Shown here piece after piece: positions 1 through 64,000 of a stretch of DNA of 64,000 nucleotides. Every line of letters starts with the position of its first letter. Positions within the stretch are counted from its first letter, which is position 1. The notes beneath the pieces were generated by a model. It was given only the letters and a program-made list of their open reading frames with translations, did not search any database and had not been told where the DNA came from. This stretch comes from Deltaproteobacteria bacterium GWC2_55_46 (GTDB taxonomy: Bacteria; Desulfobacterota; GWC2-55-46), in contig LVEI03000001.1 in the NCBI GenBank assembly GCA_001595385.3, forward strand, positions 558,001 through 622,000, in the 5' to 3' direction. The position numbers and the translations under genes are program-made.

Positions 1-345
1 CGGCCTCTTGCCGAAAAGCTCCTCGAGCCTGTCCGAGAGCATCGTTACCTGCCCTACCCGGTCCTCTTCAGGGATGACAGAAAGCACAGGCTCGTAATAG
101 CCGCCGCCAACGATCTCGACCTGCCCTGTCGATACCATCTGGCGCGCGAGATCTATATACTCCGGGTGCCTTTCGGCGATCCAGTCAAGGAGAAACCCCG
201 AGTTATGAAGAGATAATTTTATGGAGGGATGCCTTGCAACGGCCTTGAGGAACGGCCAGTAGGAGGCCTGGTAAGCCTCTTCAATAACGCTGTCGAAGTT
301 TCCTACAGGCTGGTGGTTGTGGACGCAGAAAACAAAATATGTCAT
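1..345 (-). CDS. Glycoside hydrolase family 57 protein, N-terminal part (runs off the window)
   Basis: An open frame of 115 codons begins at ATG 343-345 and continues past the left edge without a stop. The N-terminus has the GH57 first conserved motif HNHQP at residues 9-13, followed by a PFLKAVARHPSIKLSLHNSG stretch and a VEIVGGGYYEP segment, both typical of GH57 alpha-amylases and 4-alpha-glucanotransferases. These enzymes cleave or transfer alpha-1,4-glucan chains, usually in glycogen metabolism. A GGAGG lies about 12 nt upstream of the ATG. The gene follows glcF by 43 bp on the same strand, so it may be the third gene of the glcD-glcF transcript. The catalytic Glu and Asp motifs lie outside the window, so the exact specificity cannot be told. 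Confidence 0.85.
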   Translation of the reverse strand, partial: MTYFVFCVHNHQPVGNFDSVIEEAYQASYWPFLKAVARHPSIKLSLHNSGFLLDWIAERHPEYIDLARQMVSTGQVEIVGGGYYEPVLSVIPEEDRVGQVTMLSDRLEELFGKRP

Positions 346-388
346 TTAATGGACCATCCTCCAGAGTTTTTGTCAGCAGAGCTGTGCC

Positions 389-1648
389 CTACAGAAGCTC
401 GATCACATGCGCGACTTTCGCTTTGACGCCGAACCTGTGGAGTCCATCCCTAAGCTGGACCATGCATCCGGGGCAGGCTGTCGTGACTATTTCAGCGCCG
501 GAGTTTTTTACGTTCTCGGCCTTTTTCCGGGCTATCTCCATCGACAGCTCGTAGTTGGAGTACATGAGGCCGCCTCCGAGTCCGCAGCACAGACAAGGGT
601 TCTTCATCTCTTTCAACGCGGCCCCGCCCATCTGGATGACCTGTCTCGGCTCTTCCCTCAGGCCCTGCGCCCTGCCAAGATGGCATGGGTCGTGGTAGGT
701 CACTATCCTCTTGGGCCCGTTGCCGCCACCCGTGTTTTTAAAGCCGAGGTCGTTTATCAGCAGCTCCGAGATATCCCTTACCTTGGCCGATACCTTATCA
801 AGGCGCTCTTTTAATTCAGGCCTGTCCGAAAGCAGCTCTTTCATGACGTGCTTCAGTCCATGTCCGCATGTGGCGCATGAGGTGGCTATGAAATCGCACT
901 CGGCGGACTCCAACACCTCGAGGTTCTTTAACGCCATCTCGGAAGCGGCCTTTATATCCCCCATCGCATATGCCGGCATCCCGCAGCAGACCTGCCCCTG
1001 TGGCACGAACGCGTCCGCCCCGGCCCGCCGTATTACATCAAGCGATTTGACGCCAAGGTCAGGCATCATGTAGTTTATGCCGCAGCCAGAGTAGAATGCC
1101 ACCATGGGCCTGCCTGTTCTATCTTCACCTGACAGGGCCTTGACATCCGGAAGGTCGAGGAAAAAAGTATCGGCAAGCGGGGGGACAAGCCTGCCGTCTC
1201 CCACGAGCGGGAGCGAAAACCTTGATACGAGCCCGGTACCTGCTGAAGACTCTTTAAAAAGAAGGCCCTGCAGCCTGCCGGCAAGCTTGAACCCTAATCC
1301 CAGGAGCCCGCCGGGCTCTTTAAGGTTCCTGAATATCAGGGAAGCGGCCAGCGGGACCCCCTGCTTGTCTATCGCGTCGGCCCTTGCCGCGGTGAATATG
1401 GCGATCGTGTCCACCCCGTTGGGACAGTTCGAACGACAAGCACCGCACAGGGTGCACTCCTTAAGGTGCTTGAGATATACATCCGTGAGGCCGAACTCGC
1501 CCTTCGAGTACGCCTGGACGAGCGACACCCTTCCGCGCGGGGAAGCGGTCTCTTTATCCAGCACCTTTGTCGTGGGGCAAGTGGCCCTGCATGTGCCGCA
1601 GCGCACGCATTTATCTATCGCGTCCTCAAGTAGCTCTAACGTCTTCAT
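389..1648 (-). CDS. glcF: Glycolate/D-lactate oxidase iron-sulfur subunit GlcF
   Basis: A 419-residue (Fe-S)-binding protein. Two CxxCxxCxxxCP ferredoxin motifs (C14-C24 and C65-C75) should bind two 4Fe-4S clusters. Two cysteine-rich CCG domains follow (one containing QVCCGMPAY near 220, one with CLCCGLGGG and ACPGCM near 355-395), as in GlcF, LutA and heterodisulfide-reductase-like subunits. It would pass electrons from the flavin subunit GlcD towards the quinone pool at the inner membrane. Its ATG overlaps the glcD stop by 4 bp (ATGA), so the two are translationally coupled. Whether the substrate is glycolate or D-lactate cannot be decided from sequence alone. Confidence 0.9.
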   Translation of the reverse strand: MKTLELLEDAIDKCVRCGTCRATCPTTKVLDKETASPRGRVSLVQAYSKGEFGLTDVYLKHLKECTLCGACRSNCPNGVDTIAIFTAARADAIDKQGVPLAASLIFRNLKEPGGLLGLGFKLAGRLQGLLFKESSAGTGLVSRFSLPLVGDGRLVPPLADTFFLDLPDVKALSGEDRTGRPMVAFYSGCGINYMMPDLGVKSLDVIRRAGADAFVPQGQVCCGMPAYAMGDIKAASEMALKNLEVLESAECDFIATSCATCGHGLKHVMKELLSDRPELKERLDKVSAKVRDISELLINDLGFKNTGGGNGPKRIVTYHDPCHLGRAQGLREEPRQVIQMGGAALKEMKNPCLCCGLGGGLMYSNYELSMEIARKKAENVKNSGAEIVTTACPGCMVQLRDGLHRFGVKAKVAHVIELL

Positions 1649-3066
1649 CTCAAAAACCCGGCTTTGCTCGTTTCTGGCTCCGCTTCAACGGCCTTCGGGA
1701 ATATCTTGCCGGGGTTAAGGATACCCCTGGGGTCAAGGGCCGCCTTTATCTTTTTCATGGCATCTATCGCGACAGGCGTAAGCTCCATCCCGATATACCT
1801 GGACTTGGCGGTGCCGACCCCGTGCTCGCCTGAGATGGTCCCGCCAAGGCCGACAGTCAGCCTGAATACGTCTGTGACCGCGTCCAGGGCGCTTGCGGCT
1901 TCGACCGGGTCTTTTTTGTCGTACATCACGTTCACGTGGATATTGCCGTCCCCGGCGTGGCCGAAGCTCGCGATAAGCACCCCCCGGTCTTTCGATATGC
2001 CCTTGAGCCCTTCGACAAGCTCTGGTATCCTGGACCGAGGCACCACGATATCCTCATTTATCTTATTCGGCTTGACCCTGTAGAGCGAGGCAGATATCGC
2101 CCGCCTCGCCTTCCATAGCTCCTTTACCTCATGCTTATCGGCCGCCGCCCTGAAATCCGTTGCGCCATACTCCAGGCAGATCGCGCGCACGGCCTCGGCC
2201 TCCTTCTCTACAGACCCCTTCGGGCCGTCGACCTCTATGAGCAGCAGCGCTTCAACGTCAGGCAGCCCTGCCTTCGAATATTCCTCAACGCACCTCAAGG
2301 AGACCCTGTCCATTATCTCAAGGGTGGAAGGGATGACCTTTCCCCTTATGATGGCCGATGTGGCAGCCGCGGCCTTTTTCATGTCGCCAAAGAGGGCGAG
2401 CATGGTCTTCGTAGCCTCAGGCAGCGGCAGAAGCCTTAAAATAGCCTTGGTCACTATGCCGAGGGTCCCCTCCGAACCGACCATAAGCCTCGTAAGGTCG
2501 TAGCCGACTACACCCTTTGCCGTCCTCACGCCTGTATTTACTATCTCACCTGTAGGGAGCACTACCTCAAGGCCGAGGATGTAGTCCCTTGTGACCCCGT
2601 ATTTAACGGCCCTCGGGCCCCCGGCGCACTCGGCGATATTCCCCCCTATGGTCGAGACCTTGAGGCTCGACGGGTCTGGAGGATAGAAAAGACCATGCCT
2701 TTCGACCTCCTGCTGCAGATCCCATGTGACCACCCCGGGCTCTGCGACGGCGATGAGGTTTTCCGTATCGACCTCGATTATCCGCTTCATCCGCTCGAAG
2801 GAGATGACAACGCCGCCCTCTACAGGGAGGCTCCCGCCGGAAAAACCCGTGCCCGCGCCCCTGGGGATGACAGGAAAGCCTTCTGAGTTGGCCATCTTGA
2901 GTATGAGAGAAATCTCTTCAGGGCCTGTGGGAAATACTACCGCTTCCGGCAGATGGAGCGTATTTGTAGCGTCATAGGAGTAACAGAGAAGCTCCTCTTT
3001 CGAAAAAGAGACGCTCCTCTCCCCCGCGATCCTCTTAAGCTCGTTTTTTACGATGTTTGAGATCAT
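1645..3066 (-). CDS. glcD: FAD-linked glycolate/D-lactate oxidase subunit GlcD
   Basis: A 473-residue FAD-dependent 2-hydroxyacid dehydrogenase of the FAD-binding type 4 (PCMH) family. The N-terminal half has the FAD motif PRGAGTGFSGGSLP and the segment DPSSLKVSTIGGNIAE. The C-terminal domain has the typical SFGHAGDGNIHVN (metal/substrate region) and ends with GTISGEHGVGTAKSRY. Length and order match GlcD and bacterial D-lactate dehydrogenases. It oxidises a 2-hydroxy acid to the 2-oxo acid and hands electrons to GlcF, encoded downstream with a 4 bp overlap. A good promoter (TTGATA-N16-TATAAT) lies about 45 bp upstream of the ATG. The last ~15 residues are variable and charged. Confidence 0.9.
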   Translation of the reverse strand: MISNIVKNELKRIAGERSVSFSKEELLCYSYDATNTLHLPEAVVFPTGPEEISLILKMANSEGFPVIPRGAGTGFSGGSLPVEGGVVISFERMKRIIEVDTENLIAVAEPGVVTWDLQQEVERHGLFYPPDPSSLKVSTIGGNIAECAGGPRAVKYGVTRDYILGLEVVLPTGEIVNTGVRTAKGVVGYDLTRLMVGSEGTLGIVTKAILRLLPLPEATKTMLALFGDMKKAAAATSAIIRGKVIPSTLEIMDRVSLRCVEEYSKAGLPDVEALLLIEVDGPKGSVEKEAEAVRAICLEYGATDFRAAADKHEVKELWKARRAISASLYRVKPNKINEDIVVPRSRIPELVEGLKGISKDRGVLIASFGHAGDGNIHVNVMYDKKDPVEAASALDAVTDVFRLTVGLGGTISGEHGVGTAKSRYIGMELTPVAIDAMKKIKAALDPRGILNPGKIFPKAVEAEPETSKAGFLR

Positions 3067-3110
3067 AGGATAGTAAAAGGGCCTCCGAAAGCCCGGAAGT
3101 CCTTCAAATC

Positions 3111-3138
3111 ATTATACTACTATTCGGGGAAATATCAA
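3111..3138 (-). promoter_or_regulatory. Sigma-70-type promoter for glcD-glcF
   Basis: On the minus strand: TTGATA (3133-3138), 16 bp spacer, perfect TATAAT (3111-3116). It ends 45 bp before the glcD ATG and is the best promoter in the gap between the response regulator and glcD. Confidence 0.65.
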
Positions 3139-3175
3139 AAAGAGAAGGGCGGGGCCAGGAGGCTTTAAAGAGGGC

Positions 3176-3844
3176 CTATTCGTCCTTAAGGACGTATCCC
3201 ACGCCCCTTATGGTGTGGATGAGCTTTTTCGAGAAGTCCTTGTCTATCTTGGTCCTCAAGTGGTTGATATAGACATCGACGACGTTGGTCTCGCTGTCGA
3301 ACGACTGGTCCCAGACATGCTCGGCTATGAGGGTCCTCGTGAGCACCCGGTTAGGGTTCCGGAGCAGGTACTCAAGGAGGGCGTACTCCTTAACCGTAAG
3401 CTCGACGTCCATCCCGCCCCTCTTGGCCCTGCGGGTGGAAGGGTCGAGGCTCAGGTCGGCGAACCTCAATATGGGAGAGCCGTACCCGCCCCTTCTCATG
3501 AGCACGCGGAGCCTTGCCAGAAGCTCTTCGAAAGCAAAGGGCTTTGTAAGGTAGTCGTCAGCGCCTACGTTCAAGCCCTTTACCCTGTCCTGGACCGTAT
3601 CACGCGCGGTAAGAAGAAGCACAGGTGCCTTCACCCCGGCCGCCTTTATATCCTTTAGGACATCGAGGCCGTTCTTCTTCGGGAGCATGATATCGAGGAT
3701 TATGGCGTCATAGTCGTTCATCTCGGCGAAGCTCTGCCCTTCGACGCCGTCCTCAACGACATCGACGGCGTAGCTCTCCTGCTCAAGCCCGCGCTTGATG
3801 AACGCCGCTACCTTCTTCTCATCCTCTACTACAAGTATCCTCAT
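3176..3844 (-). CDS. OmpR/PhoB-family response regulator
   Basis: A two-component response regulator of 222 residues. The receiver domain (1-115) has acidic residues E7-D8, phospho-acceptor D51 (in LDIMLP), the TAR switch motif and YLTKPF with the conserved lysine. A winged-helix DNA-binding domain follows (about 125-222, with ELTVKEYALLEYLLRNPNR and INHLRTKID). It is closest in style to CusR/CopR/MprA-type regulators. I chose the ATG at 3844 rather than an in-frame TTG six bases upstream, because the protein then starts MRILVVEDE as usual for the family. No histidine kinase gene is adjacent, so it is an orphan here, with its own promoter. The signal it answers to is unknown. Confidence 0.92.
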   Translation of the reverse strand: MRILVVEDEKKVAAFIKRGLEQESYAVDVVEDGVEGQSFAEMNDYDAIILDIMLPKKNGLDVLKDIKAAGVKAPVLLLTARDTVQDRVKGLNVGADDYLTKPFAFEELLARLRVLMRRGGYGSPILRFADLSLDPSTRRAKRGGMDVELTVKEYALLEYLLRNPNRVLTRTLIAEHVWDQSFDSETNVVDVYINHLRTKIDKDFSKKLIHTIRGVGYVLKDE

Positions 3845-3863
3845 ATCCAAATCCGCTTATGAT

Positions 3864-3892
3864 CTAATAACATATCCTGCCTCTCGGTTCAA
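3864..3892 (-). promoter_or_regulatory. Possible promoter of the response regulator
   Basis: TTGAAC (3887-3892), 17 bp spacer, TATTAG (3864-3869) on the minus strand, 20 bp before the ATG. Both hexamers are imperfect. Confidence 0.4.
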
Positions 3893-3955
3893 GCCCCATG
3901 GCCTGGCAGGTGGGTTAAGAACTTTGATCGGGAACTAAAAGTCTTTGAAAGGGGT

Positions 3956-3989
3956 CTGTGGGAAATTTTCTGCAGAAAGTTTCCCACAG
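3956..3989 (-). repeat. 34-bp palindrome downstream of the M16 peptidase gene (repeat family B, copy 1)
   Basis: CTGTGGGAAA at 3956-3965 is an exact inverted repeat of 3980-3989. The centre TTTCTGCAGAAA is itself self-complementary, so all 34 bases pair except one T-G position. It starts 18 nt after the stop codon of the M16 gene. The core GGAA-CTTTCTG-AGAAA-TTCC recurs at 59972-59994 downstream of dapL, so this may be a dispersed element as well as a transcript end. No long U-tract follows it. Confidence 0.6.
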
Positions 3990-4007
3990 AAAGTCTTATC
4001 CAACCCG

Positions 4008-5270
4008 CTAAACCATGGCCTTGAGCGGCGAAGGCAGGCGTCTGTTGTTCACCTTGCCCATGGCGACCATGGTTATTCTATCGGGAGAAAGAAACTCGGA
4101 GGCGGCCTTTTTCATCTCCGCGAGGGTGACCTTGTCTATCTCTTTGACGATCTCCTTAACGGGCACGTACCTGCCGAAGTATATCTCGTCTCTGGCGAGC
4201 TTCATCATCCTGTTGTCGCTCGTTTCAAGGCCGAGGAGCATCCCGCCCTTGAGCTGTTCCTTGGCGTTTTTAAGCTCTACTGCGGTCATGTCTTTGGAGA
4301 GCCTCTCGAACTCCTTCAATATCAGGCCGGAGACCTCTCCGAACTTGTCGTCAGAGGTGCCCGCGTAGGCTATGAGCGAGCCTGCGTCCTTGCAGAGGTT
4401 GACGTAGGTATATACCGAATAGGCAAGCCCCCTCTTCTCCCTGATCTCCTGGAAAAGCCGCGAGCTCATCCCTGCGCCAAGTATGGTGTTCATGAGGTAT
4501 ATCTTGTACTTGTCCGGGTGCGACTGCGGGGGGACCGGCACGCCCATGCACATATGGACCTGCTCAAGCTCTTTTTTTATGAGCTTGACGCCCGGCTCCG
4601 CCACTGGGGTCAGGAGCTGCGAAGGCGACCCGCCTTTCTTTATGGCGCCGATGGCTGGCTTAAGGAGCTTCACGACGCTTCTGTGGCTAAGCCCTCCGGC
4701 GGCTGTGATGAAGACGTTGTGCGGGGCGTACTGCTCTTTAAAGTACTTGAGCACGCTCGCCCTCTCCATCGACTTTATCGTCTTTGACGGACCGAGTATC
4801 GACCAGCCGAGCGGGTGCCCTTCCCAGAACCTTTCCGCGAAGATATCGTGGATGATGTCGTCTGGCGTGTCCTCGACCATCTTTATCTCCTGGAGGACGA
4901 CGAGGCGCTCCTTGTCCATCTCCTTCCTGTCGAACTTCGAATTGATGAAGATGTCCGAGAGGAGGTCAATGGCCTTTGGCAGGTCTTTATTGAGTATCTT
5001 GGCGAAGAAGCAGGTGTATTCCCTGCCGGTGAAGGCGTTAAGGACGCCTCCGACGCTCTCTATTTCCATTGAGATGTCGAGGGCCGTCCTTTTATCGGTG
5101 CCTTTAAAAAGGAGATGTTCTATGAAATGCGAAACGCCGTTGATCTCTCGGGTTTCAAACCTTGAGCCTGTATTCACCCAAATGCCGATGGAGGATGATT
5201 CCACATCGGGCATCTCTTCGGTGATCACGGCTATGCCGCTTTCTAATCTGGTCTTCTGGACTAAGGACAT
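4008..5270 (-). CDS. M16 family zinc metallopeptidase (processing-peptidase-like)
   Basis: A 420-residue single-unit M16B peptidase. The inverted zinc motif HFIEH is at residues 48-52, with the downstream glutamate expected in the segment ending REYTCFFAK...; the second inactive-like M16 domain (about 180-400) contains GMSSRLFQEIREKRGLAYSV, the usual substrate-binding motif. The family comprises the bacterial homologues of mitochondrial processing peptidase and Bacillus YmxG, often encoded just downstream of pnp, as here. It has no signal peptide, so a cytoplasmic location is likely. ATG start at 5268-5270. Between it and pnp lie a palindromic repeat and two strong hairpins, so co-transcription with pnp is uncertain. 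Confidence 0.9.
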   Translation of the reverse strand: MSLVQKTRLESGIAVITEEMPDVESSSIGIWVNTGSRFETREINGVSHFIEHLLFKGTDKRTALDISMEIESVGGVLNAFTGREYTCFFAKILNKDLPKAIDLLSDIFINSKFDRKEMDKERLVVLQEIKMVEDTPDDIIHDIFAERFWEGHPLGWSILGPSKTIKSMERASVLKYFKEQYAPHNVFITAAGGLSHRSVVKLLKPAIGAIKKGGSPSQLLTPVAEPGVKLIKKELEQVHMCMGVPVPPQSHPDKYKIYLMNTILGAGMSSRLFQEIREKRGLAYSVYTYVNLCKDAGSLIAYAGTSDDKFGEVSGLILKEFERLSKDMTAVELKNAKEQLKGGMLLGLETSDNRMMKLARDEIYFGRYVPVKEIVKEIDKVTLAEMKKAASEFLSPDRITMVAMGKVNNRRLPSPLKAMV

Positions 5271-5306
5271 TGGTGAGGCCCCTTATGCCGGGAATTTTTT
5301 AGAAAG

Positions 5307-5357
5307 CGGCTTGAAAGCCGAAATCCGGGAGGGGCTCCCGATTGAAAGCCCCTCCCG
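5307..5357 (-). other. Two stem-loops between pnp and the M16 gene
   Basis: CGGGAGGGGCT (5326-5336) pairs exactly with AGCCCCTCCCG (5347-5357), an 11 bp stem with a 10-nt loop. A second stem CGGCTT/AAGCCG sits at 5307-5320. On the transcribed minus strand neither is followed by a clean U-tract, so they could be a weak terminator of the pnp operon, a processing site, or part of the M16 gene leader. Confidence 0.5.
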
Positions 5358-5383
5358 AACGGATTGCTGACTCAAAATATTTT

Positions 5384-5505
5384 CAGGCTGCTCAAAAAGC
5401 TCCATATGCGAGGCGTCGAGGAGCGAGGAACGAGTCGTACTCTTCATGTACGTCGCAGTGACGAGCGACGAAGACAACAAAGCAGATGGACTTTTTCAGC
5501 GGCCT
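5384..5505 (-). repeat. Dispersed palindromic repeat A, copy 1 (abuts pnp stop)
   Basis: A 122 bp imperfect palindrome. Left end CAGGCTGCTCAAAAAG and right end CTTTTTCAGCGGCCT are inverted copies. The centre has an inner inverted repeat CGTAC/GTACG. Related copies lie at 10679-10802, 35276-35406 and, interrupted, at 50401-50637. The element runs into the TAG stop codon of pnp (5504-5506), which it overlaps by two bases. Confidence 0.85.
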
Positions 5506-7582
5506 ACATGTTCTCTTCGAGAGCTTCTTTCCTGGAGAGCCTTATCTTTCCGTCCTTGTCTATGTCTATGACCTTGACGAGGACTTCATCGCCTTCCTTG
5601 AGTATATCCCTTACGTTCTTGACCCTTTCAGCGGCGAGCTGGGATATGTGCACAAGCCCCTCTGTGCCGGGGAATATCTCGACGAAGGCGCCAAAGTCGA
5701 CGATCTTCTTGACCTTGCCGTTGTAGATCCTGCCTATCTCGGCCTCGGCTGTGAGCATCCTGACCATCTCTATGGCCCGTTCGGCGGCGGCGCCGTCGGT
5801 GGAGGCGATATTCACCTTTCCGGTGTCGTCGATGTCTATCTTGACCCCGGTCGCAAGGATGATGCCCTTTATGTTCTTGCCGCCGGGCCCGATGACGTCC
5901 TTTATCTTCTCCTGCCTGACGTATATCGTGGTTATCCTCGGAGCGTAGACAGAAAGCTCTGCCCTCGGCGTGGAGATGCCGCTCTGCATCCTGTCGAGGA
6001 TATGGAGCCTGCCTTCCTTTGCCTGATAGAGGGCGTCCTTCAACAGCTCTGCCGTAACACCGCCTATCTTGATGTCCATCTGGAGGGCGGTCACGCCGTC
6101 GGCTGTTCCGGCAACCTTGAAGTCCATGTCCCCGAGATGGTCCTCGTCGCCGAGGATGTCGGAGAGTATCACGACCTTGTCGCCTTCCTTTATAAGGCCC
6201 ATGGCTATGCCCGCGACGTGCCCCTTTGTCGGCACGCCCGCGTCCATGAGTGAAAGAGAAGCGCCGCAGACGGTGGCCATTGACGACGAGCCGTTGGATT
6301 CGAGTATGTCAGAGACGACCCTTACGGTGTAGGGGAAGCCTTCCTGGGGTAGTATCTTCGATACCGCCCTTTCAGCGAGCGCTCCGTGGCCTATCTCCCT
6401 TCTTCCAGGGCCGCGCAGTATCTTTACCTCTCCGACGCTGAAGGGAGGGAAGTTGTAGTGGAGCATGAAGTTCTTGTACTCCCACCCTGAGAGGGCATCG
6501 ATCTTCTGCTCGTCCTCGGAGGTGCCGAGGGTGGTGACGACCATGGCCTGTGTCTCGCCCCTGGTAAAGAGGGCCGAGCCGTGGGTCCTCGGCAACAGGC
6601 CTACCTCGCAGGTTATGGGGCGTATTTCCCTGGGCCCCCTGCCGTCCACCCTCCTGTTCTCGTTTACGACCATCTCTCTCATGAGCCTGTACTTCAAGTC
6701 GCCGTAGATGGAGTCGATCTCTTTTTCCCTACCGGGGAAAGACTCCGCAAGGGCGGCTATCGTCTCTTTCTTGAGGGTCCCGGCGGCAAGATAGCGCTCC
6801 TGCTTGACCGGGATCCTGAGGGCGTCGTTGAGCCTTGATTCGGCGAAGGCCTTTACCCTGGCTTCAAGCTCCGGGTCTGCTACGACGGGCTGCAGCGCCA
6901 TATTGGGCTTGCCGACCTCTGCCGCTATCCTCTTCTGGAGGTCCAGCACTCCCTGCATCTCGCTCTGGGCGAACGCAAGCGCCTTTACGAGGAACTCTTC
7001 AGTTGCGAACTTCGCCCCGCCTTCGACCATTATTATGGAGCCTTCCTTGCCGGCCACCATCAGGTCTATATCGCCCTCCTTCTGCTGCTTGATGGAGGGG
7101 TTGGCGATTAGCTCGCCGTTTATCGACCCGACCCTGATCCCGGCTATGGGCCCGTCAAAAGGCACATCCGATATCCCGAGGGCCGCGGAGGCACCGATCA
7201 TCGCGGCTATCTCCGGCTCGTTCTCGAGGTCGACCGAGAGTACGGTCGCTACTATCTGGGTTTCGTTGAAGTATCCTTCGGGAAAGAGCGGGCGCAACGG
7301 CCTGTCGATAAGCCTTGAGCCCAGCACTTCCTTCTCGCTCGGCCTGCCTTCCCTCTTGAAGAACCCGCCGGGTATCTTGCCGGCGGCGTAGGTCATCTCC
7401 ATGTAATTCACGGTCAGCGGCAGAAAGTCAACTCCCGCGGCCGGAGACTCGTTACGGCAGGCCGTAACCAGCACGACCGTATCACCGTACCTGACTGTGC
7501 ATGAGCCGTGCGCCTGCCTGGCCATCTTGCCTGTCTCAATTATAAGCGGCCTGCCGGCGTAAGTTGTCTCATATATACTCAT
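5504..7582 (-). CDS. pnp: Polyribonucleotide nucleotidyltransferase (PNPase)
   Basis: A 692-residue PNPase of the usual length. Order: first RNase PH domain (1-210), helical linker, second RNase PH domain (about 310-540, with [23 protein letters not shown] and [20 protein letters not shown] carrying the catalytic Asp residues), KH domain (about 555-610, with [15 protein letters not shown]) and S1 domain (about 620-690, [18 protein letters not shown]). It degrades RNA 3'-5' phosphorolytically and can be part of the degradosome. ATG start with AGGAGA about 11 nt upstream. It is the last gene of the rimP-to-pnp cluster and follows rpsO across a 185 bp leader containing three hairpins. Its stop codon merges with a dispersed repeat. 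Confidence 0.98.
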
Positions 7583-7620
7583 TATGCTTCTATTCTCCTG
7601 TCTTTTGTGTAGAAAATACT

Positions 7621-7727
7621 ACAGGGCCCAAAGCGCAAATACGCCCTGTGCCCTTGATTGTCGGTTACGCCCATCTGATGGGCCCAGTCCACAATTCGGG
7701 ACACCTGGCGGCGTAATCGCCGCCAGG
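7621..7727 (-). promoter_or_regulatory. Structured rpsO-pnp leader with three hairpins
   Basis: Three perfect stems lie between rpsO and pnp: ACAGGGC/GCCCTGT (7621-7627 with 7643-7649), GCCCAT/ATGGGC (7670-7684) and a 10 bp stem CCTGGCGGCG/CGCCGCCAGG with a 4-nt loop (7704-7727). None has a U-tract. In Escherichia coli the pnp leader forms an RNase III-cleaved duplex through which PNPase represses its own mRNA. By position the same role is plausible here, but that is inference. Confidence 0.55.
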
Positions 7728-7767
7728 CTTGGCCGCGCAAGCTCTTCGCGCCGCCGCACCTTATCTT

Positions 7768-8034
7768 TTATCTCCTGAGGCCGAGCTTTTCTATTATGCC
7801 CTTGTAACGCTCGACGTCCTTCTTCTTGACATAGTCAAGAAGCCTTCTCCTGTGACCGACCATCTTAAGGAGACCTCTCCTTGAATGGTGGTCCGCCTTA
7901 TGCGTCTTGAAATGCGAGCTAAGGCTGTTGATCCTTTCGCTCAGGAGCGCAATCTGCACTTCAGGAGAGCCTGTATCCTTCTCATGCGTCTTGTAGGATT
8001 TGATAATGTCCTGCTTTTTTTCGGTTGCCAGCAT
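7768..8034 (-). CDS. rpsO: 30S ribosomal protein uS15
   Basis: An 88-residue S15 of normal size. It shows the family signature around [20 protein letters not shown] (residues 22-41) and the basic C-terminal part [20 protein letters not shown]. It binds 16S rRNA helices 20-22 early in 30S assembly, and in many bacteria represses its own translation. ATG start with GGGAGG about 15 nt upstream. It lies between truB (146 bp upstream) and pnp, the standard bacterial order. The truB-rpsO gap holds a TATAAT-like box, so rpsO-pnp may have an internal promoter. Confidence 0.98.
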
Positions 8035-8107
8035 CTGAACTCTTTCCTACCTCCCTTCTCGTTTGACTGATCAAGCTATATGACAAGGGCGCAAACCCTT
8101 TTCATTG

Positions 8108-8113
8108 ATTATA
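8108..8113 (-). promoter_or_regulatory. TATAAT box in the truB-rpsO gap
   Basis: A perfect TATAAT on the minus strand, 74 bp before rpsO, in an A/T-rich part of the 146 bp gap. No good -35 hexamer is at 16-18 bp, so an internal rpsO promoter is only a possibility. Confidence 0.3.
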
Positions 8114-8180
8114 AAAACAAGCAGCCGAAGCAGACGGCAAAAGGATATTAACACCGTTTTAATAATAAGGAAAGCGAAAT

Positions 8181-8918
8181 TTAATGTGCCTGACAGGGCT
8201 CTCCGCCAGCCTCTCCAGAGGCCCTTCTCAGGGCCTCATCGAGCGGTATGACCCTTAGAGAGAGCTCCTCGGCGGCGGCTCCGGGGCCTACGGCCTCTTC
8301 TATCGTAAACGCGCCCGACCTCGTCCTTCGAAGCTCTGCCAGATGGCCTCCGCAGCCGAGCCGTACACCGAGGTCATGGCAGATCGACCTTACATAGGTG
8401 CCGCCGGAACAAAGGGCCCTGAATTCAACTATCGGCGGCTCTATCTTCAGGGGCTCCATCTCGTAGACCTCTATCTCCCTCGCCTCGCGCTCTATGGTCA
8501 CTCCCTTCCTGGCAAGCTTATAGAGCGGGACACCTTTTGACTTCAAGGCCGAATACATGGGAGGGACCTGGGTTATGCGCCCCTTGAAGGCCTCTAACGC
8601 CTTTTTTATCTCGACAGGTGAAAGGGCCGAGGTATCTGAAGTGCTCAGGACCTTGCCCTCTCGGTCGTATGTGTCGGTCTCTTCGCCCAGCTTGCAGGAA
8701 GCGACATATTCCTTAGCGCCTCCGCCAAGGCTTGAGGCGAATTTTGTGGCGGAGTCAATGACAAGGACCAGTACCCCTGTGGCCAGAGGGTCGAGCGTGC
8801 CAAGATGCCCGACCTTTTTCGCGTTCAACTTTCTTTTGACGTGCGCTACGACGTCATGGGATGTCCAGCCCTGGGGCTTGTCCATGACGAGGACGCCGTT
8901 ATACCCTGGCGAATGCAC
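8181..8918 (-). CDS. truB: tRNA pseudouridine(55) synthase TruB
   Basis: A 245-residue TruB. It has MDKPQGWTSHDVV near the N-terminus, then the catalytic motif GTLDPLATGVL with the Asp nucleophile (about residue 43), YVASCKLGEETDT, and the later CSGGTYVRSICHDLG motif. It makes pseudouridine at position 55 of the T-loop of tRNAs. The start is GTG at 8916-8918, overlapping the end of nrnA by 20 bp, with GAGG about 9 nt upstream; the next ATG (codon 12) lacks a ribosome site. It lacks a clear C-terminal PUA extension, so it is of the shorter type. Confidence 0.96.
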   Translation of the reverse strand: MHSPGYNGVLVMDKPQGWTSHDVVAHVKRKLNAKKVGHLGTLDPLATGVLVLVIDSATKFASSLGGGAKEYVASCKLGEETDTYDREGKVLSTSDTSALSPVEIKKALEAFKGRITQVPPMYSALKSKGVPLYKLARKGVTIEREAREIEVYEMEPLKIEPPIVEFRALCSGGTYVRSICHDLGVRLGCGGHLAELRRTRSGAFTIEEAVGPGAAAEELSLRVIPLDEALRRASGEAGGEPCQAH

Positions 8919-9885
8919 CCTTGAGCGCCTCTATCACCCTATTCTTTACATCTTCAAGGCTTCCCTTGAGCATGAAACCCGCCGCGTTCCTGTGGCCGCC
9001 GCCGCCGAAGGACATGGCGACATCCGCCACGTCCACGTCGCCCTTTGAGCGAAGCGAGACCTTGTACTCAAGCTCTCCTGCCTCCCTGAAGAGCACGCCG
9101 ACCTCCACGCCCGCTATCCCCCTGGCGTAGTTGACGAACCCGTCGGCGAGGTCCTTTTCGGCCTCAGCCTTCCGGAACATCTCCTGGGATACCGTGACCA
9201 TCGCTACCCTGGCGTGTCCGTTGCTGTTTAGGTCTATGACCTCAAGCGTATTAAGCACCATGCCGAGGAGCTTGTACTTCCTTGCCGGATGGTTCTCATA
9301 GACCCTCTTGGAGACCTCCCAGGGCTCTGCCCCGAGCCTGACGAGATCTCCGGCCTTGATAAACGATTCTGGCGTGGCTGATGAATAATGGAATGAGCCG
9401 GTGTCGGTGTGTATGGCGACATAGAGGTTTACCGCGACTTCACGTGTTATCGGCAGGGACGCGGCCTTGCAGAGGTCGTAGACCATCTCTCCGGCGGCGC
9501 TCGCACCGGGCTCTATCACGTTTATGTCTCCGAAAGAATCGTTGGTGGCGTGATGGTCGACGTTTATTAGCTTGCCGTGGTGCTTAAAAGAGACAAAACC
9601 CTTGCCGAGGCGCTCCTTCTGGCCGCAGTCGACCGCGAAGGTCGCGTCAAATGGCGCGGCCCCTTCGAGGCTGTGCACCACGGTGTCGGCGCCTGGAAGG
9701 AACATGAAAAGCTCTGGCACAGGGTCTTCAAGGTAGGCGACAGCGTCTTTGCCGATATTCCTCAACGCGAGCGCCAGCCCAAGAAGGGACCCGAGGGCGT
9801 CGCCCTCAGGGCTTACGTGCGAGACCACGAGGAACCGCTTGCCTTTTTTTATCTCAGCTTTTACTTCTTCGAACCTGTTGTCCAT
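8899..9885 (-). CDS. nrnA: DHH/DHHA1 phosphoesterase, NrnA-like (oligoribonuclease / pAp phosphatase)
   Basis: A 328-residue DHH-family phosphoesterase. Motif I is SHVSPEGDALGS (residues 23-34), motif III is VDHHATN (about 110-116) and the C-terminal DHHA1 domain ends with FGGGGHRNAAGF. Members degrade 2-5 nt RNA oligomers and dephosphorylate pAp in bacteria lacking Orn. Location within the infB-rbfA-truB cluster is the normal setting for this gene. It starts at ATG 9885, 26 bp after rbfA, and overlaps truB by 20 bp. Motif I has PEGD instead of PDGD, a conservative change. Cytoplasmic; expected to need Mn2+. Confidence 0.93.
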   Translation of the reverse strand: MDNRFEEVKAEIKKGKRFLVVSHVSPEGDALGSLLGLALALRNIGKDAVAYLEDPVPELFMFLPGADTVVHSLEGAAPFDATFAVDCGQKERLGKGFVSFKHHGKLINVDHHATNDSFGDINVIEPGASAAGEMVYDLCKAASLPITREVAVNLYVAIHTDTGSFHYSSATPESFIKAGDLVRLGAEPWEVSKRVYENHPARKYKLLGMVLNTLEVIDLNSNGHARVAMVTVSQEMFRKAEAEKDLADGFVNYARGIAGVEVGVLFREAGELEYKVSLRSKGDVDVADVAMSFGGGGHRNAAGFMLKGSLEDVKNRVIEALKGAFARV

Positions 9886-9911
9886 TATGAGAAATCCAGC
9901 CCCTGATTGAC

Positions 9912-10268
9912 TTAAAGGCTGCCTCCTTCTTTCATTTCGCGTATGACCCGCTCTATCTTTTCAGCATACTCGAGAGAGTCGTCAAACAGGAACATGACCT
10001 TAGGAATATGCCTCAAGTCCAGCCTTTTTGCAAGGCTCCTCCTGACATAGCCGCTCGCGCTGGTGAGCCCCTGCCTGCTTTTTTCCTTGTCGGCGTCGCT
10101 TCCGATCTGGCTGAAATAGACCTTGGCCTCCTTGAGGTCAGGAGTAAGCTCCGCCTTTGTTATGGTCACGAACCCTATCCTAGGGTCCTTTATCTCTCCG
10201 TGGAGTATCATCGAGGCGACCTCCTGTTTTATAAGGTCGCCTACCCTGTCGGCACGCCTGTAGCTCAT
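9912..10268 (-). CDS. rbfA: Ribosome-binding factor A
   Basis: A 118-residue single KH-type domain protein. The N-terminus SYRRADRVGDLIKQEVASMI and the segment DPRIGFVTITKAELTPDLKEAKVYFS are typical of RbfA. It binds the immature 30S subunit and helps 16S rRNA 5' end maturation and cold adaptation. ATG start with AAGGA 9 nt upstream. It lies between the DUF503 gene and nrnA, the usual order in nusA-infB operons. Confidence 0.96.
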   Translation of the reverse strand: MSYRRADRVGDLIKQEVASMILHGEIKDPRIGFVTITKAELTPDLKEAKVYFSQIGSDADKEKSRQGLTSASGYVRRSLAKRLDLRHIPKVMFLFDDSLEYAEKIERVIREMKEGGSL

Positions 10269-10352
10269 CTATTTTTTCCTTCCGGGAATCGGTTCAGGAC
10301 TTCGAGGGCCTCGATAAAGAAAATTACTGCGGATGACACAAGAGAGGTCAGC

Positions 10353-10640
10353 CTAGAAGTTCACTATCTCTATCTCGCTGTCCGTCACTTCGGCGAGGTG
10401 AAGGCCCTCTATGAAATTCAACACCTTGTCAAGGACCGAGTTCACAAAGGCCCTGTCGTTGCCGACCGCCGTGATGCCGATCTCCGCCCTCTGCCAGACG
10501 TCGTTGCCGCCCACTTCTGCGACCGAGACGTTGAACTTGTTCTTTACCTTCTCTATAACGCTCTTCAATACCTGCCGCTTGTCCTTGAGGGAATTGCTTG
10601 CGTGCAGGATGAGCGTGACCCTTGCAACACCTACTACCAT
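10353..10640 (-). CDS. ylxP: DUF503 family protein (YlxP-like)
   Basis: A 95-residue DUF503 protein, starting MVVGVARVTLILHASNSLKD and containing KRQVLKSVIEKVKNKF and VAEVGGNDVWQRAEIGI. The family, called YlxP in Firmicutes, is encoded between infB and rbfA and is thought to assist ribosome maturation; its exact role is not settled. An upstream in-frame start would add 20 residues, but those are translated largely from the dispersed repeat downstream of infB and do not belong to the family, so I chose the ATG at 10638-10640. No strong ribosome site is visible. Confidence 0.9.
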   Translation of the reverse strand: MVVGVARVTLILHASNSLKDKRQVLKSVIEKVKNKFNVSVAEVGGNDVWQRAEIGITAVGNDRAFVNSVLDKVLNFIEGLHLAEVTDSEIEIVNF

Positions 10641-10678
10641 CTTTAAAACTGCCTTAAGTCGCTGACAAACACTGTGTT

Positions 10679-10802
10679 CAAGCTGCTCAAAAAGATCCAT
10701 ATGCGAGGCAATTCCCGCCGTTGATGAATGAGGCGTACTCTTCGTGAACGCCGTAGCAGAAGCGACGATGATAACGACGCAGATGGACTTATTTCATGCC
10801 TG
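10679..10802 (-). repeat. Dispersed palindromic repeat A, copy 2 (abuts infB stop)
   Basis: A 124 bp element with left end CAAGCTGCTCAAAAAGATCC, the shared CATATGCGAGGC block, central GGCGTAC/GTTCACGAAGAGTACGCC-type dyad and right end GCAGATGGACTT...TG. It ends at 10802 and the TAA stop of infB occupies 10803-10805, so the copy begins exactly at the stop codon on the coding strand. Confidence 0.85.
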
Positions 10803-13226
10803 TTAAAGCTTGGCGGCTTCCTCTTTCAGAGTATAGAGCTCGATGACGTCGCCCACTTTAAGGTCGTTATAGCCCTCGATGGTCATTCCGCACTCGAAGC
10901 CGGAAGCGACCTCCTTTACGTCCTCCTTGAACCTCTTGAGAGACGAGAGCTTGCCGTCATAGATGACGATGTTGTCGCGTATCAGGCGGGCCTTCGAGCC
11001 CCTTACGGCCTTGCCATCCGACATGAAGCAACCCGCGACATTGCCGACCTTGGTTATACGGAAGACCTCCCTTACGGTCGCCCTGCCGAGGACCTCTTCC
11101 TTGACCACCGGGGCGAGCATGCCCTCCATCGCGGCCCTTATTTCGTCCACGAGGTTGTAGATGATGTCATAGAGGCGGAGGTCGACATTCTCCCTCTCGG
11201 CAAGCGCCTGGGCCTTGGCGTCCGGCCTGATGTTGAAGCCTATGACTATGGCGTTGGAAGCGGACGCGAGCATGACGTCGCCCTCGTTGATGCCGCCTGC
11301 GCCGCTGTGGATGACCCTTATCTTCACGGCCTCGGTCGGAAGCTTGGCGAGCGTTTCCTTGACGGCCTCGACAGAGCCCTGCACGTCCGCCTTGATGATA
11401 AGGTTGAGGTCCTTGACCTCGCCCTTGCTTATCTTGTCGTAAAGGTCGGTGAGGCTCACCTTCGCGGTCTTCATGCGGTCTTTCTCTATGCTCTTGCGCT
11501 CCCTTATGGCAGCTATCTGCTTGGCTGTGGCCTCATCCTTGACGGCCGCGAAGGTATCTCCCGCCAAAGGCACGCCGGAAAGTCCGAATATCTCTATCGG
11601 CATTGACGGGCCGGCGCCATCTACGCGCTTGCCCCAGTCGTCTATCATCGCCCTTATCCTGCCGTAATGTATGCCTGAGACTATCGCGTCGCCTACTTTA
11701 AGCGTGCCGTCCTGGATGAGGACTGTCGATACCGGGCCTCTGCCCTTGTCGAGCTTGGCCTCGACGACCACGCCTCTGGCAGGGGAGTCCGGGTTGGCCT
11801 TAAGCTCAAGCACCTCGGCCTGAAGGAGTATCATCTCGAGGAGTTCCTTTATCTTGATGCCCTTCTTTGCCGAGACCTCGATGAATATGGTATCGCCACC
11901 CCACTCCTCGGATACGAGTCCGTAGGTCGTAAGCTCCTGCTTTATCCTGCCGGAGTCCGCCTGCGGAAGGTCTATCTTGTTGATGGCGACTATGATGGGC
12001 ACTCCTGCAGCCTTGGAGTGGTTTATGGCCTCTATGGTCTGCGGCATGACGCCGTCGTCAGCAGCGACGACAAGGATGACTATGTCGGTCGCCTTGGCTC
12101 CCCTCGCCCTCATGGCGGTGAAGGCCTCATGGCCGGGGGTATCAAGGAAGGTGACGTCGCCTTTATCGAGGTGGACGTGGTAAGCGCCTATGTGCTGGGT
12201 TATCCCTCCGGCCTCTCCGCTTACAACGTTCGTCTTCCTTATGGCGTCAAGAAGAGAGGTCTTGCCGTGGTCTACATGGCCCATGACCGTGACGACCGGG
12301 GCCCTGTGCTGCCTCTCCCCTGCAGCGGCCTCGGCGCCTGTCTCCATGAGGCTCTCTTCCTGGACGGCCGCGCTCTCTACCTCGTAGTCATAGTCCTGGG
12401 CGATGAGCGTGACGGCGTCCATGTCTATAAGCTGGTTCACTGTAGCCATTATGCCAAGGCCCATGAGCTTCTTTATTATCTCTCCGGCCTTTACCCCTAT
12501 CTTTTGCGAAAGATCGGCTACACTTATGGCGTCTACTATCCTTACGACCCTCTTTGTGGCCTTTGGCACCGTTATCTCGGTCTTCTTCATAGGCCGGGCC
12601 TGTACGGCCGCTTTTCTGGTGTCCCTCTGGTACCTGTCTTTTTTCTGAGGGCGCCTGGACGGGAAGAACTTCCTTACATCAGGCTCCTTGCTGAATACCT
12701 TCTCTGTCTTTATGGCCTTATCGACGGGGGCAGGCGCCTGTACGGCGGCTTCGGCGGCAGGGGCCTCGGCAACAGGAGCTTCTTCGACCAGGGCGGGGAT
12801 AGCCTCTTCCTCCTCCGCCTTTAACTCTGCCAGTATCTCGGCGGCGGATTTCTCCTTCGTCTTCTTGACAGCAGGTTTCTTGAGCGCCTCTCTTTTCTCA
12901 TCTGCCTTTGTCTTGAGCTTTCCGGGCCTGGCGCCTTTTTTCTCTTCCTTCGTTTCTTCTTTTTTGACGGCGGATGGAGCGGCAGCTGCACCGGGCTTTT
13001 GCACGACTTCGGCCTGGGCCTTCTTATCTGGCTGGGCAGACACCTCCGCAGCTGGCCTGGCCTCGGCGGCTATCGGCGCTGTAATTGTCTCTGCCGGGAC
13101 TGTCTCTTCAGGCGCTGGCGCCGGTTTCGCGGAAGTCCTTCTCCTTATTACCGAGGGCTTTATCCGCTTTTCCTCGACATCCACTGCCTGCTGCGGTTTT
13201 TCTTTTTCTTTTTCTTTTTGTGTCAT
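10803..13226 (-). CDS. infB: Translation initiation factor IF-2
   Basis: An 807-residue IF-2. The first ~200 residues are a low-complexity Ala/Glu/Lys/Pro-rich extension, followed by an IF2-N helical domain (about 225-285). The GTPase has G1 [13 protein letters not shown]2 region [14 protein letters not shown]3 DTPGHEAF, G4 NKID and G5 SAKKG. Domains II-IV follow, ending in the fMet-tRNA-binding C-terminal domain ([15 protein letters not shown]). It places initiator tRNA in the 30S P site and promotes subunit joining. AGGA directly precedes the ATG. It follows ylxR by 57 bp. The repetitive N-terminus is normal for the family and varies between species. Confidence 0.98.
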
Positions 13227-13283
13227 TTTCCTCGCCCGAAAATTATTGCCAGGACCATGGATCCCAACAGTATGAAAACAATT

Positions 13284-13553
13284 TCAACCCCGGCCTCTTT
13301 CGAGACCGGCCTTTATATGCGCCCACAGGGCCTCATGGCCGGCTATCTCAACCTTCGACTTGAGGGCCCTTGATAAAGCGTTCTTTCTGATCGCCTCGTT
13401 AAGACAACTCTCCTGAGGGCATATATAAGCCCCTCTGCCGCCGAGCCTGCCTGATGGGTCCGGCTCAAGAAAGCCGGAGCCGCCGAGCGCGAGCCTTACA
13501 AGTGAAGCCTTCTCACGGACGGACCTGCAGCCCAGGCACGTCCTCTCAGGCAT
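13284..13553 (-). CDS. ylxR: YlxR/DUF448 RNA-binding protein
   Basis: An 89-residue protein beginning MPERTCLGCR with CxxC, then LVRLALGG, GRLGGRGAYICP and a C-terminal NALSRALK helix. This is the DUF448 fold found between nusA and infB, an RNA- or nucleoid-binding regulator by homology. A longer start 24 nt upstream is in frame, but the ATG at 13551-13553 gives the standard N-terminus. It overlaps the nusA stop by 8 bp (ATGCCTGA) with GGGAAGGG just upstream. Confidence 0.9.
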   Translation of the reverse strand: MPERTCLGCRSVREKASLVRLALGGSGFLEPDPSGRLGGRGAYICPQESCLNEAIRKNALSRALKSKVEIAGHEALWAHIKAGLERGRG

Positions 13554-14859
13554 TACCCTTCCCGGCGAGGGCCGCAACAGCGTCCATTATGCTGTCTATG
13601 CCCTCTTCGTCCAATCCTTCTATCTTTTGAAGCTTCTCCCTTGTGGCCTTCATGACGCCGTCAGAGCCCTCGTACCCGGCTGCGGCGAGTGTCGCGGCGA
13701 TCTCTGAAGAGATGCCGAGCGTTTCTTCCATTTCCTTTGCCGCGGCCGCCCTCTCCCTCTCTTCCCTTTCGCCGGCTGCCTGGACCTCTTTTCTCAAGGC
13801 CTCTTCAGGAGAGAGCTTCTCCTTGCCGCTCTTTGAATCGGACTCGGTGCGAATGTCTATCTTCCAACCGGTGAGCTTTGCGGCGAGCCTTACGTTCTGC
13901 CCCTTCTTGCCTATCGCCAGGGAGAGCTGATCGTCCGGGACGATGACCTCCATCGAGTGCTCAGCGTCATCAGTTACGACCCTGGATATCTGGGCTGGCG
14001 AGAGCGTGTTCTTTACGAATATAGCCGGTTCGTCGGACCAGTGGACGATGTCGATCTTTTCGCCCTTCAGTTCCTGCACCACCGCCTGGACCCTCGACCC
14101 CTTCATGCCCACGCATGCTCCAACCGCGTCCACGTCCGAATTATGTGATAAGACGGCTATCTTGGCCCTGTCGCCGGGCTCCCTCGCCGCGCCTTTTATC
14201 TCAACGATGCCTTCGTACAGCTCGGGGACCTCCATCTGGAAAAGCTTCATCAGGAAGGCCGGATGCGTCCTTGAAAGGCCTATCTGAGGGCCTTTCGCCT
14301 CGACCTTGACGTCAAGTATTATGCCCCTTATCCTTTCGCCCTGCCTGTATCCCTCGCGCCTGACCTGCTCCTTTTTCGGGAGCACAGCCTCCGCCCTTCC
14401 GAGGTCTACTATTATGTCGCCCTTCTCGAACCTCTGGACTATGCCGGTTACGATCTCGCCCCTCTTGGAGGAGTACTCGTTATAGACGATATTGCGCTCC
14501 GCCTCACGCACCTTCTGTATGATTATCTGCTTCGCGGTCTGGGCGTCGATACGGCCGAACTCCTTGGAATCGAGCTTCACCCCGAGGCTGTCACCGAGGG
14601 CCACTTCCGGGTCGAGCTCCCTGGCGGCGTCAAAGCCTATCTGGGTATCGGGGTCCGCGACCTCTTCGACAACGTCCTTGAAGACGAAGAGCTCTATCTC
14701 GCCCATCTCTTCCTGGTAGTGCGCCTCTATGATCTTGTTCGGGCCGAACCTCTTCTCGGCGGCCTTGAGCATCGCGGTCTCGAGGGCCTCGATAAGGATA
14801 TACTTGTCGATCCCCTTGTCCTTGCCGACCTGGTCGATTATATTGGCCAAGTTAAGCAT
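13546..14859 (-). CDS. nusA: Transcription termination/antitermination protein NusA
   Basis: A 437-residue NusA. Order: N-terminal RNA polymerase-binding domain (1-130), S1 domain (about 135-200, GEIVTGIVQRFEKGDIIVDLG), two KH domains (about 205-345, with VGACVGMKGSRVQAVVQELKGEKID and LAIGKKGQNVRLAAKLTGWKIDI), then a short C-terminal acidic helix-hairpin-helix segment (about 380-430). It controls pausing, termination and antitermination. Strong GGAGG with a 7-nt spacer precedes the ATG. Second gene of the operon after rimP. A terminator-like hairpin stands in the leader of this operon, which fits the autoregulation known for nusA operons elsewhere. Confidence 0.98.
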   Translation of the reverse strand: MLNLANIIDQVGKDKGIDKYILIEALETAMLKAAEKRFGPNKIIEAHYQEEMGEIELFVFKDVVEEVADPDTQIGFDAARELDPEVALGDSLGVKLDSKEFGRIDAQTAKQIIIQKVREAERNIVYNEYSSKRGEIVTGIVQRFEKGDIIVDLGRAEAVLPKKEQVRREGYRQGERIRGIILDVKVEAKGPQIGLSRTHPAFLMKLFQMEVPELYEGIVEIKGAAREPGDRAKIAVLSHNSDVDAVGACVGMKGSRVQAVVQELKGEKIDIVHWSDEPAIFVKNTLSPAQISRVVTDDAEHSMEVIVPDDQLSLAIGKKGQNVRLAAKLTGWKIDIRTESDSKSGKEKLSPEEALRKEVQAAGEREERERAAAAKEMEETLGISSEIAATLAAAGYEGSDGVMKATREKLQKIEGLDEEGIDSIMDAVAALAGKGNA

Positions 14860-14892
14860 TCAAAAACCTCCAGCTTCTTCCTGTAAATTTTT

Positions 14893-15357
14893 TCAGATCT
14901 CTATTTCAAGCCTTGCCTTCTCGATATTCGAGACGGCAATCATAAACTTCTTTCCGTCAAAGTCGGTCACGAGCACCGTGCCGTCCCTTACCTCGTCTAT
15001 GACGGCCTTGAAATTCCTCCTGCCGTCAATAGCCTCCATGGTCTTTATCTTCGCCCTTCTGCCGGCGTACCTGGCAAAATCCCTTTCGGTCTTGAGCGGC
15101 CTGTCGAGGCCCGGCGAAGATACCTCCAGGTTGTAGCTCTGGGGTATCGGGTCTTCAACGTCCAATATGGTGCTGAATTCGCGGCTCACCTGCTCGCAGT
15201 CGTGCACGGTGATGCCGCCGGGCTTGTCTATGTAGACCCTCAAGACCCTCCGTCCATGCTCGGAGGCGAACGATACGTCGACGAGTTCCAGCCCCAGCCC
15301 ATCGGCCACCGGCTGGGCGAGCTGCCTTATCCTGTCTTCAACGCCTTCGGGCTTCAT
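14893..15357 (-). CDS. rimP: Ribosome maturation factor RimP
   Basis: A 154-residue RimP (YhbC) from the ATG at 15355-15357. The longer frame adds 13 residues, but GGAGG lies 5 nt before the internal ATG. N-terminal domain: RIRQLAQPVADGLGLELVDV, then RRVLRVYIDKPGGITVHDCEQVSRE. Mid-protein: YNLEVSSPGLDRPLKTERDF, the family signature. The C-terminal SH3-like part covers about 95-154. It assists 30S maturation. It is the first gene of the rimP-nusA-infB operon, with a promoter and an attenuator-like hairpin upstream. Confidence 0.95.
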   Translation of the reverse strand: MKPEGVEDRIRQLAQPVADGLGLELVDVSFASEHGRRVLRVYIDKPGGITVHDCEQVSREFSTILDVEDPIPQSYNLEVSSPGLDRPLKTERDFARYAGRRAKIKTMEAIDGRRNFKAVIDEVRDGTVLVTDFDGKKFMIAVSNIEKARLEIEI

Positions 15358-15423
15358 CCCTTCCTCCGCCCCTGGACGAAGCCCGGCAAAAAACATATTG
15401 CGGGGAGACCGGTTCTTCTCCCA

Positions 15424-15452
15424 AACAAAAAAAGTGAGCGAAGGCCCACTTT
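15424..15452 (-). terminator. Intrinsic-terminator-like hairpin in the rimP-nusA leader
   Basis: On the minus strand AAAGTGGGC - CTTC - GCTCACTTT forms a 9 bp stem (one G-T) with a 4-nt loop (15431-15452), running straight into a T-rich tail (15424-15430 and on). It lies between the likely operon promoter (15480-15508) and rimP, so it would act on the nascent leader as an attenuator. Confidence 0.6.
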
Positions 15453-15479
15453 CGATGTAAGAGGGGTTTTAATCTTTAT

Positions 15480-15508
15480 AATTTAGCACACAAGAATCGT
15501 CATTGCAA
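15480..15508 (-). promoter_or_regulatory. Probable promoter of the rimP-nusA-infB operon
   Basis: Minus strand: TTGCAA (15503-15508), 17 bp spacer, TAAATT (15480-15485) overlapping a TATAAA. It would start transcription near 15473, about 115 nt before the rimP ATG. The 313 bp gap between rimP and the divergent BON gene holds this, the attenuator-like hairpin, a small TCTGCC/GGCAGA stem near 15561 and the plus-strand promoter at 15602-15630. Confidence 0.5.
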
Positions 15509-15601
15509 GGCCAAAGTAAAGGTTTTTCAAGTTGAAACGTGCTGATTGATCTCTGCCGAACAAGGCAGAACCGGCCTTTGCCGCGGTTATTTAAAAACAC
15601 C

Positions 15602-15630
15602 TTGTTAAAGGGAGGATGCTCTGCTATACT
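15602..15630 (+). promoter_or_regulatory. Sigma-70-type promoter for the BON-domain gene
   Basis: TTGTTA (15602-15607), exactly 17 bp, TATACT (15625-15630) on the plus strand, 40 bp before the ATG at 15671. Confidence 0.65.
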
Positions 15631-15670
15631 CAACACAGTTTAATCCTTTCATCGATCGGCTCCTTCGATA

Positions 15671-16363
15671 ATGACCCCTGACAGACACACTTCCAAAGAC
15701 CCTGTAAAGGCCCTTAAGGCAGCGCTCACTGACGAGTTGCGCCTCGACCCGGTAGCATTTCCCATCGACGTGCAGATGGAGAACGGCTCAATCATGGTCG
15801 ACGGCGTGGTCGAGAAGGTCTCTCAAAAAAAGAGGGCGATCCTTTTCGCGATGGGGCTCGACGGCGTCTCCGGCGTAATAGACAGGCTCAGGGTAAGGCC
15901 TTCCTCCCACATGTCCGACGACGAGATAAAAAAACATATCTACGACGCCATCGCGGGGGAGAACGCCCTTACAGGCCTGAAGATCGAAACCGAGGTTATA
16001 AACGGCATAGTAGACCTGGAGGGCGAGGTCTGGTCTTTAAGCCACAAGAGGCTTGCCGGGGCGTTGGCGTGGTGGGTGCCCGGAGCGACAGACGTCATCA
16101 ACAGCATAGAGGTGGTCCCCTCGGAGTCTGACTCTGACGACGAGGTAAGCGACGCCTTGCGGCTCATCCTCGAGAAGGACAGGCTTGTCGACGCGGCAAG
16201 CATCAAGGTGCGCACAAGAGACTGGGTCGTAACGCTCGAAGGAGTAACGGGCAGCGCCGCAGAACGCGAAGCAGCCGAGGACGACGCATGGTTTACATGG
16301 GGCGTCAACGGAGTTGTGAACAAGATTATCGTGGACGCTACGAGCGTCCATAAACTGCCTTGA
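15671..16363 (+). CDS. Triple BON-domain protein
   Basis: A 230-residue protein made of three BON domains (about 10-76, 83-152 and 158-225), each with the V-x-G-x-V turn and terminal helix: GSIMVDGVVEKVSQKKRAI, GIVDLEGEVWSLSHKRLAG and WVVTLEGVTGSAAEREAA. BON domains usually bind membranes or ligands and occur in OsmY-like stress proteins, but this protein has no signal peptide, so it should be cytoplasmic. First of the only two plus-strand genes; a good promoter lies 40 bp upstream, though no clear Shine-Dalgarno is visible. Exact role unknown. Confidence 0.85.
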   Translation: MTPDRHTSKDPVKALKAALTDELRLDPVAFPIDVQMENGSIMVDGVVEKVSQKKRAILFAMGLDGVSGVIDRLRVRPSSHMSDDEIKKHIYDAIAGENALTGLKIETEVINGIVDLEGEVWSLSHKRLAGALAWWVPGATDVINSIEVVPSESDSDDEVSDALRLILEKDRLVDAASIKVRTRDWVVTLEGVTGSAAEREAAEDDAWFTWGVNGVVNKIIVDATSVHKLP

Positions 16364-16418
16364 ATCAGCGATCCCGCCTTGAACCGAACAAAACCCCAGC
16401 AGGAGGATGAGCCGAGTA

Positions 16419-17036
16419 ATGCGAAAGACCGCCGTAAAAAAGGAAAAGACCGCCGTAAAACCCAGGAAGAAAAGCACTACCAAGATAAGGATCACTGAAA
16501 TAGACCCGAGGATAACCAGCCATACGGGCCTTTTCGGCGAGGGCTGCTACGGCAGCTCCTGCAAGGACGAATGCTGCGGCTGGGGCTGTGATGTGGACTT
16601 CGCGTCCTACAAGATGATACTCAAGCACAGGGACCTCGTAGAGCCACTTATCGGGGCGAAGATCGAGGGTTGCTTCTCGACAGTCCTGAAAAAGGACGAC
16701 GACTATGTCGGCGGCGCTTACAGGGAGACCGCCGTGCGGAAAAAGGACAAGCTCTGCGCCTTTCACCTGAGAGGCTCCAAGGGCTGCTCCCTTTTCTACC
16801 TGTGGATATCCGAGAAGCTTCCCAAGAGGATAGTGCCCACGATCTGCAGGACCTACCCCATAACCTGGCACAGGGGCAGGCTCTTCGTGGACACCCCCCT
16901 CAAGAAGAACTGCAAGGCGAAGGAGAAGGTCCAGAAGGGCGTCAAGGTGCCGTCACTCTACGAGACCCAGAGGAAGGAAGTCCACGCGCTTTTCGACATA
17001 GCCAAAAAGGAAATGAAGAAGCTCCCTAAAAAGTAA
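16419..17036 (+). CDS. YkgJ-like cysteine-cluster protein
   Basis: A 205-residue soluble protein with a lysine-rich N-terminus and a cysteine cluster: GCYGSSCKDECCGWGCDVDF near residues 40-60, then single cysteines in GCF, LCAFH, GCSLF and ICRTYP, resembling the zinc/iron-chelating YkgJ/UPF0153 family. Biochemical role unknown. An ATG at 16407 touches AGGAGG (no spacing), so the ATG at 16419 (12 nt spacing) is the better start; the true start could be either. It follows the BON gene by about 55 bp and ends at a bidirectional terminator shared with the convergent cyclophilin gene. Confidence 0.75.
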   Translation: MRKTAVKKEKTAVKPRKKSTTKIRITEIDPRITSHTGLFGEGCYGSSCKDECCGWGCDVDFASYKMILKHRDLVEPLIGAKIEGCFSTVLKKDDDYVGGAYRETAVRKKDKLCAFHLRGSKGCSLFYLWISEKLPKRIVPTICRTYPITWHRGRLFVDTPLKKNCKAKEKVQKGVKVPSLYETQRKEVHALFDIAKKEMKKLPKK

Positions 17037-17053
17037 AAACACGATGTGGATGA

Positions 17054-17092
17054 AATAATAAAAAAGGCCCCGAAAGGGGCCTTTTTTATTAT
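17054..17092. terminator. Bidirectional intrinsic terminator
   Basis: AAAAAAGGCCCC-GAAA-GGGGCCTTTTTT with flanking ATAATA/TATTAT forms a perfect stem. It is flanked by A and T runs, so it works in both directions between the convergent YkgJ-like (ends 17036) and cyclophilin (ends 17109) genes. Confidence 0.95.
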
Positions 17093-17108
17093 CAAAGCAA
17101 GACGAAGT

Positions 17109-17684
17109 TTACTCCACTATCCTCACCTTCAGCTCCACCCGCTCGTTCGGGAGGTCCCTTGGGTTCCTGGGGAGGCTTACTATCTTGTCAGCCACTTCGA
17201 TCCCCTTCGCGACCTCGCCGAATACGGTATACTGGCCGTCGAGGAAGTTGGAGTCCTTGACCACTATGAAGAACTGCGAGCCGGCGCTATTAGGGTCCTG
17301 CGACCTCGCCATGGAGAGGATGCCTCTTTTATGCGGGATGTCATTGAACTCGGCCTTTATATGCCAGCCCGGCCCCCCGGTTCCGTAAGTGTCCTTGTCA
17401 GGCCCCTTGGTGTTCGGGTCCCCGCCCTGTATCATGAACCCGGGTATTACCCTGTGGAAGATAGTCCCGTCATAGAAGCCTTCCTTCGCGAGCTTGACGA
17501 AGTTCTCGACGTGCCCGGGGGCGGCCTCAGGGAAGAAACGTATCTCCATCTCCCCGTACTTTGTCTCTATTACTGCCCTTACTTCCTTCTTCTCTCCCAT
17601 CTTCTTCGCTCCTTCTTTCGCGTTAATTCCGGCGGGCACCGCCGCCATTATAAGTAAAAGGAAAATAATGCAGGCGTATCTCAT
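17109..17684 (-). CDS. Exported cyclophilin-type peptidyl-prolyl cis-trans isomerase
   Basis: A 191-residue cyclophilin. Residues 1-22 are a Sec signal peptide (RYACIIFLLLIMAAVPAGINA), so it should act in the periplasm. The catalytic domain shows FHRVIPGFMIQGGDP (with the catalytic Arg), SMARSQDPNSAGSQFFI, and LDGQYTVFGEV. It catalyses proline isomerisation during folding. AGGGG with a 7-nt spacer precedes the ATG, and a TTGACA-type promoter lies 40-70 bp upstream. Monocistronic by context, converging on the YkgJ-like gene. Confidence 0.95.
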   Translation of the reverse strand: MRYACIIFLLLIMAAVPAGINAKEGAKKMGEKKEVRAVIETKYGEMEIRFFPEAAPGHVENFVKLAKEGFYDGTIFHRVIPGFMIQGGDPNTKGPDKDTYGTGGPGWHIKAEFNDIPHKRGILSMARSQDPNSAGSQFFIVVKDSNFLDGQYTVFGEVAKGIEVADKIVSLPRNPRDLPNERVELKVRIVE

Positions 17685-17723
17685 ATGTTGTCCCCTCTAT
17701 CAAACGAAGATTAAAAGCAGTAC

Positions 17724-17752
17724 AGTAAACCTTATGGCCAAACGATTGTCAA
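17724..17752 (-). promoter_or_regulatory. Promoter of the cyclophilin gene
   Basis: Minus strand: perfect TTGACA (17747-17752), 17 bp spacer, TTTACT (17724-17729), 40 bp before the ATG. Confidence 0.55.
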
Positions 17753-17798
17753 TAGCTTATGGCTGTAAAAACCCATAATCCCATAGAGGAAAGCGCAT

Positions 17799-19274
17799 CT
17801 ATAGATCTCTTTCCTTGAGCCATTTCCTGATATGGCTTTTAGCCTCTCTTTTGGTCCTTATCAACCCCTGCTCGACCCGGCTGTTGAGCTCGCCGATTAT
17901 CTCTCCGACCAGCGGCCCTTCAGCGACCCCGAAAGTATCCATAATCTCCTGCCCTGTCAAAAGCGGCTTTGGCTTCTTTTTCGTATAAACCCCGTAGTAG
18001 AAGCTCATCATGTCGAGGACGACCGAGTATAACTCGGCGTCCTCAGAGCCCCTTGTGGCCCTGGCGTCAGCGAGGGCGAGGCAAAGGAGCATGAGCCCGC
18101 CGGATGAGCCGGAGGCTCTGAAATAATGCCCCTTGGCCCTGAAGCTCCGTTCTTTAAGGGCAGCGAGCATGAAGACCCTGTGGTGGTTCTTTATAAAAAA
18201 CGAAAGGTCGTTTACGGTCTTCCTGCTGAACCTTAGCCTCTGGAAGAGCCCTTTTATGCCTTCTGCCCCTTTTGTGTCGTGGCCTATGAATGTAAGCCTT
18301 CCCTCTTCCCTTGATATCGCGTAAGGCTTTCCGAAGTCATGGAAGAAAGCGGCGAGCTTAAAAATGCACAAGTTAGAAAGCTGACCCTCGGAGCGCTGGA
18401 AGTATTCCCTTAGCCTTTCAGAAAAACCAGGGAACGTGTATTGAGACAGACCAGCGAGAAGCGACTCAGCCTCCTTAAGCGTCGCCAGCGTATGCCTGAG
18501 AAGGTCATAGCCCTGAACTGAAGCCCAGCCCGAGATCTCAGGCAATATCTCATTGACGAGGCCGGTCCCATAAAGCAGCTCTATGCCCTCGGCGGTGCCG
18601 TTGGCGAGAAAAAGCTCCGTTATCTCGTCCCTTATCCTCTCCGGAGAGCTTTTTCCTATAAGGCCGGCCTTCTTCTTTATAAGCGAGAACGTATCAGGCG
18701 TTATATCGAGGTAGTACTGCCTTGAAAGCCTCACCGCCCGGAGCATCCTCAACGGGTCTTCATCAAAGACGGTCTCAGAGACCGCCTTAATGACGCGCCT
18801 CCGGGCGTCCTCAATGCCTCCGAAGGGATCGATAGGCAGCGAGCCTGGTGAAAAGAGAGAGCGCGCCGGGATCGCCATCGCGTTTACGGTAAAATCCCTT
18901 TTACCGAGGTCTTCATCTATGCCACCAGGGCTTAACGGCGTGAAATCGAGCGTAACTTTCGCCCCATCTTTCAGAACCACCCTGAAAACACCTGCCTCCG
19001 CGTCCAAAGCGAAATGTGCCCCGCCGAGCCTTGCCGCTACCTCGGCCGCGAACGCGGCTATATCATCCTTCACGGCAAAATCATAGTCAGGGGCGGCCGG
19101 GACTCCCAAAGCGAGGTTCCTCAGCGCCCCGCCCACGAGATAGACCTCTGTATCGCCAGCTACGGAGACGACCTCTTTCATCACAGGGTCGCCTGCCAGC
19201 CCTTGAAGTCCCTTGAAAAAAGAAAGGGCCGAATCTCTTCGGCCCGTCTGTCCTCTCTCGACTTTTCGGCTCAC
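17799..19274 (-). CDS. cca: tRNA nucleotidyltransferase / poly(A) polymerase family protein with HD domain
   Basis: A 491-residue class II nucleotidyltransferase. Head domain: YLVGGALRNLALG and DYDFAVKDD with the two catalytic acidic residues (about 45-75), then DFTVNAMAIP and the RNA-binding neck DEDPLRMLRAVRLSRQY. A degenerate HD phosphohydrolase segment follows (FFHDFGKPYAIS, FIGHDTKGA; about 300-345). Members add CCA or A residues to RNA 3' ends; which one cannot be decided here. The start is a GTG overlapping the TPR gene stop by 4 bp (GTGA), indicating coupling. No good terminator is seen after it. Confidence 0.9.
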   Translation of the reverse strand: MSRKVERGQTGRRDSALSFFKGLQGLAGDPVMKEVVSVAGDTEVYLVGGALRNLALGVPAAPDYDFAVKDDIAAFAAEVAARLGGAHFALDAEAGVFRVVLKDGAKVTLDFTPLSPGGIDEDLGKRDFTVNAMAIPARSLFSPGSLPIDPFGGIEDARRRVIKAVSETVFDEDPLRMLRAVRLSRQYYLDITPDTFSLIKKKAGLIGKSSPERIRDEITELFLANGTAEGIELLYGTGLVNEILPEISGWASVQGYDLLRHTLATLKEAESLLAGLSQYTFPGFSERLREYFQRSEGQLSNLCIFKLAAFFHDFGKPYAISREEGRLTFIGHDTKGAEGIKGLFQRLRFSRKTVNDLSFFIKNHHRVFMLAALKERSFRAKGHYFRASGSSGGLMLLCLALADARATRGSEDAELYSVVLDMMSFYYGVYTKKKPKPLLTGQEIMDTFGVAEGPLVGEIIGELNSRVEQGLIRTKREAKSHIRKWLKERDL

Positions 19275-21637
19275 AGGAGCTCTACCTCGATAAGCCCGTC
19301 ATCGAGCGGCACCATCGGCCTGTGGCTCATCGATTCATTGACCTTCGAAGCGATCTCCCTGAACGAAGGCGCAAGCTCGTAGATGCCCTTGAATATCTCC
19401 TCGGACTCCTCAGTCTCTCCGGCGGCCTCATAGGCGAGCCCGAGCTCGTACATCATGCCGATCCTCTCCTCGATCGAACGGCCCTCTACCTTTATACCCT
19501 TAAGATAATAGCCCACCGCCTCCTGAGGCTCGTCCATCGCCATGGAACAGAGCCCGAGCCTCGAATAGCAGTCGAACTCAAGGCGCGGGTCCTTGAGGGC
19601 TATCTTGAACTCTTTTGAGGCCTCGGCAAAGAGCTCCATCTCCATGTACGCTATCCCCAGGTTGTAATGGGTCTCGGAGTCCTCCTTGCTGAGCTGCTGA
19701 CCGATGCCGGTCTTGAACTCGTCGAAGGTCTCCCTTGATTCATTGCCTCCCCAGGGACCTGCGAGGTCCTTGAGAGCCTCCTCCATCCCAAGCTCGGCTG
19801 AAAGGTCGACATACTCCTCCGCCACGGAGCCGGCTGGCTCAGCCGCCTCATGAGGAGCAGGCTCTATCTTCTCCATAAGCTCGTCTATGGCGGAGGAAAG
19901 GTCTTCAAGGGACTCTTCCGTCTGGAATCCGAGATCCTCGCCCTTCTCTTCCGGAAGCGGCTCCTCCTCAATAGCTTTCAGATCTTCTTTGATATCCTCT
20001 GCCGGCACAGGCTCCGTAGAGTCCAGCACCCCTGAAGGGCTCATGCCCTCTTCAACCATGCTCTCGAGCGCTTCTATCTGAGGGCTCTCAGCCTGGGCCG
20101 CCTCTTCTGATTCAACCGGCGGCGGTTCATTCGATATGAGTTCGAATTCTATTTCCGGAGAAGCAACAGGCTCAGGCTGGGCCACTTCCTCGACAGGCGC
20201 GGAATGTTCCTCTTCAGCCAGAAGAGGAACGGCCTCAACCGCTTCTACCTCCGCGCTCTCTTCTACCACCTCTGGCTCCGCCTCTTGCGGATTAAAGGCC
20301 TCTATCTCTATCGCATAAGGCGCCTTTGGCTCCTGCTCGCTAAATATCTCTTCGGCCGCATCCTGAAGCGGCTCTTTAACCTCGGCTTCGGGCAGCACCT
20401 CTTCCTGAGCCGCCACTACAGGAGCTGCATCTTCCTGCGGCGCGACATCTTCTACAGGCGCTGCCTCAACATGGAGCTCGAATTCTATTTCGATTTCAGG
20501 GGCCTCTTCAAGTGGTGGCTCACCTGCAGGGGCAGCCTCTGGCGTGCCCTCCGCTTCCATCAAAGGCAGTTCGCCCTTAAGGAGGTCTTCAAGCTCTATT
20601 TCGATCTCACCTGATGAGGTTTCTGTCTCCGCCTGGACATCAGGCTCTTGTTCCGCAACCGGCACATCGACCTGCTCCAAAACGGCATTGGCAGGCTGAT
20701 CTGATTCCTCGAAGCCTTCTACCGATATCTCAAGTTCCTCTTCAGGCCATGAGATAAGCGCCGGCTCACCGGTAACGGGAGGCGCGGCCTCGGCCTGAGG
20801 CGCGCTAACAGCCTCGACCGGTATCTCGACAGGCTTTTCCTCGTCCTTCTTGAGCTTTTTAAGGAAACCGGCGGCTTCCGCGTCGGCAGGCTTTATCCCG
20901 ATTATCTTCTCAGCCGTTTCCCTCGCCTCGTCGCTCCTGGCCGAACCCTTGTAATATTCAAAGAGCAGTTTTAGAAAACGGGTCTGCTGGAAGGTATCGC
21001 CTTTTAACCTGTAGAGCTCGGCGAGGCCGGTGATTATCTTCTCATCGGCGGGGTTGGAATTGTAGAGCCCGAGGTAGACCTTCTCGGCTTTGTCCAGCTT
21101 GCCCTGCTGGACGAGCCTGTCGAAGATGAAGGAGTATTCAGCGAGCGCGTCCTTGTCGAAGGAAAGGCGCTGGTAGAGTTCAGCGAGCTTGAGCCTGACC
21201 CCGATATTATTCGGGTCGACCTCGACCATCTTCTTGAGGAGATCAAGCACCTCGCTGGTCTTGCCGCGGCGCTCGAACCAGGCCACGATATAGCTGTACT
21301 CGCTTATGGCGTCGGCTATGAGCCTCTGCTTGGTATAAAGCTCAGCCAGCTTGTTGTGCACTTCCAGGGTGTCTTCGAGCTTCAGTACCTGCTTGTAGAC
21401 TGCTATGGCCTTGAGATAGAAGCCCCTCTGGGCGTTGGCCCTGGCCGCCTCGGTATACTCCTTCACGGCCTCGGGCTTCTTCCCGAGCTTTACGTAGAGG
21501 TCGCCTATCCGAAGGCGGATGGAGATGTCCCTCGGGTCAGCCTCGGCGGCAGACCTGTACTCGGCTATAGCCTTGTCATAGTAGCCCTTCTGTATGAGCT
21601 TCTGGGCCTTGTCTATGAGTTTTTCCTTAAGAGCCAT
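19271..21637 (-). CDS. Large TPR protein with acidic low-complexity middle
   Basis: A 788-residue protein of three parts. N-terminal TPR solenoid (about 1-265), e.g. GYYDKAIAEYRSAAEADPRD and NNIGVRLKLAELYQRLSFDKD. A long Glu/Ala/Pro-rich, Pro-containing disordered region (about 270-625) has recurring EIEFEL-type fragments. A second TPR block (about 650-780) starts at DSETHYNLGIAYMEMELFAEA. No signal peptide or membrane segment, so cytoplasmic. Such proteins with split TPR blocks are frequent in deltaproteobacteria and are presumed scaffolds. It is co-transcribed with the CCA enzyme. Specific function unknown. An extended -10 promoter lies about 65 bp upstream. Confidence 0.85.
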   Translation of the reverse strand: MALKEKLIDKAQKLIQKGYYDKAIAEYRSAAEADPRDISIRLRIGDLYVKLGKKPEAVKEYTEAARANAQRGFYLKAIAVYKQVLKLEDTLEVHNKLAELYTKQRLIADAISEYSYIVAWFERRGKTSEVLDLLKKMVEVDPNNIGVRLKLAELYQRLSFDKDALAEYSFIFDRLVQQGKLDKAEKVYLGLYNSNPADEKIITGLAELYRLKGDTFQQTRFLKLLFEYYKGSARSDEARETAEKIIGIKPADAEAAGFLKKLKKDEEKPVEIPVEAVSAPQAEAAPPVTGEPALISWPEEELEISVEGFEESDQPANAVLEQVDVPVAEQEPDVQAETETSSGEIEIELEDLLKGELPLMEAEGTPEAAPAGEPPLEEAPEIEIEFELHVEAAPVEDVAPQEDAAPVVAAQEEVLPEAEVKEPLQDAAEEIFSEQEPKAPYAIEIEAFNPQEAEPEVVEESAEVEAVEAVPLLAEEEHSAPVEEVAQPEPVASPEIEFELISNEPPPVESEEAAQAESPQIEALESMVEEGMSPSGVLDSTEPVPAEDIKEDLKAIEEEPLPEEKGEDLGFQTEESLEDLSSAIDELMEKIEPAPHEAAEPAGSVAEEYVDLSAELGMEEALKDLAGPWGGNESRETFDEFKTGIGQQLSKEDSETHYNLGIAYMEMELFAEASKEFKIALKDPRLEFDCYSRLGLCSMAMDEPQEAVGYYLKGIKVEGRSIEERIGMMYELGLAYEAAGETEESEEIFKGIYELAPSFREIASKVNESMSHRPMVPLDDGLIEVELL

Positions 21638-21699
21638 ATCCCCCCGAGTCTAATATATCGGCAGCTCCTTTTAAAAACCAAAGGGAAAACCTTTGACAA

Positions 21700-21708
21700 A
21701 TTATATCA
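21700..21708 (-). promoter_or_regulatory. Extended -10 promoter for the TPR-cca operon
   Basis: TGATATAAT on the minus strand: a perfect TATAAT preceded by the TGn extension, with only a poor -35. It lies 62 bp before the TPR ATG. The 225 bp gap 21638-21862 holds this and otherwise nothing recognised. Confidence 0.5.
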
Positions 21709-21862
21709 TAATCCGGTTTTTGAGGAAAAACAATCACTTGGGAGAGATACGTTCCACTGGACAGGAGGCGGCAACTGTTTACCCGGCGAGTTGGTGAAAA
21801 AATGCCGAAATGACGATTTTTGAAGACTATGGTCGCAGAGCGGGCTTATTTTAAGCAGCCTG

Positions 21863-22582
21863 TCAGAGTGCTTGCGCCTCATCTTCCCGGGTAAGCCCTG
21901 AGAGATCGAAGGTGACGCCAAATCCCTCTGCGAATCTTTTGACCAGAAGGGATCTGAGCTCTGAGGCGCTAACAGTGCTAAACTCGCCTGCCGAGGCCAT
22001 CTTCCCGGCGATCCCCGGGCCGAAGACCATATCATTAAGCTCGGTGTCAGGGCCCATGAGTATTGAGCCGTGCTGGAGGAAGGCTTTTCTAAAGCGCCTC
22101 TGGGCGCTGCCGACGATCTTCCTTCCCCCGGCGAGGACCTCGAACCTCGAAGGCGACTGGAAACAGGCCCGGTTCTTCGCTCCCGAGGCGCTGCCCTTGA
22201 AAAGGGCGGCCTCCACCCCGGCATCCCTGAGCGCCGCTGTAATGCACCGGCTTATGACAGAGTAGCTCTTCAAGATGCCGCCTGAGAAAAGGGGGTCTCC
22301 GCAAAGGCCCGCTACCGAATAGGTCACCTCGTGCCAATGGAGGACCGCCCTGCCGCCGGTTATCCTCCTCACGACAGGAAGGCCGAGGCCGGCAAACGGG
22401 CTCTCGTCCTGCAGATAGCCCAGTGAGATGGTCGGACGGTCCCAGCCGTAAAGCCGGAGCGTGGGAGCGCCCTCCCCCGACTCAAGCGAGCCGAGGAGGA
22501 AGGAGTCCCTTGCCATGTTCACCGCTCCCGGCAGGTCCTCATCCAGTATAAGCCTCCATTGCATAAGGCCTGTCTTCGTCAT
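21863..22582 (-). CDS. lipM: Octanoyltransferase LipM-like (biotin/lipoate A/B ligase family)
   Basis: A 239-residue member of the lipoate/biotin ligase fold. Motifs: RRITGGRAVLHWHEVTYSVA (about 73-92, lipoyl/octanoyl binding), NRACFQSPSRFEVLAGGRK with a cysteine in the place of the LipM acyl-thioester cysteine (about 137-155), and KIVGSAQRR...FLQHGSIL with the invariant lysine. LipM moves octanoyl from acyl-carrier protein to GcvH or E2 domains, starting lipoate synthesis; LplA-type ligase activity is the alternative. ATG start, no clear ribosome site. It follows accC by 18 bp, linking it to acyl-chain metabolism. Confidence 0.85.
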   Translation of the reverse strand: MTKTGLMQWRLILDEDLPGAVNMARDSFLLGSLESGEGAPTLRLYGWDRPTISLGYLQDESPFAGLGLPVVRRITGGRAVLHWHEVTYSVAGLCGDPLFSGGILKSYSVISRCITAALRDAGVEAALFKGSASGAKNRACFQSPSRFEVLAGGRKIVGSAQRRFRKAFLQHGSILMGPDTELNDMVFGPGIAGKMASAGEFSTVSASELRSLLVKRFAEGFGVTFDLSGLTREDEAQAL

Positions 22583-22600
22583 ATGCGGATTTTAGCAGAG

Positions 22601-23935
22601 TTACGTAAATCTGGAGAGGAAGTCTATATTGGTCTTTCCAGCGATGAAGTCGTGGTCCCTCATGATCTTAAGGTGCAGAGGGATATTGGTCTTGATGCCG
22701 CCGATATGGAATTCCTCAAGCGCCCTCGTCATCCTCGCTATCGCCTCCTCCCTCGTCTCCGCGTGGACGATGAGCTTGGCAAGGAGGTTGTCATAATGGG
22801 GAGTAACGGTGTAGCCGCAATATATGGCGCTGTCGAGCCTCACGCCGAGGCCGCCGGGCAATATGAGCTCGGTTATCTTGCCTGGGCAGGGCATGAATGA
22901 CTTTGGGTCCTCCGCGTTTATCCTGCACTCTATGGAATGGCCCTTCATGGAGACGTTCTTCTGCTTTATCGGAAGCTTCTCCCCGAGGGCTATCTGAATC
23001 TGGGACTTCACGAGGTCAATGCCGGTTACCATCTCGGTCACCGGGTGCTCGACCTGGACCCTGGTGTTCATCTCCATGAAATAGAAGTTCTTGTTCTTGT
23101 CGAGCAGGAACTCGACCGTGCCGATGTTCGTATACCCTATGCCCTTGGCAAGCTTCACAGCAGCCTCGCCCATCTTCTGCCTGAGCCTTGGGTCGAGGGC
23201 CGGAGAAGGGCACTCTTCGAGTATCTTCTGGTGCCTCCTCTGTATGGAGCACTCCCTTTCGCCGAGGTGTATGATGTTGCCGTGCTCGTCGGCCATGACC
23301 TGTATCTCGATATGGCGCGGCAGCTCGCAGAAACGCTCTATGAAGACCTCTCCGTCGCCGAAGGCCGCCAGGGCCTCTGTCTTGGCGGTATTGAAGGCGC
23401 TGCCGAGGCTCGCCTGCGTGTGAACGAGCTTCATGCCACGTCCACCGCCTCCGGCCGCGGCTTTTATGAGCACCGGGAAGCCTATCCTCTTGGAGACCTC
23501 AAGGGCCTCCTTCTCGTCGGCCACGGCATGGTCGGACCATGGGAGCACCGGGACCTTGAGCTCCTCCGCGAGCTTCTTTGCCTGTACCTTATTTCCCATG
23601 AGGCGCATGGTGTTCGACGTGGGCCCTATGAACTTTATGCCGCACTTCTCGCATGCCTCGGCAAAGCCGGAGTTCTCTGCGAGGAAGCCGTAGCCGGGGT
23701 GCACAGCCTCGGCATCAGCGACCTCCATGGCGCTTATAAGGGAAGTTATATTGAGGTAGCTGTCCTTGCTCTTCGCCGGGCCTATGCAGATGGCTCCGTC
23801 GGCAAGCCTTGTGTGAAGGGACTCCCTGTCTGCCTCGGAGTATACCGCCAGGGTCTTTACTCCCATTTCGCGGCAGGCCCTTATTATCCTTACGGCTATC
23901 TCGCCCCTGTTTGCTATCAGTATCTTATTGAACAT
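22601..23935 (-). CDS. accC: Acetyl-CoA carboxylase, biotin carboxylase subunit
   Basis: A 444-residue biotin carboxylase, normal length. N-terminal domain [24 protein letters not shown]-grasp with [14 protein letters not shown] (glycine loop, about 158-171), [18 protein letters not shown] (catalytic/metal residues, about 287-304), and the C-terminal domain starting [12 protein letters not shown]. It carboxylates the biotin of BCCP using ATP and bicarbonate. AGGA lies 4 nt before the ATG. Transcribed directly after accB (46 bp gap), the standard order. The carboxyltransferase genes accA/accD are not in the window. Confidence 0.97.
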
Positions 23936-23981
23936 GGTTTCCTTGGCGGGCCGCTGCCTCCATGAGGCGCGGGACGGCTTG

Positions 23982-24431
23982 CTATTTGGAGACCTCTATA
24001 TGGAAGAGCGGCTCGCCGTACTCGACAGGCTGCCCGTTCTCCACGAGGATCGACACGACCTTTCCGTTATACTCGCTTTCGATTTCGTTCATGAGCTTCA
24101 TAGCCTCTATGATGCACAGGGCCTGTGCCTTCCTGACGACGCTGCCCGTCTCTATGAAAGGCGCGGCGTCCGGGGCCGGGGACCTGTAGAATGTGCCGAC
24201 CATCGGAGAGGTAACGACCTTTATGTTGTCGGGCCTGGCCTTCTCATTCTTAGCGGCCTCGACGGATTTTGCCTCTTCCGGGGCGGCCGCTGGCGCGGCA
24301 ATCGCCTCTTGTACGGCGTAGGCGTTGCCCCGTTTGAGCCTCACCTTGCCTTCCGGCCCCTCGAGCTCGAACTCGACTATGTCGGTCTCCCTCAGGAACT
24401 TGTAAATGGCTTTTATATCCTTAATATCCAT
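23982..24431 (-). CDS. accB: Acetyl-CoA carboxylase biotin carboxyl carrier protein
   Basis: A 149-residue BCCP. N-terminal helix [21 protein letters not shown], a hinge rich in Ala/Pro (about 50-75), and the C-terminal biotinyl domain with [11 protein letters not shown], whose lysine is biotinylated. AGGAGG with a 4-nt spacer selects the ATG at 24429-24431 over the TTG one codon earlier. It carries carboxybiotin from AccC to the carboxyltransferase in the first step of fatty-acid synthesis. It follows pepP by 9 bp in the same transcript. Confidence 0.95.
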
Positions 24432-24440
24432 CAATCCTCC

Positions 24441-25553
24441 TCAAAGTATGACGAGATCCCGTATGGAATTTGTGAGCATCTCGCATCCGCCCTTTTTGAC
24501 AAGGACCATATCCTCTATTCTTACTCCACCCCATCCCGGAATATATATGCCGGGCTCGACCGTTATGACCATCCCCTCATGGAGCACGTCCTCGCTTATA
24601 GGGCTTATCGAAGGCCCCTCGTGTATTTCAAGGCCTGTGCCGTGGCCTGTGCCGTGGGAGAAGTACTTGCCGTACCCGGCCTTCTCTATATATCCCCTTG
24701 CCGCCGCGTCGACGTCAGAGGCCTTGACCCCGGCCTTGACCGCGTCAATGGCAACGGCCTGCGCCTCTTTAACTATCCGGTAGACTTCCTTCTGCCTGGC
24801 CTGAGGCCTTCCGACAGAGAAGGTGCGGGTCTCATCCGAGTTATACCCGTCCTTGATTACCCCCATGTCAACTACGACCAGCTCGCCTTTTTTTATCTTC
24901 TTCCCGGAGGCCTTGCCGTGCGGGAGCGCCCCCCTCGGGCCTGAGGCGATGATCGTATCGAAGGCCAGGGCTTCAGCCCCTCTCCTCCTCATGGCCACCT
25001 CTACGGAGAATGCGGCCTCTTCCTCCACGGCACCGGGCTTTATGAAGCGCATGGCGGCCTTGAAGCCCGCGTCAAGTAAAGAGGCCGAGGCCTTAAGGCG
25101 CTCTATCTCGAAGGCGTCCTTCCTCTGCCTGAGCTTGCCGACGACCCCGGCGGTAGGCTTGAGCTTTACCTTTGAAAGCGCCTTGTCGAGCTTCGAGTAT
25201 GTGCTGAAGTTCAGGTTTGCCGCCTCGAAGCCGAGTGTCTTGACCTTCAAGCCCTTCGCGATATCCGCTATTTCGTCAAAGGCCTTCTTGAATATCCTGA
25301 TCTTACAGCCCCTGACCTCGGCCTTTGCCTGCTCCGTATAACGGGGGTCGGTCAAAAAGAAGGCCTCGCGGGGCGTGATTATCATAAAGACGTTGGAGCC
25401 GGTGAAGCCTGAAAGATATCTGGCGCTATTGATATCGCTTACAAGGATGGCGTCTACCTTCTCGGTTTTAAGCGCCGCCTTTAAGCCCTTGATCCTCGCC
25501 CTGTGATCAGCCTTTGTTTTGACCGCCAACTTGATCCCCTCAGGCAAGCTCAA
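24441..25553 (-). CDS. pepP: Xaa-Pro aminopeptidase-like M24 peptidase
   Basis: A 370-residue two-domain M24B peptidase. Creatinase-like N-terminal domain (about 15-145) and pita-bread catalytic domain (about 150-368) with the metal ligands in VVDMGVIKDGYNSDETRTF (two Asp), HGTGHGTGLEIHEGP (His), EPGIYIP (Glu) and GGVRIEDMVLV (Glu). It removes N-terminal residues preceding proline using two metal ions. The apparent start is TTG at 25551-25553, overlapping the roadblock gene by 14 bp, with GGAGG about 9 nt upstream. Location before accB is common in bacteria. Confidence 0.93.
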   Translation of the reverse strand: MSLPEGIKLAVKTKADHRARIKGLKAALKTEKVDAILVSDINSARYLSGFTGSNVFMIITPREAFFLTDPRYTEQAKAEVRGCKIRIFKKAFDEIADIAKGLKVKTLGFEAANLNFSTYSKLDKALSKVKLKPTAGVVGKLRQRKDAFEIERLKASASLLDAGFKAAMRFIKPGAVEEEAAFSVEVAMRRRGAEALAFDTIIASGPRGALPHGKASGKKIKKGELVVVDMGVIKDGYNSDETRTFSVGRPQARQKEVYRIVKEAQAVAIDAVKAGVKASDVDAAARGYIEKAGYGKYFSHGTGHGTGLEIHEGPSISPISEDVLHEGMVITVEPGIYIPGWGGVRIEDMVLVKKGGCEMLTNSIRDLVIL

Positions 25554-25899
25554 CGGAGGCCGCCTCCGCGGCCCTCCTCAAGAGATATCTCGCCTTCCCG
25601 ATGTTAGAGTCGTGGACGAGCACGAACGCTATGTAATAGTCCTGTGTCGCCATCCTCAAGACAAGGTCGCTTGAGGCTGTCGCGACCATCACCTCTTCTA
25701 CGGCGCCCAGGTCAAGGAGCGCAGAGGCTTTTTTTATCTCGTCTATTACCTTGCCGTACTCGACCCCTACGGTCTCGACGTCATATCCGCCGGACTTTAT
25801 GTACTGATCTACCGAGATACCGTCCATGCCCATGAGAGTGGCCGCTACCGCGCCATCCACCCCTTCGACAAGCCCCCTGAGTATCTCCCTGAAAGACAT
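25540..25899 (-). CDS. Roadblock/LC7 domain protein
   Basis: A 119-residue single roadblock/LC7 domain: MSFREILRGLVEGVDGAVAA, then LMGMDGISVDQY, and a long second helix GVEYGKVIDEIKKASALLDLG. This fold dimerises and, in MglB-type proteins, regulates a small Ras-like GTPase. No MglA-like GTPase gene is in the window, so its partner is unknown. AGGG lies 7 nt before the ATG. Second gene of the transcript that continues into pepP-accB-accC-lipM. Confidence 0.88.
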   Translation of the reverse strand: MSFREILRGLVEGVDGAVAATLMGMDGISVDQYIKSGGYDVETVGVEYGKVIDEIKKASALLDLGAVEEVMVATASSDLVLRMATQDYYIAFVLVHDSNIGKARYLLRRAAEAASVELA

Positions 25900-25912
25900 C
25901 CGTTAGCCCTCT

Positions 25913-26122
25913 TCAGTTCGCGTCCTGGCGCGGCTTTTTCCTTCCGCGCTCGGCAAGCCCCTTGAGCCTCTCTATCCTGAAGATCAGGGACTGGTCCCAG
26001 GGGCTGGTATCCGCGAGTATCTTGTAGATCATCAGGGCGTCCTCATAGTGCCCCTGCCCCTCAAGGACCTCAGCCATCGTGGCTGTAAAAAACATGTCGT
26101 CTCCGGCCTTTATGTTGCCCAT
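25913..26122 (-). CDS. Small TPR-like protein
   Basis: A 69-residue protein with one TPR-like helix pair (FFTATMAEVLEGQGHYEDAL followed by MIYKILADTSPWD) and a basic tail (RGRKKPRQDAN). No function can be assigned. It leads the operon to roadblock-pepP-accB-accC-lipM: 13 bp separates it from the roadblock gene. A promoter with a palindrome over the transcription start lies immediately upstream. No Shine-Dalgarno is visible. Confidence 0.7.
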   Translation of the reverse strand: MGNIKAGDDMFFTATMAEVLEGQGHYEDALMIYKILADTSPWDQSLIFRIERLKGLAERGRKKPRQDAN

Positions 26123-26128
26123 AGCTTT

Positions 26129-26145
26129 ATTAAACCCGGTTTAAT
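26129..26145. promoter_or_regulatory. Palindromic operator over the start of the small TPR-roadblock-acc operon
   Basis: ATTAAACCCGGTTTAAT is a perfect 17 bp dyad (8 + 1 + 8). It begins 5 bp after the -10 box of the adjacent promoter and ends 6 bp before the first ATG, a typical repressor position. Confidence 0.55.
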
Positions 26146-26150
26146 GACCT

Positions 26151-26179
26151 AAATTATTAAAGAAAGCTCACCAAGTCAA
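26151..26179 (-). promoter_or_regulatory. Promoter of the small TPR-roadblock-pepP-acc-lipM operon
   Basis: Minus strand: TTGACT (26174-26179), 17 bp spacer, TAATTT (26151-26156). It lies between aroB and the small TPR gene. Confidence 0.55.
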
Positions 26180-26202
26180 GGAGGAAAACGCAACTCATTG
26201 AA

Positions 26203-27279
26203 TTACTTTGCGAAAGAGGAGAGGTACCCTGTGAGCTCGTCCTCCCCGGCCTCCTTGAGACAGACCTTGCCTATCTCCTCCGCCAGTACGAACCTTATCT
26301 GCCTTCCAAGGACCTTTTTATCGAGCCTCATGGCATCGATGAAATCCTGCGGGGCGATGGCCGGGGGCGATGACGGCAACCCGAGGGAGTTCAACAGGGC
26401 CGTTATCCTCGGCTCGCAGTCCTTGCACATGCCAAGCCTCGCGGAAAAGGCGGCTGCCATCGCCATGCCTATGGCCACCGCCTCGCCATGCCTGTAGGCT
26501 CCGTAGCCGGAGACGGCCTCTATGGCATGGCCGAACGTATGGCCGAAGTTAAGTATCGACCTTATCCCCTCTTCCCTCTCGTCACTGCCTACGACCTCGG
26601 CCTTTATCTCGCAAGACCTGACGATGGCATTGACCAACGCATCCCCTGGCGCGAGCAGTTTCGATGAGTTCTCCTCAAGGAAGCTAAAGAAGCGCGGGTC
26701 CCAGATGACCCCGTATTTTATGACCTCGGCAAGCCCTGCCTTACAATCCCTCTCGTCGAGTGTTGTCAGCACGTCAGGGTCTATGAAGACGGCCTTCGGC
26801 TGATAGAAGGCGCCGATCAGGTTCTTCCCCTTTGGGTGGTTTACGGCGGTCTTGCCGCCGACAGAGCTGTCTACCTGGGAAAGGAGGGTGGTAGGCACCT
26901 GGATATATGGGACACCCCTTAAATAGGTCGCCGCCACGAACCCGGCCATGTCCCCGATGACCCCGCCGCCAAGGGCGACTATGGGGGAATTCCTCTCGAA
27001 CCTGTGCTCTATTAAAAAATCGAATATATTCGAGGCCTCGGCAAGGCTCTTGTACTCCTCACCGTCAGGTACAGTCACAAATTGGGGGGTGAAGCCGGAT
27101 GAGGCAATGCTTTCGGCAACAGTACTTCCGTATAGCCCTCCCACCCTCGGGTTGGTGACTATGGCGGCCCTGCCCTTGAGTCCAAGTCCCTTCATAGCGG
27201 GGCCGATGTCCTTCAATATCCCCCGTTCAATAGAGATATCATAGGACCTCTCAGCCAGCTCTACCTTTATTCTTTTCAT
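26203..27279 (-). CDS. aroB: 3-dehydroquinate synthase
   Basis: A 358-residue AroB. NAD-binding core with VPDGEEYKSLAEAS and ALGGGVIGDMAGFVAATYLRG (about 70-125), active site VPTTLLSQVDSSVGGKTAVNHPKGKNLIG (about 127-156), and the zinc ligands in AEVIKYG and FGHTFGHAIEA. It converts DAHP to 3-dehydroquinate, shikimate step two. I use the ATG at 27277-27279; a GTG two codons upstream is also in frame. It follows aroK by 81 bp, completing an aroC-aroK-aroB operon. Confidence 0.96.
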   Translation of the reverse strand: MKRIKVELAERSYDISIERGILKDIGPAMKGLGLKGRAAIVTNPRVGGLYGSTVAESIASSGFTPQFVTVPDGEEYKSLAEASNIFDFLIEHRFERNSPIVALGGGVIGDMAGFVAATYLRGVPYIQVPTTLLSQVDSSVGGKTAVNHPKGKNLIGAFYQPKAVFIDPDVLTTLDERDCKAGLAEVIKYGVIWDPRFFSFLEENSSKLLAPGDALVNAIVRSCEIKAEVVGSDEREEGIRSILNFGHTFGHAIEAVSGYGAYRHGEAVAIGMAMAAAFSARLGMCKDCEPRITALLNSLGLPSSPPAIAPQDFIDAMRLDKKVLGRQIRFVLAEEIGKVCLKEAGEDELTGYLSSFAK

Positions 27280-27360
27280 CAGCACCAGCTAACAGGATTT
27301 ATCAACTTATAACACAAAGCGATTGTTTCTTCAGCGTTTTTCTTCCGCGATTTTGGGTTT

Positions 27361-27873
27361 TCAGCGCCCCTCTATGAAACTGCTAATCTTCTCAGCTACC
27401 TTCTCGATGCTTACACCTGTGGTATCCACCTCAAGGTCGCAGTCCCTGTAAGCCGCCTCCCTTTCATCAAGGAGGGTCTCTATAGCCTCTCTCCTGTCAG
27501 GTCTGGCAAGGAGCGGCCTGTCGGTCCTGTCACCAACGCGCCTCAACACCTCGTCTACCGACGCCCTCAGACAGACGAGCCTTCCCCAGGCCTTAAAGAG
27601 CGAGCGGTTCTCTCGACGGATAACGGCCCCGCCTCCCGTGGAGACGACAAGAGAGCTGCCGAAGGCCCCTGAGGCGAGCTTTTTAACAACGCCTGATTCG
27701 AGATCCCGGAAGTATGGCTCGCCTTTTGAGGCAAAGATATCTTTGATCGTCATCCCGGCCTCAGCCTCTATAAGCTCGTCCAGGTCAACGAACTTGAGCC
27801 CGAGCCGCCTGGCAAGGAGCCTCCCCACGGTCGACTTTCCAGTGCCCATGAAGCCGGTAAGTACGATATTCAT
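27361..27873 (-). CDS. aroK: Shikimate kinase
   Basis: A 170-residue shikimate kinase. P-loop GFMGTGKST (7-15), shikimate-binding DLDELIE and RDLESG segments, STGGGAV, and the lid DRPLLARPDRREAIETLLDER. It phosphorylates shikimate at the 3-OH with ATP. The ATG at 27871-27873 overlaps the aroC stop by one base (TGATG); an in-frame TTG precedes it but looks unnecessary. Confidence 0.96.
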   Translation of the reverse strand: MNIVLTGFMGTGKSTVGRLLARRLGLKFVDLDELIEAEAGMTIKDIFASKGEPYFRDLESGVVKKLASGAFGSSLVVSTGGGAVIRRENRSLFKAWGRLVCLRASVDEVLRRVGDRTDRPLLARPDRREAIETLLDEREAAYRDCDLEVDTTGVSIEKVAEKISSFIEGR

Positions 27874-29081
27874 CAATAGGCCGCTATTTCCTTCAGATAC
27901 CCCTTGTAATTGCGGGCTATCTCTTTGATCGAATCCCCGCCGAACTTTTGAACGAAAGCGTTGGCGACTTCAAAAGCGGCTACCGATTCGGCGATCACCG
28001 CTGCGGCCGGCACAGCGGTCACGTCAGAGCGCTCAACGCTCGCCTCGAAAGGCTTTTTAGAGCCTATGTCAACGGACTTGAGCGGCTTATAGAGCGTCGG
28101 TATCGGCTTCATGGCCGCCCGGAGCACGATCGCCTCTCCGTTCGACATCCCGCCCTCTATACCACCAGCGTTGTTCGTCTTCCTCAAAAACCTCGGCGTC
28201 TGAGGCCACCATGAGCCTGCCGCCTTCCCCTTTTTCGAATAGAATATCGCGTCATGGACCTCTGAACCGGGGCGCGACGCTACCTCGAAGCCCATGCCGA
28301 CCTCGACCCCTTTTATCGCCTGAATGGACATGAGGGCAAATGAGAGCCTTGCGTTAAGCTTCCTGTCCCATTGAGAATAGCTTCCGAGCCCGGGCGGGAC
28401 GCCCGTAATAACGACCTCAAAAGCCCCTCCAAGGCTGTCTCCTGCCTTTTTAGCGCTATCTATCCGCCTCATCATCGAGGTCGAGGCTTGAGCGTCAGGA
28501 CACCTCACCTCCGAGCCCTCCGCCCTCCTGAAAATGGCCTCTGCCTTCTCATCTTTAATGCCGGCGTGCACTCCGCCTATCTCCACCACCCAGCTGTAGA
28601 CCTTTATGCCGAACTCGTCGAGGAGCCTCTTCGCGAGCGCACCAGCGGCGACCCTCATCGTGGTCTCCCTCGCGCTCGAACGTTCAAGCACATTCCTTAA
28701 GTCCCTGTGTCCGTACTTGAGCCCGCCGGAAAGGTCGGCATGCCCTGGCCTCGGCCTGGTCACAATCCTGCTTGCCCCAGCCGAAGGAGAGACGACCCCG
28801 GGGGCCATGATCTCTTTCCAGTTCTCCCAGTCCCGGTTTTTTACCTGAAGGGTTACGGGAGAGCCAAGTGTAGCGCCGTGCCTTACGCCTGAGGTTATCT
28901 CAACGGCATCCTTCTCAATCTTCATCCTGGCGCCCCTGCCGTATCCGGACTGCCTTCTGGCCAGGTCTGCGTCTATCTGCGCGGCCGTTATCTCAAGTCC
29001 TGCCGGCATGCCTTCTACGATGGCCGTGAGGACCGGTCCGTGTGATTCTCCGGCTGTCAGGTATCTGAGCATCTTCTCCAT
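27873..29081 (-). CDS. aroC: Chorismate synthase
   Basis: A 402-residue chorismate synthase. FMN/EPSP-binding motifs: [13 protein letters not shown] at the start, [47 protein letters not shown], and [14 protein letters not shown] near 305-320. It removes phosphate from EPSP to make chorismate using reduced FMN. Two ATGs are possible (29081 and 29072); the second gives the usual N-terminus. First gene of aroC-aroK-aroB; the pilus operon terminator lies 68 bp upstream. Confidence 0.96.
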
Positions 29082-29118
29082 CCCGAATAAATGTTTTTGG
29101 CCTGCGGTTTAGCCTATA

Positions 29119-29147
29119 TTTATATACCTTTTTAGCCCTCCCATAAA
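29119..29147 (-). promoter_or_regulatory. Possible promoter of aroC-aroK-aroB
   Basis: Minus strand TATAAA (29119-29124) with TTTATG 17 bp upstream (29142-29147). The -35 is weak. Confidence 0.35.
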
Positions 29148-29148
29148 T

Positions 29149-29180
29149 AAAAAAATGCACCCTTCGGGGTGCATTTTTTA
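29149..29180. terminator. Terminator at the end of the pilM-Q operon
   Basis: ATGCACCC-TTCG-GGGTGCAT with seven A before and six T after; a perfect stem with a UUCG loop, 24 nt past the pilQ stop. Terminates pilQ transcription before aroC. Confidence 0.93.
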
Positions 29181-29203
29181 TGACCGCTAAAAAAGTTGGC
29201 CCT

Positions 29204-31981
29204 TTAGCCTACCGCCTTCTCCTTCATTATCTTGGGCGTTATGAATATAAGGAGCTCTGTCTGAGAGTCTGTCGTCGATTTGCTCTTGAAGAGCCATCCG
29301 AGCACCGGGATATCCTTGAGGTAAGGTATGCCCTTGTCGGTATCGTTCCTGTCGGTTATGACTATGCCGCCGATGACCGTTGTCTCGCCGTCTTTTACCA
29401 GCACGTCGGTCGTAGCCTCTTTCTTGTTTATAGAGGGCTGTCCGCCTGACGTCCTGAACGTGCCTATCGAGTTCCTCGACGCCTTTATGTTCATGAGCAC
29501 GCTGCCGTCGGGCGTGATGTGCGGGGTGACGGTGAGGCTCAAGTTGGCGTCAACGAAGGTCGTGGCGGTGCCTGAGGCCGAGGTCGTCTCAAACGGGATC
29601 GACTCGCCCTGCTCTATCTTTGCTTCCTTGTTGTCAAGGGTGGTGACCCTCGGCCTTGATATGGTCTTAAGCTGTCCCTGCGATTCACCAGCCGAGATCC
29701 TGAGATCCAGGATCAACGGGTCGCCCAGCCTGCCGAATATGAAGCCGAGAGCTCCAAGAGTCCCGGCGGTACCGGTAGCCGGAAGGTTAACGGCGTAGTT
29801 GGTAACGCCTGTATTCCCTGAAAAATCCTGCTTCTGGGCTGGGTAAGCCACTGTGTCGCCATCGAAGGTCGCTGTCTGCGTACTGGGGTCGGCCCCGAAC
29901 TGGCCGACCTGCGGGGACGAACCAAAGATATTGGTGTGTGTATTGCTGCCGGTCTTGAAGTCCGCGCCCCACTGTATGCCGAGGTCGCGAGCGAAGCTCG
30001 ATGACGCCTCGACTATCCTGGCTTCTATAAGGACCTGCGGTATCGAGGTATCGAGCTTTGTTATCACGTTCCTGGCCGACTCGATCCCCTTCCTGATGTC
30101 CTGCACTATAAGGGTATTGGTGCGCTTATCTGTCGTGACCTGCCCCCTGTCGGAGAGGACGCTCTTTACCTGTTTTACGAGGTCTTCGGCGACGGCGTAG
30201 TTGATGGCCACGAACTCGATATCCATCTCCTCGAGCTTCTCTTCGGCCTTCTTGGAGGCAAGGAAGGCCTCGCGCTCCTGCCTTATCTTTATCGCCGGGG
30301 CGACCCTTATGACGTTGCCGAGCTGGACGCTGTCGAGGTCCTTCGTCTTCATGATGATATCGAAGGCCTGGTCCCAGGGCACGTTCTTGAGCCTTAACGA
30401 TATAGTCCCCTTCACGTCATCAGAGGCTATGATGTTCATGTTGCTTATCTCAGCCAGGAGGCGCAGGACGTCGGCTATATTGGCGTCCATCATGTCGAGG
30501 TCGACCTTCTTGCCGGTATACTGCTTTTCGGGCACGGCAGCGGCGTCTTCCGCGGTTATGACCTTATCTTCCCCGGCCGCCACCATGGCTTCCTGAACAG
30601 GCTGCGAGAAGTCTATGACGAGCGCGTTGCCGGCTTCCTGCACGCTGTACCGGGCCTTCTCCTTGAGCTTGATGAGCACCCTTACAGAGCTGGGGCTCAC
30701 GGAGTCCTGGTACGAGCTTACGCTTACGACCGTTGTACCGAGCTTTGAGGCATCGAGCGTCCTTACAAGCTCGTCAGGGATGGTCGCCCCCTTTATATCG
30801 AGGGCTATGGTCTTGCCGTCCTTGCCTTCCCTTACCCGGTACTCGGTCTTGGCTGAAGTCGTGATGGTAAGCCTGCCCTTGTCGGCGACCTTCTTGTAAT
30901 CTATCGCCTCTACCGCGGCCTCCTTCACGATGGCTTCTGCGGCAACAGGGGCCTCTATGACCATTGGTTGCGCCGTTTCCACCGGCTTTACCTCAGGGGA
31001 AGCCGCCCGTACCGGCGTCGGCGCTGCAGCCTTGACGCCGGGGCCGATGGTGACGACGATAGCGTCATTCTCGACGCTTATCGCGTGCGGGGGGAGCGTC
31101 TTACCGGCCGCGTCAAAGACAAGGCGCGTCTTGTCGGCGTAGCTCCCTATCCTTACGCCCTTTACGAACTTATCCTCAAGCTTCTTCAAGTCCTTCCCGG
31201 TGGAATTGGTGACGCCCCAGATATCTACCACGATCCTTGCCGGCTTTGAGAGCGCGAAGGATGTGTTGTTGCCGGCCACCCCGTCCGTTAAGACCTTTAT
31301 TACCGTGTTCCCGTCCTCTGTGGCCGATTCTATCGCGGTTACCTTTGAGGCCTGCTTCGCGCTCTTCCCAGCCGGTTCTTCTTTTACCTGCGCCGGAGCC
31401 GACGTCTCACTGGAGACCGCCTCCTTTGCGGGTACACTCTCTTCGGCAAGAGGCACCTCGGTTACGGCCTCGCTCGACGCCATGAGAACAGAGCCTGGCT
31501 CGCTACCGGCCGTATCGGCGGATTTTTTAAGGCTTACGAGTATGCTGTTCTCGCCTGACTTGACCTCGTGGTCTACCCCTTCCTTGAGGCCTATCGTTAT
31601 CCTGCCTATATCCTTGTTCTCGCCATATGCGGCAGTTGATATCTCACCGAGAAAATCATTGCCCACGGCAAGGCTCGGGGCGATCTTACCGAGGTCTACT
31701 CCTGGCATATCTACAATGAGCCTTGACGGGTCTGAGAGCTTGAAGACCGTGTACCTTACGGTCCCCGTAGTCCCTATGAGCACCCTGTCGCCCTCGCCGA
31801 CGACGTTTATATACTCAACGGAAAGCTTCGCTTCTTCGCCTGGAGAAGCCGCGCCGGCCTCCTCGCCAGGGCCTGCCTGTATATCCTTGGGACCTGTAGA
31901 AGCGCAACCTGAGAAGGTAAGCGCGCCTCCGAGCACGATACCGAAGAGGGCCTGCCTCAACCGAACTTCTCTCAAACTCAT
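29204..31981 (-). CDS. pilQ: Type IV pilus secretin PilQ
   Basis: A 925-residue secretin. The N-terminus has a lipoprotein-like signal ending TFSGC (C26). AMIN domains follow (about 45-130, 205-290 and 360-450), e.g. YTVFKLSDPSRLIVDMPGV. Then secretin/TonB short N-terminal domain (KKVDLDMMDANIADVLRLLAEIS, about 490-545), NolW-like domain, and the secretin pore (about 640-920) with VPVLGWLFKS near the end. It forms the outer-membrane channel for the pilus fibre. GGAGG with a 5-nt spacer precedes the ATG. Last gene of pilMNOPQ, followed by a strong terminator. Confidence 0.96.
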   Translation of the reverse strand: MSLREVRLRQALFGIVLGGALTFSGCASTGPKDIQAGPGEEAGAASPGEEAKLSVEYINVVGEGDRVLIGTTGTVRYTVFKLSDPSRLIVDMPGVDLGKIAPSLAVGNDFLGEISTAAYGENKDIGRITIGLKEGVDHEVKSGENSILVSLKKSADTAGSEPGSVLMASSEAVTEVPLAEESVPAKEAVSSETSAPAQVKEEPAGKSAKQASKVTAIESATEDGNTVIKVLTDGVAGNNTSFALSKPARIVVDIWGVTNSTGKDLKKLEDKFVKGVRIGSYADKTRLVFDAAGKTLPPHAISVENDAIVVTIGPGVKAAAPTPVRAASPEVKPVETAQPMVIEAPVAAEAIVKEAAVEAIDYKKVADKGRLTITTSAKTEYRVREGKDGKTIALDIKGATIPDELVRTLDASKLGTTVVSVSSYQDSVSPSSVRVLIKLKEKARYSVQEAGNALVIDFSQPVQEAMVAAGEDKVITAEDAAAVPEKQYTGKKVDLDMMDANIADVLRLLAEISNMNIIASDDVKGTISLRLKNVPWDQAFDIIMKTKDLDSVQLGNVIRVAPAIKIRQEREAFLASKKAEEKLEEMDIEFVAINYAVAEDLVKQVKSVLSDRGQVTTDKRTNTLIVQDIRKGIESARNVITKLDTSIPQVLIEARIVEASSSFARDLGIQWGADFKTGSNTHTNIFGSSPQVGQFGADPSTQTATFDGDTVAYPAQKQDFSGNTGVTNYAVNLPATGTAGTLGALGFIFGRLGDPLILDLRISAGESQGQLKTISRPRVTTLDNKEAKIEQGESIPFETTSASGTATTFVDANLSLTVTPHITPDGSVLMNIKASRNSIGTFRTSGGQPSINKKEATTDVLVKDGETTVIGGIVITDRNDTDKGIPYLKDIPVLGWLFKSKSTTDSQTELLIFITPKIMKEKAVG

Positions 31982-32029
31982 AAAGACCTCCGTAAACTAC
32001 TGCCCTTGGCGGCTATATTGGTCCCACAC

Positions 32030-32545
32030 CTACTTCTGCTTTTCAAGTAAACCGAGTTCCATCTCTTCGCTGGATTTCACCTTGCCATCTTCATCCCTTA
32101 TCGTCTCGCGCACCACGACGCTTCTCGGGGTGAGCTTCACGACCTTGCCTTCCCTTGTGCCGAGGACGTCCCCGCGCCTTATGACGTACCTCTTGCCGTC
32201 CGGCGCCTGTATGAGGGCAAAGCCGGAGTCCTCTCCGACCCCGACCACGACCGCTACGAGCTTGAAGGCGCTAAGCTCGCAGCACTCGAGCGGCCCCTTT
32301 ATCTTCTTGGCCCCCTCAACGCCCCTCATTACCACGAGGTGGCTCTGGAACGGGTTCCTGAGCCTGAGTTCGTCCCCTTCTTTATGCTCCTCGGCCTTCG
32401 GGGCGAGCTGTTCTTCGGGGGCGGCCTTCTTCTGCACGGCGGGTCTTTTTACCTGGACCTGATCCGTCTCCTCCGCCTTGTTGCAAGAGGCGGCAACGAA
32501 CGGAAGCATGGCCAGCACGATGATCGTAATGATGGTCCTTGCCAT
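32030..32545 (-). CDS. pilP: Type IV pilus assembly lipoprotein PilP
   Basis: A 171-residue lipoprotein. Signal peptide with lipobox AASC (Cys20), then a Lys/Pro/Glu-rich linker (about 25-60) and a PilP beta-domain (about 65-165; LRNPFQSHLV, RYVIRRGDVLG). PilP bridges inner-membrane PilNO to the secretin PilQ. Its ATG overlaps the pilO stop by one base (TAATG). Confidence 0.93.
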   Translation of the reverse strand: MARTIITIIVLAMLPFVAASCNKAEETDQVQVKRPAVQKKAAPEEQLAPKAEEHKEGDELRLRNPFQSHLVVMRGVEGAKKIKGPLECCELSAFKLVAVVVGVGEDSGFALIQAPDGKRYVIRRGDVLGTREGKVVKLTPRSVVVRETIRDEDGKVKSSEEMELGLLEKQK

Positions 32546-33177
32546 TACTTCTTCTTCGCTCCCTTCTTCTCCCCTTCCTTCTGCGCCCCTTCTTCACCGG
32601 CCGGTATGAACCTGAACGTGGTAGCCACGAAGTCAGCCTTCAATACCGGCACACGGTTCCTGTGGCCGAGGGATTTAATGTCCAGGTTCCCGAGGTTCAC
32701 TATCCTGGGCAGGCCGCCTATCTTTACGCTGAACTCGTAGAGGCTCTCGTACCTGCCCTCGACGGTCATCTTGACCGGGACCTCCGCGTAAAAGCCCTTC
32801 GCTATTTCCTTGCCGGGCTTGAAGATCTGTATCTTCAGGCCGGATTTTTCGCCAGAGCTGCTTATTGCGTCTATAAGGTCCGGTATCTCCTTCTCGTTCG
32901 GGAGCTGGGCGACAGCCGCGGCAAGCCTGGCCTCCATCTCTTCTTTCTCCCTTATGTACTTCGGGATGTCGGCGGCTATCTGCCTGTTCTCGTTGAGCTT
33001 CACGGTAAGCTCCTGAAGCTGCTGATCGAGCTCCTTCACCTCAACGTACTTGGGGCCTATGAGGAACCAGTACAGGATGCCGACAAGGGCGACGTTCACA
33101 GCTACGGCTATCGTTATCCTCTTCGAGAGGGGGAGCTTAAGTACGGAGTCCAGGTTTATCTTCAGGGAAAGTGCCAT
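32545..33177 (-). CDS. pilO: Type IV pilus inner-membrane protein PilO
   Basis: A 210-residue PilO. One transmembrane helix near the N-terminus (RITIAVAVNVALVGILYWFL, 20-39), a coiled-coil region (about 48-95), and a ferredoxin-like periplasmic domain (about 105-195) with EVPVKMTVEGRYESLYEF. It pairs with PilN in the alignment complex. One-base overlaps both sides (pilN and pilP). The last ~15 residues are Lys/Gly-rich. Confidence 0.93.
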   Translation of the reverse strand: MALSLKINLDSVLKLPLSKRITIAVAVNVALVGILYWFLIGPKYVEVKELDQQLQELTVKLNENRQIAADIPKYIREKEEMEARLAAAVAQLPNEKEIPDLIDAISSSGEKSGLKIQIFKPGKEIAKGFYAEVPVKMTVEGRYESLYEFSVKIGGLPRIVNLGNLDIKSLGHRNRVPVLKADFVATTFRFIPAGEEGAQKEGEKKGAKKK

Positions 33178-33737
33178 TACTTTGTCTCCCTGGCCGGTTT
33201 TTGCTTCTCAAGCCTGATGATGAAGTTCACCACCTCGGCCCCAGCCTCCTTCTCAACGACCCTCTGGGCGACGTCGAGCTCTACCGTCCCCATGTTGGTC
33301 TTCTGAAGCCCCCTCATGAACTCGGCTACCACCTCGTCGTCAGAGGCATAGCCCTCTATCGTTATCTGGAAGCTTTCATCCTTGAGGCTCTTCATCCAGG
33401 CCTTCTGGGGAATCGCCTCGCTTATGTTCTTAAGAAGCTTCACCGGGCCGGTCCTGCCGGTCTCGAGCTGGGTTATTATCCTGAGCTTCTCCTCAACTAT
33501 CCTCTTCTGCTCTTTTATCCTGGAGAGCTCGCCTATCTTCATCTTGAGGTCGGTTAGCTCCTGGTTCCCGGCCGCTATCTGCCCGTTGAGGCTACTGGCC
33601 TCGCTCCCTACGACAAGGTAGGAGGCTATCGACACGGCCGCCACCAGAAATGTGGCCAATCCGGCTACCGTGAGCTGGAACCTTATCGACTCTTTCTTCT
33701 TGGCCGCCCTTACCGGCAGCAGGTTTATGCGTATCAT
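33177..33737 (-). CDS. pilN: Type IV pilus inner-membrane protein PilN
   Basis: A 186-residue PilN. It begins MIRINLLPVR, whose INLLP motif binds the cytoplasmic groove of PilM. Transmembrane helix about 23-45, coiled coil 50-90, then a ferredoxin-like domain. It overlaps pilM by 4 bp and pilO by 1 bp. Confidence 0.95.
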   Translation of the reverse strand: MIRINLLPVRAAKKKESIRFQLTVAGLATFLVAAVSIASYLVVGSEASSLNGQIAAGNQELTDLKMKIGELSRIKEQKRIVEEKLRIITQLETGRTGPVKLLKNISEAIPQKAWMKSLKDESFQITIEGYASDDEVVAEFMRGLQKTNMGTVELDVAQRVVEKEAGAEVVNFIIRLEKQKPARETK

Positions 33738-34801
33738 CTGTCGGCGAACCTCCTTGTGGCAAGGCCGACCGCGACGCCGAAGAAAGGCGCCGCCTCCTTG
33801 AGCCTCTCGCGGTCGAACTGCTTGGAGCTGGCCTCGATGCTCTTGAAGGGGTTCACGACCTCCACCGGTATCGAGGTCTTGTCCTGCATCAGGTTTTGCA
33901 GCCCAGCCACCTTCGACCCGCCGCCGGAGAGGTATATCTTGCTGACGTACGAGCCCTGCGCGCCGCCCAGGAAGAAATCAAGGGACCTCTTGACCTCGAA
34001 GGTGAGGTTGGTGGATACCGACCCGACGGAGGAGGCAAGCTCGGAAGATTCCTGCTCGGAGGCCGCTTTCCTTCCGGTCTTCAGGTCCTCCGCGTCCCTG
34101 AAGCTAACGCTCAATTGCCTCTGTATCTCCTCGGTGAACTGGTTGCCTCCCATGGGTATGGACCGGGTGAATATGGTGAGGCCCCCGAGTATCACGCTGA
34201 TGCTTGTTATGCTGGCGCCGATATTGACCATGGCGATGTTCTCACCAGGGGCTATCGGGTAGTTTATCTCCATCATGTTCTCAAGGGCGAAGGAATCGAC
34301 GTCTATGACGACGGGGTTGAGCCCCGCCTCCTTTATGACGTTGGTGTAGTCGTTTATGACGTCCTTCTTGACGGCCACGAGCATCACGTCCATCTGCCCC
34401 CTGCCCTCGGAGTCGGCCCCGAGTATCTGGAAGTCGATGTTTACGTCCGAGATGGGGAACGGGATATACTGCTCAGCCTCCCACTGGATGGAGTCGGCCA
34501 GCTCATCCTCGGTCATCGCCGGGAAGCTGACCTTCTTGATAATGACGGAATGGCCTGTGAGGGAGGATACGGCGTCCTTCACCTTTACGCCGTGTTCCTT
34601 TACAAGGTCCCTCAAGGTGTTCGTGACGGTCATCGAGTCGATGATGGACCCGTCCACTATCGCCTCCGGCGGGAGCTCGGCCATGCCCATCTTGATGAGT
34701 TCCCAGCCCTTCTTGGCCCGGTTCATCTGCACAAGCTTGATGGAGTTGGAGCCGATATCGAAGGCCACCGCGTCCTTCTTCCTCGTAAACGAAAAATTCA
34801 T
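33734..34801 (-). CDS. pilM: Type IV pilus actin-like ATPase PilM
   Basis: A 355-residue PilM of the actin/FtsA fold. N-terminal phosphate-binding strand AVAFDIGSNSIKLVQM (10-25), TGHSVIIKKVSFPAM, the central DVDSFALEN, and the C-terminal ATP-binding ILYLSGGGSKVAGL-type motif (KIYLSGGGSKVAGLQNLM, about 292). It assembles on the cytoplasmic side and docks PilN. First structural gene, 10 bp after a small HTH gene. Confidence 0.95.
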   Translation of the reverse strand: MNFSFTRKKDAVAFDIGSNSIKLVQMNRAKKGWELIKMGMAELPPEAIVDGSIIDSMTVTNTLRDLVKEHGVKVKDAVSSLTGHSVIIKKVSFPAMTEDELADSIQWEAEQYIPFPISDVNIDFQILGADSEGRGQMDVMLVAVKKDVINDYTNVIKEAGLNPVVIDVDSFALENMMEINYPIAPGENIAMVNIGASITSISVILGGLTIFTRSIPMGGNQFTEEIQRQLSVSFRDAEDLKTGRKAASEQESSELASSVGSVSTNLTFEVKRSLDFFLGGAQGSYVSKIYLSGGGSKVAGLQNLMQDKTSIPVEVVNPFKSIEASSKQFDRERLKEAAPFFGVAVGLATRRFADR

Positions 34802-34811
34802 TTCACCCCCG

Positions 34812-35009
34812 TCAATCCAGGAAGACCTTGCCTTTTTCTGTCACCTTGAGCCCTAACGCGTAGATTATCTTCCGCTTCGTCTCAAGCCTGCAGGCATAGC
34901 CCCTTTCGATCCTGTCGATGGTAAGCGAGGAGACCCCGGCTTTCCTGGCGAGTTCGGATTTGCTGAGGAGCATGCCCTCACGTATCTTTTTTAGATTATT
35001 TTTCGACAT
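34812..35009 (-). CDS. Small Xre-type helix-turn-helix protein heading the pilM-Q operon
   Basis: A 65-residue protein consisting of one HTH_3 domain: LKKIREGMLLSKSELARKAG forms helices 1-2 and VSSLTIDRIERGYACR the recognition helix, ending KVTEKGKVFLD. It lacks a sensor domain. It sits 10 bp before pilM and after a clear promoter, so it is probably co-transcribed and may regulate this operon; that is inference from position. Likely DNA-binding dimer in the cytoplasm. Confidence 0.85.
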   Translation of the reverse strand: MSKNNLKKIREGMLLSKSELARKAGVSSLTIDRIERGYACRLETKRKIIYALGLKVTEKGKVFLD

Positions 35010-35094
35010 GGCACAAGCACATAAGTCACAACACCTTCAGGGTATTTTATCGGAAGAAATCAGAAGTCGGTCAGACCTGAACGTATTTAGATGA

Positions 35095-35123
35095 AATCTA
35101 TGTCAACGTTCTATAATTGTCAA
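35095..35123 (-). promoter_or_regulatory. Promoter of the HTH-pilMNOPQ operon
   Basis: Minus strand: perfect TTGACA (35118-35123), 17 bp spacer that itself contains a second TTGACA, TAGATT (35095-35100), 85 bp before the HTH ATG. The 397 bp gap 35010-35406 also holds an A/T-rich stretch (35125-35160) and repeat A copy 3; nothing else was recognised. Confidence 0.65.
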
Positions 35124-35275
35124 CTGATTTCTTTTAATTGACCTATAATTAAATATAATATCGGAGCAAAGGGACAGGGCTTTAGCTTTTTCTAATTTCC
35201 TTTTTCGCGACAGTGGGTTACCTGGGTGAGCGAGCCTGTTCCCTATAGCAGATTATTGAAAAACACAGTTTTGTT

Positions 35276-35406
35276 CAGGCTGCTTGAAAAACCATATGCG
35301 AGGCCCTATTGAAATGGGGAGCGAGGAAGAAAGGCGTACTTCTTTGGTACGCCGTAGTAGAAGCCTCTGAAGCCAACTACGCGGATGGATATTTTAGAGC
35401 AGCCTG
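35276..35406 (-). repeat. Dispersed palindromic repeat A, copy 3 (abuts pilX stop)
   Basis: A 131 bp element, CAGGCTGCTTGAAAAACC at the left, CATATGCGAGGC block, central GGCGTACTTC/GGTACGCC dyad, and AGAGCAGCCTG at the right. It ends at 35406; the pilX TAG occupies 35407-35409. On the coding strand GTAG directly precedes the repeat. Confidence 0.85.
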
Positions 35407-36696
35407 CTACAGCCTCTTCCACAGGATTATCGACGAAGTGCTGTTCTCCTTGGCGACGTCCTCAAGGGTTGCCTGGTCGTATGAGACCGTTATATTGCCG
35501 TTTATCGAGACGGTATTGTCCGCCATTATGCCGCCTGTGACGTTCAGCTCGCTGCCGCCGCCTGAAAGGGTGAGCGTGCCGAATACGTATATCAGCCCCT
35601 CATAGGTGAGGCTCCCGCTGAGCTTGAGATCGCCGGTGACGACAAGTATGCCGCGCCCGGTGAAGTCGCCGGATATCTCGGCCTCCTTGCCTCCGGAGTT
35701 GTCTATGTAGATCATGGTCGAATAGGTGTCCCCGGCCGCGTCGCCCCAGTCCTGGACAACGGTGTCTATCTTGCCGCTCGCCGGCATATCGTCACCCGAA
35801 GCGCTGCATGTGGCGTTCTTGCACTGATGCTTCTCGCTTGCGAAGTCTATTATCTTGGATATATCCTCGCCCAGGTATGTGGTCATGTCGTCGTTTGCCT
35901 TGGCGGCGCAGCCGGCGAGGGTGTCGTCGCAGGTAGTGCAGCCGCCGCCGCCTGCCTCCTTGACGCCTCCGGTTATATTAGATGCGCCTCCGGATATGGA
36001 GATGCACGAGTTGGTATTGATGGCCCCTTCGGTATCGGTATTCAGGTTGCTTGAGCCCACATAGGCGACGACAGTCCTGGTCGTGCCGTTGGATGTGCCT
36101 ACAGATGTCACCTCGTATACCGGGAGCTTGCCGTAGCTTATGTATGTGGCGGTGTCGGCGAGCTTGAAGTCCCTGCCGTACATGACTATCTCGACAGGGC
36201 TGGCGTTGCAGGTCCAGGATGCAGGTGAGGTAGAGGCGTTCCCTGAATTGTTTGGCCCTGCGCCATTGCTGTCGCAGAAGCCTTCGGGGTTCGTCTCGTC
36301 GAGGTAGCTGATAGTCACGGCATAGTTAAGGTTATCGGCGCTATTCCTGTCGCCTCCCACGTCGACGCCGAAGTCCTTTGAGCCGTCCGAGTTCCATGTG
36401 GTCGTCCGGTATCCGGCATCCCCTGTGAGCTCCCCTACGTGCCTGGCGTTCCCTGTCGGCAGATGGAGCCTCGACATCGTCTCGTTTATCCCAGCCTCCG
36501 CCAGCTGAAAGGCGGTCTTGGCGTCGCGCTCGTTACGCGAGAGCTGAACGTCGGTGGTCATGTTCATCACCAGGCTGAGGCCTATTATGGTCATCGCCAT
36601 CATGGTGACGAGCGCGAGTATAAGGATAAAGCCACGCTCGTCCCCCGCCGTCCCCTTAAGGGTAGATCTCCTGTCAGTTCGTCTCATTCCACTCAT
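35407..36696 (-). CDS. pilX: PilX-like minor pilus assembly protein
   Basis: A 429-residue PilX_N family protein. N-terminal membrane segment after a basic start (ERGFILILALVTMMAMTIIGLSLVMN, about 20-45), then the PilX signature SRNERDAKTAFQLAEAGINE. A cysteine-rich region (about 240-300) holds CISISGG, GGGGCTTCDDTLAGC and CKNATC. The C-terminus (about 330-415) repeats short beta-strand units such as GILVVTGDLKLSGSLTYEG, resembling polymer-forming beta-solenoid segments. PilX-type proteins help initiate the pilus. It overlaps pilW by 23 bp; its stop abuts repeat A. Confidence 0.85.
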   Translation of the reverse strand: MSGMRRTDRRSTLKGTAGDERGFILILALVTMMAMTIIGLSLVMNMTTDVQLSRNERDAKTAFQLAEAGINETMSRLHLPTGNARHVGELTGDAGYRTTTWNSDGSKDFGVDVGGDRNSADNLNYAVTISYLDETNPEGFCDSNGAGPNNSGNASTSPASWTCNASPVEIVMYGRDFKLADTATYISYGKLPVYEVTSVGTSNGTTRTVVAYVGSSNLNTDTEGAINTNSCISISGGASNITGGVKEAGGGGCTTCDDTLAGCAAKANDDMTTYLGEDISKIIDFASEKHQCKNATCSASGDDMPASGKIDTVVQDWGDAAGDTYSTMIYIDNSGGKEAEISGDFTGRGILVVTGDLKLSGSLTYEGLIYVFGTLTLSGGGSELNVTGGIMADNTVSINGNITVSYDQATLEDVAKENSTSSIILWKRL

Positions 36697-39600
36697 TTGA
36701 ATACCCGCTCTCTTCCGGCGTCCCGCAGGTGTCGTAGGCCGTAAGCTTGAAGTAGTATATCCTCTGGTTCAGGTTGCCCTGGTCACCCTCGACAATAACT
36801 GAGGTAGAACCCGAGTCCGCCGTAGTACGCAGGAACCAGTCGGCGACTATGTCGCTCCCGGTGCAGTTGGGTTTGTTCTTGGCGCAGACCTTCTCGTAGA
36901 CCCGGTAGCCGGCAAGGTCCGTTATCGCCGAGTTGTCGGTATTCTGCGTTACAGCCGTCCATGAAAGTGTCACATTCTGCCCTGTGACAGAGCCGCTTAA
37001 GCCCGTAGGGGCCTTCGGGGTATTGGTGCACGGGTCTACCACAACGCTTATGGTCTTGGTCGTCGGCGAGGCGTAAGGATAATAGACCGAGATGGTGTCA
37101 GTCGTAAGCGTCAGGAGCTTGCCGCTATCGGTCACGTCGCTGGTCGTAGTGATGGTCTTGTTGAAGGTGCCTGTGGCCGCGCCGGTCTCGGTTATGGTCG
37201 GGGCGTACTCGTCCGGAGCGAGGCTCGTTGTCTTGAACCCGGTAAAGCCTGCCGTGGTGTTTATGGTCTCTATCGTCGTTCCGTAGGTATACGGGGCGTC
37301 GTTCCTCATGGCGAGACAGTCGACTATCGTCACATCGAAGCTGTCGCCCCTGTATATCGAGGTCGGGCTCACGGAAAGGGTCGCCTGGCTGGTACTGCCA
37401 ACGCAGGTGGCGGCGGTATTGGAGGCGCTGCTCAAGCGCTCCTCGGTCGAGCACGAATTAAGCGCCTTTACCGTATAGCTGTATACGCCCGTGGCAACGG
37501 TATCGGTATAGGTAAGGCCGGCCTGGTCGCTCCCTTGCTGAGTCCCATTCCTGAATATCCTGTAGGTTATGCTGTCAGAAGCGTCGATAGAGGCGCCGGA
37601 GGTGTAGGTTGTAACGGCATCCCATGACAGAAGAGCGGATGCCGCGCCGCCCGTGGAGGTGAGGTTCGCAGGCGCGCTCGGCGTCACGTCGCAGACGTCA
37701 AAGTCCATCTGGTCGTAGACATAGGCCCCGTAGTCAATCTCCGGGTCCCGGTCCCAGTTGCCGTCGTTGTCGACCGCGACGATATAGTACCAGACGCGGT
37801 AGCCGTCGCTGGCGGGGATGTCCGCGCTCCAGATGTTGCCGCCGGTGTTCGTCATGGCTACGGCAGTATATCCGGAGGCCGGCGCCGTGGTCGTCGTCTT
37901 GACGGTTGTCTTGTAGTAAAGGGTAGCCGAAGAGACAGCCACCTTTGAGCCGGTGCTCGCGTCGGTGGTGTTGCCTGCTATGCTGGCCGATACCGTGACG
38001 GTAGCGCCTGAATCGACCACGACTTCCCCGTCCGACCCGGATGGTACTGTGTTAAGGCCGGTAGAGCCTGGCACGGCGTACCCGAAGGTCGGGCTCGAAG
38101 GCTTGTTCTGCTGCGTGGCCGTGATACTCGGGCCGAAGGGCACGGATATGCCTTCGGAACTTAACGAGACGGTCAGGTAAGATACGCAGGAAGATACGCC
38201 GGTAGAGTCGTTGGTCACCTGGAGCGTTATGAGGAGTTGGTCGTCCCGCATATCGACATAGCTATCGCTTGCGTCCTTGAAGGTGAAGGTCATGGGCACG
38301 TACCTTGCTCCCGCTGGCACAGTCGATGAGGCAAGGGAGGCGTTCGAGACCACTCTCGTGTAAGGCGAGCTGCCGCCGGAGGCCGTAAGACCAGCGGCAA
38401 GGCTCGTGGTAATCGTACCCATGCCGCTCCTGCCTCCGCCTATCTTTATCTCCCTTAAGTAGGCCGAGGAGTTCACCCAGTATACGGTCGCTCCGGTTAT
38501 GGTCATGGTGCCGGAGCTGGTGTTGTTGAGGAACATGGTGACGGTATTGTGCCTTTGCGCCGATGTTACAGAGCTAGACCCGTTGCCAGAGCCGGTGGAG
38601 CTGTCGATATCGACCCCGGTGAGCACGGCCCTGTGGTCGTCCTTCGTGCAGCCCCCGGCGCCAGGGCACTTCTCGTCCCTTATGATGCTCCCGGGCATTA
38701 CAGGGCCGAGGAGAACCGAGTTGAGGTAGCCGGAGATCATGTTGGCCCGTATGGTAGCTTCAGACGGGTTCATCTTCTCATATGGGCAGTCGGTCGTAAC
38801 GATACGGTAGTAATATGTCGTGCCCTCCGAGGCTGTGGTGTCGTTAAAGGACGATCCCCAGTAGGGGGCCACGCCGGAGATCATGGTCGATGCCGAGAAA
38901 TCCGCGCTCGTCGACCTGAATATCCTGTAGCCGGCGAGGTCGAACGGGTTATCCGGGGTAGAGCCCAATGGGTTGCTCGTATCGCTCGGCACCTGGGTCC
39001 ATGCAAGTGACACTGGTGTTGAGCAGCAGGAGACGCTCGCGCTGGTTACGGCCGGCGGCTTCTCGCCTGAGGGCGGATCCTCGTCGCAAAGTATCGTCGT
39101 ATCCTGCGCGCCGGTAGGGGCTGACCCTCTTGAGCACAGGTTAAAGGCCACAGCCCTGTAAGAGTAAGTGCCGGTATCGGCGAGCGCAGGCGGGCCAGGG
39201 TTCTCAAGTGTCATCGAATCGTGCCAAAATGAGGTCGACTGCGACCTTTGCAGCTCTGCTACCGTAAATACGCCGCCAGAGTCGGGGATGAGCCTCGCGT
39301 CCGGCGTCATCGATGTATTTACCTGATAGCAGCCTGAAGCGAGCGGGTAAGTATCCGTGTCGGTCAAAAGCTCAGGGTACGTCGCGCTTTCGTTGACGTA
39401 AACGCATGTATGGCTTACCTCCGGCTCATCCGGCGGAGGCGACACCGGCGGCTGAGTAAGGGAGACCGCGACCCTCTTCCATCCGGCGTTAGCGGAAATT
39501 GACGGGGCCGACGGAGCGGTTGAGTCATTGGGGGCTGTATCAGAGCCGGTTACAGAGGCAAAGCCGGTTCCGGCGGAGCAGGCTGTGGAGCCATCGCCGC

Positions 39601-41065
39601 AGGTGGCGTCGTAATCGTCCTGGACGTACTTCTCCTCGTCGGAATCGCCGCCGGAATCGGATATAAGGGTCGTGTCGCACTTGACCGGGGCGATGGCGTA
39701 ATAATACGTCTGGCAGCCGGTAAGGCCGGTATCGGTAAAGCTCGTGGCTGTCTGGCTCAATATAGTTGGTTTGCCGCTTCCAGTCTCTCCGGCTATCCAC
39801 TCGACCTCAGTCTGGGTCGCCGGGTCGAGCGGGTAATCGGAGAAGGGGCTCTCTGACCTGTAGACCCTGAAGCCAATTACGTCCGGGTTGTTAGTTGTGT
39901 CATAGGCTGTCCAGCTAATGGCCACCTGACCGTCCGAGGAGCCGTTTGCGCCGGAAAACCCTGTTACCGCGGAGGGCTTGACGGGGTTGAGGGTCGAATC
40001 ATCTGAGCCAGCGTCGAAAACAGAGTTGCTCCCTGCCGGGTTGCCGTAGACCTCGGAGGAAAAATCGCTGTGGTTGAGGGAATTGTCATATGCCTTTACA
40101 GCAACGTAATATGTAGTGGTAGAGCTTCCATCGGAAGGCGAATAGGATAGCGTCGGAAGACCAGGCGCCATCGTGCACTCATAGTCCGAGCCCGTATCCG
40201 AACAGGTATAGTTACTCCCGGAAAGGATGGTCGTCGGTACGTTCACGACGCCCTCATAGCTTCCGGACGAGACGCCGTAATATATCTTGTAGCCCAGGAC
40301 GTCGCCCTCGGCGTTCTTTGTCCATTTCACCTTGAGCCTGCCGCAAAGCCCCGGGTCCCTCACCTGGATGCCCGTCGGGCCGGCTGGCGCATCGCTGTCA
40401 TTGGCGACCTGCCCGAGTCCGATGTTACGAAGCCTTATGTGTGTTTCAAGCGTAAAGGTCGCCGGCGCTCCGGTGCTCCCTATATTCGACTTTGTACGCG
40501 TCACCATGTTGACGGTCACGAACTTTACGCTGTTCCGGTCTGGCTGAGTCGACGTATCGGCGATCTCTGCGCCGTCGAGGTCGTAATAGGTAAATGTTAT
40601 GCTGTTCACGTACGGGGCCACCTGCTCGGTAGAGCCTGTCGTCGCGTCACTTAAGTTGTCGGTCTTTTTTACGAGGTACTGGACGCCGCCGGTGGTCTGC
40701 AGCCAGTACTTGACCTTGAGCCTTTTCCCGGCGGTGAGGCTTAAAGAGGTGTCGGTCTCAGGGTCCGTGTATATGAACTCGATCAGGCTTGAGGTGGCGT
40801 CGGTTATGACGTCCGCGGTACCGGCGGCATATCCGGCGTTCATCAATTCCCTTTCGAGCATGTTAAGAGAGACCCTCGCGTTCTGCTGTGCCTCTACCTT
40901 CAGGTCTTCGATCTGCGACTGCTTGAAGAAGGTAGTGTAAAGGGAGTAGATGGCCAGGGAAACGACCGAGGTTATCACTATCGCTATGAGGACCTCGACC
41001 AGCGTAAAACCCCTTTCGCGGAACCGTCCGGGCCTTGTTATGAGTGACATGCAATTGTGGGCCAT
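36674..41065 (-). CDS. pilW: Giant PilW-like minor pilin fused to multiple fibronectin type III domains
   Basis: One uninterrupted frame of 1463 residues. The N-terminus is a classic prepilin: RERG^FTLVEVLIAIVIT with cleavage expected after G19 and Glu5 of the mature form at E24. A PilW-like pilin head extends to about residue 220. Then about six fibronectin III-like domains follow (roughly 225-345, 365-475, 520-670, 680-790, 1160-1245, 1370-1460) with recurring GYKIYYG / GFRVYRS / GYRIFRS / YYYRIV strands, plus an extra beta-rich segment (795-1155) and paired cysteines. Normal PilW is about 300-400 residues. It is expected at the pilus tip, exposed outside. AAAGG precedes the ATG by 8 nt. 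Lies between pilV (4 bp) and pilX. Confidence 0.88.
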   Translation of the reverse strand: MAHNCMSLITRPGRFRERGFTLVEVLIAIVITSVVSLAIYSLYTTFFKQSQIEDLKVEAQQNARVSLNMLERELMNAGYAAGTADVITDATSSLIEFIYTDPETDTSLSLTAGKRLKVKYWLQTTGGVQYLVKKTDNLSDATTGSTEQVAPYVNSITFTYYDLDGAEIADTSTQPDRNSVKFVTVNMVTRTKSNIGSTGAPATFTLETHIRLRNIGLGQVANDSDAPAGPTGIQVRDPGLCGRLKVKWTKNAEGDVLGYKIYYGVSSGSYEGVVNVPTTILSGSNYTCSDTGSDYECTMAPGLPTLSYSPSDGSSTTTYYVAVKAYDNSLNHSDFSSEVYGNPAGSNSVFDAGSDDSTLNPVKPSAVTGFSGANGSSDGQVAISWTAYDTTNNPDVIGFRVYRSESPFSDYPLDPATQTEVEWIAGETGSGKPTILSQTATSFTDTGLTGCQTYYYAIAPVKCDTTLISDSGGDSDEEKYVQDDYDATCGDGSTACSAGTGFASVTGSDTAPNDSTAPSAPSISANAGWKRVAVSLTQPPVSPPPDEPEVSHTCVYVNESATYPELLTDTDTYPLASGCYQVNTSMTPDARLIPDSGGVFTVAELQRSQSTSFWHDSMTLENPGPPALADTGTYSYRAVAFNLCSRGSAPTGAQDTTILCDEDPPSGEKPPAVTSASVSCCSTPVSLAWTQVPSDTSNPLGSTPDNPFDLAGYRIFRSTSADFSASTMISGVAPYWGSSFNDTTASEGTTYYYRIVTTDCPYEKMNPSEATIRANMISGYLNSVLLGPVMPGSIIRDEKCPGAGGCTKDDHRAVLTGVDIDSSTGSGNGSSSVTSAQRHNTVTMFLNNTSSGTMTITGATVYWVNSSAYLREIKIGGGRSGMGTITTSLAAGLTASGGSSPYTRVVSNASLASSTVPAGARYVPMTFTFKDASDSYVDMRDDQLLITLQVTNDSTGVSSCVSYLTVSLSSEGISVPFGPSITATQQNKPSSPTFGYAVPGSTGLNTVPSGSDGEVVVDSGATVTVSASIAGNTTDASTGSKVAVSSATLYYKTTVKTTTTAPASGYTAVAMTNTGGNIWSADIPASDGYRVWYYIVAVDNDGNWDRDPEIDYGAYVYDQMDFDVCDVTPSAPANLTSTGGAASALLSWDAVTTYTSGASIDASDSITYRIFRNGTQQGSDQAGLTYTDTVATGVYSYTVKALNSCSTEERLSSASNTAATCVGSTSQATLSVSPTSIYRGDSFDVTIVDCLAMRNDAPYTYGTTIETINTTAGFTGFKTTSLAPDEYAPTITETGAATGTFNKTITTTSDVTDSGKLLTLTTDTISVYYPYASPTTKTISVVVDPCTNTPKAPTGLSGSVTGQNVTLSWTAVTQNTDNSAITDLAGYRVYEKVCAKNKPNCTGSDIVADWFLRTTADSGSTSVIVEGDQGNLNQRIYYFKLTAYDTCGTPEESGYSNEWNETN

Positions 41066-41069
41066 CGTC

Positions 41070-41564
41070 TTAACCTTTCGTCCTCATGGTTGCTAAGGTG
41101 ACGCTCTTGGTGGCGTGCCAGAGCGCGTCTGTCCATGAAACCGTGACATCTATCCTTTTCAGCCCGTCAAGGGTGGGGTTGGCGACCCCGTTTCCGCTGA
41201 GATCGATATATGTGACCGTATACGACCAGGTGAAGCTCTTGTTGCCTGAGGTGAGTGTGGCGTCTACCGGCGTGCATGAGTATACGGGCCTGCTGACGGA
41301 AGCGCTCGTCTGCGTGCAGTTCCTCCTCAAGTCCGCCCTTGGCGCGGTCGTATCAGTGACCTGGATATTGTTGTAATCGACGCTAAGAAGAGCCTCGAGC
41401 TTTTCCTGCGAGAGATTATTGGCGAGAGACATCGACTGGCTGTAGCCGGAGTTCTTCGCGGCGGTCCCAGCGAGCCCGGCTATCCCCAGTATGCCTATGG
41501 AAAGGATGGTCATGGCTATAACGACCTCTATCAGGGTGAAACCGTCTTCAGTACGCCATCTCAT
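41070..41564 (-). CDS. pilV: PilV-like minor pilin
   Basis: A 164-residue prepilin. Leader MRWRTEDG, cleavage at G8, then FTLIEVVIAMTILSIGILGIAGL with mature Glu5. The rest fits PilV/GspI: AAKNSGYSQSMSLANNLSQEKLEALLS then a beta-rich C-terminus with cysteines. Processed by PilD and expected to prime the fibre with FimT, PilW and PilX. Five bases separate its TAA from pilW. Confidence 0.9.
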   Translation of the reverse strand: MRWRTEDGFTLIEVVIAMTILSIGILGIAGLAGTAAKNSGYSQSMSLANNLSQEKLEALLSVDYNNIQVTDTTAPRADLRRNCTQTSASVSRPVYSCTPVDATLTSGNKSFTWSYTVTYIDLSGNGVANPTLDGLKRIDVTVSWTDALWHATKSVTLATMRTKG

Positions 41565-41567
41565 GAC

Positions 41568-42026
41568 TTAGCACCCCTGGGAAACGGTTATCATGCCCGT
41601 TGTCCCTGTCACGTTTATCTGCATCCTGTCGTCAGACTTCTGGGTATTATTGACGCATATAGTAGTGGCGGTAGCGGCCCCGTTCGTGTAGAACTGCACG
41701 GAGAAAGTATCGCCCGGCGAGGTTATATCTATCCCTGCGCCCAGCTCTCCCTGCCCCCTCGTTGGGTAATCGACCCAGGCGCCGCCGCTATAGATCCAGA
41801 GGTTATAGGTGCCGCCGGAGAAGTCCACCCGGAAGGAGGTGTTCTGGGCTATGGCCTTGAGGCGCGCGGCGTTGAGCTCGGTGGCTACGTCCCTCACGGT
41901 CCTTGTAAGCCTCAAGTGGGACAACTGGGAGATGATGGAGGGCGCGGCGATGGCCATTAAGATGGTGGCCAGGGCTATGACTATTATGAGTTCGACGAGT
42001 GAAAAGCCTTTTGAACGTCCAGACAT
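41568..42026 (-). CDS. fimT: FimT/GspH-like minor pilin
   Basis: A 152-residue prepilin. From the ATG at 42024-42026 the leader is MSGRSKG, followed by FSLVELIIVIALATILMAIAAPS with Glu5. GspH/FimT signature LRLTRTVRDVATELNAARLKAIAQN, and a C-terminal ICVNNTQ...QGC with a likely disulfide. A GTG seven codons upstream is in frame, but AAGGG with a 9-nt spacer favours the chosen ATG. First gene of the minor-pilin operon behind a sigma-54 promoter. Confidence 0.9.
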   Translation of the reverse strand: MSGRSKGFSLVELIIVIALATILMAIAAPSIISQLSHLRLTRTVRDVATELNAARLKAIAQNTSFRVDFSGGTYNLWIYSGGAWVDYPTRGQGELGAGIDITSPGDTFSVQFYTNGAATATTICVNNTQKSDDRMQINVTGTTGMITVSQGC

Positions 42027-42039
42027 ATACGCCATCCCT

Positions 42040-42057
42040 TCAGACACTTCTGTCTGA
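42040..42057 (-). other. 5' stem-loop of the fimT leader
   Basis: TCAGACA-CTTC-TGTCTGA, a perfect 7 bp stem placed right at the expected transcription start of the sigma-54 promoter and just upstream of the fimT Shine-Dalgarno (CCCTTC on the plus strand, 42036). It could stabilise the mRNA 5' end or tune translation. Confidence 0.45.
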
Positions 42058-42067
42058 GGTGATTAAA

Positions 42068-42083
42068 AGCAAATGCCATGCCA
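42068..42083 (-). promoter_or_regulatory. Sigma-54 promoter of the fimT-pilV-pilW-pilX operon
   Basis: Minus strand TGGCATGGCATTTGCT: consensus TGGCAC-N5-TTGCW with the invariant GG (-24) and GC (-12) at the exact 10 bp spacing and a single mismatch (T for C). Expected start near 42057, 31 nt before fimT. The NtrC-type regulator gene ends 65 bp upstream. Confidence 0.8.
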
Positions 42084-42148
42084 AAACCTAAGTAGCTGAT
42101 TTTATTCAGGTCAGATGAGGCGGGGTGTCATGGAACTATGCACATATT

Positions 42149-43483
42149 TCATAGTCCGTAACTTTTTATCTTATAAAGAAGGGCCCTGTGGCTTATCTCA
42201 AGGAGGGCGGCGGCCTTTGTCCTGTTATTATGGGTCTTCTCGAGGGCCTTCATTATAAGCTCCCTCTCGGTCGATTCATGCGCCTTTTTTATAGAGAGGC
42301 CCTGCGCCTCTGCCGGGCGAGGGCCGGAAAGTATCGGGAGAGATCCCTTGCCTATCGTCCCGGCCTCTTCGAGTATCATCGCGCGCTCTATGACGTTCTC
42401 AAGCTCCCGTATGTTGCCGGGCCATGGATACGAGGTAAGGGCATCCATAGCCTCTTTTGAGATCTTCTTGCAGCCTTTACCGAACCTGGCCGAGTACTTC
42501 CCCACAAAATACTCGGCGAGGGCCGGTATATCCCCGGCACGCTCCCGCAGAGGAGGAAGCTTTATCTCTATCACGTTAAGCCTGTAGAAGAGGTCGTCCC
42601 TGAACGTACCCTTGTTTACCTCAGCCCTCAGGTCTTTGATAGTAGCCGCCACTACCCTGGTATCTACCTTGCCGGGCTTGTTGTCCCCTACCCTCCTGAC
42701 CTCCCCCTCCTGCAATACCCGAAGGAGCTTTACCTGCAGCTCGAGCGGCAGCTCTCCGGCCTCGTCCAGGAAGATGGTCCCTCCGTCCGCCTCCTGGAAA
42801 AGCCCGGTCTTGTTCCTGTGCGCGTCAGTGAACGCGCCCTTCACATGGCCGAAGAGCTCGCTTTCAAGGAGCGGGCCGGGTATCGCGCCGCAGTTGACGA
42901 CCACGAAGGGACTCGATGCCCTGCTTCCGCAGTAATGTATCGCGCGGGCCACAAGCTCCTTGCCAGTGCCGCTCTCGCCGGTTATAAGGACGGAGGTTGA
43001 ATAATCAGAGACCTTTTTCACAAGCTCAAGGATAGCGAGCATCCCGGCGTCAGAGGTGCGTATCCTTGAAATATCGTACTCCCTGGCCGCCTCTTCCCTG
43101 AGCCTCAGGTTCTCCTTCCTGAGCCTCTCCCTCTCCTCGGCCTTTTTAACAGTCAGTATTATCTCGTCGGCCTTGAAGGGCTTTGATATGAAGTCGTACG
43201 CGCCGAGCTTCATGCACTCTATCGCCGTATCCATCGTGCCGTAGGCGCTCATCATGATAACGGTCTTTGACGCGCCCCTTTCCTTAAGGGCCTTCAGGAA
43301 GGCTACCCCGTCCATGCCGGGCATCCTGATATCCGACAGAATGAAATCAAAGTACTCGTTCTCAAGGCACTCAAGCGCCTTGGCGGCATCCGCAAACGAT
43401 ACCGTCTCGTAGCCCTCTTTCCTGAGGATGACCGAGAGCATATGCCGCATCGACTCTTCGTCGTCTATTATCAATATCCTCAC
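42149..43483 (-). CDS. pilR: Sigma-54-dependent response regulator PilR-like
   Basis: A 444-residue NtrC-family activator. Receiver (1-120) with Asp in LSDIRMPG; AAA+ domain (about 140-375) with Walker A GESGTGKELVARAIH, sigma-54 contact loop GAFTDA, Walker B GGTIFLDEAGELP, arginine finger region YRLNVIEIKLPPLRERAGDI; C-terminal Fis HTH ending KAAALLEISHRALLYKIKSYGL. The contact loop is GAFTDA rather than GAFTGA. GTG start overlapping pilS by 4 bp (GTGA). Probably activates the sigma-54 promoter just downstream. Confidence 0.92.
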   Translation of the reverse strand: MRILIIDDEESMRHMLSVILRKEGYETVSFADAAKALECLENEYFDFILSDIRMPGMDGVAFLKALKERGASKTVIMMSAYGTMDTAIECMKLGAYDFISKPFKADEIILTVKKAEERERLRKENLRLREEAAREYDISRIRTSDAGMLAILELVKKVSDYSTSVLITGESGTGKELVARAIHYCGSRASSPFVVVNCGAIPGPLLESELFGHVKGAFTDAHRNKTGLFQEADGGTIFLDEAGELPLELQVKLLRVLQEGEVRRVGDNKPGKVDTRVVAATIKDLRAEVNKGTFRDDLFYRLNVIEIKLPPLRERAGDIPALAEYFVGKYSARFGKGCKKISKEAMDALTSYPWPGNIRELENVIERAMILEEAGTIGKGSLPILSGPRPAEAQGLSIKKAHESTERELIMKALEKTHNNRTKAAALLEISHRALLYKIKSYGL

Positions 43484-44994
43484 TGCTGCCTCCCTGCGGG
43501 AAGGGCCACGGTGAAGACAGAGCCTTCCGCGGATGTCCTGAAGGTTATCTCCCCGCCGTATGCCTTGATTATGGACTGGGAGACGAAGAGCCCGAGGCCC
43601 GTCCCCCTGCCAGCCTCTTTGGTGGTGAAGAACGGGTCGAATATGCGCTTGGCGTGCTCTTCGGCTATTCCATCGCCTGAGTCAAGAAAAGATACGCAGA
43701 CGTAGTCCCTTTCAGCCGCCTCGCCCGGAAGCGGAGGGTCGTCCTTGCGCCTTCGTACAAGCGGCGTAAATGGCCTCTTTTCGATCCCGGTCGATATCTC
43801 GATCGACTTGACATCTTGGCCCTCCATCGAATGAGCCGCGTTTATAAGGAGGTTTACGAATACCTGCCTCAATTTGCCCTCGTCAGCCATGACCTCCAGC
43901 GGGGCTTCCCTCATGCCGAGCTTTACCTCGACCGCCTTGAAATCCTCACGCAGCGACAGCTCCGAGAGAGTCTCATTCAGGAGCGAGTTCACGTCTACAG
44001 GCGAAAGGGCGGCCTTCGTAGGCCTGGCCACCCCCAGAAACTCCCTTACTATGGTATCGATCCTCGCGACCTCCTTCGAGGCCCCCTCGATTATCTCCGT
44101 TTTCTCCGCTGGCTCAAGCCCGCCTCTGCCCAGCAGATCGACGTAACCGCGGAGCGCCCCAAGAGGGTTTCCGATCTCGTGGGCTATACCCGCGGCGAGC
44201 CTCCCCACAGCGGCAAGGGTCGAGGAGCGAAGAAGCTCATCCTGCGCCGTCACAAGGTCCAGGTTCACGCGCTCAAGGCTCCTTATCTCTTCTTCAAGCC
44301 TCTCAGCCATGCTGTTGAAGGATGACGCGAGGCTCCCAAGCTCGTTGTCGATATCGACCCTGGCGCGCTCATAGAGCTTGCCCCCGGCTATCCGGGTAGC
44401 CGCCTCCTCGAGCCGCTTAAGAGGGCTTACAACAGAACGGGAGAGGAAGAGGATGCCAACGCCGATTATTATGGCGGAATCGAGGAGGGCATAGAAGAAT
44501 AGAAACCTTCTGGCCCCGGAAAGCTCTGAGCTTATATCGTGAAGGTCGAGGAGAAGCTCGAGCGTGCCTTGCCCCTTGCCCTGCCATTCCATCGGGGCAA
44601 AGATACGGAGCGACTCTCCAGCGCCCTTGAACCAGCCGCCGCCGTATACATAGGCCTCTATGCCGTCATCCGCGGCGAAAAGAGCGCCTCTGTCCACGGG
44701 AAGGGCGCCTTCCGTAACAGCGATCCTGCCGTCCGGGCCGGTGAGCCTGAAGGCCGATATCCCGGCCTCCCTCAAGACAGCGGCCGTAAGGGCCGCCGCC
44801 TTTCCTTCGTCCTCGATCCTGAAAGAGGCGCGGACGATCCTGACCATATCCCCGGCCTGGCTCGCCTTCCAGAAAAGGGCACTTCTCTCCACTATCTTGA
44901 CGCTCAGAAGGCCTATGAGCCCGATGCCCGCCAGCGTCATAATGACAATGGCGGATGTGAGCTGGAACCTGATCCCCAGTCTCTTTTTTCTCAT
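43480..44994 (-). CDS. pilS: Sensor histidine kinase PilS-like
   Basis: A 504-residue membrane kinase. Start taken at the ATG 44992-44994, one base after the pilD stop; a TTG eight codons upstream is in frame. First TM about 8-31 (LTSAIVIMTLAGIGLIGLLSV), periplasmic region to about 165, second TM about 168-185 (FLFFYALLDSAIIIGVGILFL), HAMP (RSVVSPLKRLEEAATRI), HisKA with phospho-accepting His in AHEIGNPLGALRG, HATPase with NLLINAAHSM, DSGDGI and GRGTGLGLFV. It should phosphorylate the adjacent PilR-like regulator. Unlike classical PilS it has two rather than six TM helices. Confidence 0.9.
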   Translation of the reverse strand: MRKKRLGIRFQLTSAIVIMTLAGIGLIGLLSVKIVERSALFWKASQAGDMVRIVRASFRIEDEGKAAALTAAVLREAGISAFRLTGPDGRIAVTEGALPVDRGALFAADDGIEAYVYGGGWFKGAGESLRIFAPMEWQGKGQGTLELLLDLHDISSELSGARRFLFFYALLDSAIIIGVGILFLSRSVVSPLKRLEEAATRIAGGKLYERARVDIDNELGSLASSFNSMAERLEEEIRSLERVNLDLVTAQDELLRSSTLAAVGRLAAGIAHEIGNPLGALRGYVDLLGRGGLEPAEKTEIIEGASKEVARIDTIVREFLGVARPTKAALSPVDVNSLLNETLSELSLREDFKAVEVKLGMREAPLEVMADEGKLRQVFVNLLINAAHSMEGQDVKSIEISTGIEKRPFTPLVRRRKDDPPLPGEAAERDYVCVSFLDSGDGIAEEHAKRIFDPFFTTKEAGRGTGLGLFVSQSIIKAYGGEITFRTSAEGSVFTVALPAGRQQ

Positions 44995-44995
44995 C

Positions 44996-45775
44996 CTAAA
45001 CGCCCGTTGCCCGCGCAATGTACCAGGTTATGATCCAATCGCCGAAAAAGAGGTGTACCGCTGCCCCGAGGGCAAGGAACGGCCCGAAGGGGATAGCGTA
45101 CCTGCCGCCCTTGCCAAAGGCGAGCATCAATATGACGCCTATGACAGCGCCAATGAAGGAGCCGAAAAGAAGCGTCACGATCACGCCCTTCCAGCCGAGG
45201 AAGGCGCCTATCATGGCAAGAAGCTTTACATCCCCTCCGCCCATGCCCTCATGGCCTGTAGCCATGTAATATCCCCAGGCCACCAGGAAGAGTATCCCGC
45301 CGCCGGCTATGGCGCCTATGAATGAGTTGAGGACCCCTGGGTAAGGGAGAAAAAACGAGGCCACAAGCCCAATTGCCACGCCCGGCAGGCTTATGACATC
45401 CGGTATTATCTTAAGGTCGAGGTCGATGAAGGTGATGACGATGAGGGCGCAAATAAATACGAAGTAGACGATGGCCTCAACGGAGAGCCCGAACCGTAAG
45501 ACGGTAAAGAGGCCGAAAAGGCCGGTAGCGGCCTCGACGACAGGATACCTTAAAGAGAACGGCTCGCCGCATGAAGAGCACCTGCCGCGCAATATGATAT
45601 AGCTTAGAACGGGGATATTAAAATAAAAGGGGATGCGCCTGGAGCAGTTCGGACAGCTTGAAGGAGGGGAAACGACCGAGAGCCCAAGGGGGACCCTGTA
45701 TATGCAGACGTTGAGGAAACTGCCGATTATGGCCCCAAAAACGAAGGGCAGGATCAATATGAAGTCTTCGGACAT
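44996..45775 (-). CDS. pilD: Prepilin peptidase PilD
   Basis: A 259-residue bifunctional prepilin peptidase/N-methyltransferase. Two CxxC pairs in the cytoplasmic loop (CPNCSRRIP and CSSCGEP, about 41-72), then multiple TM helices with the aspartyl catalytic motifs DLDLKIIPDVISLPG (first Asp) and GGGDVKLLA (GxGD). It cleaves the leader of FimT, PilV and PilW-type prepilins after Gly and methylates the new N-terminus. It is directly followed by pilS (1 bp). Confidence 0.96.
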   Translation of the reverse strand: MSEDFILILPFVFGAIIGSFLNVCIYRVPLGLSVVSPPSSCPNCSRRIPFYFNIPVLSYIILRGRCSSCGEPFSLRYPVVEAATGLFGLFTVLRFGLSVEAIVYFVFICALIVITFIDLDLKIIPDVISLPGVAIGLVASFFLPYPGVLNSFIGAIAGGGILFLVAWGYYMATGHEGMGGGDVKLLAMIGAFLGWKGVIVTLLFGSFIGAVIGVILMLAFGKGGRYAIPFGPFLALGAAVHLFFGDWIITWYIARATGV

Positions 45776-45829
45776 TAAATGAAATCACCCGGCATCAGGC
45801 GGGCCCGCCGTAATAGCGCATGTCGCGCA

Positions 45830-46252
45830 TCAAAGGCTCTCCGGAAGATAGTCCTTTCTCTTCTTCTCGACTATGGCGATGATATCGGCCGCCTGCCTTA
45901 TCGCCTCGACCGATTCCTTCTGGGAGATGACCTCTGCGGGCACGCCCCCGGGGATGGCGTCAGGGAAACGGGATGTCTTGTAATACAGGTCCAGGCTCCT
46001 TCCGGAGCCGACAAAACCCCTGAACTCCTCCTCGTAGGTTATCGCCCTGTCGAGGAGGTCCACCACAGAACGGGTCTCCCTTACATCCTCCTTATTGAGG
46101 AAGAGAAAGGCCCTGAGCGCTTTCGCGGCAGCCTGCTGCGCCCAGAAGGTGGCCTGCGCGTGAAAGCCGCCCTGCTGGTTCCACTCGGCGCCCCTCAAGT
46201 CGTACTCAGCCTGCCTGAGCCATCTTTCAGACTCCTTTAGGAAAGGGTCCAT
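45830..46252 (-). CDS. HEPN-domain protein
   Basis: A 140-residue all-helical HEPN protein: RWLRQAEYDLRGAEWN (helix 1), FHAQATFWAQQAAAKALRAFLF (helix 2) and the helix-3 region where the active RNases carry Rx4-6H. Here that region reads VRETRSVVDLL with Arg in place of the usual His. The C-terminus YYKTSRFPDAIPGGVPAE is the common HEPN tail. HEPN proteins are usually toxins or RNases paired with an MNT nucleotidyltransferase; no MNT gene is adjacent. GGAGG with a 4-nt spacer precedes the ATG. It lies 9 bp after argJ and 54 bp before pilD. Confidence 0.85.
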   Translation of the reverse strand: MDPFLKESERWLRQAEYDLRGAEWNQQGGFHAQATFWAQQAAAKALRAFLFLNKEDVRETRSVVDLLDRAITYEEEFRGFVGSGRSLDLYYKTSRFPDAIPGGVPAEVISQKESVEAIRQAADIIAIVEKKRKDYLPESL

Positions 46253-46261
46253 AATTCCTCC

Positions 46262-47473
46262 TTAGGTCCTGTAAGCCGAGTTTATCTTGACGTATTCGTA
46301 TGTAAGGTCAGAGGTCCAGACCCTTGAAGAGCGCTTACCGGCCCCGAGCGAGACCTTGACATAGAGCTCCCTCGTCTTCATGGCCCTCGCGGCCTCTTTT
46401 TCCTTGCCGGTATCGAGACCGCCTGAGGCCACCTTGACGCCGTTTATCGATATGGACGTCCTCTCCTCTTTCATCTTCGCCCCCGACCTGCCTATGGCCG
46501 CGATAATGCGCCCCCAGTTCGGGTCTCCGCCAAAGAAGGCGGTCTTGCAGAGCATCGACTCTGCCACTGTCCGCGCAGCAAGCCTTGCGTCCTCGTCGGT
46601 AGCGGCCCCCGCCACCTCTATCTCCACGAACCTTGTTGCCCCTTCGCCGTCCCTGACTATCATATGGGATAGCTCCACAGCCAAAGATGTAAGGAGGTCT
46701 GTGAAGGCGGCAAACTCCCTGGTGCCGTCCTTTATCTCATTGCCGTCCGAGCCGTTGGCGAATATCAGCACAGTATCGTTGGTCGAAGTGTCGTTGTCTA
46801 CTATTATGCTGTTGAACGACCGGTCTACCGCGGCCTTCAATGCCCTGGAAAGGGCCGGGCTTTTGATATTCGCGTCGGTCATGAAGAATGCGAGCATGGT
46901 AGCCATGTTCGGGCATATCATGCCGGCGCCCTTGGCGATGCCGGCTACAGTGACCCCGGACCCGCCTATCTTCGCCTTGCCGACCGTCTTTTTGGGGAAG
47001 GCGTCTGTAGTCATCATCGCCTCGACAGCTGAATGAAGGCCGTCGTACCCGATCATCTTCGCGACCGTCGGCATCCCGGACTCTATCTTTTTGATGGGCA
47101 GAGGCACGCCTATCACCCCGGTCGAGGCCACCAGCATGCTGCCCTTCCTGAGCCCCAGGGCCTTCTCGGCTATGGCAGCCATGGCTTCGGAGTTCTTCAA
47201 GCCCTCCCTGCCGGTGCAGGCGTTGGCGTTGCCGCTGTTGACTATGATGCCGCTCGCGGTCCCCTTCCTTACCCTCTTCATGTCGAGAAGGACCGGGGCG
47301 GCCTTTACGCTATTGGTGGTAAATACACCCGCGACCCTGGCCGGGCTGTCGCTTACTATGACGGCGAGATCCTTCCTGCCGTTCTTTTTGATGCCGCAGG
47401 ATACCCCGGCGGCCCTGAAGCCCGGCACCCTCAAGTCGAAGATCTTGCCGGACCTTAAAAAATCAGATGCCAT
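46262..47473 (-). CDS. argJ: Bifunctional ornithine acetyltransferase / N-acetylglutamate synthase
   Basis: A 403-residue ArgJ. Motifs: VNSGNANACTGREGL (about 80), KGAGMICPNMATMLAFFMTDA with the autocleavage Ala-Thr pair (nucleophile Thr, about 183-203), NDTSTNDTV, and GGDPNWGRIIAAIGRSG. It self-cleaves and moves the acetyl group from N-acetylornithine to glutamate. Other arginine genes here are an ArgA-like gene, argG and argF. It follows secA by 27 bp. Confidence 0.96.
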   Translation of the reverse strand: MASDFLRSGKIFDLRVPGFRAAGVSCGIKKNGRKDLAVIVSDSPARVAGVFTTNSVKAAPVLLDMKRVRKGTASGIIVNSGNANACTGREGLKNSEAMAAIAEKALGLRKGSMLVASTGVIGVPLPIKKIESGMPTVAKMIGYDGLHSAVEAMMTTDAFPKKTVGKAKIGGSGVTVAGIAKGAGMICPNMATMLAFFMTDANIKSPALSRALKAAVDRSFNSIIVDNDTSTNDTVLIFANGSDGNEIKDGTREFAAFTDLLTSLAVELSHMIVRDGEGATRFVEIEVAGAATDEDARLAARTVAESMLCKTAFFGGDPNWGRIIAAIGRSGAKMKEERTSISINGVKVASGGLDTGKEKEAARAMKTRELYVKVSLGAGKRSSRVWTSDLTYEYVKINSAYRT

Positions 47474-47500
47474 CTCTTGTCTTTCCGTTCCCCGTGAATT

Positions 47501-50215
47501 TTATCTGACGGCTTTCATGCCGCAGCACCTCTTGTACTTAAGGCCGCTGCCGCAAGGGCAGAGGTCGTTCCTTCCGATCTTCTCGCCTGCCCTTGTGACT
47601 GGCTGCTCTTTTTCCGGCTCGTCTTCCTCGCCCCGTGAGTACCTGACCTTCTGTGGCGGCCGCCTGGCCGGCTCAGGCACGCTCTCAGCCGGAGCCTCTT
47701 CGTCATTTCTCTTTATCTGTACCTTGAAGAGCCTTTCACACACCTCGCTCCGGAGCCTGCCGATGAGGGCGGCGAATAGCTCAAAGCCCTCCTTCTTGTA
47801 CTCCTGCAGGGGGTTTTTCTGTCCATAGCCCCTCAAGCCGATGCCGCCCTTCAGATGGTCCATGGAAAGGAGGTGGTCTTTCCAGATGGTGTCGAGCGTG
47901 TGGAGCATTATCACCTTCTCGAACTGAAGGAACGGCTCGTCTCCCACAAGGCCGACCTTCTCCTGGTACGACTTCCAGGCCTTCTCGGCTAACGCCTCGG
48001 CCAGGGCCTCGCGGCTGTTCACGCCTTGCATGTCCTCTGTTCCGAAGCTAACGCCGAACTGCGTCATCGCCGCGTCGTTTACGGCCTTGAGGTCCCAGTC
48101 CTCAGGGTGGCTCCTCTCGCTTATATGGGTGGAGACTATCTCCCTGGATGCCTCTTCGGAGAACTCCTTCACCATATCGCGAAGGCCCGCCTGGGAGAGT
48201 ATCTGCTTCCTGTACCCGTAGACGACCGACCTCTGCTGGTTCATCACGTCGTCATACTCAAGCAGGTGCTTCCTTATCTCGAAGTTATGCCCTTCGACCT
48301 TCTTCTGCGCGTTCTCAATGGCCCTGGATACCAGGCCGTGCTCGATGGGCACGTCCTCTTCCATGCCGATCCTTTCCATGACGGAGGCTATCCTGTCGGA
48401 GCCGAATATACGAAGGAGGTCGTCCTCGAGCGAGAGATAGAACCTGGAAATACCAGGGTCGCCCTGACGTCCCGCGCGGCCACGGAGCTGGTTGTCTATT
48501 CGCCTGGACTCGTGCCGTTCGGTGCCGAGGATATATAGTCCGCCGAGGGCGAGGACCTTTTGCTTTTCCTCCTCGCAGAGCACCCTGGCCTTCTCAAGGG
48601 CCGTGTGATAGGGCTCGCTCGAATCGTCCTTGCCGGCTCTCGCCGCGGCGAGGTACTCGGGGTTTCCTCCGAGCAGTATGTCGGTTCCCCTTCCCGCCAT
48701 GTTGGTGGAGATGGTCACCGCCCGGAGCCTTCCCGCCTGCGCGACTATCTCGGCCTCGCGCTCATGCTGTTTGGCGTTAAGGACATGGTGCGGGACATTG
48801 TGCGTGGAGAGCATCTTGGAGAGGCGCTCCGAGTCGTCGATAGAGATGGTGCCGACGAGCACCGGCCTGCCCAGCCTGTGGCACTCTTCTATGTCCTTTA
48901 TTACGGCCTTGAACTTCTCTTTCTTTGTCTTGTAGACGAGGTCGGTGTTGTCGGCCCTCGCCAGCGGCTTGTTCGTGGGGATGACCATGACGTCGAGGCT
49001 GTAGATATTTCGGAACTCGGCGGCCTCGGTATCGGCGGTGCCGGTCATGCCCGCGAGCTTCTCGTACATCCTGAAGTAGTTCTGGAAGGTCACTGTCGCA
49101 AGCGTCTGGTTCTCGTTCTCTATCTTGACCTTCTCCTTGGCCTCTACAGCCTGGTGAAGCCCGTCGCTCCAGCGCCTGCCCGGCATGAGGCGGCCCGTGA
49201 ACTCGTCCACTATGATGACCTGGCCGTCCTTGACCACGTATTCTACGTCCCTGTGGAAGAGGGCGTGCGCCCTCAGGGCCTGGTTGACGTGATGGAGCGT
49301 TTCTATGTTGGCCGGGTCGTAGAGGTTGTCGATCTTAAGAAGCTCCTCGACCTTGTCTACACCCTCGTCCGTAAGCAGCACCTGCTTGGCCTTCTCGTCC
49401 ACGGTGAAGTGGTCGTCTTTCCTGAGGCCAGGCATTATGCGGTCTATGGTGTAATATTTGTCGGTCGAGTCCTCCGTGGGCCCCGATATGATAAGCGGGG
49501 TCCTTGCCTCGTCTATGAGGATGGAGTCGACCTCGTCCACTATGGCGAAGTGGTGCTCCCTCTGGACGTACTCCTCGAGGGAGAACTTCATGTTGTCTCT
49601 GAGGTAATCGAAGCCGTACTCGTTATTGGTGCCGTAGGTTATATCGGCGTTGTAGGCCTCTTTCCTGCTGATGGGGCGGAAGTGTATGAAGCTGCCGGAA
49701 CCTTCCGTGTAGGATGGGTCGTAAAGAAAGCTCGCCTCGTGCTGGATGACGCTCAGGGTAAGGCCCAGGGCGTGGTAGACCGCGCCCATCCAATGGCCGT
49801 CCCTTCTCGCCAGGTAATCGTTTACGGTGACAAGATGGGCGCCCTTGCCTGTGAGGGCGTTTAGGTAAAGCGGGAGGGTGGCGACAAGCGTTTTGCCCTC
49901 GCCGGTCTTCATCTCGGAGATCGTGCCCGCGTTAAGGACGTATCCACCTATGAGCTGGACGTCGAAGTGGCGCATCTTAAGGCGCCTCCAGGCGACCTCC
50001 CTTGCGGCGGCGAAGGCCCTTGGCAGTATGTCGTCGAGCGTTTTGCCCCCGGCAAGCTCCTCTTTGAGCTTAAGCGTAAGCCCCAGAAAGTCCTCGTCAG
50101 AGAGGGCCTTCATCTGGGGCTCAAAAGAGTTTATCTCTTCTACTACCGGCATTATCCGCTTTACTTCGCGGTCGTTCTTTGAGCCGAAGACCTTTTTAAG
50201 CAGGCTATTTATCAT
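47501..50215 (-). CDS. secA: Preprotein translocase ATPase SecA
   Basis: A 904-residue SecA starting [19 protein letters not shown] at the ATG 50213-50215; a longer frame adds 19 unrelated residues. Walker [35 protein letters not shown], motor helicase motifs (e.g. [14 protein letters not shown]), and the C-terminal [14 protein letters not shown] zinc-binding SEC-C motif that contacts SecB. It drives proteins through SecYEG. A TTGCCC-N16-TATAAT promoter lies about 95-120 bp upstream; argJ, the HEPN gene and pilDSR follow closely on the same strand. Confidence 0.98.
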
Positions 50216-50307
50216 ATTCGACTGTCTCGAAAAAGAAGTCCTTTCATGGGGTTTATAGGCCCGATGGCGCAACTATGCCATGGATTGCAAACTTTTATAT
50301 TAGCACA

Positions 50308-50335
50308 ATTATACAGATATTTCCATGCCGGGCAA
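50308..50335 (-). promoter_or_regulatory. Promoter of secA
   Basis: Minus strand: TTGCCC (50330-50335), 16 bp, perfect TATAAT (50308-50313). Predicted leader about 86 nt. The 488 bp gap 50216-50703 holds this promoter, the interrupted repeat A copy 4 and the M23 gene terminator. Confidence 0.6.
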
Positions 50336-50400
50336 AGCTTTTTAAAAACCTGCCGCTGTTTAAACTTTTTGATAGTCGCCGAAGAACTCAAACACACATT

Positions 50401-50637
50401 CAGGATTCAAATGAGGTCAAGACGCAAGGAGTCGAACATGCCCGCGAGCAATCCTCGCAGTTTACCGCGAGGTCAAGCGAGCGAAATGCAATGGTTGTCT
50501 TTTCCATTACATATAGAAGATTCCATGGGTCTTCCGCGGGGAATCTTCAAAAATGAGGAATGCGGCGTACTTGGATGGTTCGCCGCTCTTGCCGCTTTGA
50601 AGACGACACAGCAGATCGGCCTTTTTCAGCAACCTGA
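50401..50637 (-). repeat. Dispersed palindromic repeat A, copy 4 (interrupted, 237 bp)
   Basis: Left end CAGGATTCAAATGAGGTCAA and right part GCAGATCGGCCTTTTTCAGC match the ends of the other copies; the AATGCGGCGTACTTGG block (50569-50584) is the usual centre. About 100 extra bases lie between, with two hairpins: CCTCGC/GCGAGG (50453-50472) and GAAGATTCC/GGAATCTTC (50516-50548). Probably an older, expanded or composite copy. It lies 12 nt after the terminator of the M23 gene. Confidence 0.6.
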
Positions 50638-50640
50638 CAA

Positions 50641-50676
50641 AATAAAAAGGGCCCCTCGGAACTTTCCGGGGGGCCC
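50641..50676 (-). terminator. Terminator of the M23 peptidase gene
   Basis: GGGCCCCTCGGA - ACTT - TCCGGGGGGCCC, a 12 bp stem with one wobble (50649-50676), followed on the minus strand by TTTTTATT. Strong intrinsic terminator 27 nt after the stop at 50704. Confidence 0.92.
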
Positions 50677-50703
50677 GGTCCATCTTTTGGGAATCAGGGC
50701 TTC

Positions 50704-51606
50704 TCAGTCAAGTATGTATCTTTCAGGGTCTACGTTCAGTCCGTTCACAGAGACCGCATAATGGACGTGCGGCCCTGTAGAGCGCCCTGTGTTGCCCATG
50801 GCAGCGATCTTCTCACCCCTTTTCGTCCTCTGCCCCACCCTCACGAAGGTCTCGGAAAGATGTCCATAGACCGTCTTTATGCCGTAGCCGTGGGATATCT
50901 CCACGAACTTGCCGAGGCTCGTATCCCTGCCAACCTTTACAACTATCCCGTCTGCTGAGGCAGAGACCGGCGTGCCTACGCGGTTCGCGATGTCCATCCC
51001 GGAATGCTGCTGCGGCCTTCCGGTAAACGGGGATATCCTGCTCCCGAAGTCCGAGGTCACCCAGCCCTTCGCGGGCCATATCGAGGGCGTGGAGGCGAGC
51101 ATCACGGATTTGTTTACCAGGTATTCGCTAAGGGCCTCGAAGCTCGACTCCTGGGTCGTGGCCTGGTGCTCGAGGTTCACAAGGTCGCTCTTCATCTTCT
51201 CCACAAGCTCGTCGACCTTGGCGCCTGGGGTGGCAAGGGCCTCCTCGTCCACGACCGAATCACCGCCCATGCCGAGCACCTGCTCATGCCCGCCTGCGGG
51301 CTTGGGGTCCTTTTCTATGTTGGATATGATCCTCAGCTTCTTGTCGAAAAGATTGAGCTTGGCGATCTGTCCTTCAAGCTCCTTTATCTTCGAGGCGAAG
51401 CCCTGCAACGCAAGCTGGTCGCTGCCGGCCAGAGATGAATGGCCCATCTTCATGCGGGCGTAATCGAAGATTATGAAACCGAATACCAGCGCGAATACTA
51501 CCGAGACCGCGCCAGCGATCTTAAGGATCTTGAATGGGACCTTGAGCTGCCTCGGTTTTGAAACGTCGTTCGTAAGGACAAAAAGGGTAAGAAATCGCTT
51601 ATCCAA
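50704..51606 (-). CDS. Membrane-anchored M23/LytM-type endopeptidase
   Basis: A 300-residue protein. N-terminal cytoplasmic stub, one TM helix (about 30-50: AGAVSVVFALVFGFIIFDY), a coiled-coil region (60-150), then the M23 domain with HSGMDIA (first His and Asp), YGHLSETFV and GPHVHYAVSVNG (HxH). All catalytic zinc ligands are present, so it is likely an active cell-wall endopeptidase or an activator of amidases. The start is TTG at 51604-51606, with GGGAGGG 8 nt upstream. A long leader (177 bp to the upstream terminator) precedes it; a strong terminator follows. Confidence 0.9.
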   Translation of the reverse strand: MDKRFLTLFVLTNDVSKPRQLKVPFKILKIAGAVSVVFALVFGFIIFDYARMKMGHSSLAGSDQLALQGFASKIKELEGQIAKLNLFDKKLRIISNIEKDPKPAGGHEQVLGMGGDSVVDEEALATPGAKVDELVEKMKSDLVNLEHQATTQESSFEALSEYLVNKSVMLASTPSIWPAKGWVTSDFGSRISPFTGRPQQHSGMDIANRVGTPVSASADGIVVKVGRDTSLGKFVEISHGYGIKTVYGHLSETFVRVGQRTKRGEKIAAMGNTGRSTGPHVHYAVSVNGLNVDPERYILD

Positions 51607-51783
51607 AATGAAGTCCCTCCCTTCAGAGATTCTGCTTGAGCTGTAACGCGTATCGGCCGCGTCCGGGCCTTTTTGCTTGCCTGCCCCTTCGACGCTTCGG
51701 CCATCACAGGCCGTTCATGGTGAGACTTCTTGACGCTGGGTTTTTCGCCGTCCCATATTATCGGAGCGGCAGGGGAAAACTTG
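51607..51783 (-). other. Long leader of the M23 gene
   Basis: Between the upstream terminator and the TTG start lie about 177 bp with GGCC-ATCACA-GGCC (around 51699-51712), a CCTGCC/GGCAGG long-range pairing and a GATAAT -10-like box near 51756. No known riboswitch class is recognisable. The 336 bp gap 51607-51942 is otherwise occupied by the terminator and candidate RNA listed separately. Confidence 0.35.
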
Positions 51784-51830
51784 AAAAAAAGGTCGTTCTT
51801 TCGGGAGAACAGCCTGCGACAGGCTTTTTT
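51784..51830. terminator. Tandem-hairpin terminator after the CRP-family gene
   Basis: Two stems, GTTCTT-TCGG-GAGAAC (51795-51810) and AGCCTG-CGA-CAGGCT (51811-51825), with seven A at 51784-51790 (T-tract on the minus strand) and six T at 51825-51830 (T-tract on the plus strand). It can stop transcription in both directions; for the minus strand it ends the pmbA-crp unit or the candidate RNA. Confidence 0.75.
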
Positions 51831-51898
51831 CTGGGTTCTGATTGATTAGCATACCAATCGGCCCCATGTCAAGTTAATTAGCCAGCCGTCGCGACCAT
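51784..51898 (-). ncRNA. Candidate ~115-nt RNA controlled by a CRP-type site
   Basis: A TATACT -10 box (51905-51910) predicts a start at A51898; transcription would end at the tandem-hairpin terminator. The product includes a GATTG/CAATC stem (near 51841-51860). A GTGA-N6-TCAC dyad at 51932-51947 is centred 41.5 bp upstream of the start. No open frame is present. Inference from geometry only; a crp 3' untranslated region is the alternative. Confidence 0.35.
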
Positions 51899-51931
51899 GG
51901 CAGGAGTATATTGCATGGGTGTGTTTAAGAC

Positions 51932-51947
51932 AGTGACAGGAGTCACT
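51932..51947. promoter_or_regulatory. CRP-type operator overlapping the crp stop codon
   Basis: AGTGA-CTCCTG-TCACT is a perfect GTGA-N6-TCAC dyad of the CRP class, centred at 51939.5. The regulator gene ending here has the R-E-x-x-S-R recognition helix residues compatible with a GTGA half-site. Its spacing to the TATACT box fits class II activation. Confidence 0.5.
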
Positions 51948-52626
51948 CGGAGAGATAAAGCAGTATCCTGTTCTTCTCTATCTTGATGTAACCTTCCTGG
52001 GTCATCTTCTTCAAAGCCCTGCTCACGACCTCCCTGGAAGAGCCTATCATGGCCGCCAATTCCTCATGTGTCGGGCGCTCTATGGCGATGACCTTCTCTT
52101 TAGAGCCCTCATCCGCCCTGGCCATGCCGATGAGGGTATGGGCGATGCGCCCGCATACATCGAGGAGCGCGAGCCCCCCGATCTTCCGGGTAGCCTCCCT
52201 GAGCCTTCCGGTAAGATAGGCGAAAAACCTCATGTATACCTTGTGGTGCCTTGAAAGGTACTCCAGAAAGGCCGTCTTGCTCACGACCAGGCACTGAAGT
52301 GCAGAAACGGCCTCTACGTTGGCCGACCTCGGCTTGTCGTCCATGATGGACATCTCGCCGAACATGTCCCCTTCGTTAAGGACCGCCAGCACAATCTCCC
52401 GCCCTTCCTCCCCGTAAAGCGTCACCTTTACCCTGCCTGAGAGGATGAAGTAAACGGCGTCCCCGGCCTCGCCCTCGGTGATTATATGAATGCCGTCTGG
52501 CCAGGACCTGACCTCCGCCCTCGCGATGATGTCCTTGAGGTAGAAATCGTCAAGCCCGTTGAAGAGGGGGTTTTTGGCAAGCCCCTCCTCTATCTTCATG
52601 GTATCTTCCTTTGCAGTCTCCTTCAT
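51943..52626 (-). CDS. CRP/FNR-family transcriptional regulator
   Basis: A 227-residue regulator. Cyclic-nucleotide-binding fold (about 20-140) with ITEGEAGDAVYFILSGRVKVT and EGDMFGEMSIMDDKPRSANVEA, then dimer helix and winged HTH (about 165-225) with THEELAAMIGSSREVVSRAL. The phosphate-binding cassette FGEMSIMDDKPRSA resembles the cAMP pocket of CRP (consensus RSA). No FNR-type cysteine cluster. It overlaps pmbA by 4 bp (ATGA). A second ATG at 52599 with AAGGA 7 nt upstream is also possible. Ligand not determinable. Confidence 0.9.
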   Translation of the reverse strand: MKETAKEDTMKIEEGLAKNPLFNGLDDFYLKDIIARAEVRSWPDGIHIITEGEAGDAVYFILSGRVKVTLYGEEGREIVLAVLNEGDMFGEMSIMDDKPRSANVEAVSALQCLVVSKTAFLEYLSRHHKVYMRFFAYLTGRLREATRKIGGLALLDVCGRIAHTLIGMARADEGSKEKVIAIERPTHEELAAMIGSSREVVSRALKKMTQEGYIKIEKNRILLYLSE

Positions 52627-53984
52627 GTTCCGCTCGCCTCGATTTCATTGACGAGGAGGCTCGGCGCCCCAATAGACCCGATGAACCTCAGGTCTGCCCC
52701 GCACTCAGCCACCCCGGAGAAAAGCCCGAGCAGGTTCCCGGCGATCGCCATGCCCCTTACCGGGTAGGCTATCTCGCCCGCTTCCACCCTGAAGCCCGCG
52801 GCCCCGAGTGAGAAGTCACCGCTCACTGTATTTATTGTATGTACGCCCAGGAGCTCGGTTATAAATAGCCCGCTTCCAAGCTCCTTAAGCAGTTCGTCGA
52901 ACCCCTTTGCGCCCTTGTCGATATAGAGGTTCGTTATGCCTACGCCCGGGGTAGACTTGAACCCGCCCCTCGAGGCGTTCCCGGTGGATTCGCCACCGGC
53001 CCTTGCCGACCAGTAGCTGTCGTACAGATAGCCCTGGCAGACGCCTCCGAGCACAAGCGGCGTCCTCCTCGATGCCGTGCCCTCGGCGTCGTAGGAAGAG
53101 GTCGCCCAGCCGGCCTTCATTATACCATCATCCCGGATATTAAGCACCGGGGACGCGATCTTCACGCCTTTCTTGCCGATGAGCATCGACTTGCCCTTCA
53201 AGACGTTGTCGCCAAGGAAAGAGCCCGCGAGCGCCTCAAGTAGTTCGCAGGCGACTATATTCTCGATGAGCGCCCCGCACTTGACTGTTTTAATGGTCCT
53301 CGCCCCAAGCTGCCTGACCGCGTTCCCGGCGGCCTTCCTGCCGATTGCCGCGCTCTCTACGGACCCCCTTCTGTGGCCCATGCCAATCTCCCAGCCCATC
53401 TGGGACTCCCCGTCCGATTCAGCTACGGCAGTGACGCTTCCGCTATAGTATGTGGCGGAGTGGACGATATCCACACCGTTGGAGTTTACGACCCTGTCAG
53501 CGGCGAGTGATTCAGAATAAGAGGCCTTCCTGACCCTCTTGACCCTGGGGTCGAACGACCGGGCCGCCGCCTCTATCTCTATGGCGGCGTTTATCATCTT
53601 CTCCTCAGCCACAGTGCCGAAGGACTTATCGAATATATCGAGGCTGCCTTCAGGTATGCCCTGCTGCGGGCCCGGAAGGCCCAGAAACTCATCTACCGCC
53701 GCTTCCCTGCTCCCGGCTATTGCCTTATCCACAAGCTCGGCGAGGGCATCTGCCGCAAGGACGCTCGAGTAGGCGAAGCCGAGCCTTTTACCCTTAACCG
53801 TCCGGAGGCCCACCCCCGCGCTCGAGCGCGCCTTCAGTGAATCTACCGCGCCGTCCTTTGCCTCGGCACCGAAGCCTTTCTGCATGGAAAAATATATCTC
53901 GTACGAATCGGCCTTGCCGGCAAGAAGCTTCCTAAGCCTCTGTACCGCCTCGTCCGCGCCAGCGCGCTCAAATAGCCCTTTCAT
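52623..53984 (-). CDS. pmbA: TldE/PmbA metalloprotease-family protein
   Basis: A 453-residue PmbA/TldD family protein, full length. N-terminal domain with EIYFSMQKGFGAEAKDG and SARSSAGVGLRTV-like strand (RSSAGVGLRTVKGKRLGFAY), and the C-terminal beta barrel with SYDAEGTASRRTPLVLGG, then GITNLYIDKG. In Escherichia coli TldD-TldE form a heterodimeric protease; the zinc ligands reside in TldD, which is not in the window. Substrates may be peptides or unfolded proteins. It overlaps the GNAT gene by 17 bp and crp by 4 bp. Confidence 0.92.
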   Translation of the reverse strand: MKGLFERAGADEAVQRLRKLLAGKADSYEIYFSMQKGFGAEAKDGAVDSLKARSSAGVGLRTVKGKRLGFAYSSVLAADALAELVDKAIAGSREAAVDEFLGLPGPQQGIPEGSLDIFDKSFGTVAEEKMINAAIEIEAAARSFDPRVKRVRKASYSESLAADRVVNSNGVDIVHSATYYSGSVTAVAESDGESQMGWEIGMGHRRGSVESAAIGRKAAGNAVRQLGARTIKTVKCGALIENIVACELLEALAGSFLGDNVLKGKSMLIGKKGVKIASPVLNIRDDGIMKAGWATSSYDAEGTASRRTPLVLGGVCQGYLYDSYWSARAGGESTGNASRGGFKSTPGVGITNLYIDKGAKGFDELLKELGSGLFITELLGVHTINTVSGDFSLGAAGFRVEAGEIAYPVRGMAIAGNLLGLFSGVAECGADLRFIGSIGAPSLLVNEIEASGT

Positions 53985-54462
53985 GCCGCCCCCCTTTCGA
54001 TTGCCCCGCTCCTGAAAATTCTATTATAACGGCGTTCTCGTCGCAGTTGGGGAACTTGACGCATTTTATGCAGTCGCCCCAGATCTTGTGCGGCAGGACT
54101 TCCTTGCTTATTACCTTGAAGTTGAGCTTCTTGAAAAAACCCGGCTTGTACGTAAGGGCAAAGACCCTTTTCAACCCGATGGATACGGCCTCTTCGAGGC
54201 ATGCTGTCACGAGCTCTGTCCCTATGCCCCGCCCGGTGTGCCCGCTCCTTACCGCGAGCGACCTCACCTCGCCCATCTCAGGGGAGCAGATGTGCATGGC
54301 GCAGGTCCCGACTATCTTCCCGTTATCCTCGTATACAAAAAAGTCCCTCAACGTGTCGCAGATATCAGAGGCTGACCTGTGAAGCATCTCGCCTCTTTTT
54401 GCAAACGCCTCCACTATTTCATGGATCGCCTGAACATCCGTCAGATGTGCCTTCCTTACCAA
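53968..54462 (-). CDS. argA: GNAT-family N-acetyltransferase, short ArgA-like
   Basis: A 164-residue single GNAT domain: EVRSLAVRSGHTGRGIGTELV (acetyl-CoA pyrophosphate loop, about 70-90) and ALTYKPGFFKKLNF (about 112-125), then the KIWGDCIKCVKFPNCDE tail with cysteines typical of stand-alone bacterial N-acetylglutamate synthases. It would make N-acetylglutamate from glutamate, consistent with argJ, argG and argF nearby. The start is TTG at 54460-54462, 5 nt after AGGG; the gene ends inside pmbA. ArgA assignment is by family resemblance and context. Confidence 0.75.
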   Translation of the reverse strand: MVRKAHLTDVQAIHEIVEAFAKRGEMLHRSASDICDTLRDFFVYEDNGKIVGTCAMHICSPEMGEVRSLAVRSGHTGRGIGTELVTACLEEAVSIGLKRVFALTYKPGFFKKLNFKVISKEVLPHKIWGDCIKCVKFPNCDENAVIIEFSGAGQSKGGRHERAI

Positions 54463-54464
54463 CT

Positions 54465-56204
54465 CTACCCTTTGCCCTCCTGGGCGCCCTGCTTTTTTAA
54501 CGGCGCTTTCTTTCTTGAGAGGCTTCCAGCCGCCTCTATAAGTTCGCTGGCGTGCTTCCTTGTAGTCTCCGTGACCTTAAGCCCTCCGAGCATCGCCGAT
54601 ATACGCTCTACCCTTTCTTCTCCGGTTACCTCGGCGACCCTGGTGACCGTCCTGCCGCCAGCCGGTTCCTTAGAGACCGAATAATGGCTGTCGGCGAAAG
54701 CGGCGACCTGCGGCAGGTGGGTTATGCAGAGCACCTGGTTCGTCTTCGAGACCTCCTTGAGCTTGAGGCCCACGGCCTGCGCGATGGCCCCGCTTACGCC
54801 GGTGTCTATCTCGTCGAATATCATGGTCGGGACCCTGCCCGAGGCTATGACGCTTTTCATGGCGAGCATGACCCTCGAAAGCTCCCCGCCTGAGGCTATG
54901 CGGGCCAGAGGCTTCAAGCCCTCGCCCTTGTTCGTGGCTATAAGGAAGCTTACCCTGTCAGAGCCCTTCTCCGTGAGCCTTACGCCGTGCTCCGGAGTCG
55001 ATTCAGCCTCTATCGCGACCTCGAAGGCCGCCCCCTTCATACCGAGGGCGGCAAGCTCGCCAGCGATCTTTGCCTCAAGCTCTCCGGTGGCCTTCTTTCG
55101 CGCCTCGCTTAAAGAGGCGGCAGCCCCGGAGGCCTTCTCTGCCGCGCCCTTGAGCCTGGCGGTAAGCTCGCCCAACTTGAAATCGAGCCCCTCGGCAAGC
55201 CGAAGCTCATCTTCCATCGCTTCCTTTTTGGCGAGTATATCCTCTACGCCGCACCCGTACTTCTTCTTGAGCCTGCCTATGAGGTCAAGCCTGTCGTCAG
55301 CATCTTCCAGCGCGGCAGGGTCTGACTCGATCGACGACGCATAATCCCGGAGAAAGCCGCCGGCGTCCTCCAGCTCAAAAAGGCTCGCCTCTATCCTCCC
55401 GGCCACCTCTTTAAGCCTCGTGTCTATGGCGGAGAGGTCTTTAAGGGACCTTGCGATAGAGCCGAGTTTTTCGGTTATGGACCCGGCCTCGGAGTATATG
55501 GCCGCCTGAGCCTGTTCAGCAACGGACTTAAGCTTCCCGGCGCTCTGGAGCCTCTCCTTATCTCTTTTAAGCTCGTCTTCCTCGCCGGGCCTCAAGTTGG
55601 CGGCAGCAAGCTCGTTTATCTGAAACGAGAGAAAATCTTTCTTCTCGCCAGCCCCCTTCGCGGCATGGACGAGGGTGTCGAGCTCTTTTTTTGCAGCCCC
55701 GTACTCCCTGTAAGCGGCAGCCATCTGCGAGCGCATCTTCTGGAAGCCGCCGAAGGCGTCAAGCACCTCAACGTGCTCCTCAGGCCGGGTAAGGGAGGTA
55801 TGCTCGCTCTGCCCGTATATGTCTATGAGCCTGCGGCCAATCTCTGTAAGGGTTACAAGGGTCGCGAGGCTGCCATTTATGTATATCCTGTTCCTCCCTG
55901 CCCTCTGTACGACCCTTTTTATGATAAGCTCGGGCGCCGCCTCTATTCCGGCCTCGGCCAGGAAGGAGTCGATGCCCCTGCCTTTCAACGCGGATATATC
56001 AAACAGGGCCTCGACCTGCGCCTCTTCACGCCCCTCCCTTATAAGGTCGTTAGATGCCCTGTCGCCCAATATGAGGGCCAGGGCGTCAAGGATAATGCTT
56101 TTACCGGCGCCGGTCTCACCCGTAAATATATTGAGGCCCGGCCCGAAGTGAATAGCCAGAGACTCGATTATCGCGAAGTCCTTTATGCGCAGCTCTAAAA
56201 GCAT
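54465..56204 (-). CDS. recN: DNA repair ATPase RecN
   Basis: A 579-residue SMC-like protein. Walker A GETGAGKSIILDALAL (about 30-45), coiled-coil arms (about 160-380) with a hinge, ABC signature SGGELSRVMLA, Walker B TMIFDEIDTGVSG, and the D/H-loop VLCITHLPQVAAFAD. It binds DNA ends in double-strand break repair. ATG start 23 bp after nadK. Normal length for the family (about 550-580). Confidence 0.97.
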   Translation of the reverse strand: MLLELRIKDFAIIESLAIHFGPGLNIFTGETGAGKSIILDALALILGDRASNDLIREGREEAQVEALFDISALKGRGIDSFLAEAGIEAAPELIIKRVVQRAGRNRIYINGSLATLVTLTEIGRRLIDIYGQSEHTSLTRPEEHVEVLDAFGGFQKMRSQMAAAYREYGAAKKELDTLVHAAKGAGEKKDFLSFQINELAAANLRPGEEDELKRDKERLQSAGKLKSVAEQAQAAIYSEAGSITEKLGSIARSLKDLSAIDTRLKEVAGRIEASLFELEDAGGFLRDYASSIESDPAALEDADDRLDLIGRLKKKYGCGVEDILAKKEAMEDELRLAEGLDFKLGELTARLKGAAEKASGAAASLSEARKKATGELEAKIAGELAALGMKGAAFEVAIEAESTPEHGVRLTEKGSDRVSFLIATNKGEGLKPLARIASGGELSRVMLAMKSVIASGRVPTMIFDEIDTGVSGAIAQAVGLKLKEVSKTNQVLCITHLPQVAAFADSHYSVSKEPAGGRTVTRVAEVTGEERVERISAMLGGLKVTETTRKHASELIEAAGSLSRKKAPLKKQGAQEGKG

Positions 56205-56227
56205 ATACAGTTTTTACCGCAAGGCGC

Positions 56228-57091
56228 TCAATTCCTTACCGCCTTTACCTCCCACATGAGCCTCTCCCTCAATATATCGAAATAGCTCTTGCCCTCGTAT
56301 TTTATCAGATAAACGCTCACCTCCGCCCTCTTTACCTTGATGACGTCGCCTCTTACGAGCGGTATATTGACCTGGCCGTCGAGGATGAGCTCGCTATTCT
56401 CCTGCTCAGGGGCGACCGTTATGTCCACGGTCATCCAGTCAGGTATGACTACCGGCCTGTTGGTAAGGTTAAAGGGGCAGATAGGCGCGACGATTATGGA
56501 GTGTATGGTCGGGTAGAGTATCGGGCCGTTCGCGGAGAGCGAATAGGCCGTAGAGCCTGTGGGTGTGGCTATGATGAGGCCGTCGGCCCTGTATGTATTG
56601 ACGTACTCTTTGTTGATGCGTGTTTCCAGCCTCACAAGCCTTGCGCTCGCGCCCTTGATGACCGCGTCGTTCAGGACGTTATTGACGGCAAGGCTCTCCC
56701 CGCCCCTTGTGTGCTCGACCTGGAGGAGCATGCGCTCTTCCTTTACGAAGTCGCCTTTGCTTATCTTTTCCAGTAACGGAAAGACCTCTTTCACCGTTAT
56801 GGCCGTGAGGAAGCCAAGGCTTCCGAGGTTTACCCCGAGTATGGGTATGTCCCTGCCGTTCAAGAGCCTGGCGGCGTGGAGCATGGTCCCGTCCCCGCCG
56901 AGGACTACCATGATATCTATATTTTCAGGAATATCCTTTATCTTCGTGGGCTGGGCGTTCTTTATCATCAGGGCAAGGCCGTCATCGGTTATGACCTTGC
57001 CTCCCCTTTCGGCGGCCCAGTCGGCTATGCTGCCGGCGAGCCTTACCGCCTCGGGGTTACTGACCTTTACTATGAGGCCTATCCTCTTCAA
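56228..57091 (-). CDS. nadK: NAD kinase
   Basis: A 287-residue NAD kinase. GGDGT motif in VVLGGDGTMLHAARLL (about 65-80), NE/D-type NDAVIKG, and the nucleotide-binding TPTGSTAYSLSANGPILYP. It phosphorylates NAD to NADP. GGAGG with a 4-nt spacer selects the TTG start at 57089-57091. It precedes recN by 23 bp, a common pair in bacteria. Confidence 0.96.
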   Translation of the reverse strand: MKRIGLIVKVSNPEAVRLAGSIADWAAERGGKVITDDGLALMIKNAQPTKIKDIPENIDIMVVLGGDGTMLHAARLLNGRDIPILGVNLGSLGFLTAITVKEVFPLLEKISKGDFVKEERMLLQVEHTRGGESLAVNNVLNDAVIKGASARLVRLETRINKEYVNTYRADGLIIATPTGSTAYSLSANGPILYPTIHSIIVAPICPFNLTNRPVVIPDWMTVDITVAPEQENSELILDGQVNIPLVRGDVIKVKRAEVSVYLIKYEGKSYFDILRERLMWEVKAVRN

Positions 57092-57120
57092 AAAACCTCC
57101 GGGGAATTATGATTTGCGCT

Positions 57121-58143
57121 TCACCTCTGCGGCTCTATGATGACCTTTATCGATTCCCTGGCCTCTGCCGCGAGCCTGAAGCCGTCGGGGGCTTCCGCAA
57201 GGCCGAGCCTGTGGGTTATCATGTCGCTTACATCCACCCTTTTGGCGGCTATGAGCCCGAGCGCGACCTCGGTGTCATACGGCGGAGAGGCGTAGGAATT
57301 GATTATCGTTATGTTGTCCCTCCAGAGATCGAAAAGGGGGAGCGGATAGGTGCCACCCGGCTCCTTGGGGGCAAAAAAGATGACGGTGCCGCCACGGTCA
57401 ACGCTTCCGAGCCCCTGCGTTATGGCGGGATCGCTCGCCGCGCAGATTATGACGAGATCGGCAAGTGTGCCGAGCGCCCCCCTTACCGCCCCTGGCACGT
57501 CCGCATCAGCCCGTAAGGCGAGGTCGGCCCCTGCGCCCCTTGCGGCCTTGAGCCTGAAATCGTTTATGTCGGTCGATATTATCTTACCCGCGCCGAGGGC
57601 CTTCGCGAGCTTTATATGAAGAAGGCCCGACATGCCGCTCCCTATTACGAGCACGTTCATGCCGGGGGTAAACCTCGCCATCCTGAACGCCCGCACCACG
57701 CATCCCAGTGGTTCTGCGAACGTGCCCTCGCCGAAACTCACCGAGTCTGGCAGGATGAATGTGCCCCTGTCCAGGTTTATCGCCGGGACCCTCACGAACT
57801 CGCAGAAGCCGCCCGGGTCGAAGTTTGTAGAACGTAAAGTATCGCAGACCGAATGGTTCCCGGCAAGGCAGTACCTGCAGCTGTTGCATGGCACATGGTG
57901 CGCTACCGTCACCCTGTCACCTGCCTTGAACCTTTCTACCCCCGCGCCTGTCTCTACTATCGTGCCTGCTATCTCGTGGCCGAGGACCAGCGGGGCCTTC
58001 TTTATCCTGTACCACTCCATGACGTCGCTTCCGCAGATGCCGCTCGCCTCTATCCTGACGAGCGCCTCCCCGGCAAGCACCGTTGGCACGGGCCTCTCTT
58101 CGATCCTTACGTCCCTGTTATTGTAGTAAACAGCCGCCCTCAA
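57121..58143 (-). CDS. Zinc-dependent medium-chain dehydrogenase (sorbitol dehydrogenase-like)
   Basis: A 340-residue MDR-family dehydrogenase. Catalytic zinc ligands Cys37 (GICGSD) and the GHE motif (LVLGHEIAGTIV), structural zinc cysteines CNSCRYCLAGNHSVC, and a Rossmann fold with VLVIGSGMSGLLHIKLAKALG. It reduces or oxidises a polyol or sugar alcohol with NAD(P); substrate unknown. TTG start with GGAGG 8 nt upstream. 13 bp separates it from the LsrF-like aldolase, so the two probably form a functional pair. Confidence 0.9.
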   Translation of the reverse strand: MRAAVYYNNRDVRIEERPVPTVLAGEALVRIEASGICGSDVMEWYRIKKAPLVLGHEIAGTIVETGAGVERFKAGDRVTVAHHVPCNSCRYCLAGNHSVCDTLRSTNFDPGGFCEFVRVPAINLDRGTFILPDSVSFGEGTFAEPLGCVVRAFRMARFTPGMNVLVIGSGMSGLLHIKLAKALGAGKIISTDINDFRLKAARGAGADLALRADADVPGAVRGALGTLADLVIICAASDPAITQGLGSVDRGGTVIFFAPKEPGGTYPLPLFDLWRDNITIINSYASPPYDTEVALGLIAAKRVDVSDMITHRLGLAEAPDGFRLAAEARESIKVIIEPQR

Positions 58144-58156
58144 AAAAACGCCCTCC

Positions 58157-58966
58157 TCAGGACTGCTTCGCGTAGGCGGGCTTTTTTTCGTTGGCTAGCG
58201 TATTGAAAAGGTCCCATGCCTTGGAAGGAGTCAGGTCCCTGTGGACTATCTCCCTCACGGTCTTTATCATCGGCACCGGGTGCTCTGACTGGAAGATGTT
58301 CCTCCCCATGTCAACCCCGGCGGCGCCCCTTGTGATCGCGTTATACGCGAGGTCGATGGCCTCCCTCTCCGGGATCTTCTTGCCCCCGGCTATTACTACG
58401 GGCACCGGACAGGAGCTTACGACCTTCTCGAAATCGTCGCAGTAGTAGGTCTTGACTATGTGCGCCCCGAGCTCGGCTGCTATCCTGCAGGCCAGCCCCA
58501 GGTATCTCGCGTCCCTGGTCATCTCCTTGCCGACGGCAGTGACCGCGAGCACCGGCACCCCGTATTCCTCGGCCTCGTTTATGAGGTCGGCGAGGGCAAG
58601 GAGCGTCTTTCTTTCAAGCTCGGAGCCGACAAATATGGAGAGCGCCACGCCAGAGACGTTCATCCTGAGCGCGTCCCTCATGGAAACCGTCGTGCCCTCG
58701 TCAGCGAGGTTCCCGAGTATGCTCGCGCCCCCGGAGACCCTTAACATTATCGGCACGTTAACGTCGGCTGTCACGCAGTTCCTCAGCACTCCCCTGGTGA
58801 GCATCAGGCAGTCGGCGTGCTCTACGAGTGGGGCTATTGTCTTGGCAGGCTCCTCAAGGCCGCTTGTAGGCCCGAGAAAATAGCCGTGGTCAACGGCAAG
58901 CATCACTGTCCTTCCGGTCTCCGGGCGTATTATCCTCATGAGACGGTTTTTCATACCCCAATCCAT
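58157..58966 (-). CDS. Class I (DeoC/LacD-type) aldolase, LsrF-like
   Basis: A 269-residue TIM-barrel. It starts MDWGMKNRL, chosen by AGGAGG 6 nt upstream. It has DHGYFLGPTSGLEEP, the Schiff-base lysine region AHIVKTYYCDDFEKVV (about 180), PVVIAGGKKIPEREAIDLA and GVDMGRNIFQSEHPVPM. These segments match LsrF, the thiolase that degrades phospho-AI-2, and related archaeal-type aldolases. No lsr operon is present, so an aldolase of unknown substrate is more careful. Followed by the MDR dehydrogenase. Confidence 0.88.
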   Translation of the reverse strand: MDWGMKNRLMRIIRPETGRTVMLAVDHGYFLGPTSGLEEPAKTIAPLVEHADCLMLTRGVLRNCVTADVNVPIMLRVSGGASILGNLADEGTTVSMRDALRMNVSGVALSIFVGSELERKTLLALADLINEAEEYGVPVLAVTAVGKEMTRDARYLGLACRIAAELGAHIVKTYYCDDFEKVVSSCPVPVVIAGGKKIPEREAIDLAYNAITRGAAGVDMGRNIFQSEHPVPMIKTVREIVHRDLTPSKAWDLFNTLANEKKPAYAKQS

Positions 58967-59054
58967 ATCTGCCCTCCTCAAAAAAAGGATTTTATCGAAC
59001 GTTTACGGCAACCCCAAAAACCTTTTTAAAACAAGTAGTTCTGGAAATCTATCA

Positions 59055-59120
59055 GAAGGTTTTCAAAAAGTCAGCATAACAAGCAACTTCGTCTGCGTCA
59101 ACTGAATTTAGGCTGCCTTT
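59055..59120. repeat. Possible decayed repeat A remnant
   Basis: GGTTTTCAAAAAGTCAG and GTCTGCGTC...GGCTGCC resemble the arms of repeat A near 59060-59116, lacking the centre. Similarity is weak; it could be chance. Confidence 0.25.
59073..59101 (-). promoter_or_regulatory. Promoter of the aldolase-dehydrogenase-nadK-recN unit
   Basis: Minus strand: TTGACG (59096-59101), 17 bp, TATGCT (59073-59078), 107 bp upstream of the aldolase ATG. Confidence 0.45.
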
Positions 59121-59128
59121 AAAAATTG

Positions 59129-59404
59129 CTATCTTCCCTGTTCTGCCTTCGACCTGCACTCCTCAGAGCAGTAATATGACCTCTTTCCGCCAGCATCCGA
59201 CATTATGGCCGCGCTCACAGGCACATAGCTTCCGCATATCTGGTCGAGGACCATCTCCTCGCTCTCCCTATGAACGGTAGATACGGTCGTCCTCTCCGTC
59301 CCTGGCTGCCCTGGCATATTTACCCGAGCGCTTTTAGCCTCCAGGCTTTTCTTCAACGCCCTTACAAGGAAAAAGACGACCAGTAATATCAGTACGCTTT
59401 TCAA
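59129..59404 (-). CDS. Small PP0621-like membrane protein with C-terminal cysteine motif
   Basis: A 91-residue protein. N-terminal TM helix (SVLILLVVFFLVRALKK), charged linker, and a C-terminal zinc-finger-like segment DQICGSYVPVSAAI...YYCSEECR, resembling TRASH/YHS modules of the PP0621 family. Function unknown. TTG start overlapping the folK stop by 4 bp (TTGA). Confidence 0.75.
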   Translation of the reverse strand: MKSVLILLVVFFLVRALKKSLEAKSARVNMPGQPGTERTTVSTVHRESEEMVLDQICGSYVPVSAAIMSDAGGKRSYYCSEECRSKAEQGR

Positions 59405-59889
59405 CCCTCTATCCTCCGCAGCCCCTTGCCCCCGAGCTTATCCGCCAGGGCTCGCACCGTCAACTTAAATACCGGGTGGACGAACTCTGGCGCTATCTCA
59501 GCCAAAGGCGTCATCACAAAGGCCCGCTCATGGGCGTCCGGGTGCGGCACCACAAGCCCCTCACCCTCCAGGAGACGCTCCCCGTAAAATACGATATCCA
59601 GGTCTATTAAACGCGGCCCCCAGCGCTCTGACGGCCTTCTGCCCATCCTGGACTCTATACCCTTAAGGAATAGAAGAAGCTCTTTTGGAGAAAGATTGGT
59701 ACGCGCCTCGACGACAGCGTTCACGAACATGGGCTGGTCTGCCACACCCCATGGCTCGGACTCGTACAGGGAGCTTGCCTTGACGACCTTAAGCCCCCCG
59801 TCCGCTTCAGCGATCCGAAGCGCCTCGCGGACGTTAGCTGCCCTGTCCCCAAGGTTGGTGCCTATGGCTATGAATATCCTCTCTTCCAT
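59401..59889 (-). CDS. folK: Hydroxymethyl-dihydropterin pyrophosphokinase (HPPK)
   Basis: A 162-residue HPPK. IGTNLGDRAANVREAL (ATP/substrate binding), ESEPWGVADQPMFVNAVVEA, ESRMGRRPSERWGPRLIDLD and VPHPDAHERAFVM. It pyrophosphorylates hydroxymethyl-dihydropterin in folate synthesis. The ATG at 59887-59889 lies directly after an intrinsic terminator, with no visible Shine-Dalgarno. Confidence 0.95.
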   Translation of the reverse strand: MEERIFIAIGTNLGDRAANVREALRIAEADGGLKVVKASSLYESEPWGVADQPMFVNAVVEARTNLSPKELLLFLKGIESRMGRRPSERWGPRLIDLDIVFYGERLLEGEGLVVPHPDAHERAFVMTPLAEIAPEFVHPVFKLTVRALADKLGGKGLRRIEG

Positions 59890-59929
59890 AAATAAAAAAG
59901 GCCTGAACCGCTCTTCGCGTATTCAGGCC
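59890..59929 (-). terminator. Terminator ending 1 nt before folK
   Basis: GGCCTGAA (59900-59907) pairs with TTCAGGCC (59922-59929); on the minus strand the stem is followed by TTTTTTATTT and then the folK ATG. It terminates dapL and/or serves as a folK attenuator. Confidence 0.8.
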
Positions 59930-59943
59930 CGGTAAGCCTCTAT

Positions 59944-60008
59944 ACCCGTTTAAGCGGGTGAAATTATTTAAGAGGAACTTTCTACAGAAAGGTTCCCCCG
60001 GAAGGGGG
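59944..60008 (-). repeat. Hairpin cluster after dapL with repeat B core
   Basis: ACCCG/CGGGT (59944-59959), GGAACTTTCT-ACA-GAAAGGTTCC (59972-59994, one bulge; same core as the 3956-3989 palindrome) and CCCCC-GGAA-GGGGG (59995-60008). Starts about 10 nt after the dapL TAG. Confidence 0.5.
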
Positions 60009-60017
60009 CTTCAGCGG

Positions 60018-61256
60018 CTAAAAGACCAATTCCAGGCCTTTGAGCCTTTTTTTCATCTCTTCTATTACCCTGTACTCGTCATCCTTGTTCTTGGCGATGA
60101 AGGTCGCGGAGAACCTCAAGTACTGGCCCACGTCGTCCCATGGCACGGTCGAGATATGCGCCTCTTTTATGAGGTACTCGGAGACGTCCTCTGCCGATGA
60201 AAAGGCGGTATTCGTCTTCTTGGCCATCTTCGGCGCGCCAACGTACAGGTAGAAGGAGCCCTTTGGCATTACGGCAGAGAAGCCGCATGAGCTTAAGGCG
60301 TCGACCATGAGCTTGAGCCTTCTTTTGTACTTGTCCGATATCTTCTCGGTTATCTCCGGGTGGTCGAGTGCGTAGATACCGGCCTTCTGTATCGCTATGA
60401 ACTGGCCGGAGTCATAGTTGTCCTTTACGTGCCCGTAAGCCGCCACGACCTTTTCATTGCCTGCGACAAAGGCGAGCCTCCAGCCTGTCATGTTGAAGGC
60501 CTTTGAGAAGGAGTGTATCTCCACGCCCACGTCCTTTGCCCCTTCGACCGAAAGGAAGCTCAGGGGCTTGGAATCGAACGAGAGGGCTGCGTACGCGGCG
60601 TCGTGCACCACGATGATCCTGTGCTGCTTTGCGAACTCGACTACCCTGGCGAAGAACTCCGGGGTTGCGGCCGCCCCGGTGGGGTTGTTGGGGTAGTTGA
60701 GGTAAAGGAGCTTTACACCCTTAAGGTCGGCCTCCGACAGGGCGCCAAGGTCGGGCAGATAGCCGTTCTCCTCTTTAAGAGGGAGCTTTGTTACCTTGCC
60801 GCCGTTCCACTCGGTGTGTGTCGCGAGTATCGGGTAGCCGGGAACGGTCATGAGCACGCCGTCGCCCGTGTTTATGAAGGCGTCCGGCAGCATGGCGAGC
60901 GCGGGCTTGGAGCCAATCGAATGGATTATCTCCTTTACCGGGTCTATGCCCGCGACACCGTATACCTTCTCAAGGTACCTCGCGGCGGCCTCTTTAAGCT
61001 CGGCTATGCCGTTATCCGAGTACCCCCTGTTCTCCGGCTTGGCGCACTCGAGCTTCAGCGCCTCGACGACAGGCGGGAATGCCATCTCATCCGGCTCTCC
61101 AACGCCAAAATCAAGAAGCTCGGTATTGGGGCTATTTTTCCTGGCCTCGGCCTTTGCCCTCTTTATCTTCTCGAATTTGTAGGTCTTCTGGCTCTTTCCA
61201 AAGAGCTTGCCGCCTATGCGCTCCGCGAAAAGTCCCTGTATAAAATCCTCAGACAT
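60018..61256 (-). CDS. dapL: LL-diaminopimelate aminotransferase-like class I/II aminotransferase
   Basis: A 412-residue fold-type I PLP enzyme. GVGEPDEMAFPPVVEAL, PGYPILATHTEWNGG, YLNYPNNPTGAAA, and the PLP-lysine motif EIHSFSKAFNMTGWRLAFVAG. It would transaminate tetrahydrodipicolinate directly to LL-DAP for lysine and peptidoglycan. An ATG 12 nt upstream touches AGGAGG without spacing, so I chose the ATG at 61254-61256. Exact substrate is by family resemblance. Confidence 0.88.
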   Translation of the reverse strand: MSEDFIQGLFAERIGGKLFGKSQKTYKFEKIKRAKAEARKNSPNTELLDFGVGEPDEMAFPPVVEALKLECAKPENRGYSDNGIAELKEAAARYLEKVYGVAGIDPVKEIIHSIGSKPALAMLPDAFINTGDGVLMTVPGYPILATHTEWNGGKVTKLPLKEENGYLPDLGALSEADLKGVKLLYLNYPNNPTGAAATPEFFARVVEFAKQHRIIVVHDAAYAALSFDSKPLSFLSVEGAKDVGVEIHSFSKAFNMTGWRLAFVAGNEKVVAAYGHVKDNYDSGQFIAIQKAGIYALDHPEITEKISDKYKRRLKLMVDALSSCGFSAVMPKGSFYLYVGAPKMAKKTNTAFSSAEDVSEYLIKEAHISTVPWDDVGQYLRFSATFIAKNKDDEYRVIEEMKKRLKGLELVF

Positions 61257-61298
61257 CTTTACTTGCATCCTCCTTGCTCCTGACTGAACAGAATTCGT

Positions 61299-61327
61299 AT
61301 ATTAAAACAAAACGCCGTCCGGCGCAA
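61299..61327 (-). promoter_or_regulatory. Possible promoter of dapL
   Basis: Minus strand: TTGCGC (61322-61327), 17 bp, TAATAT (61299-61304). It overlaps a short CGCC-GGAC-GGCG stem followed by TTTTGTTTT, which may be the weak terminator of argG-FAH. Confidence 0.35.
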
Positions 61328-61330
61328 GGC

Positions 61331-62134
61331 TCAAGAATCTGACCAGACCTTCCTGAAGGCCTTTCCCTCTGAAATTACGTTCCTCAGGGTGCCTATACCA
61401 TCTATTTTTACCTCTACCACGTCCCCCGGCCTCATCTTCCCCACCCCTGAAGGGGTCCCGGTAGTTATGACATCCCCCGGAAGGAGCGTCATGACGTGGG
61501 AGACGAAGCTTACCAGCTCATAGACATTGAATATCATGTCCTTTGTGGAGGTATTCTGCCTCAGTTCGCCGTTAAGATAGGTCTGTATGGTAAGGTCCAG
61601 CGGGTCTATGTCTGTAGAAACGCACGGCCCCATGGGGGCGAATGTATCGAAGCCCTTTGCCCTCGTGTACTGAATATCCTTGCCCTGGAGGTCCCTGGCG
61701 GTCACGTCATTCACGCAGGTGTAACCGAGGATATAATCTCTGGCGTCCCTGGACGAGACCTCTTTCGCGACTTTTCCGATGACGACCCCAAGCTCGCCCT
61801 CGTAGTCTACCCTGTGCGACATGTGGACAGGGTAGATGACCTTATCCTCATGGCCGATGACCGCGGTAGAGGGCTTCATGAAGATCATCGGCTCTTCAGG
61901 CAGGGGTTTGCCGAACTCCGCGGCATGGGCCTTGTAGTTTAGCCCTATGGCGATTATCTTCGAAGGCGCGACAGGGGCAATGAGTTTTACATCCTTGAGG
62001 TCCATCTGCCTGATCTTGTTTACAGACCCGCTTAAACCCGCTGAAACAGGGTCTTTGTCGATCTCAAATAAAGAGTCGCCCTCGATAACGCCAAACCCGA
62101 TCCTTTCAGATGCCTGGAACCTGCAAAGCTTCAA
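61331..62134 (-). CDS. Fumarylacetoacetate hydrolase-family protein
   Basis: A 267-residue FAH-domain protein. [24 protein letters not shown], metal-binding [10 protein letters not shown] (first acidic pair), [25 protein letters not shown], and GTPSGVGKM. Such enzymes hydrolyse or decarboxylate acylpyruvates and related oxoacids (2-hydroxyhepta-2,4-dienedioate isomerase type); substrate unknown. TTG start behind AGGAG, overlapping argG by 4 bp (TTGA). Confidence 0.9.
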
Positions 62135-63435
62135 CGCCTCGCTCCTTTGGAGGATATTGCCGCGGCCTTGGCTACACGGGCCGCCTTAACCGTTTTTTTG
62201 GCCTTTTTCGCCTGTTTAGGGCTTACAGCGGCCCTGTCGACCATCGACTTTATCTTGAGCCTCAAGGCGTTTATCTTGATGAACCCTTCGGCGTCCTTCT
62301 GGTTATAGACGGTGTCCTCCTCGAAGGTAGCGAAGTCGGGGTGATAGAGCGACCTCTCCGCCTTCCTGCCGACCACTATGGCATTACCCTTGTACAGCTT
62401 CATCCTCGCTACCCCTGTAACCCCTGAAGTCGCTTCATCTATAAGAGACTGCAGGGCCTTCCTCTCCGGCGAGAACCAATAGCCGTTATAGACCAAAGAG
62501 GCGTACTTCTGCGAAAGGCTGTCGCGAAGGTGCAGCAGTTCCCTGTCCATGGCGACAGATTCTACCGCTCTTCTCGCGCCGTGGAGTATCGTGCCGCCGG
62601 GGGTCTCGTAGACGCCCCTGGACTTCATGCCCACGTAGCGGTTCTCGACCATGTCCATCCTGCCGACGCCATTCGCCCCGCCCATCTCGTTTAAAAGCGC
62701 AAGGAGGCGCGCTGGCGAGAGCTTTTTGGCGTTGACGGATACAGGGTTGCCGTTCTGGAAGCCTATCTCGACGTAGGTAGCCCTGCCGGGCGCCTTCTCA
62801 GGCGAAACGCTTAAAGTATACATGTTCTCCGGAGGCTCTGCCCATGGGTCTTCGAGTATGCCGCCCTCAAAGCTTATATGGAAGAGGTTCCTGTCAGAGC
62901 TGTACGGCTTCTTCTTGGTGACAGGGACAGGGATGCCGTGCTTCCTGGCGTAGGCGATGAGGTCGGCCCTGCCCTTCATATCCCACTCCCTCCACGGGGC
63001 GACGACCTTGATATGAGGGTTCATCGAATAATAAGTCAGCTCGAACCTGACCTGGTCGTTGCCCTTGCCGGTAGCGCCGTGTGAGACCGCGTCGGCCTTC
63101 TCCTTTGCCGCTATCTCCATCTGCACCTTGGCTATAAGGGGCCTCGCTATAGATGTGCCGAGCAAGTAGGTCCCCTCATAGACAGATGATGCCCTGAGCA
63201 TCGGGAATACGAAGTCGGATACGAACTCCTCGCGGAGGTCTTTTATATGGACCTTCTTCGCTCCAGTGGCAAAGGCCTTTTTCCTTATGCCGTCTATCTC
63301 GACCTCTCCCTGTCCGATATCGGCGGAGAAGGCGATGACCTCGCACCCATAGGTTTCGATGAGCCATTTCATTATGACCGAGGTATCAAGCCCCCCGGAA
63401 TAGGCGAGAACTACCCTTTTTACACCTTTTGCCAT
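62131..63435 (-). CDS. argG: Argininosuccinate synthase
   Basis: A 434-residue ArgG. P-loop [10 protein letters not shown] (about 11-20), [22 protein letters not shown], and the citrulline/aspartate site region ending [30 protein letters not shown]. It joins citrulline and aspartate with ATP. AAGGAG 6 nt upstream selects the ATG at 63433-63435 over a GTG six codons earlier. C-terminal ~30 residues are Lys/Ala-rich and likely disordered. Downstream of argF, upstream of the FAH gene. Confidence 0.96.
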
Positions 63436-63453
63436 CTTCTTCTCCTTATTCAC

Positions 63454-64000
<547 letters not shown>

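Follow-up and report, generated by a model that had tools for sequence, protein, structure and literature searches.

The window, by which we mean the whole 64 kb stretch of DNA analysed here, carries a type IV pilus locus in which a minor pilin in the PilW position bears, behind its pilin domain, an array of nine beta-sandwich modules, and in which there is no pilY1 gene. In relatives, the minor-pilin cassette that holds this gene occupies the very site where other genomes hold a pilY1 cassette, behind the same sigma-54-like site. We consider it likely that this modular PilW belongs to a PilY1-free tip cassette that can be traded as a unit, behind one promoter, for a tip set with PilY1, and that its array serves as the tip adhesin.

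Around pilW, the genes follow the order pilD, pilS, pilR, then fimT, pilV, pilW and pilX, then pilM to pilQ (Table 1). The sigma-54-like site between pilR and fimT is one of just two such matches in the 64 kb, both strands included. Between argJ and pilD lies a 140 aa gene (45830-46252), which stands at the same place in many relatives and whose sequence reads like that of a HEPN-type protein. Relatives of the locus in named records come from uncultured Deltaproteobacteria, largely from groundwater.

Table 1. Features of the pilus locus (positions in the window; strand given as + or -, with. for unstranded).
Feature	Position	Strand	Basis
pilM, pilN, pilO, pilP, pilQ: downstream assembly machine	29204..34801	-	PilM and PilQ by Pfam; N, O and P from gene order and size
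Exchanged cassette: unrelated to the DNA of G005, which has a pilY1 cassette at this site	35169..42064	.	BLASTN
PilX, 429 aa: PilX_N plus a region of ~300 aa reading like a beta-solenoid; its frame shares 23 bases with the end of pilW	35407..36696	-	ORF, Pfam, alignment
Long modular PilW: leader 1-19, pilin domain ~20-215, then nine modules	36674..41065	-	ORF, Pfam, AlphaFold, hhalign
PilW distal modules, residues 1122-1463: FN3 D7 (1122-1222), unrelated D8 (1222-1342), FN3 D9 (1340-1463)	36677..37702	-	conservation; hhalign
PilW central non-FN3 beta-sandwich modules, residues 778-1122; best-conserved part of the array in distant homologues	37700..38734	-	conservation; hhalign
PilW proximal modules, residues 222-775: FN3 D1 (222-350), FN3 D2 (356-470), probable FN3 D3 (516-664), FN3 D4 (664-775)	38741..40402	-	hhalign; Foldseek; D4 against 3mpc
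PilW residues 1-215, with the class III signal and the pilin domain: a helix (22-75), then beta sheet	40421..41065	-	AlphaFold; N_methyl
PilV	41070..41564	-	TIGR02523, 46.3 bits, below the cut-off of 52.2
FimT/FimU-type (GspH) minor pilin	41568..42047	-	PF12019
Sigma-54 (-24/-12) promoter-like site TGGCATGGCATTTGCT, 10/11 positions, common to A and B cassettes	42068..42083	-	motif match
PilR, sigma-54 response regulator	42149..43483	-	Pfam
PilS-type sensor kinase	43480..45018	-	Pfam
PilD prepilin peptidase (A24)	44996..45775	-	Pfam

The pilW frame runs unbroken on the minus strand from 41065 to 36674 and encodes 1463 residues. Its leader, MAHNCMSLITRPGRFRERG, is followed by FTLVEVLIAIV, with cleavage after G19 and a glutamate at +5, and the Pfam profile N_methyl (PF07963) matches with 34.3 bits (cut-off 21.2). 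An earlier note on this DNA, which had read the N-terminus as that of a prepilin with a class III signal, is borne out by both. The same note made the protein four times as long as an ordinary PilW; it is indeed much longer, but the factor is about five, the PilW of the sister cassette having 300 aa. It also named, as a possible refutation, that the frame might be two genes joined by a sequencing error. We found no point in favour of such a join, or of an unusual recent fusion, and full-length homologues, mostly single open frames, occur at 64-74% identity in nine genomes and at 37-62% in more distant ones. These homologues exclude a joined-frame artefact, and we give this explanation practically no weight. 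In genome G001 (L111) the long PilW is clearly broken (1284 + 91 aa, with the interruption after about residue 1236); the genes adjoining it look frameshifted too, this genome also has an ectopic PilY1 cassette, and an assembly error is a possible cause of the interruption.

The window protein matches no profile at equivalog level, its best NCBIfam equivalogs scoring far below their cut-offs (PRK10557, 34.6 of 120; gspJ, 23.1 of 64.85), and its gene has pilV and pilX as neighbours in an operon of the order fimT-pilV-pilW-pilX. ‘PilW’ is therefore used here as a name for the position and the pilin module. AlphaFold predicts the pilin domain with good confidence, as a long alpha-1 helix (residues 22-75) and a beta sheet reaching to residue 211, and the chain of beta-sandwiches behind it with moderate confidence; for the predictions as a whole, confidence is only moderate (mean pLDDT 66.6 and 61.7, 9 sequences). 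Besides the class III signal, the protein thus shows two further marks of a modular type IV pilin, this pilin fold and an extra module that is not specific to type IV pili, here the array.

After the pilin domain (about residues 22-215), the nine modules comprise five of the fibronectin type III kind (FN3, the usual name of IPR003961), one probable FN3 and three of other kinds. In profile-profile comparisons with hhalign, D1, D2, D4, D7 and D9 form one family (mostly 76-98% probability, one pair at ~28%), D3 is a probable sixth member (up to 65%), and the segments 778-985, 985-1122 and 1222-1342 are unrelated to it. The ‘about six FN3 domains’ counted in the earlier note therefore stand. The note's FN3 assignment fared less evenly in Pfam: the window protein has no fn3 hit (PF00041) at the gathering score, only Ig_RIMBP2 at 23.2 of 27, but fn3 lies above its cut-off in three homologues (64.0 bits in G075, 28.9 in G040 and 28.0 in G046), and the predicted structure has FN3-type folds. 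A Foldseek search of the AlphaFold model against the PDB matched the arrays of gp130, fibronectin (1fnf, E 1.6e-11), contactin, titin/thick-filament proteins and the leptin receptor. A profile search of PDB sequences, which yielded weak matches only, paired D4 with the Fn3-like chain 3mpc (E 0.009). Overall TM-scores were low because such chains of modules are flexible, and the Foldseek matches therefore indicate the kind of module and not a common arrangement. The relation to fibronectin type III is thus carried by the fn3 matches of the homologues, by the fold and by the module-to-module comparison.

Among close relatives, conservation over most of the array equals or exceeds that of the pilin domain (mostly 64-74% versus 58%), and the window protein shares all 25 of the cysteines behind its leader with the five sequences nearest to it. 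Across distant homologues, identity is highest in the module at 986-1120 (48%) and lowest in the last two modules (15-19%); from the alignment, this contrast suggests turnover at the outer end of the array. An integrin-type claim drawn from an RGD triplet near residue 1240 was dropped, the triplet being absent from the alignment consensus.

The earlier note saw no PilY1 gene in the cluster, and this extends to the whole genome of the window (G000; 100% complete, 3 contigs), where the PF05567 search found no C-terminal beta-propeller of PilY1. Likewise, when 11 PilY1s from the family and the order were combined into a profile, it gave nothing at E<=1 in G000, with a relative that has PilY1, G005, as a positive control at E=0. 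On both searches we rejected a hidden PilY1, and with it another possible refutation that the note had named, a co-regulated pilY1 gene elsewhere. PF05567 had no match in a control panel of 14 genomes, and relatives did match. The same genome contains a second type IV filament system (C1:282600-295000, locus L175), which has PilM, PilO and secretin-like genes of its own. There, the gene behind a PilX-like one, in a place often taken by pilY1, encodes a protein of 856 aa (L175:4888-7458) that has a bacterial Ig-like domain (Big_1).

In the relatives compared, MAGs among them, the main locus has constant outer genes, secA-argJ-pilD-pilS-pilR on one side and pilMNOPQ on the other, and between them an inner block of one of two types. 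Type A, as in the window, consists of fimT, pilV, a long pilW (1073-1895 aa) and pilX (about 400-560 aa), without pilY1. Type B consists of pilV, pilW (about 300 aa), pilX (about 150-220 aa), pilY1 (about 1070 aa), a gene for an Ig-like protein and fimT, or, in a variant, has fimT first and a PilY1 of 940-1860 aa. In the class, 24 genomes were counted with a long PilW and 17 with a pilY1 cassette next to pilR and/or pilM, and no cassette has both. The Ig-like protein, of ~300 aa (L125:11270-12298 and equivalents), is possibly a lipoprotein and travels with pilY1 in most B cassettes, which makes it a candidate for an unrecognised PilY1 partner. In G020, a B cassette is linked to pilR and pilM on two contigs (L147 and L148), reflecting either two strains binned together or a duplication.

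The exchange can be followed to its junctions. G005, which belongs to the window's own genus, has type B at the main locus. Compared with G002, which has type A, it shows 89-90% identity across pilR and for 118 bp beyond the pilR stop, and again from 400 bp before pilM; between these junctions lie 7.06 kb (B, G005) and 6.74 kb (A, G002) of essentially unrelated DNA. Since the two loci differ almost only in the tip cassette, they amount to a natural swap experiment with a defined cassette pair. In the BLASTN comparison with the window, the identity of G005 is 74% as far down as 42065, a point that lies three bases beyond the sigma-54-like site; the next 6.9 kb are unrelated, and from 35168 down the identity is 81%. 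All 17 main loci tested had the sigma-54-like site, with matches at 9-11 of its 11 positions, and in 15 of these loci, A and B alike, it lies 63-67 bp after pilR. In a tree of PilM and PilN, G005 is nested among type A genomes, and there are about 8 switches of cassette type, no fewer than 6 of which are forced by well-supported branches (for a few genomes the type was read from pilX or the Ig-like gene next to pilM alone, and for G027 from a separate contig; G055, with a short PilW, was counted as A). One kind of pilus tip thus appears to have been swapped for another on the same machine in the course of evolution. We rejected a recent copy of the ectopic cassette of G002 as the origin of B in G005, the cassettes being just 80% identical against 89-90% for the backbone. 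In the PilY1 comparison, the PilY1 of G005 nevertheless groups with ectopic copies of the same genus, and the B set is therefore old in the group and changes place.

At the level of whole genomes the separation is weaker. Long PilW and PilY1 never share a cassette, but six genomes that are at least 90% complete combine type A at the main locus with a B cassette at another site, in several cases next to a divergent pilR of its own. Among class genomes at least 90% complete, 6 have both, 14 long PilW only, 15 PilY1 only and 10 neither, a tendency towards exclusion that is not significant (Fisher p=0.07), partly because B cassettes also occur ectopically.

The earlier note had inferred that the FN3 array replaces PilY1. 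Such a one-for-one substitution by the array alone could draw on the shared site, on the absence of PilY1 from every A cassette and on a similar added mass (about 1240 aa, versus 1070 aa for PilY1). However, homologous A-like cassettes with a PilW of only 184-245 aa and a PilX of ~400 aa, also without PilY1, occur outside the class in other families, and inside the class the A cassette of G055 (L157) has a PilW of 260 aa that lacks the array. PF05567 was not found in the genomes G055, G071, G078, G116, G219 and G378; in G177, which has an A-like cassette with a short PilW, it is present elsewhere in the genome. Absence of PilY1 is therefore independent of the array and belongs to the cassette, within which the array was most simply added to PilW. 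Furthermore, long forms are almost confined to one class (the window's, plus two genomes of family f26), and freedom from PilY1 is therefore the wider trait. Thus the missing PilY1 and the shared site support the note, but the exchanged unit is the whole minor-pilin cassette, on which the FN3 array is a graft, and we regard substitution by the array alone as unlikely. The short-PilW cassette of G055 is either an ancestral form or a secondary loss, and is a natural array-free control.

From this arrangement we infer how PilW is processed, reaches the tip and acts there, and what PilX contributes. PilD would process the prepilin, expressed with its cassette from a PilR-controlled sigma-54 promoter. 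The pilin module would take the PilW place in a FimT-PilV-PilW-PilX priming and tip complex, prime assembly through PilMNOPQ and then be carried to the pilus tip. From there the fused, cysteine-rich array of ~1240 residues, with six FN3-like and three other beta-sandwich modules, would extend and bind a surface, matrix or neighbouring cell. The C-terminal region of the large PilX, beta-solenoid-like by alignment, would close the tip, probably filling PilY1's end position on PilX, a capping step that we propose from homology and position. For the adhesive role our model is S. sanguinis PilB and other modular pilins (PMC8179133), and on that analogy a tip adhesin is what the array most likely is; PilW may instead sit in the pilus shaft, and the FN3 modules may be spacers and not binding modules. 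As G000 has A alone and G005 B alone, each set appears to be sufficient, much as a single cluster is enough in M. xanthus (PMC7541494).

The emphasis could also be placed on PilX, with its C-terminal region of ~300 aa as the functional end cap that replaces PilY1, and the PilW array as a variable stalk or shield that matters less. PilX has about 400 aa or more in all readable A cassettes, whether PilW is short or long, as opposed to about 150-220 aa in B, and PilY1 binds PilX, which holds it by strand complementation in models (PMC13190605). Against a secondary role, the strong conservation of the array relative to the pilin domain and the retention of all its cysteines argue for a constrained function, and this alternative is thus possible but, in our judgement, doubtful.

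It is considerably less plausible that the cassette builds a secretion pseudopilus or DNA-uptake filament and not an adhesive pilus. The T2SS minor-pilin profiles GspJ, GspI and GspH do match weakly, and ComZ of Thermus, which likewise has a beta-solenoid, probably binds DNA (PMC8179133). However, the cassette is embedded with pilD-pilS-pilR and with pilMNOPQ, including an AMIN-type PilQ, and it exchanges with a PilY1 cassette, a hallmark of type IVa pili; we consider this possibility very unlikely. An adhesive, PilY1-free tip cassette remains our preferred reading.

In known type IVa systems, PilY1 and the minor pilins prime pilus assembly and stay at the tip, and in M. xanthus minor-pilin/PilY1 cluster 1 or 3 alone suffices (PMC7541494). 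Our findings bear on whether PilY1 is indispensable for type IVa priming or one of several exchangeable tip parts. They raise the possibility, put forward tentatively and with somewhat less than even confidence, that diderm type IVa pili run on either of two non-homologous, exchangeable tips, one based on PilY1 and one made of modular pilins only (FN3-PilW and a large PilX), behind one sigma-54 promoter; PilY1 would then not be obligatory for priming, even where close relatives carry it as their sole tip set.

The cassette resembles the FimU-PilV-PilW-PilX set with a PilY1/PilC tip adhesin (P. aeruginosa; M. xanthus, PMC7541494) in its minor pilins, in its genomic site and promoter in sister genomes and presumably in its tip position, but it lacks the PilY1 beta-propeller and has its large extracellular part covalently in PilW. 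In Acinetobacter baumannii (comB-pilX-comC, PMC10374093), a pilW-pilX-pilY1 cassette has likewise been replaced as a block at least twice; there, however, one PilY1-containing version replaces another, whereas here the alternatives are a cassette with PilY1 and one without it. The KilLMN/TadG tip complexes of Tad pili (PMC12075869) similarly use alternative minor-pilin sets with modular domains to customise the tip, but belong to a different filament family. In the open-access literature searched, we found no report of alternation between a PilY1 cassette and an FN3-armed cassette that lacks PilY1. Modular type IV pilins such as S. sanguinis PilB and PilC share the N-terminal class III signal and a pilin module with a grafted non-pilus module; they present adhesive modules, and IPR003961 is among their 15 commonest architectures (PMC8179133). 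The window's PilW differs in its 1463 aa and nine modules, the extreme of that survey having 860 aa and 12 copies of one motif, and in its PilW position in a four-pilin cassette. Modular pilins are thus already known, and what is new is the clean exchange with a PilY1 tip.

Follow-up and report, generated by a model that had tools for sequence, protein, structure and literature searches.

The minor-pilin genes and the adjoining regulator pair

The window analyzed here is a 64-kb stretch of the genome of Deltaproteobacteria bacterium GWC2_55_46, and the minor-pilin genes in it are all carried by the minus strand. The first of these genes, fimT (41568-42026, with an ATG at 42026), encodes a GspH/FimT-type prepilin of 152 amino acids with matches to the N_methyl and GspH domains. 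It is followed by genes for a pilV-like minor pilin (41070-41564; TIGR02523, with a score under the cut-off of this family), a pilW-like prepilin of 1,463 amino acids (36674-41065; N_methyl), and a pilX-like minor pilin (35407-36696; PilX_N). Given that a terminator-like stem-loop with a T-rich tail lies after pilX on the same strand (35333-35353; likely the operon end) and that a sigma-70-like site (35123-35095) precedes pilM, the operon probably runs from fimT to pilX. The pilW-like gene is very large and, by eye, contains repeated fibronectin-like stretches. The designation pilW(FN3), proposed earlier in a reading of the sequence without database searches (hereafter, the sequence-only reading), agrees with this visual impression, but no FN3 hit was obtained with Pfam. 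This large prepilin may have a tip or adhesin role. A search of the genome for PilY1 produced no match, and none was detected in 14 controls either.

The same reading described a 7-bp stem-loop just before the ribosome site, and such a structure is indeed present at the predicted 5' end of the mRNA (TCAGACA-GAAG-TGTCTGA, 18 nt; 42057-42040, minus strand), where it abuts a Shine-Dalgarno-like AAGGG (42036-42040, minus strand) located 9 nt before the ATG of fimT. Seven base pairs in this position, along with a slight folding excess over the 25 RR-fimT loci introduced below (mean z = -0.43; Stouffer -2.1), would fit a functional regulatory element, for mRNA protection or ribosome-site control. 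However, we consider such a role rather unlikely: the stability of the window hairpin is ordinary (z = -0.75, with 47 of 200 shuffled sequences folding as well), and across the 25 loci, the stems vary in place and sequence, with several loci having no stem. For a 45-nt stretch, the value was z = -1.82. In the absence of a consistent stem among the relatives, the hairpin was set aside as a conserved RNA element.

Upstream of fimT, likewise on the minus strand, the window encodes an NtrC-family response regulator (RR; 42149-43483), a histidine kinase (HK; 43480-45018), and the prepilin peptidase PilD (44996-45775; A24 match). The RR, a predicted activator, contains a receiver domain, an AAA+ domain with Walker motifs and a GAFTGA-type loop that reads GAFTDA, and a Fis-type HTH domain. 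The kinase consists of two hydrophobic segments followed by HAMP and HisKA domains. Thus, the previously described NtrC-family gene directly upstream of the pilin genes and the accompanying kinase are both there, the kinase gene being the more distant of the two.

The name PilSR given to this pair, by contrast, does not hold. Elsewhere in the genome, 150 kb from the window pair, there is a pilB-pilT-pilC-pilS-pilR-pilA row, and only the pilA-linked kinase of this row contains the 6TM_PilS domain, which is absent in the window kinase. In a phylogenetic tree of 25 hand-chosen regulators, the group linked to pilD, pilM, or fimT, to which the window RR belongs, is separate from the group linked to pilC or pilA, with support values of 98/95. 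The recognition helix of the pilA-linked PilR also differs from that of the window RR. Considering the separate pilSR-pilA unit, the lack of 6TM_PilS, and the position of the RR in the tree, the window pair is not PilSR, which corrects the assignment of the window regulator as PilR. The gene order pilD-HK-RR and the grouping of the window RR with the RR of a Corallococcus pilD-HK-RR-pilM locus point instead to a pair like PilS2R2 of Myxococcus xanthus. By these sequence criteria, the RR and the kinase are a second, PilS2R2-like pilus regulator that is distinct from PilSR; judging by gene order, M. xanthus PilS2R2 is probably the orthologous pair. There is no clear box or dyad of the kinds described below in the Corallococcus locus. 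A Geomonas locus also has the order pilD-HK-RR, followed by a gene for a long secreted-type protein (pilY1 by our own reading) and prepilin genes, with no recognizable box.

The promoter box before fimT

The gap between the RR gene and fimT contains, on the minus strand, the sequence TTGGCATGGCATTTGCT, within which the box proper, TGGCATGGCATTTGCT (42068-42083), is preceded by a T. The sequence-only reading had claimed a match to the sigma-54 consensus with exact -24/-12 spacing at this site, and this is what we found: GG at -25/-24 and GC at -13/-12 in a TGGCAY-N5-TTGCW context. If C42069, the C of GC, is taken as -12, the predicted transcription start falls at about 42057, in agreement with the start proposed before.

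The exact pattern TGGCAYN5TTGCW matches the 64-kb window only at fimT. When one mismatch is allowed, the window contains five sites compared to 2.15 expected, so that by itself, it provides weak evidence for the box. In the shuffled 475-base upstream region, a 7/7 box appears by chance with a frequency of 0.0002, and a box of 6/7 or better with a frequency of 0.0047 per shuffled upstream region. The genome-wide motif scan that had been suggested as a check identified 20 exact sites in 2.79 Mb compared to 2 in the reversed control; by our own reading, 17 of the 20 are followed by an open frame on the same strand with a possible start at most about 175 bp downstream. The genome also encodes RpoN (E = 4e-62). 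Of the 19 exact boxes on contig 1, five lie on the 3' side of a same-strand sigma-54 activator domain and at most 1 kb away from it, compared to 0.066 expected, and none of 20,000 random placements reached five boxes beside activator domains. Thus, activators that adjoin their own targets are a habit of this genome.

Two other exact boxes deserve mention. One (L018, 1501-1516; G000:C1:2233145) directly precedes what by eye is an lpxC-like start; control of lpxC by a sigma-54 regulator has been reported in Desulfovibrio (PMC3333781). The other (L019, 1501-2025; G000:C1:2476753) is 3' of an activator gene and is followed by about 500 bases without a long open frame on the same strand, where a small RNA may be encoded.

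For the comparison among relatives, FimT was searched in 59 genomes, namely, that of the window and 58 relatives. A match was obtained in 57 of the 59, and the comparison covered 30 loci. Exclusion of L040, in which the contig begins inside the gene, left 29 loci, 25 with the same RR gene upstream of fimT and 4 without it. The box is conserved at the orthologous position, the RR-fimT gap, in 24 of the 25 (18 at 7/7 and 6 at 6/7, the window included), and in none of the four fimT loci lacking the upstream RR; these loci are related to one another, so that the counts are not independent and are inflated by relatedness. The sole exception among the 25 is L038, where the corresponding sequence is TAGCATGGTAATTGCA, with AG in place of GG.

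The dyad, the IHF-like element, and the composite arrangement

Alignment of the 25 loci by the box made apparent a dyad, CTATG-N9-CATAG, which in the window occupies positions -97 to -79 (42136-42154, minus strand), within the range of about 70-150 bp upstream where the activator site would be predicted. It spans CTA TGA, the last codon and the stop of the RR gene. The dyad is perfect (10/10) in 13 of the 25 loci and scores at least 9/10 in 16; the best score among the 19 other exact boxes in the genome is 7/10, and the score is 5/10 at pilA, which has a near-box, TGGCACGCCAGATGCA, without a dyad. The final leucine codon is CTA in 18 of 24 RRs compared to 30 of the 1,122 other leucine codons of the same RRs (2.7%), which indicates that the DNA itself is under constraint, although the binomial test of this excess takes no account of relatedness. 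In L029, where the stop of the RR gene has shifted to an earlier position, the non-coding DNA behind it contains a perfect dyad that is longer than the others. In L046 (G058), the RR gene and fimT are parted by two small inserted open frames, toxin-antitoxin-like by eye; the dyad, TATGAAAAAATTTCATA, and the box are retained beside fimT, the dyad being close to the promoter and more upstream than in the other loci.

A good dyad is missing from 9 of the 25 orthologous promoters, which counts against the explanation that we favor. Part of this variation goes with the regulator: wherever the dyad scores at least 9/10 (16 loci), the RR has SHRALL as its recognition helix, and this helix is altered in 4 of the other 9 loci (Fisher p = 0.010, or 0.003 if L046 and L048 are taken as canonical). 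This association does not explain L026, L037, and L045, where the helix is the usual one, yet the right half of the dyad is changed. Taken alone, the half-site pattern TATG-N9-CATA shows no enrichment in the genome (26 sites compared to 24 in the control) and was rejected as a stand-alone marker of a regulon.

The activator site suggested in the sequence-only reading was GTGTC, which does lie at 42125-42129 of the plus strand (GACAC at -72 on the minus strand) but is present in only 5 of the 25 orthologous promoters, so that it was rejected as the main activator site. As judged from conservation, the dyad is the better candidate and is the predicted activator site that we prefer.

Between the dyad and the box, at -44 to -32, there is an IHF-like element, AATCAGCTACTTA (42089-42101, minus strand), that matches the IHF consensus WATCAANNNNTTR at 8 of 9 positions. 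In 24 of the 25 loci, the start of a block of this type falls between -45 and -43. Scores of at least 8/9 against this consensus were obtained for 16 of the 25 loci versus none of the 19 other exact boxes of the genome. Homologs of ihfA and ihfB, for the alpha and beta subunits of IHF, are encoded in the genome.

A search of 63 genomes of the class for the composite pattern, a dyad and a box separated by 45-65 bases, detected it in 18 genomes, exactly once in each, with no matches in the reversed control; accordingly, this genome contains no second composite site. All but one of the 18 composites lie between an RR of this type and a prepilin operon. Thirteen are fimT loci already obtained in the FimT search. 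The other five were checked, and four of these agree: the composite has the RR gene on one side and a prepilin gene on the other, and fimT was not found as the first gene; the exception is L185. In L183 (G005), fimT has shrunk to a remnant, and the composite still stands in front of pilV. In L185 (G058), which is on a short contig, the composite precedes a gene that by eye is STAS-type, the only one of the 18 off a prepilin operon. No composite was detected in 12 genomes outside the class, Corallococcus included. In a set of loci limited to the best 33 of 80 by score, Geobacter sp. OR-1 was found to have both a dyad and a box, but their distance of about 107 bp exceeds the allowed gap; this locus (L052, 7350-7500) has the order pilD-HK-RR, and its TATG-N9-CATA dyad and box precede a thiol-disulfide interchange-like gene (by eye) rather than a pilin gene. 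Thus, by sequence, the arrangement of RR gene, dyad, IHF-like element, and box holds within one class.

Proposed control of the operon and comparison with known systems

The conserved elements and their spacing argue strongly that the fimT-pilV-pilW-pilX operon has a sigma-54 promoter and that this promoter is switched on by the adjoining upstream RR of the PilS2R2-like pair. We infer the following sequence of events. The kinase (43480-45018) would phosphorylate the RR, dimers of which would assemble on the dyad (42154-42136), where the RR gene ends. With the DNA bent by an IHF-type protein at 42101-42089, the AAA+ ring of the RR would then remodel the RNA polymerase-sigma-54 complex at 42083-42068. 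The transcript would then extend from near 42057 to the terminator near 35333. The direct PilSR control of these four genes that had been postulated before is retained with respect to the sigma-54 promoter and to its most likely activator, the NtrC-type regulator next to it, but not with respect to the PilSR identity of the pair.

Alternatively, the promoter could be real but driven at fimT by the pilA-linked PilR or another sigma-54 activator, the neighboring RR having other targets. The genome offers many candidates, with 21 PF00158 matches, 18 of them strong, and some activators act at a distance (PMC2725144). We nevertheless regard this possibility as improbable: pilA has no dyad, the recognition helix of the PilR encoded beside pilA is not that of the window RR, and the dyad overlaps the gene of the neighboring RR in an RR-promoter order that is kept among the relatives. 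Direct PilSR control via GTGTC sites is very unlikely. An NtrC-type RR and a kinase do adjoin the pilus operon, and the GACAC at -72 is kept in close relatives, but this motif is scarce among the 25 loci, the window kinase differs from the pilA-linked one in the lack of 6TM_PilS, and the RR falls in a different clade. Finally, that the box is a functionless chance match, as the surplus of one-mismatch sites in the window would allow, is barely credible, because 24 of the 25 loci conserve it with fixed spacing and the composite had no match in the control for the 63 genomes.

Under the preferred scheme of activation by the adjoining RR, the analysis offers PilR2-like regulators a target, together with a well-defined site of 19 bp to which binding is predicted. 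Tentatively, one might go further and suggest that pairs of the PilS2R2 type are a widespread second pilus regulator that sets the supply of minor pilins via a dedicated sigma-54 promoter, with PilSR setting the major pilin. Minor pilins prime pilus assembly, so that a separate switch would set pilus starts independently of the amount of major pilin. If true, this would account for the action of M. xanthus PilS2R2 on pilus assembly, the mechanism of which has been called unknown (PMC11841059). In the literature searched, a collection with few subscription papers, no minor-pilin genes were described as being controlled by a PilR2-type regulator from a sigma-54 promoter.

In Pseudomonas aeruginosa, AlgR controls fimU-pilVWXY1E directly, and this minor-pilin operon is not known to have a sigma-54 promoter or an NtrC-type activator. 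FimS-AlgR and Vfr, acting on fimU-pilVWXY1E, likewise provide minor-pilin regulation apart from PilSR-pilA (PMC6058289, PMC5979040). M. xanthus PilS2R2 is, similarly, a second NtrC-type pair in a pil cluster (PMC11841059, PMC6211767, PMC6060248, PMC8570273). The Corallococcus pilD-HK-RR-pilM locus encodes an RR that groups with the window RR and differs in having no box, dyad, or composite. In Geobacter sulfurreducens, the activator gene is also directly upstream of its RpoN promoter in the PilR-pilA unit, and the RpoN consensus given there, TTGGCACGGTTTTTGCT, resembles the box described here (PMC2725144). The RR in that unit belongs to another clade and has another target, and the pilSR-pilA unit of the present genome itself has no dyad. 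A parallel in the order of elements is pilE of commensal Neisseria, controlled by RpoN, IHF, and Npa/Nps: an activator site, an IHF site, and GG-N10-GC follow in the same order as the predicted elements here, and an activator with a kinase partner likewise controls a pilus gene (PMC6528607). The Neisseria target is the major pilin, whereas here, it would be a minor-pilin operon, with the predicted activator site overlapping the end of the regulator gene.
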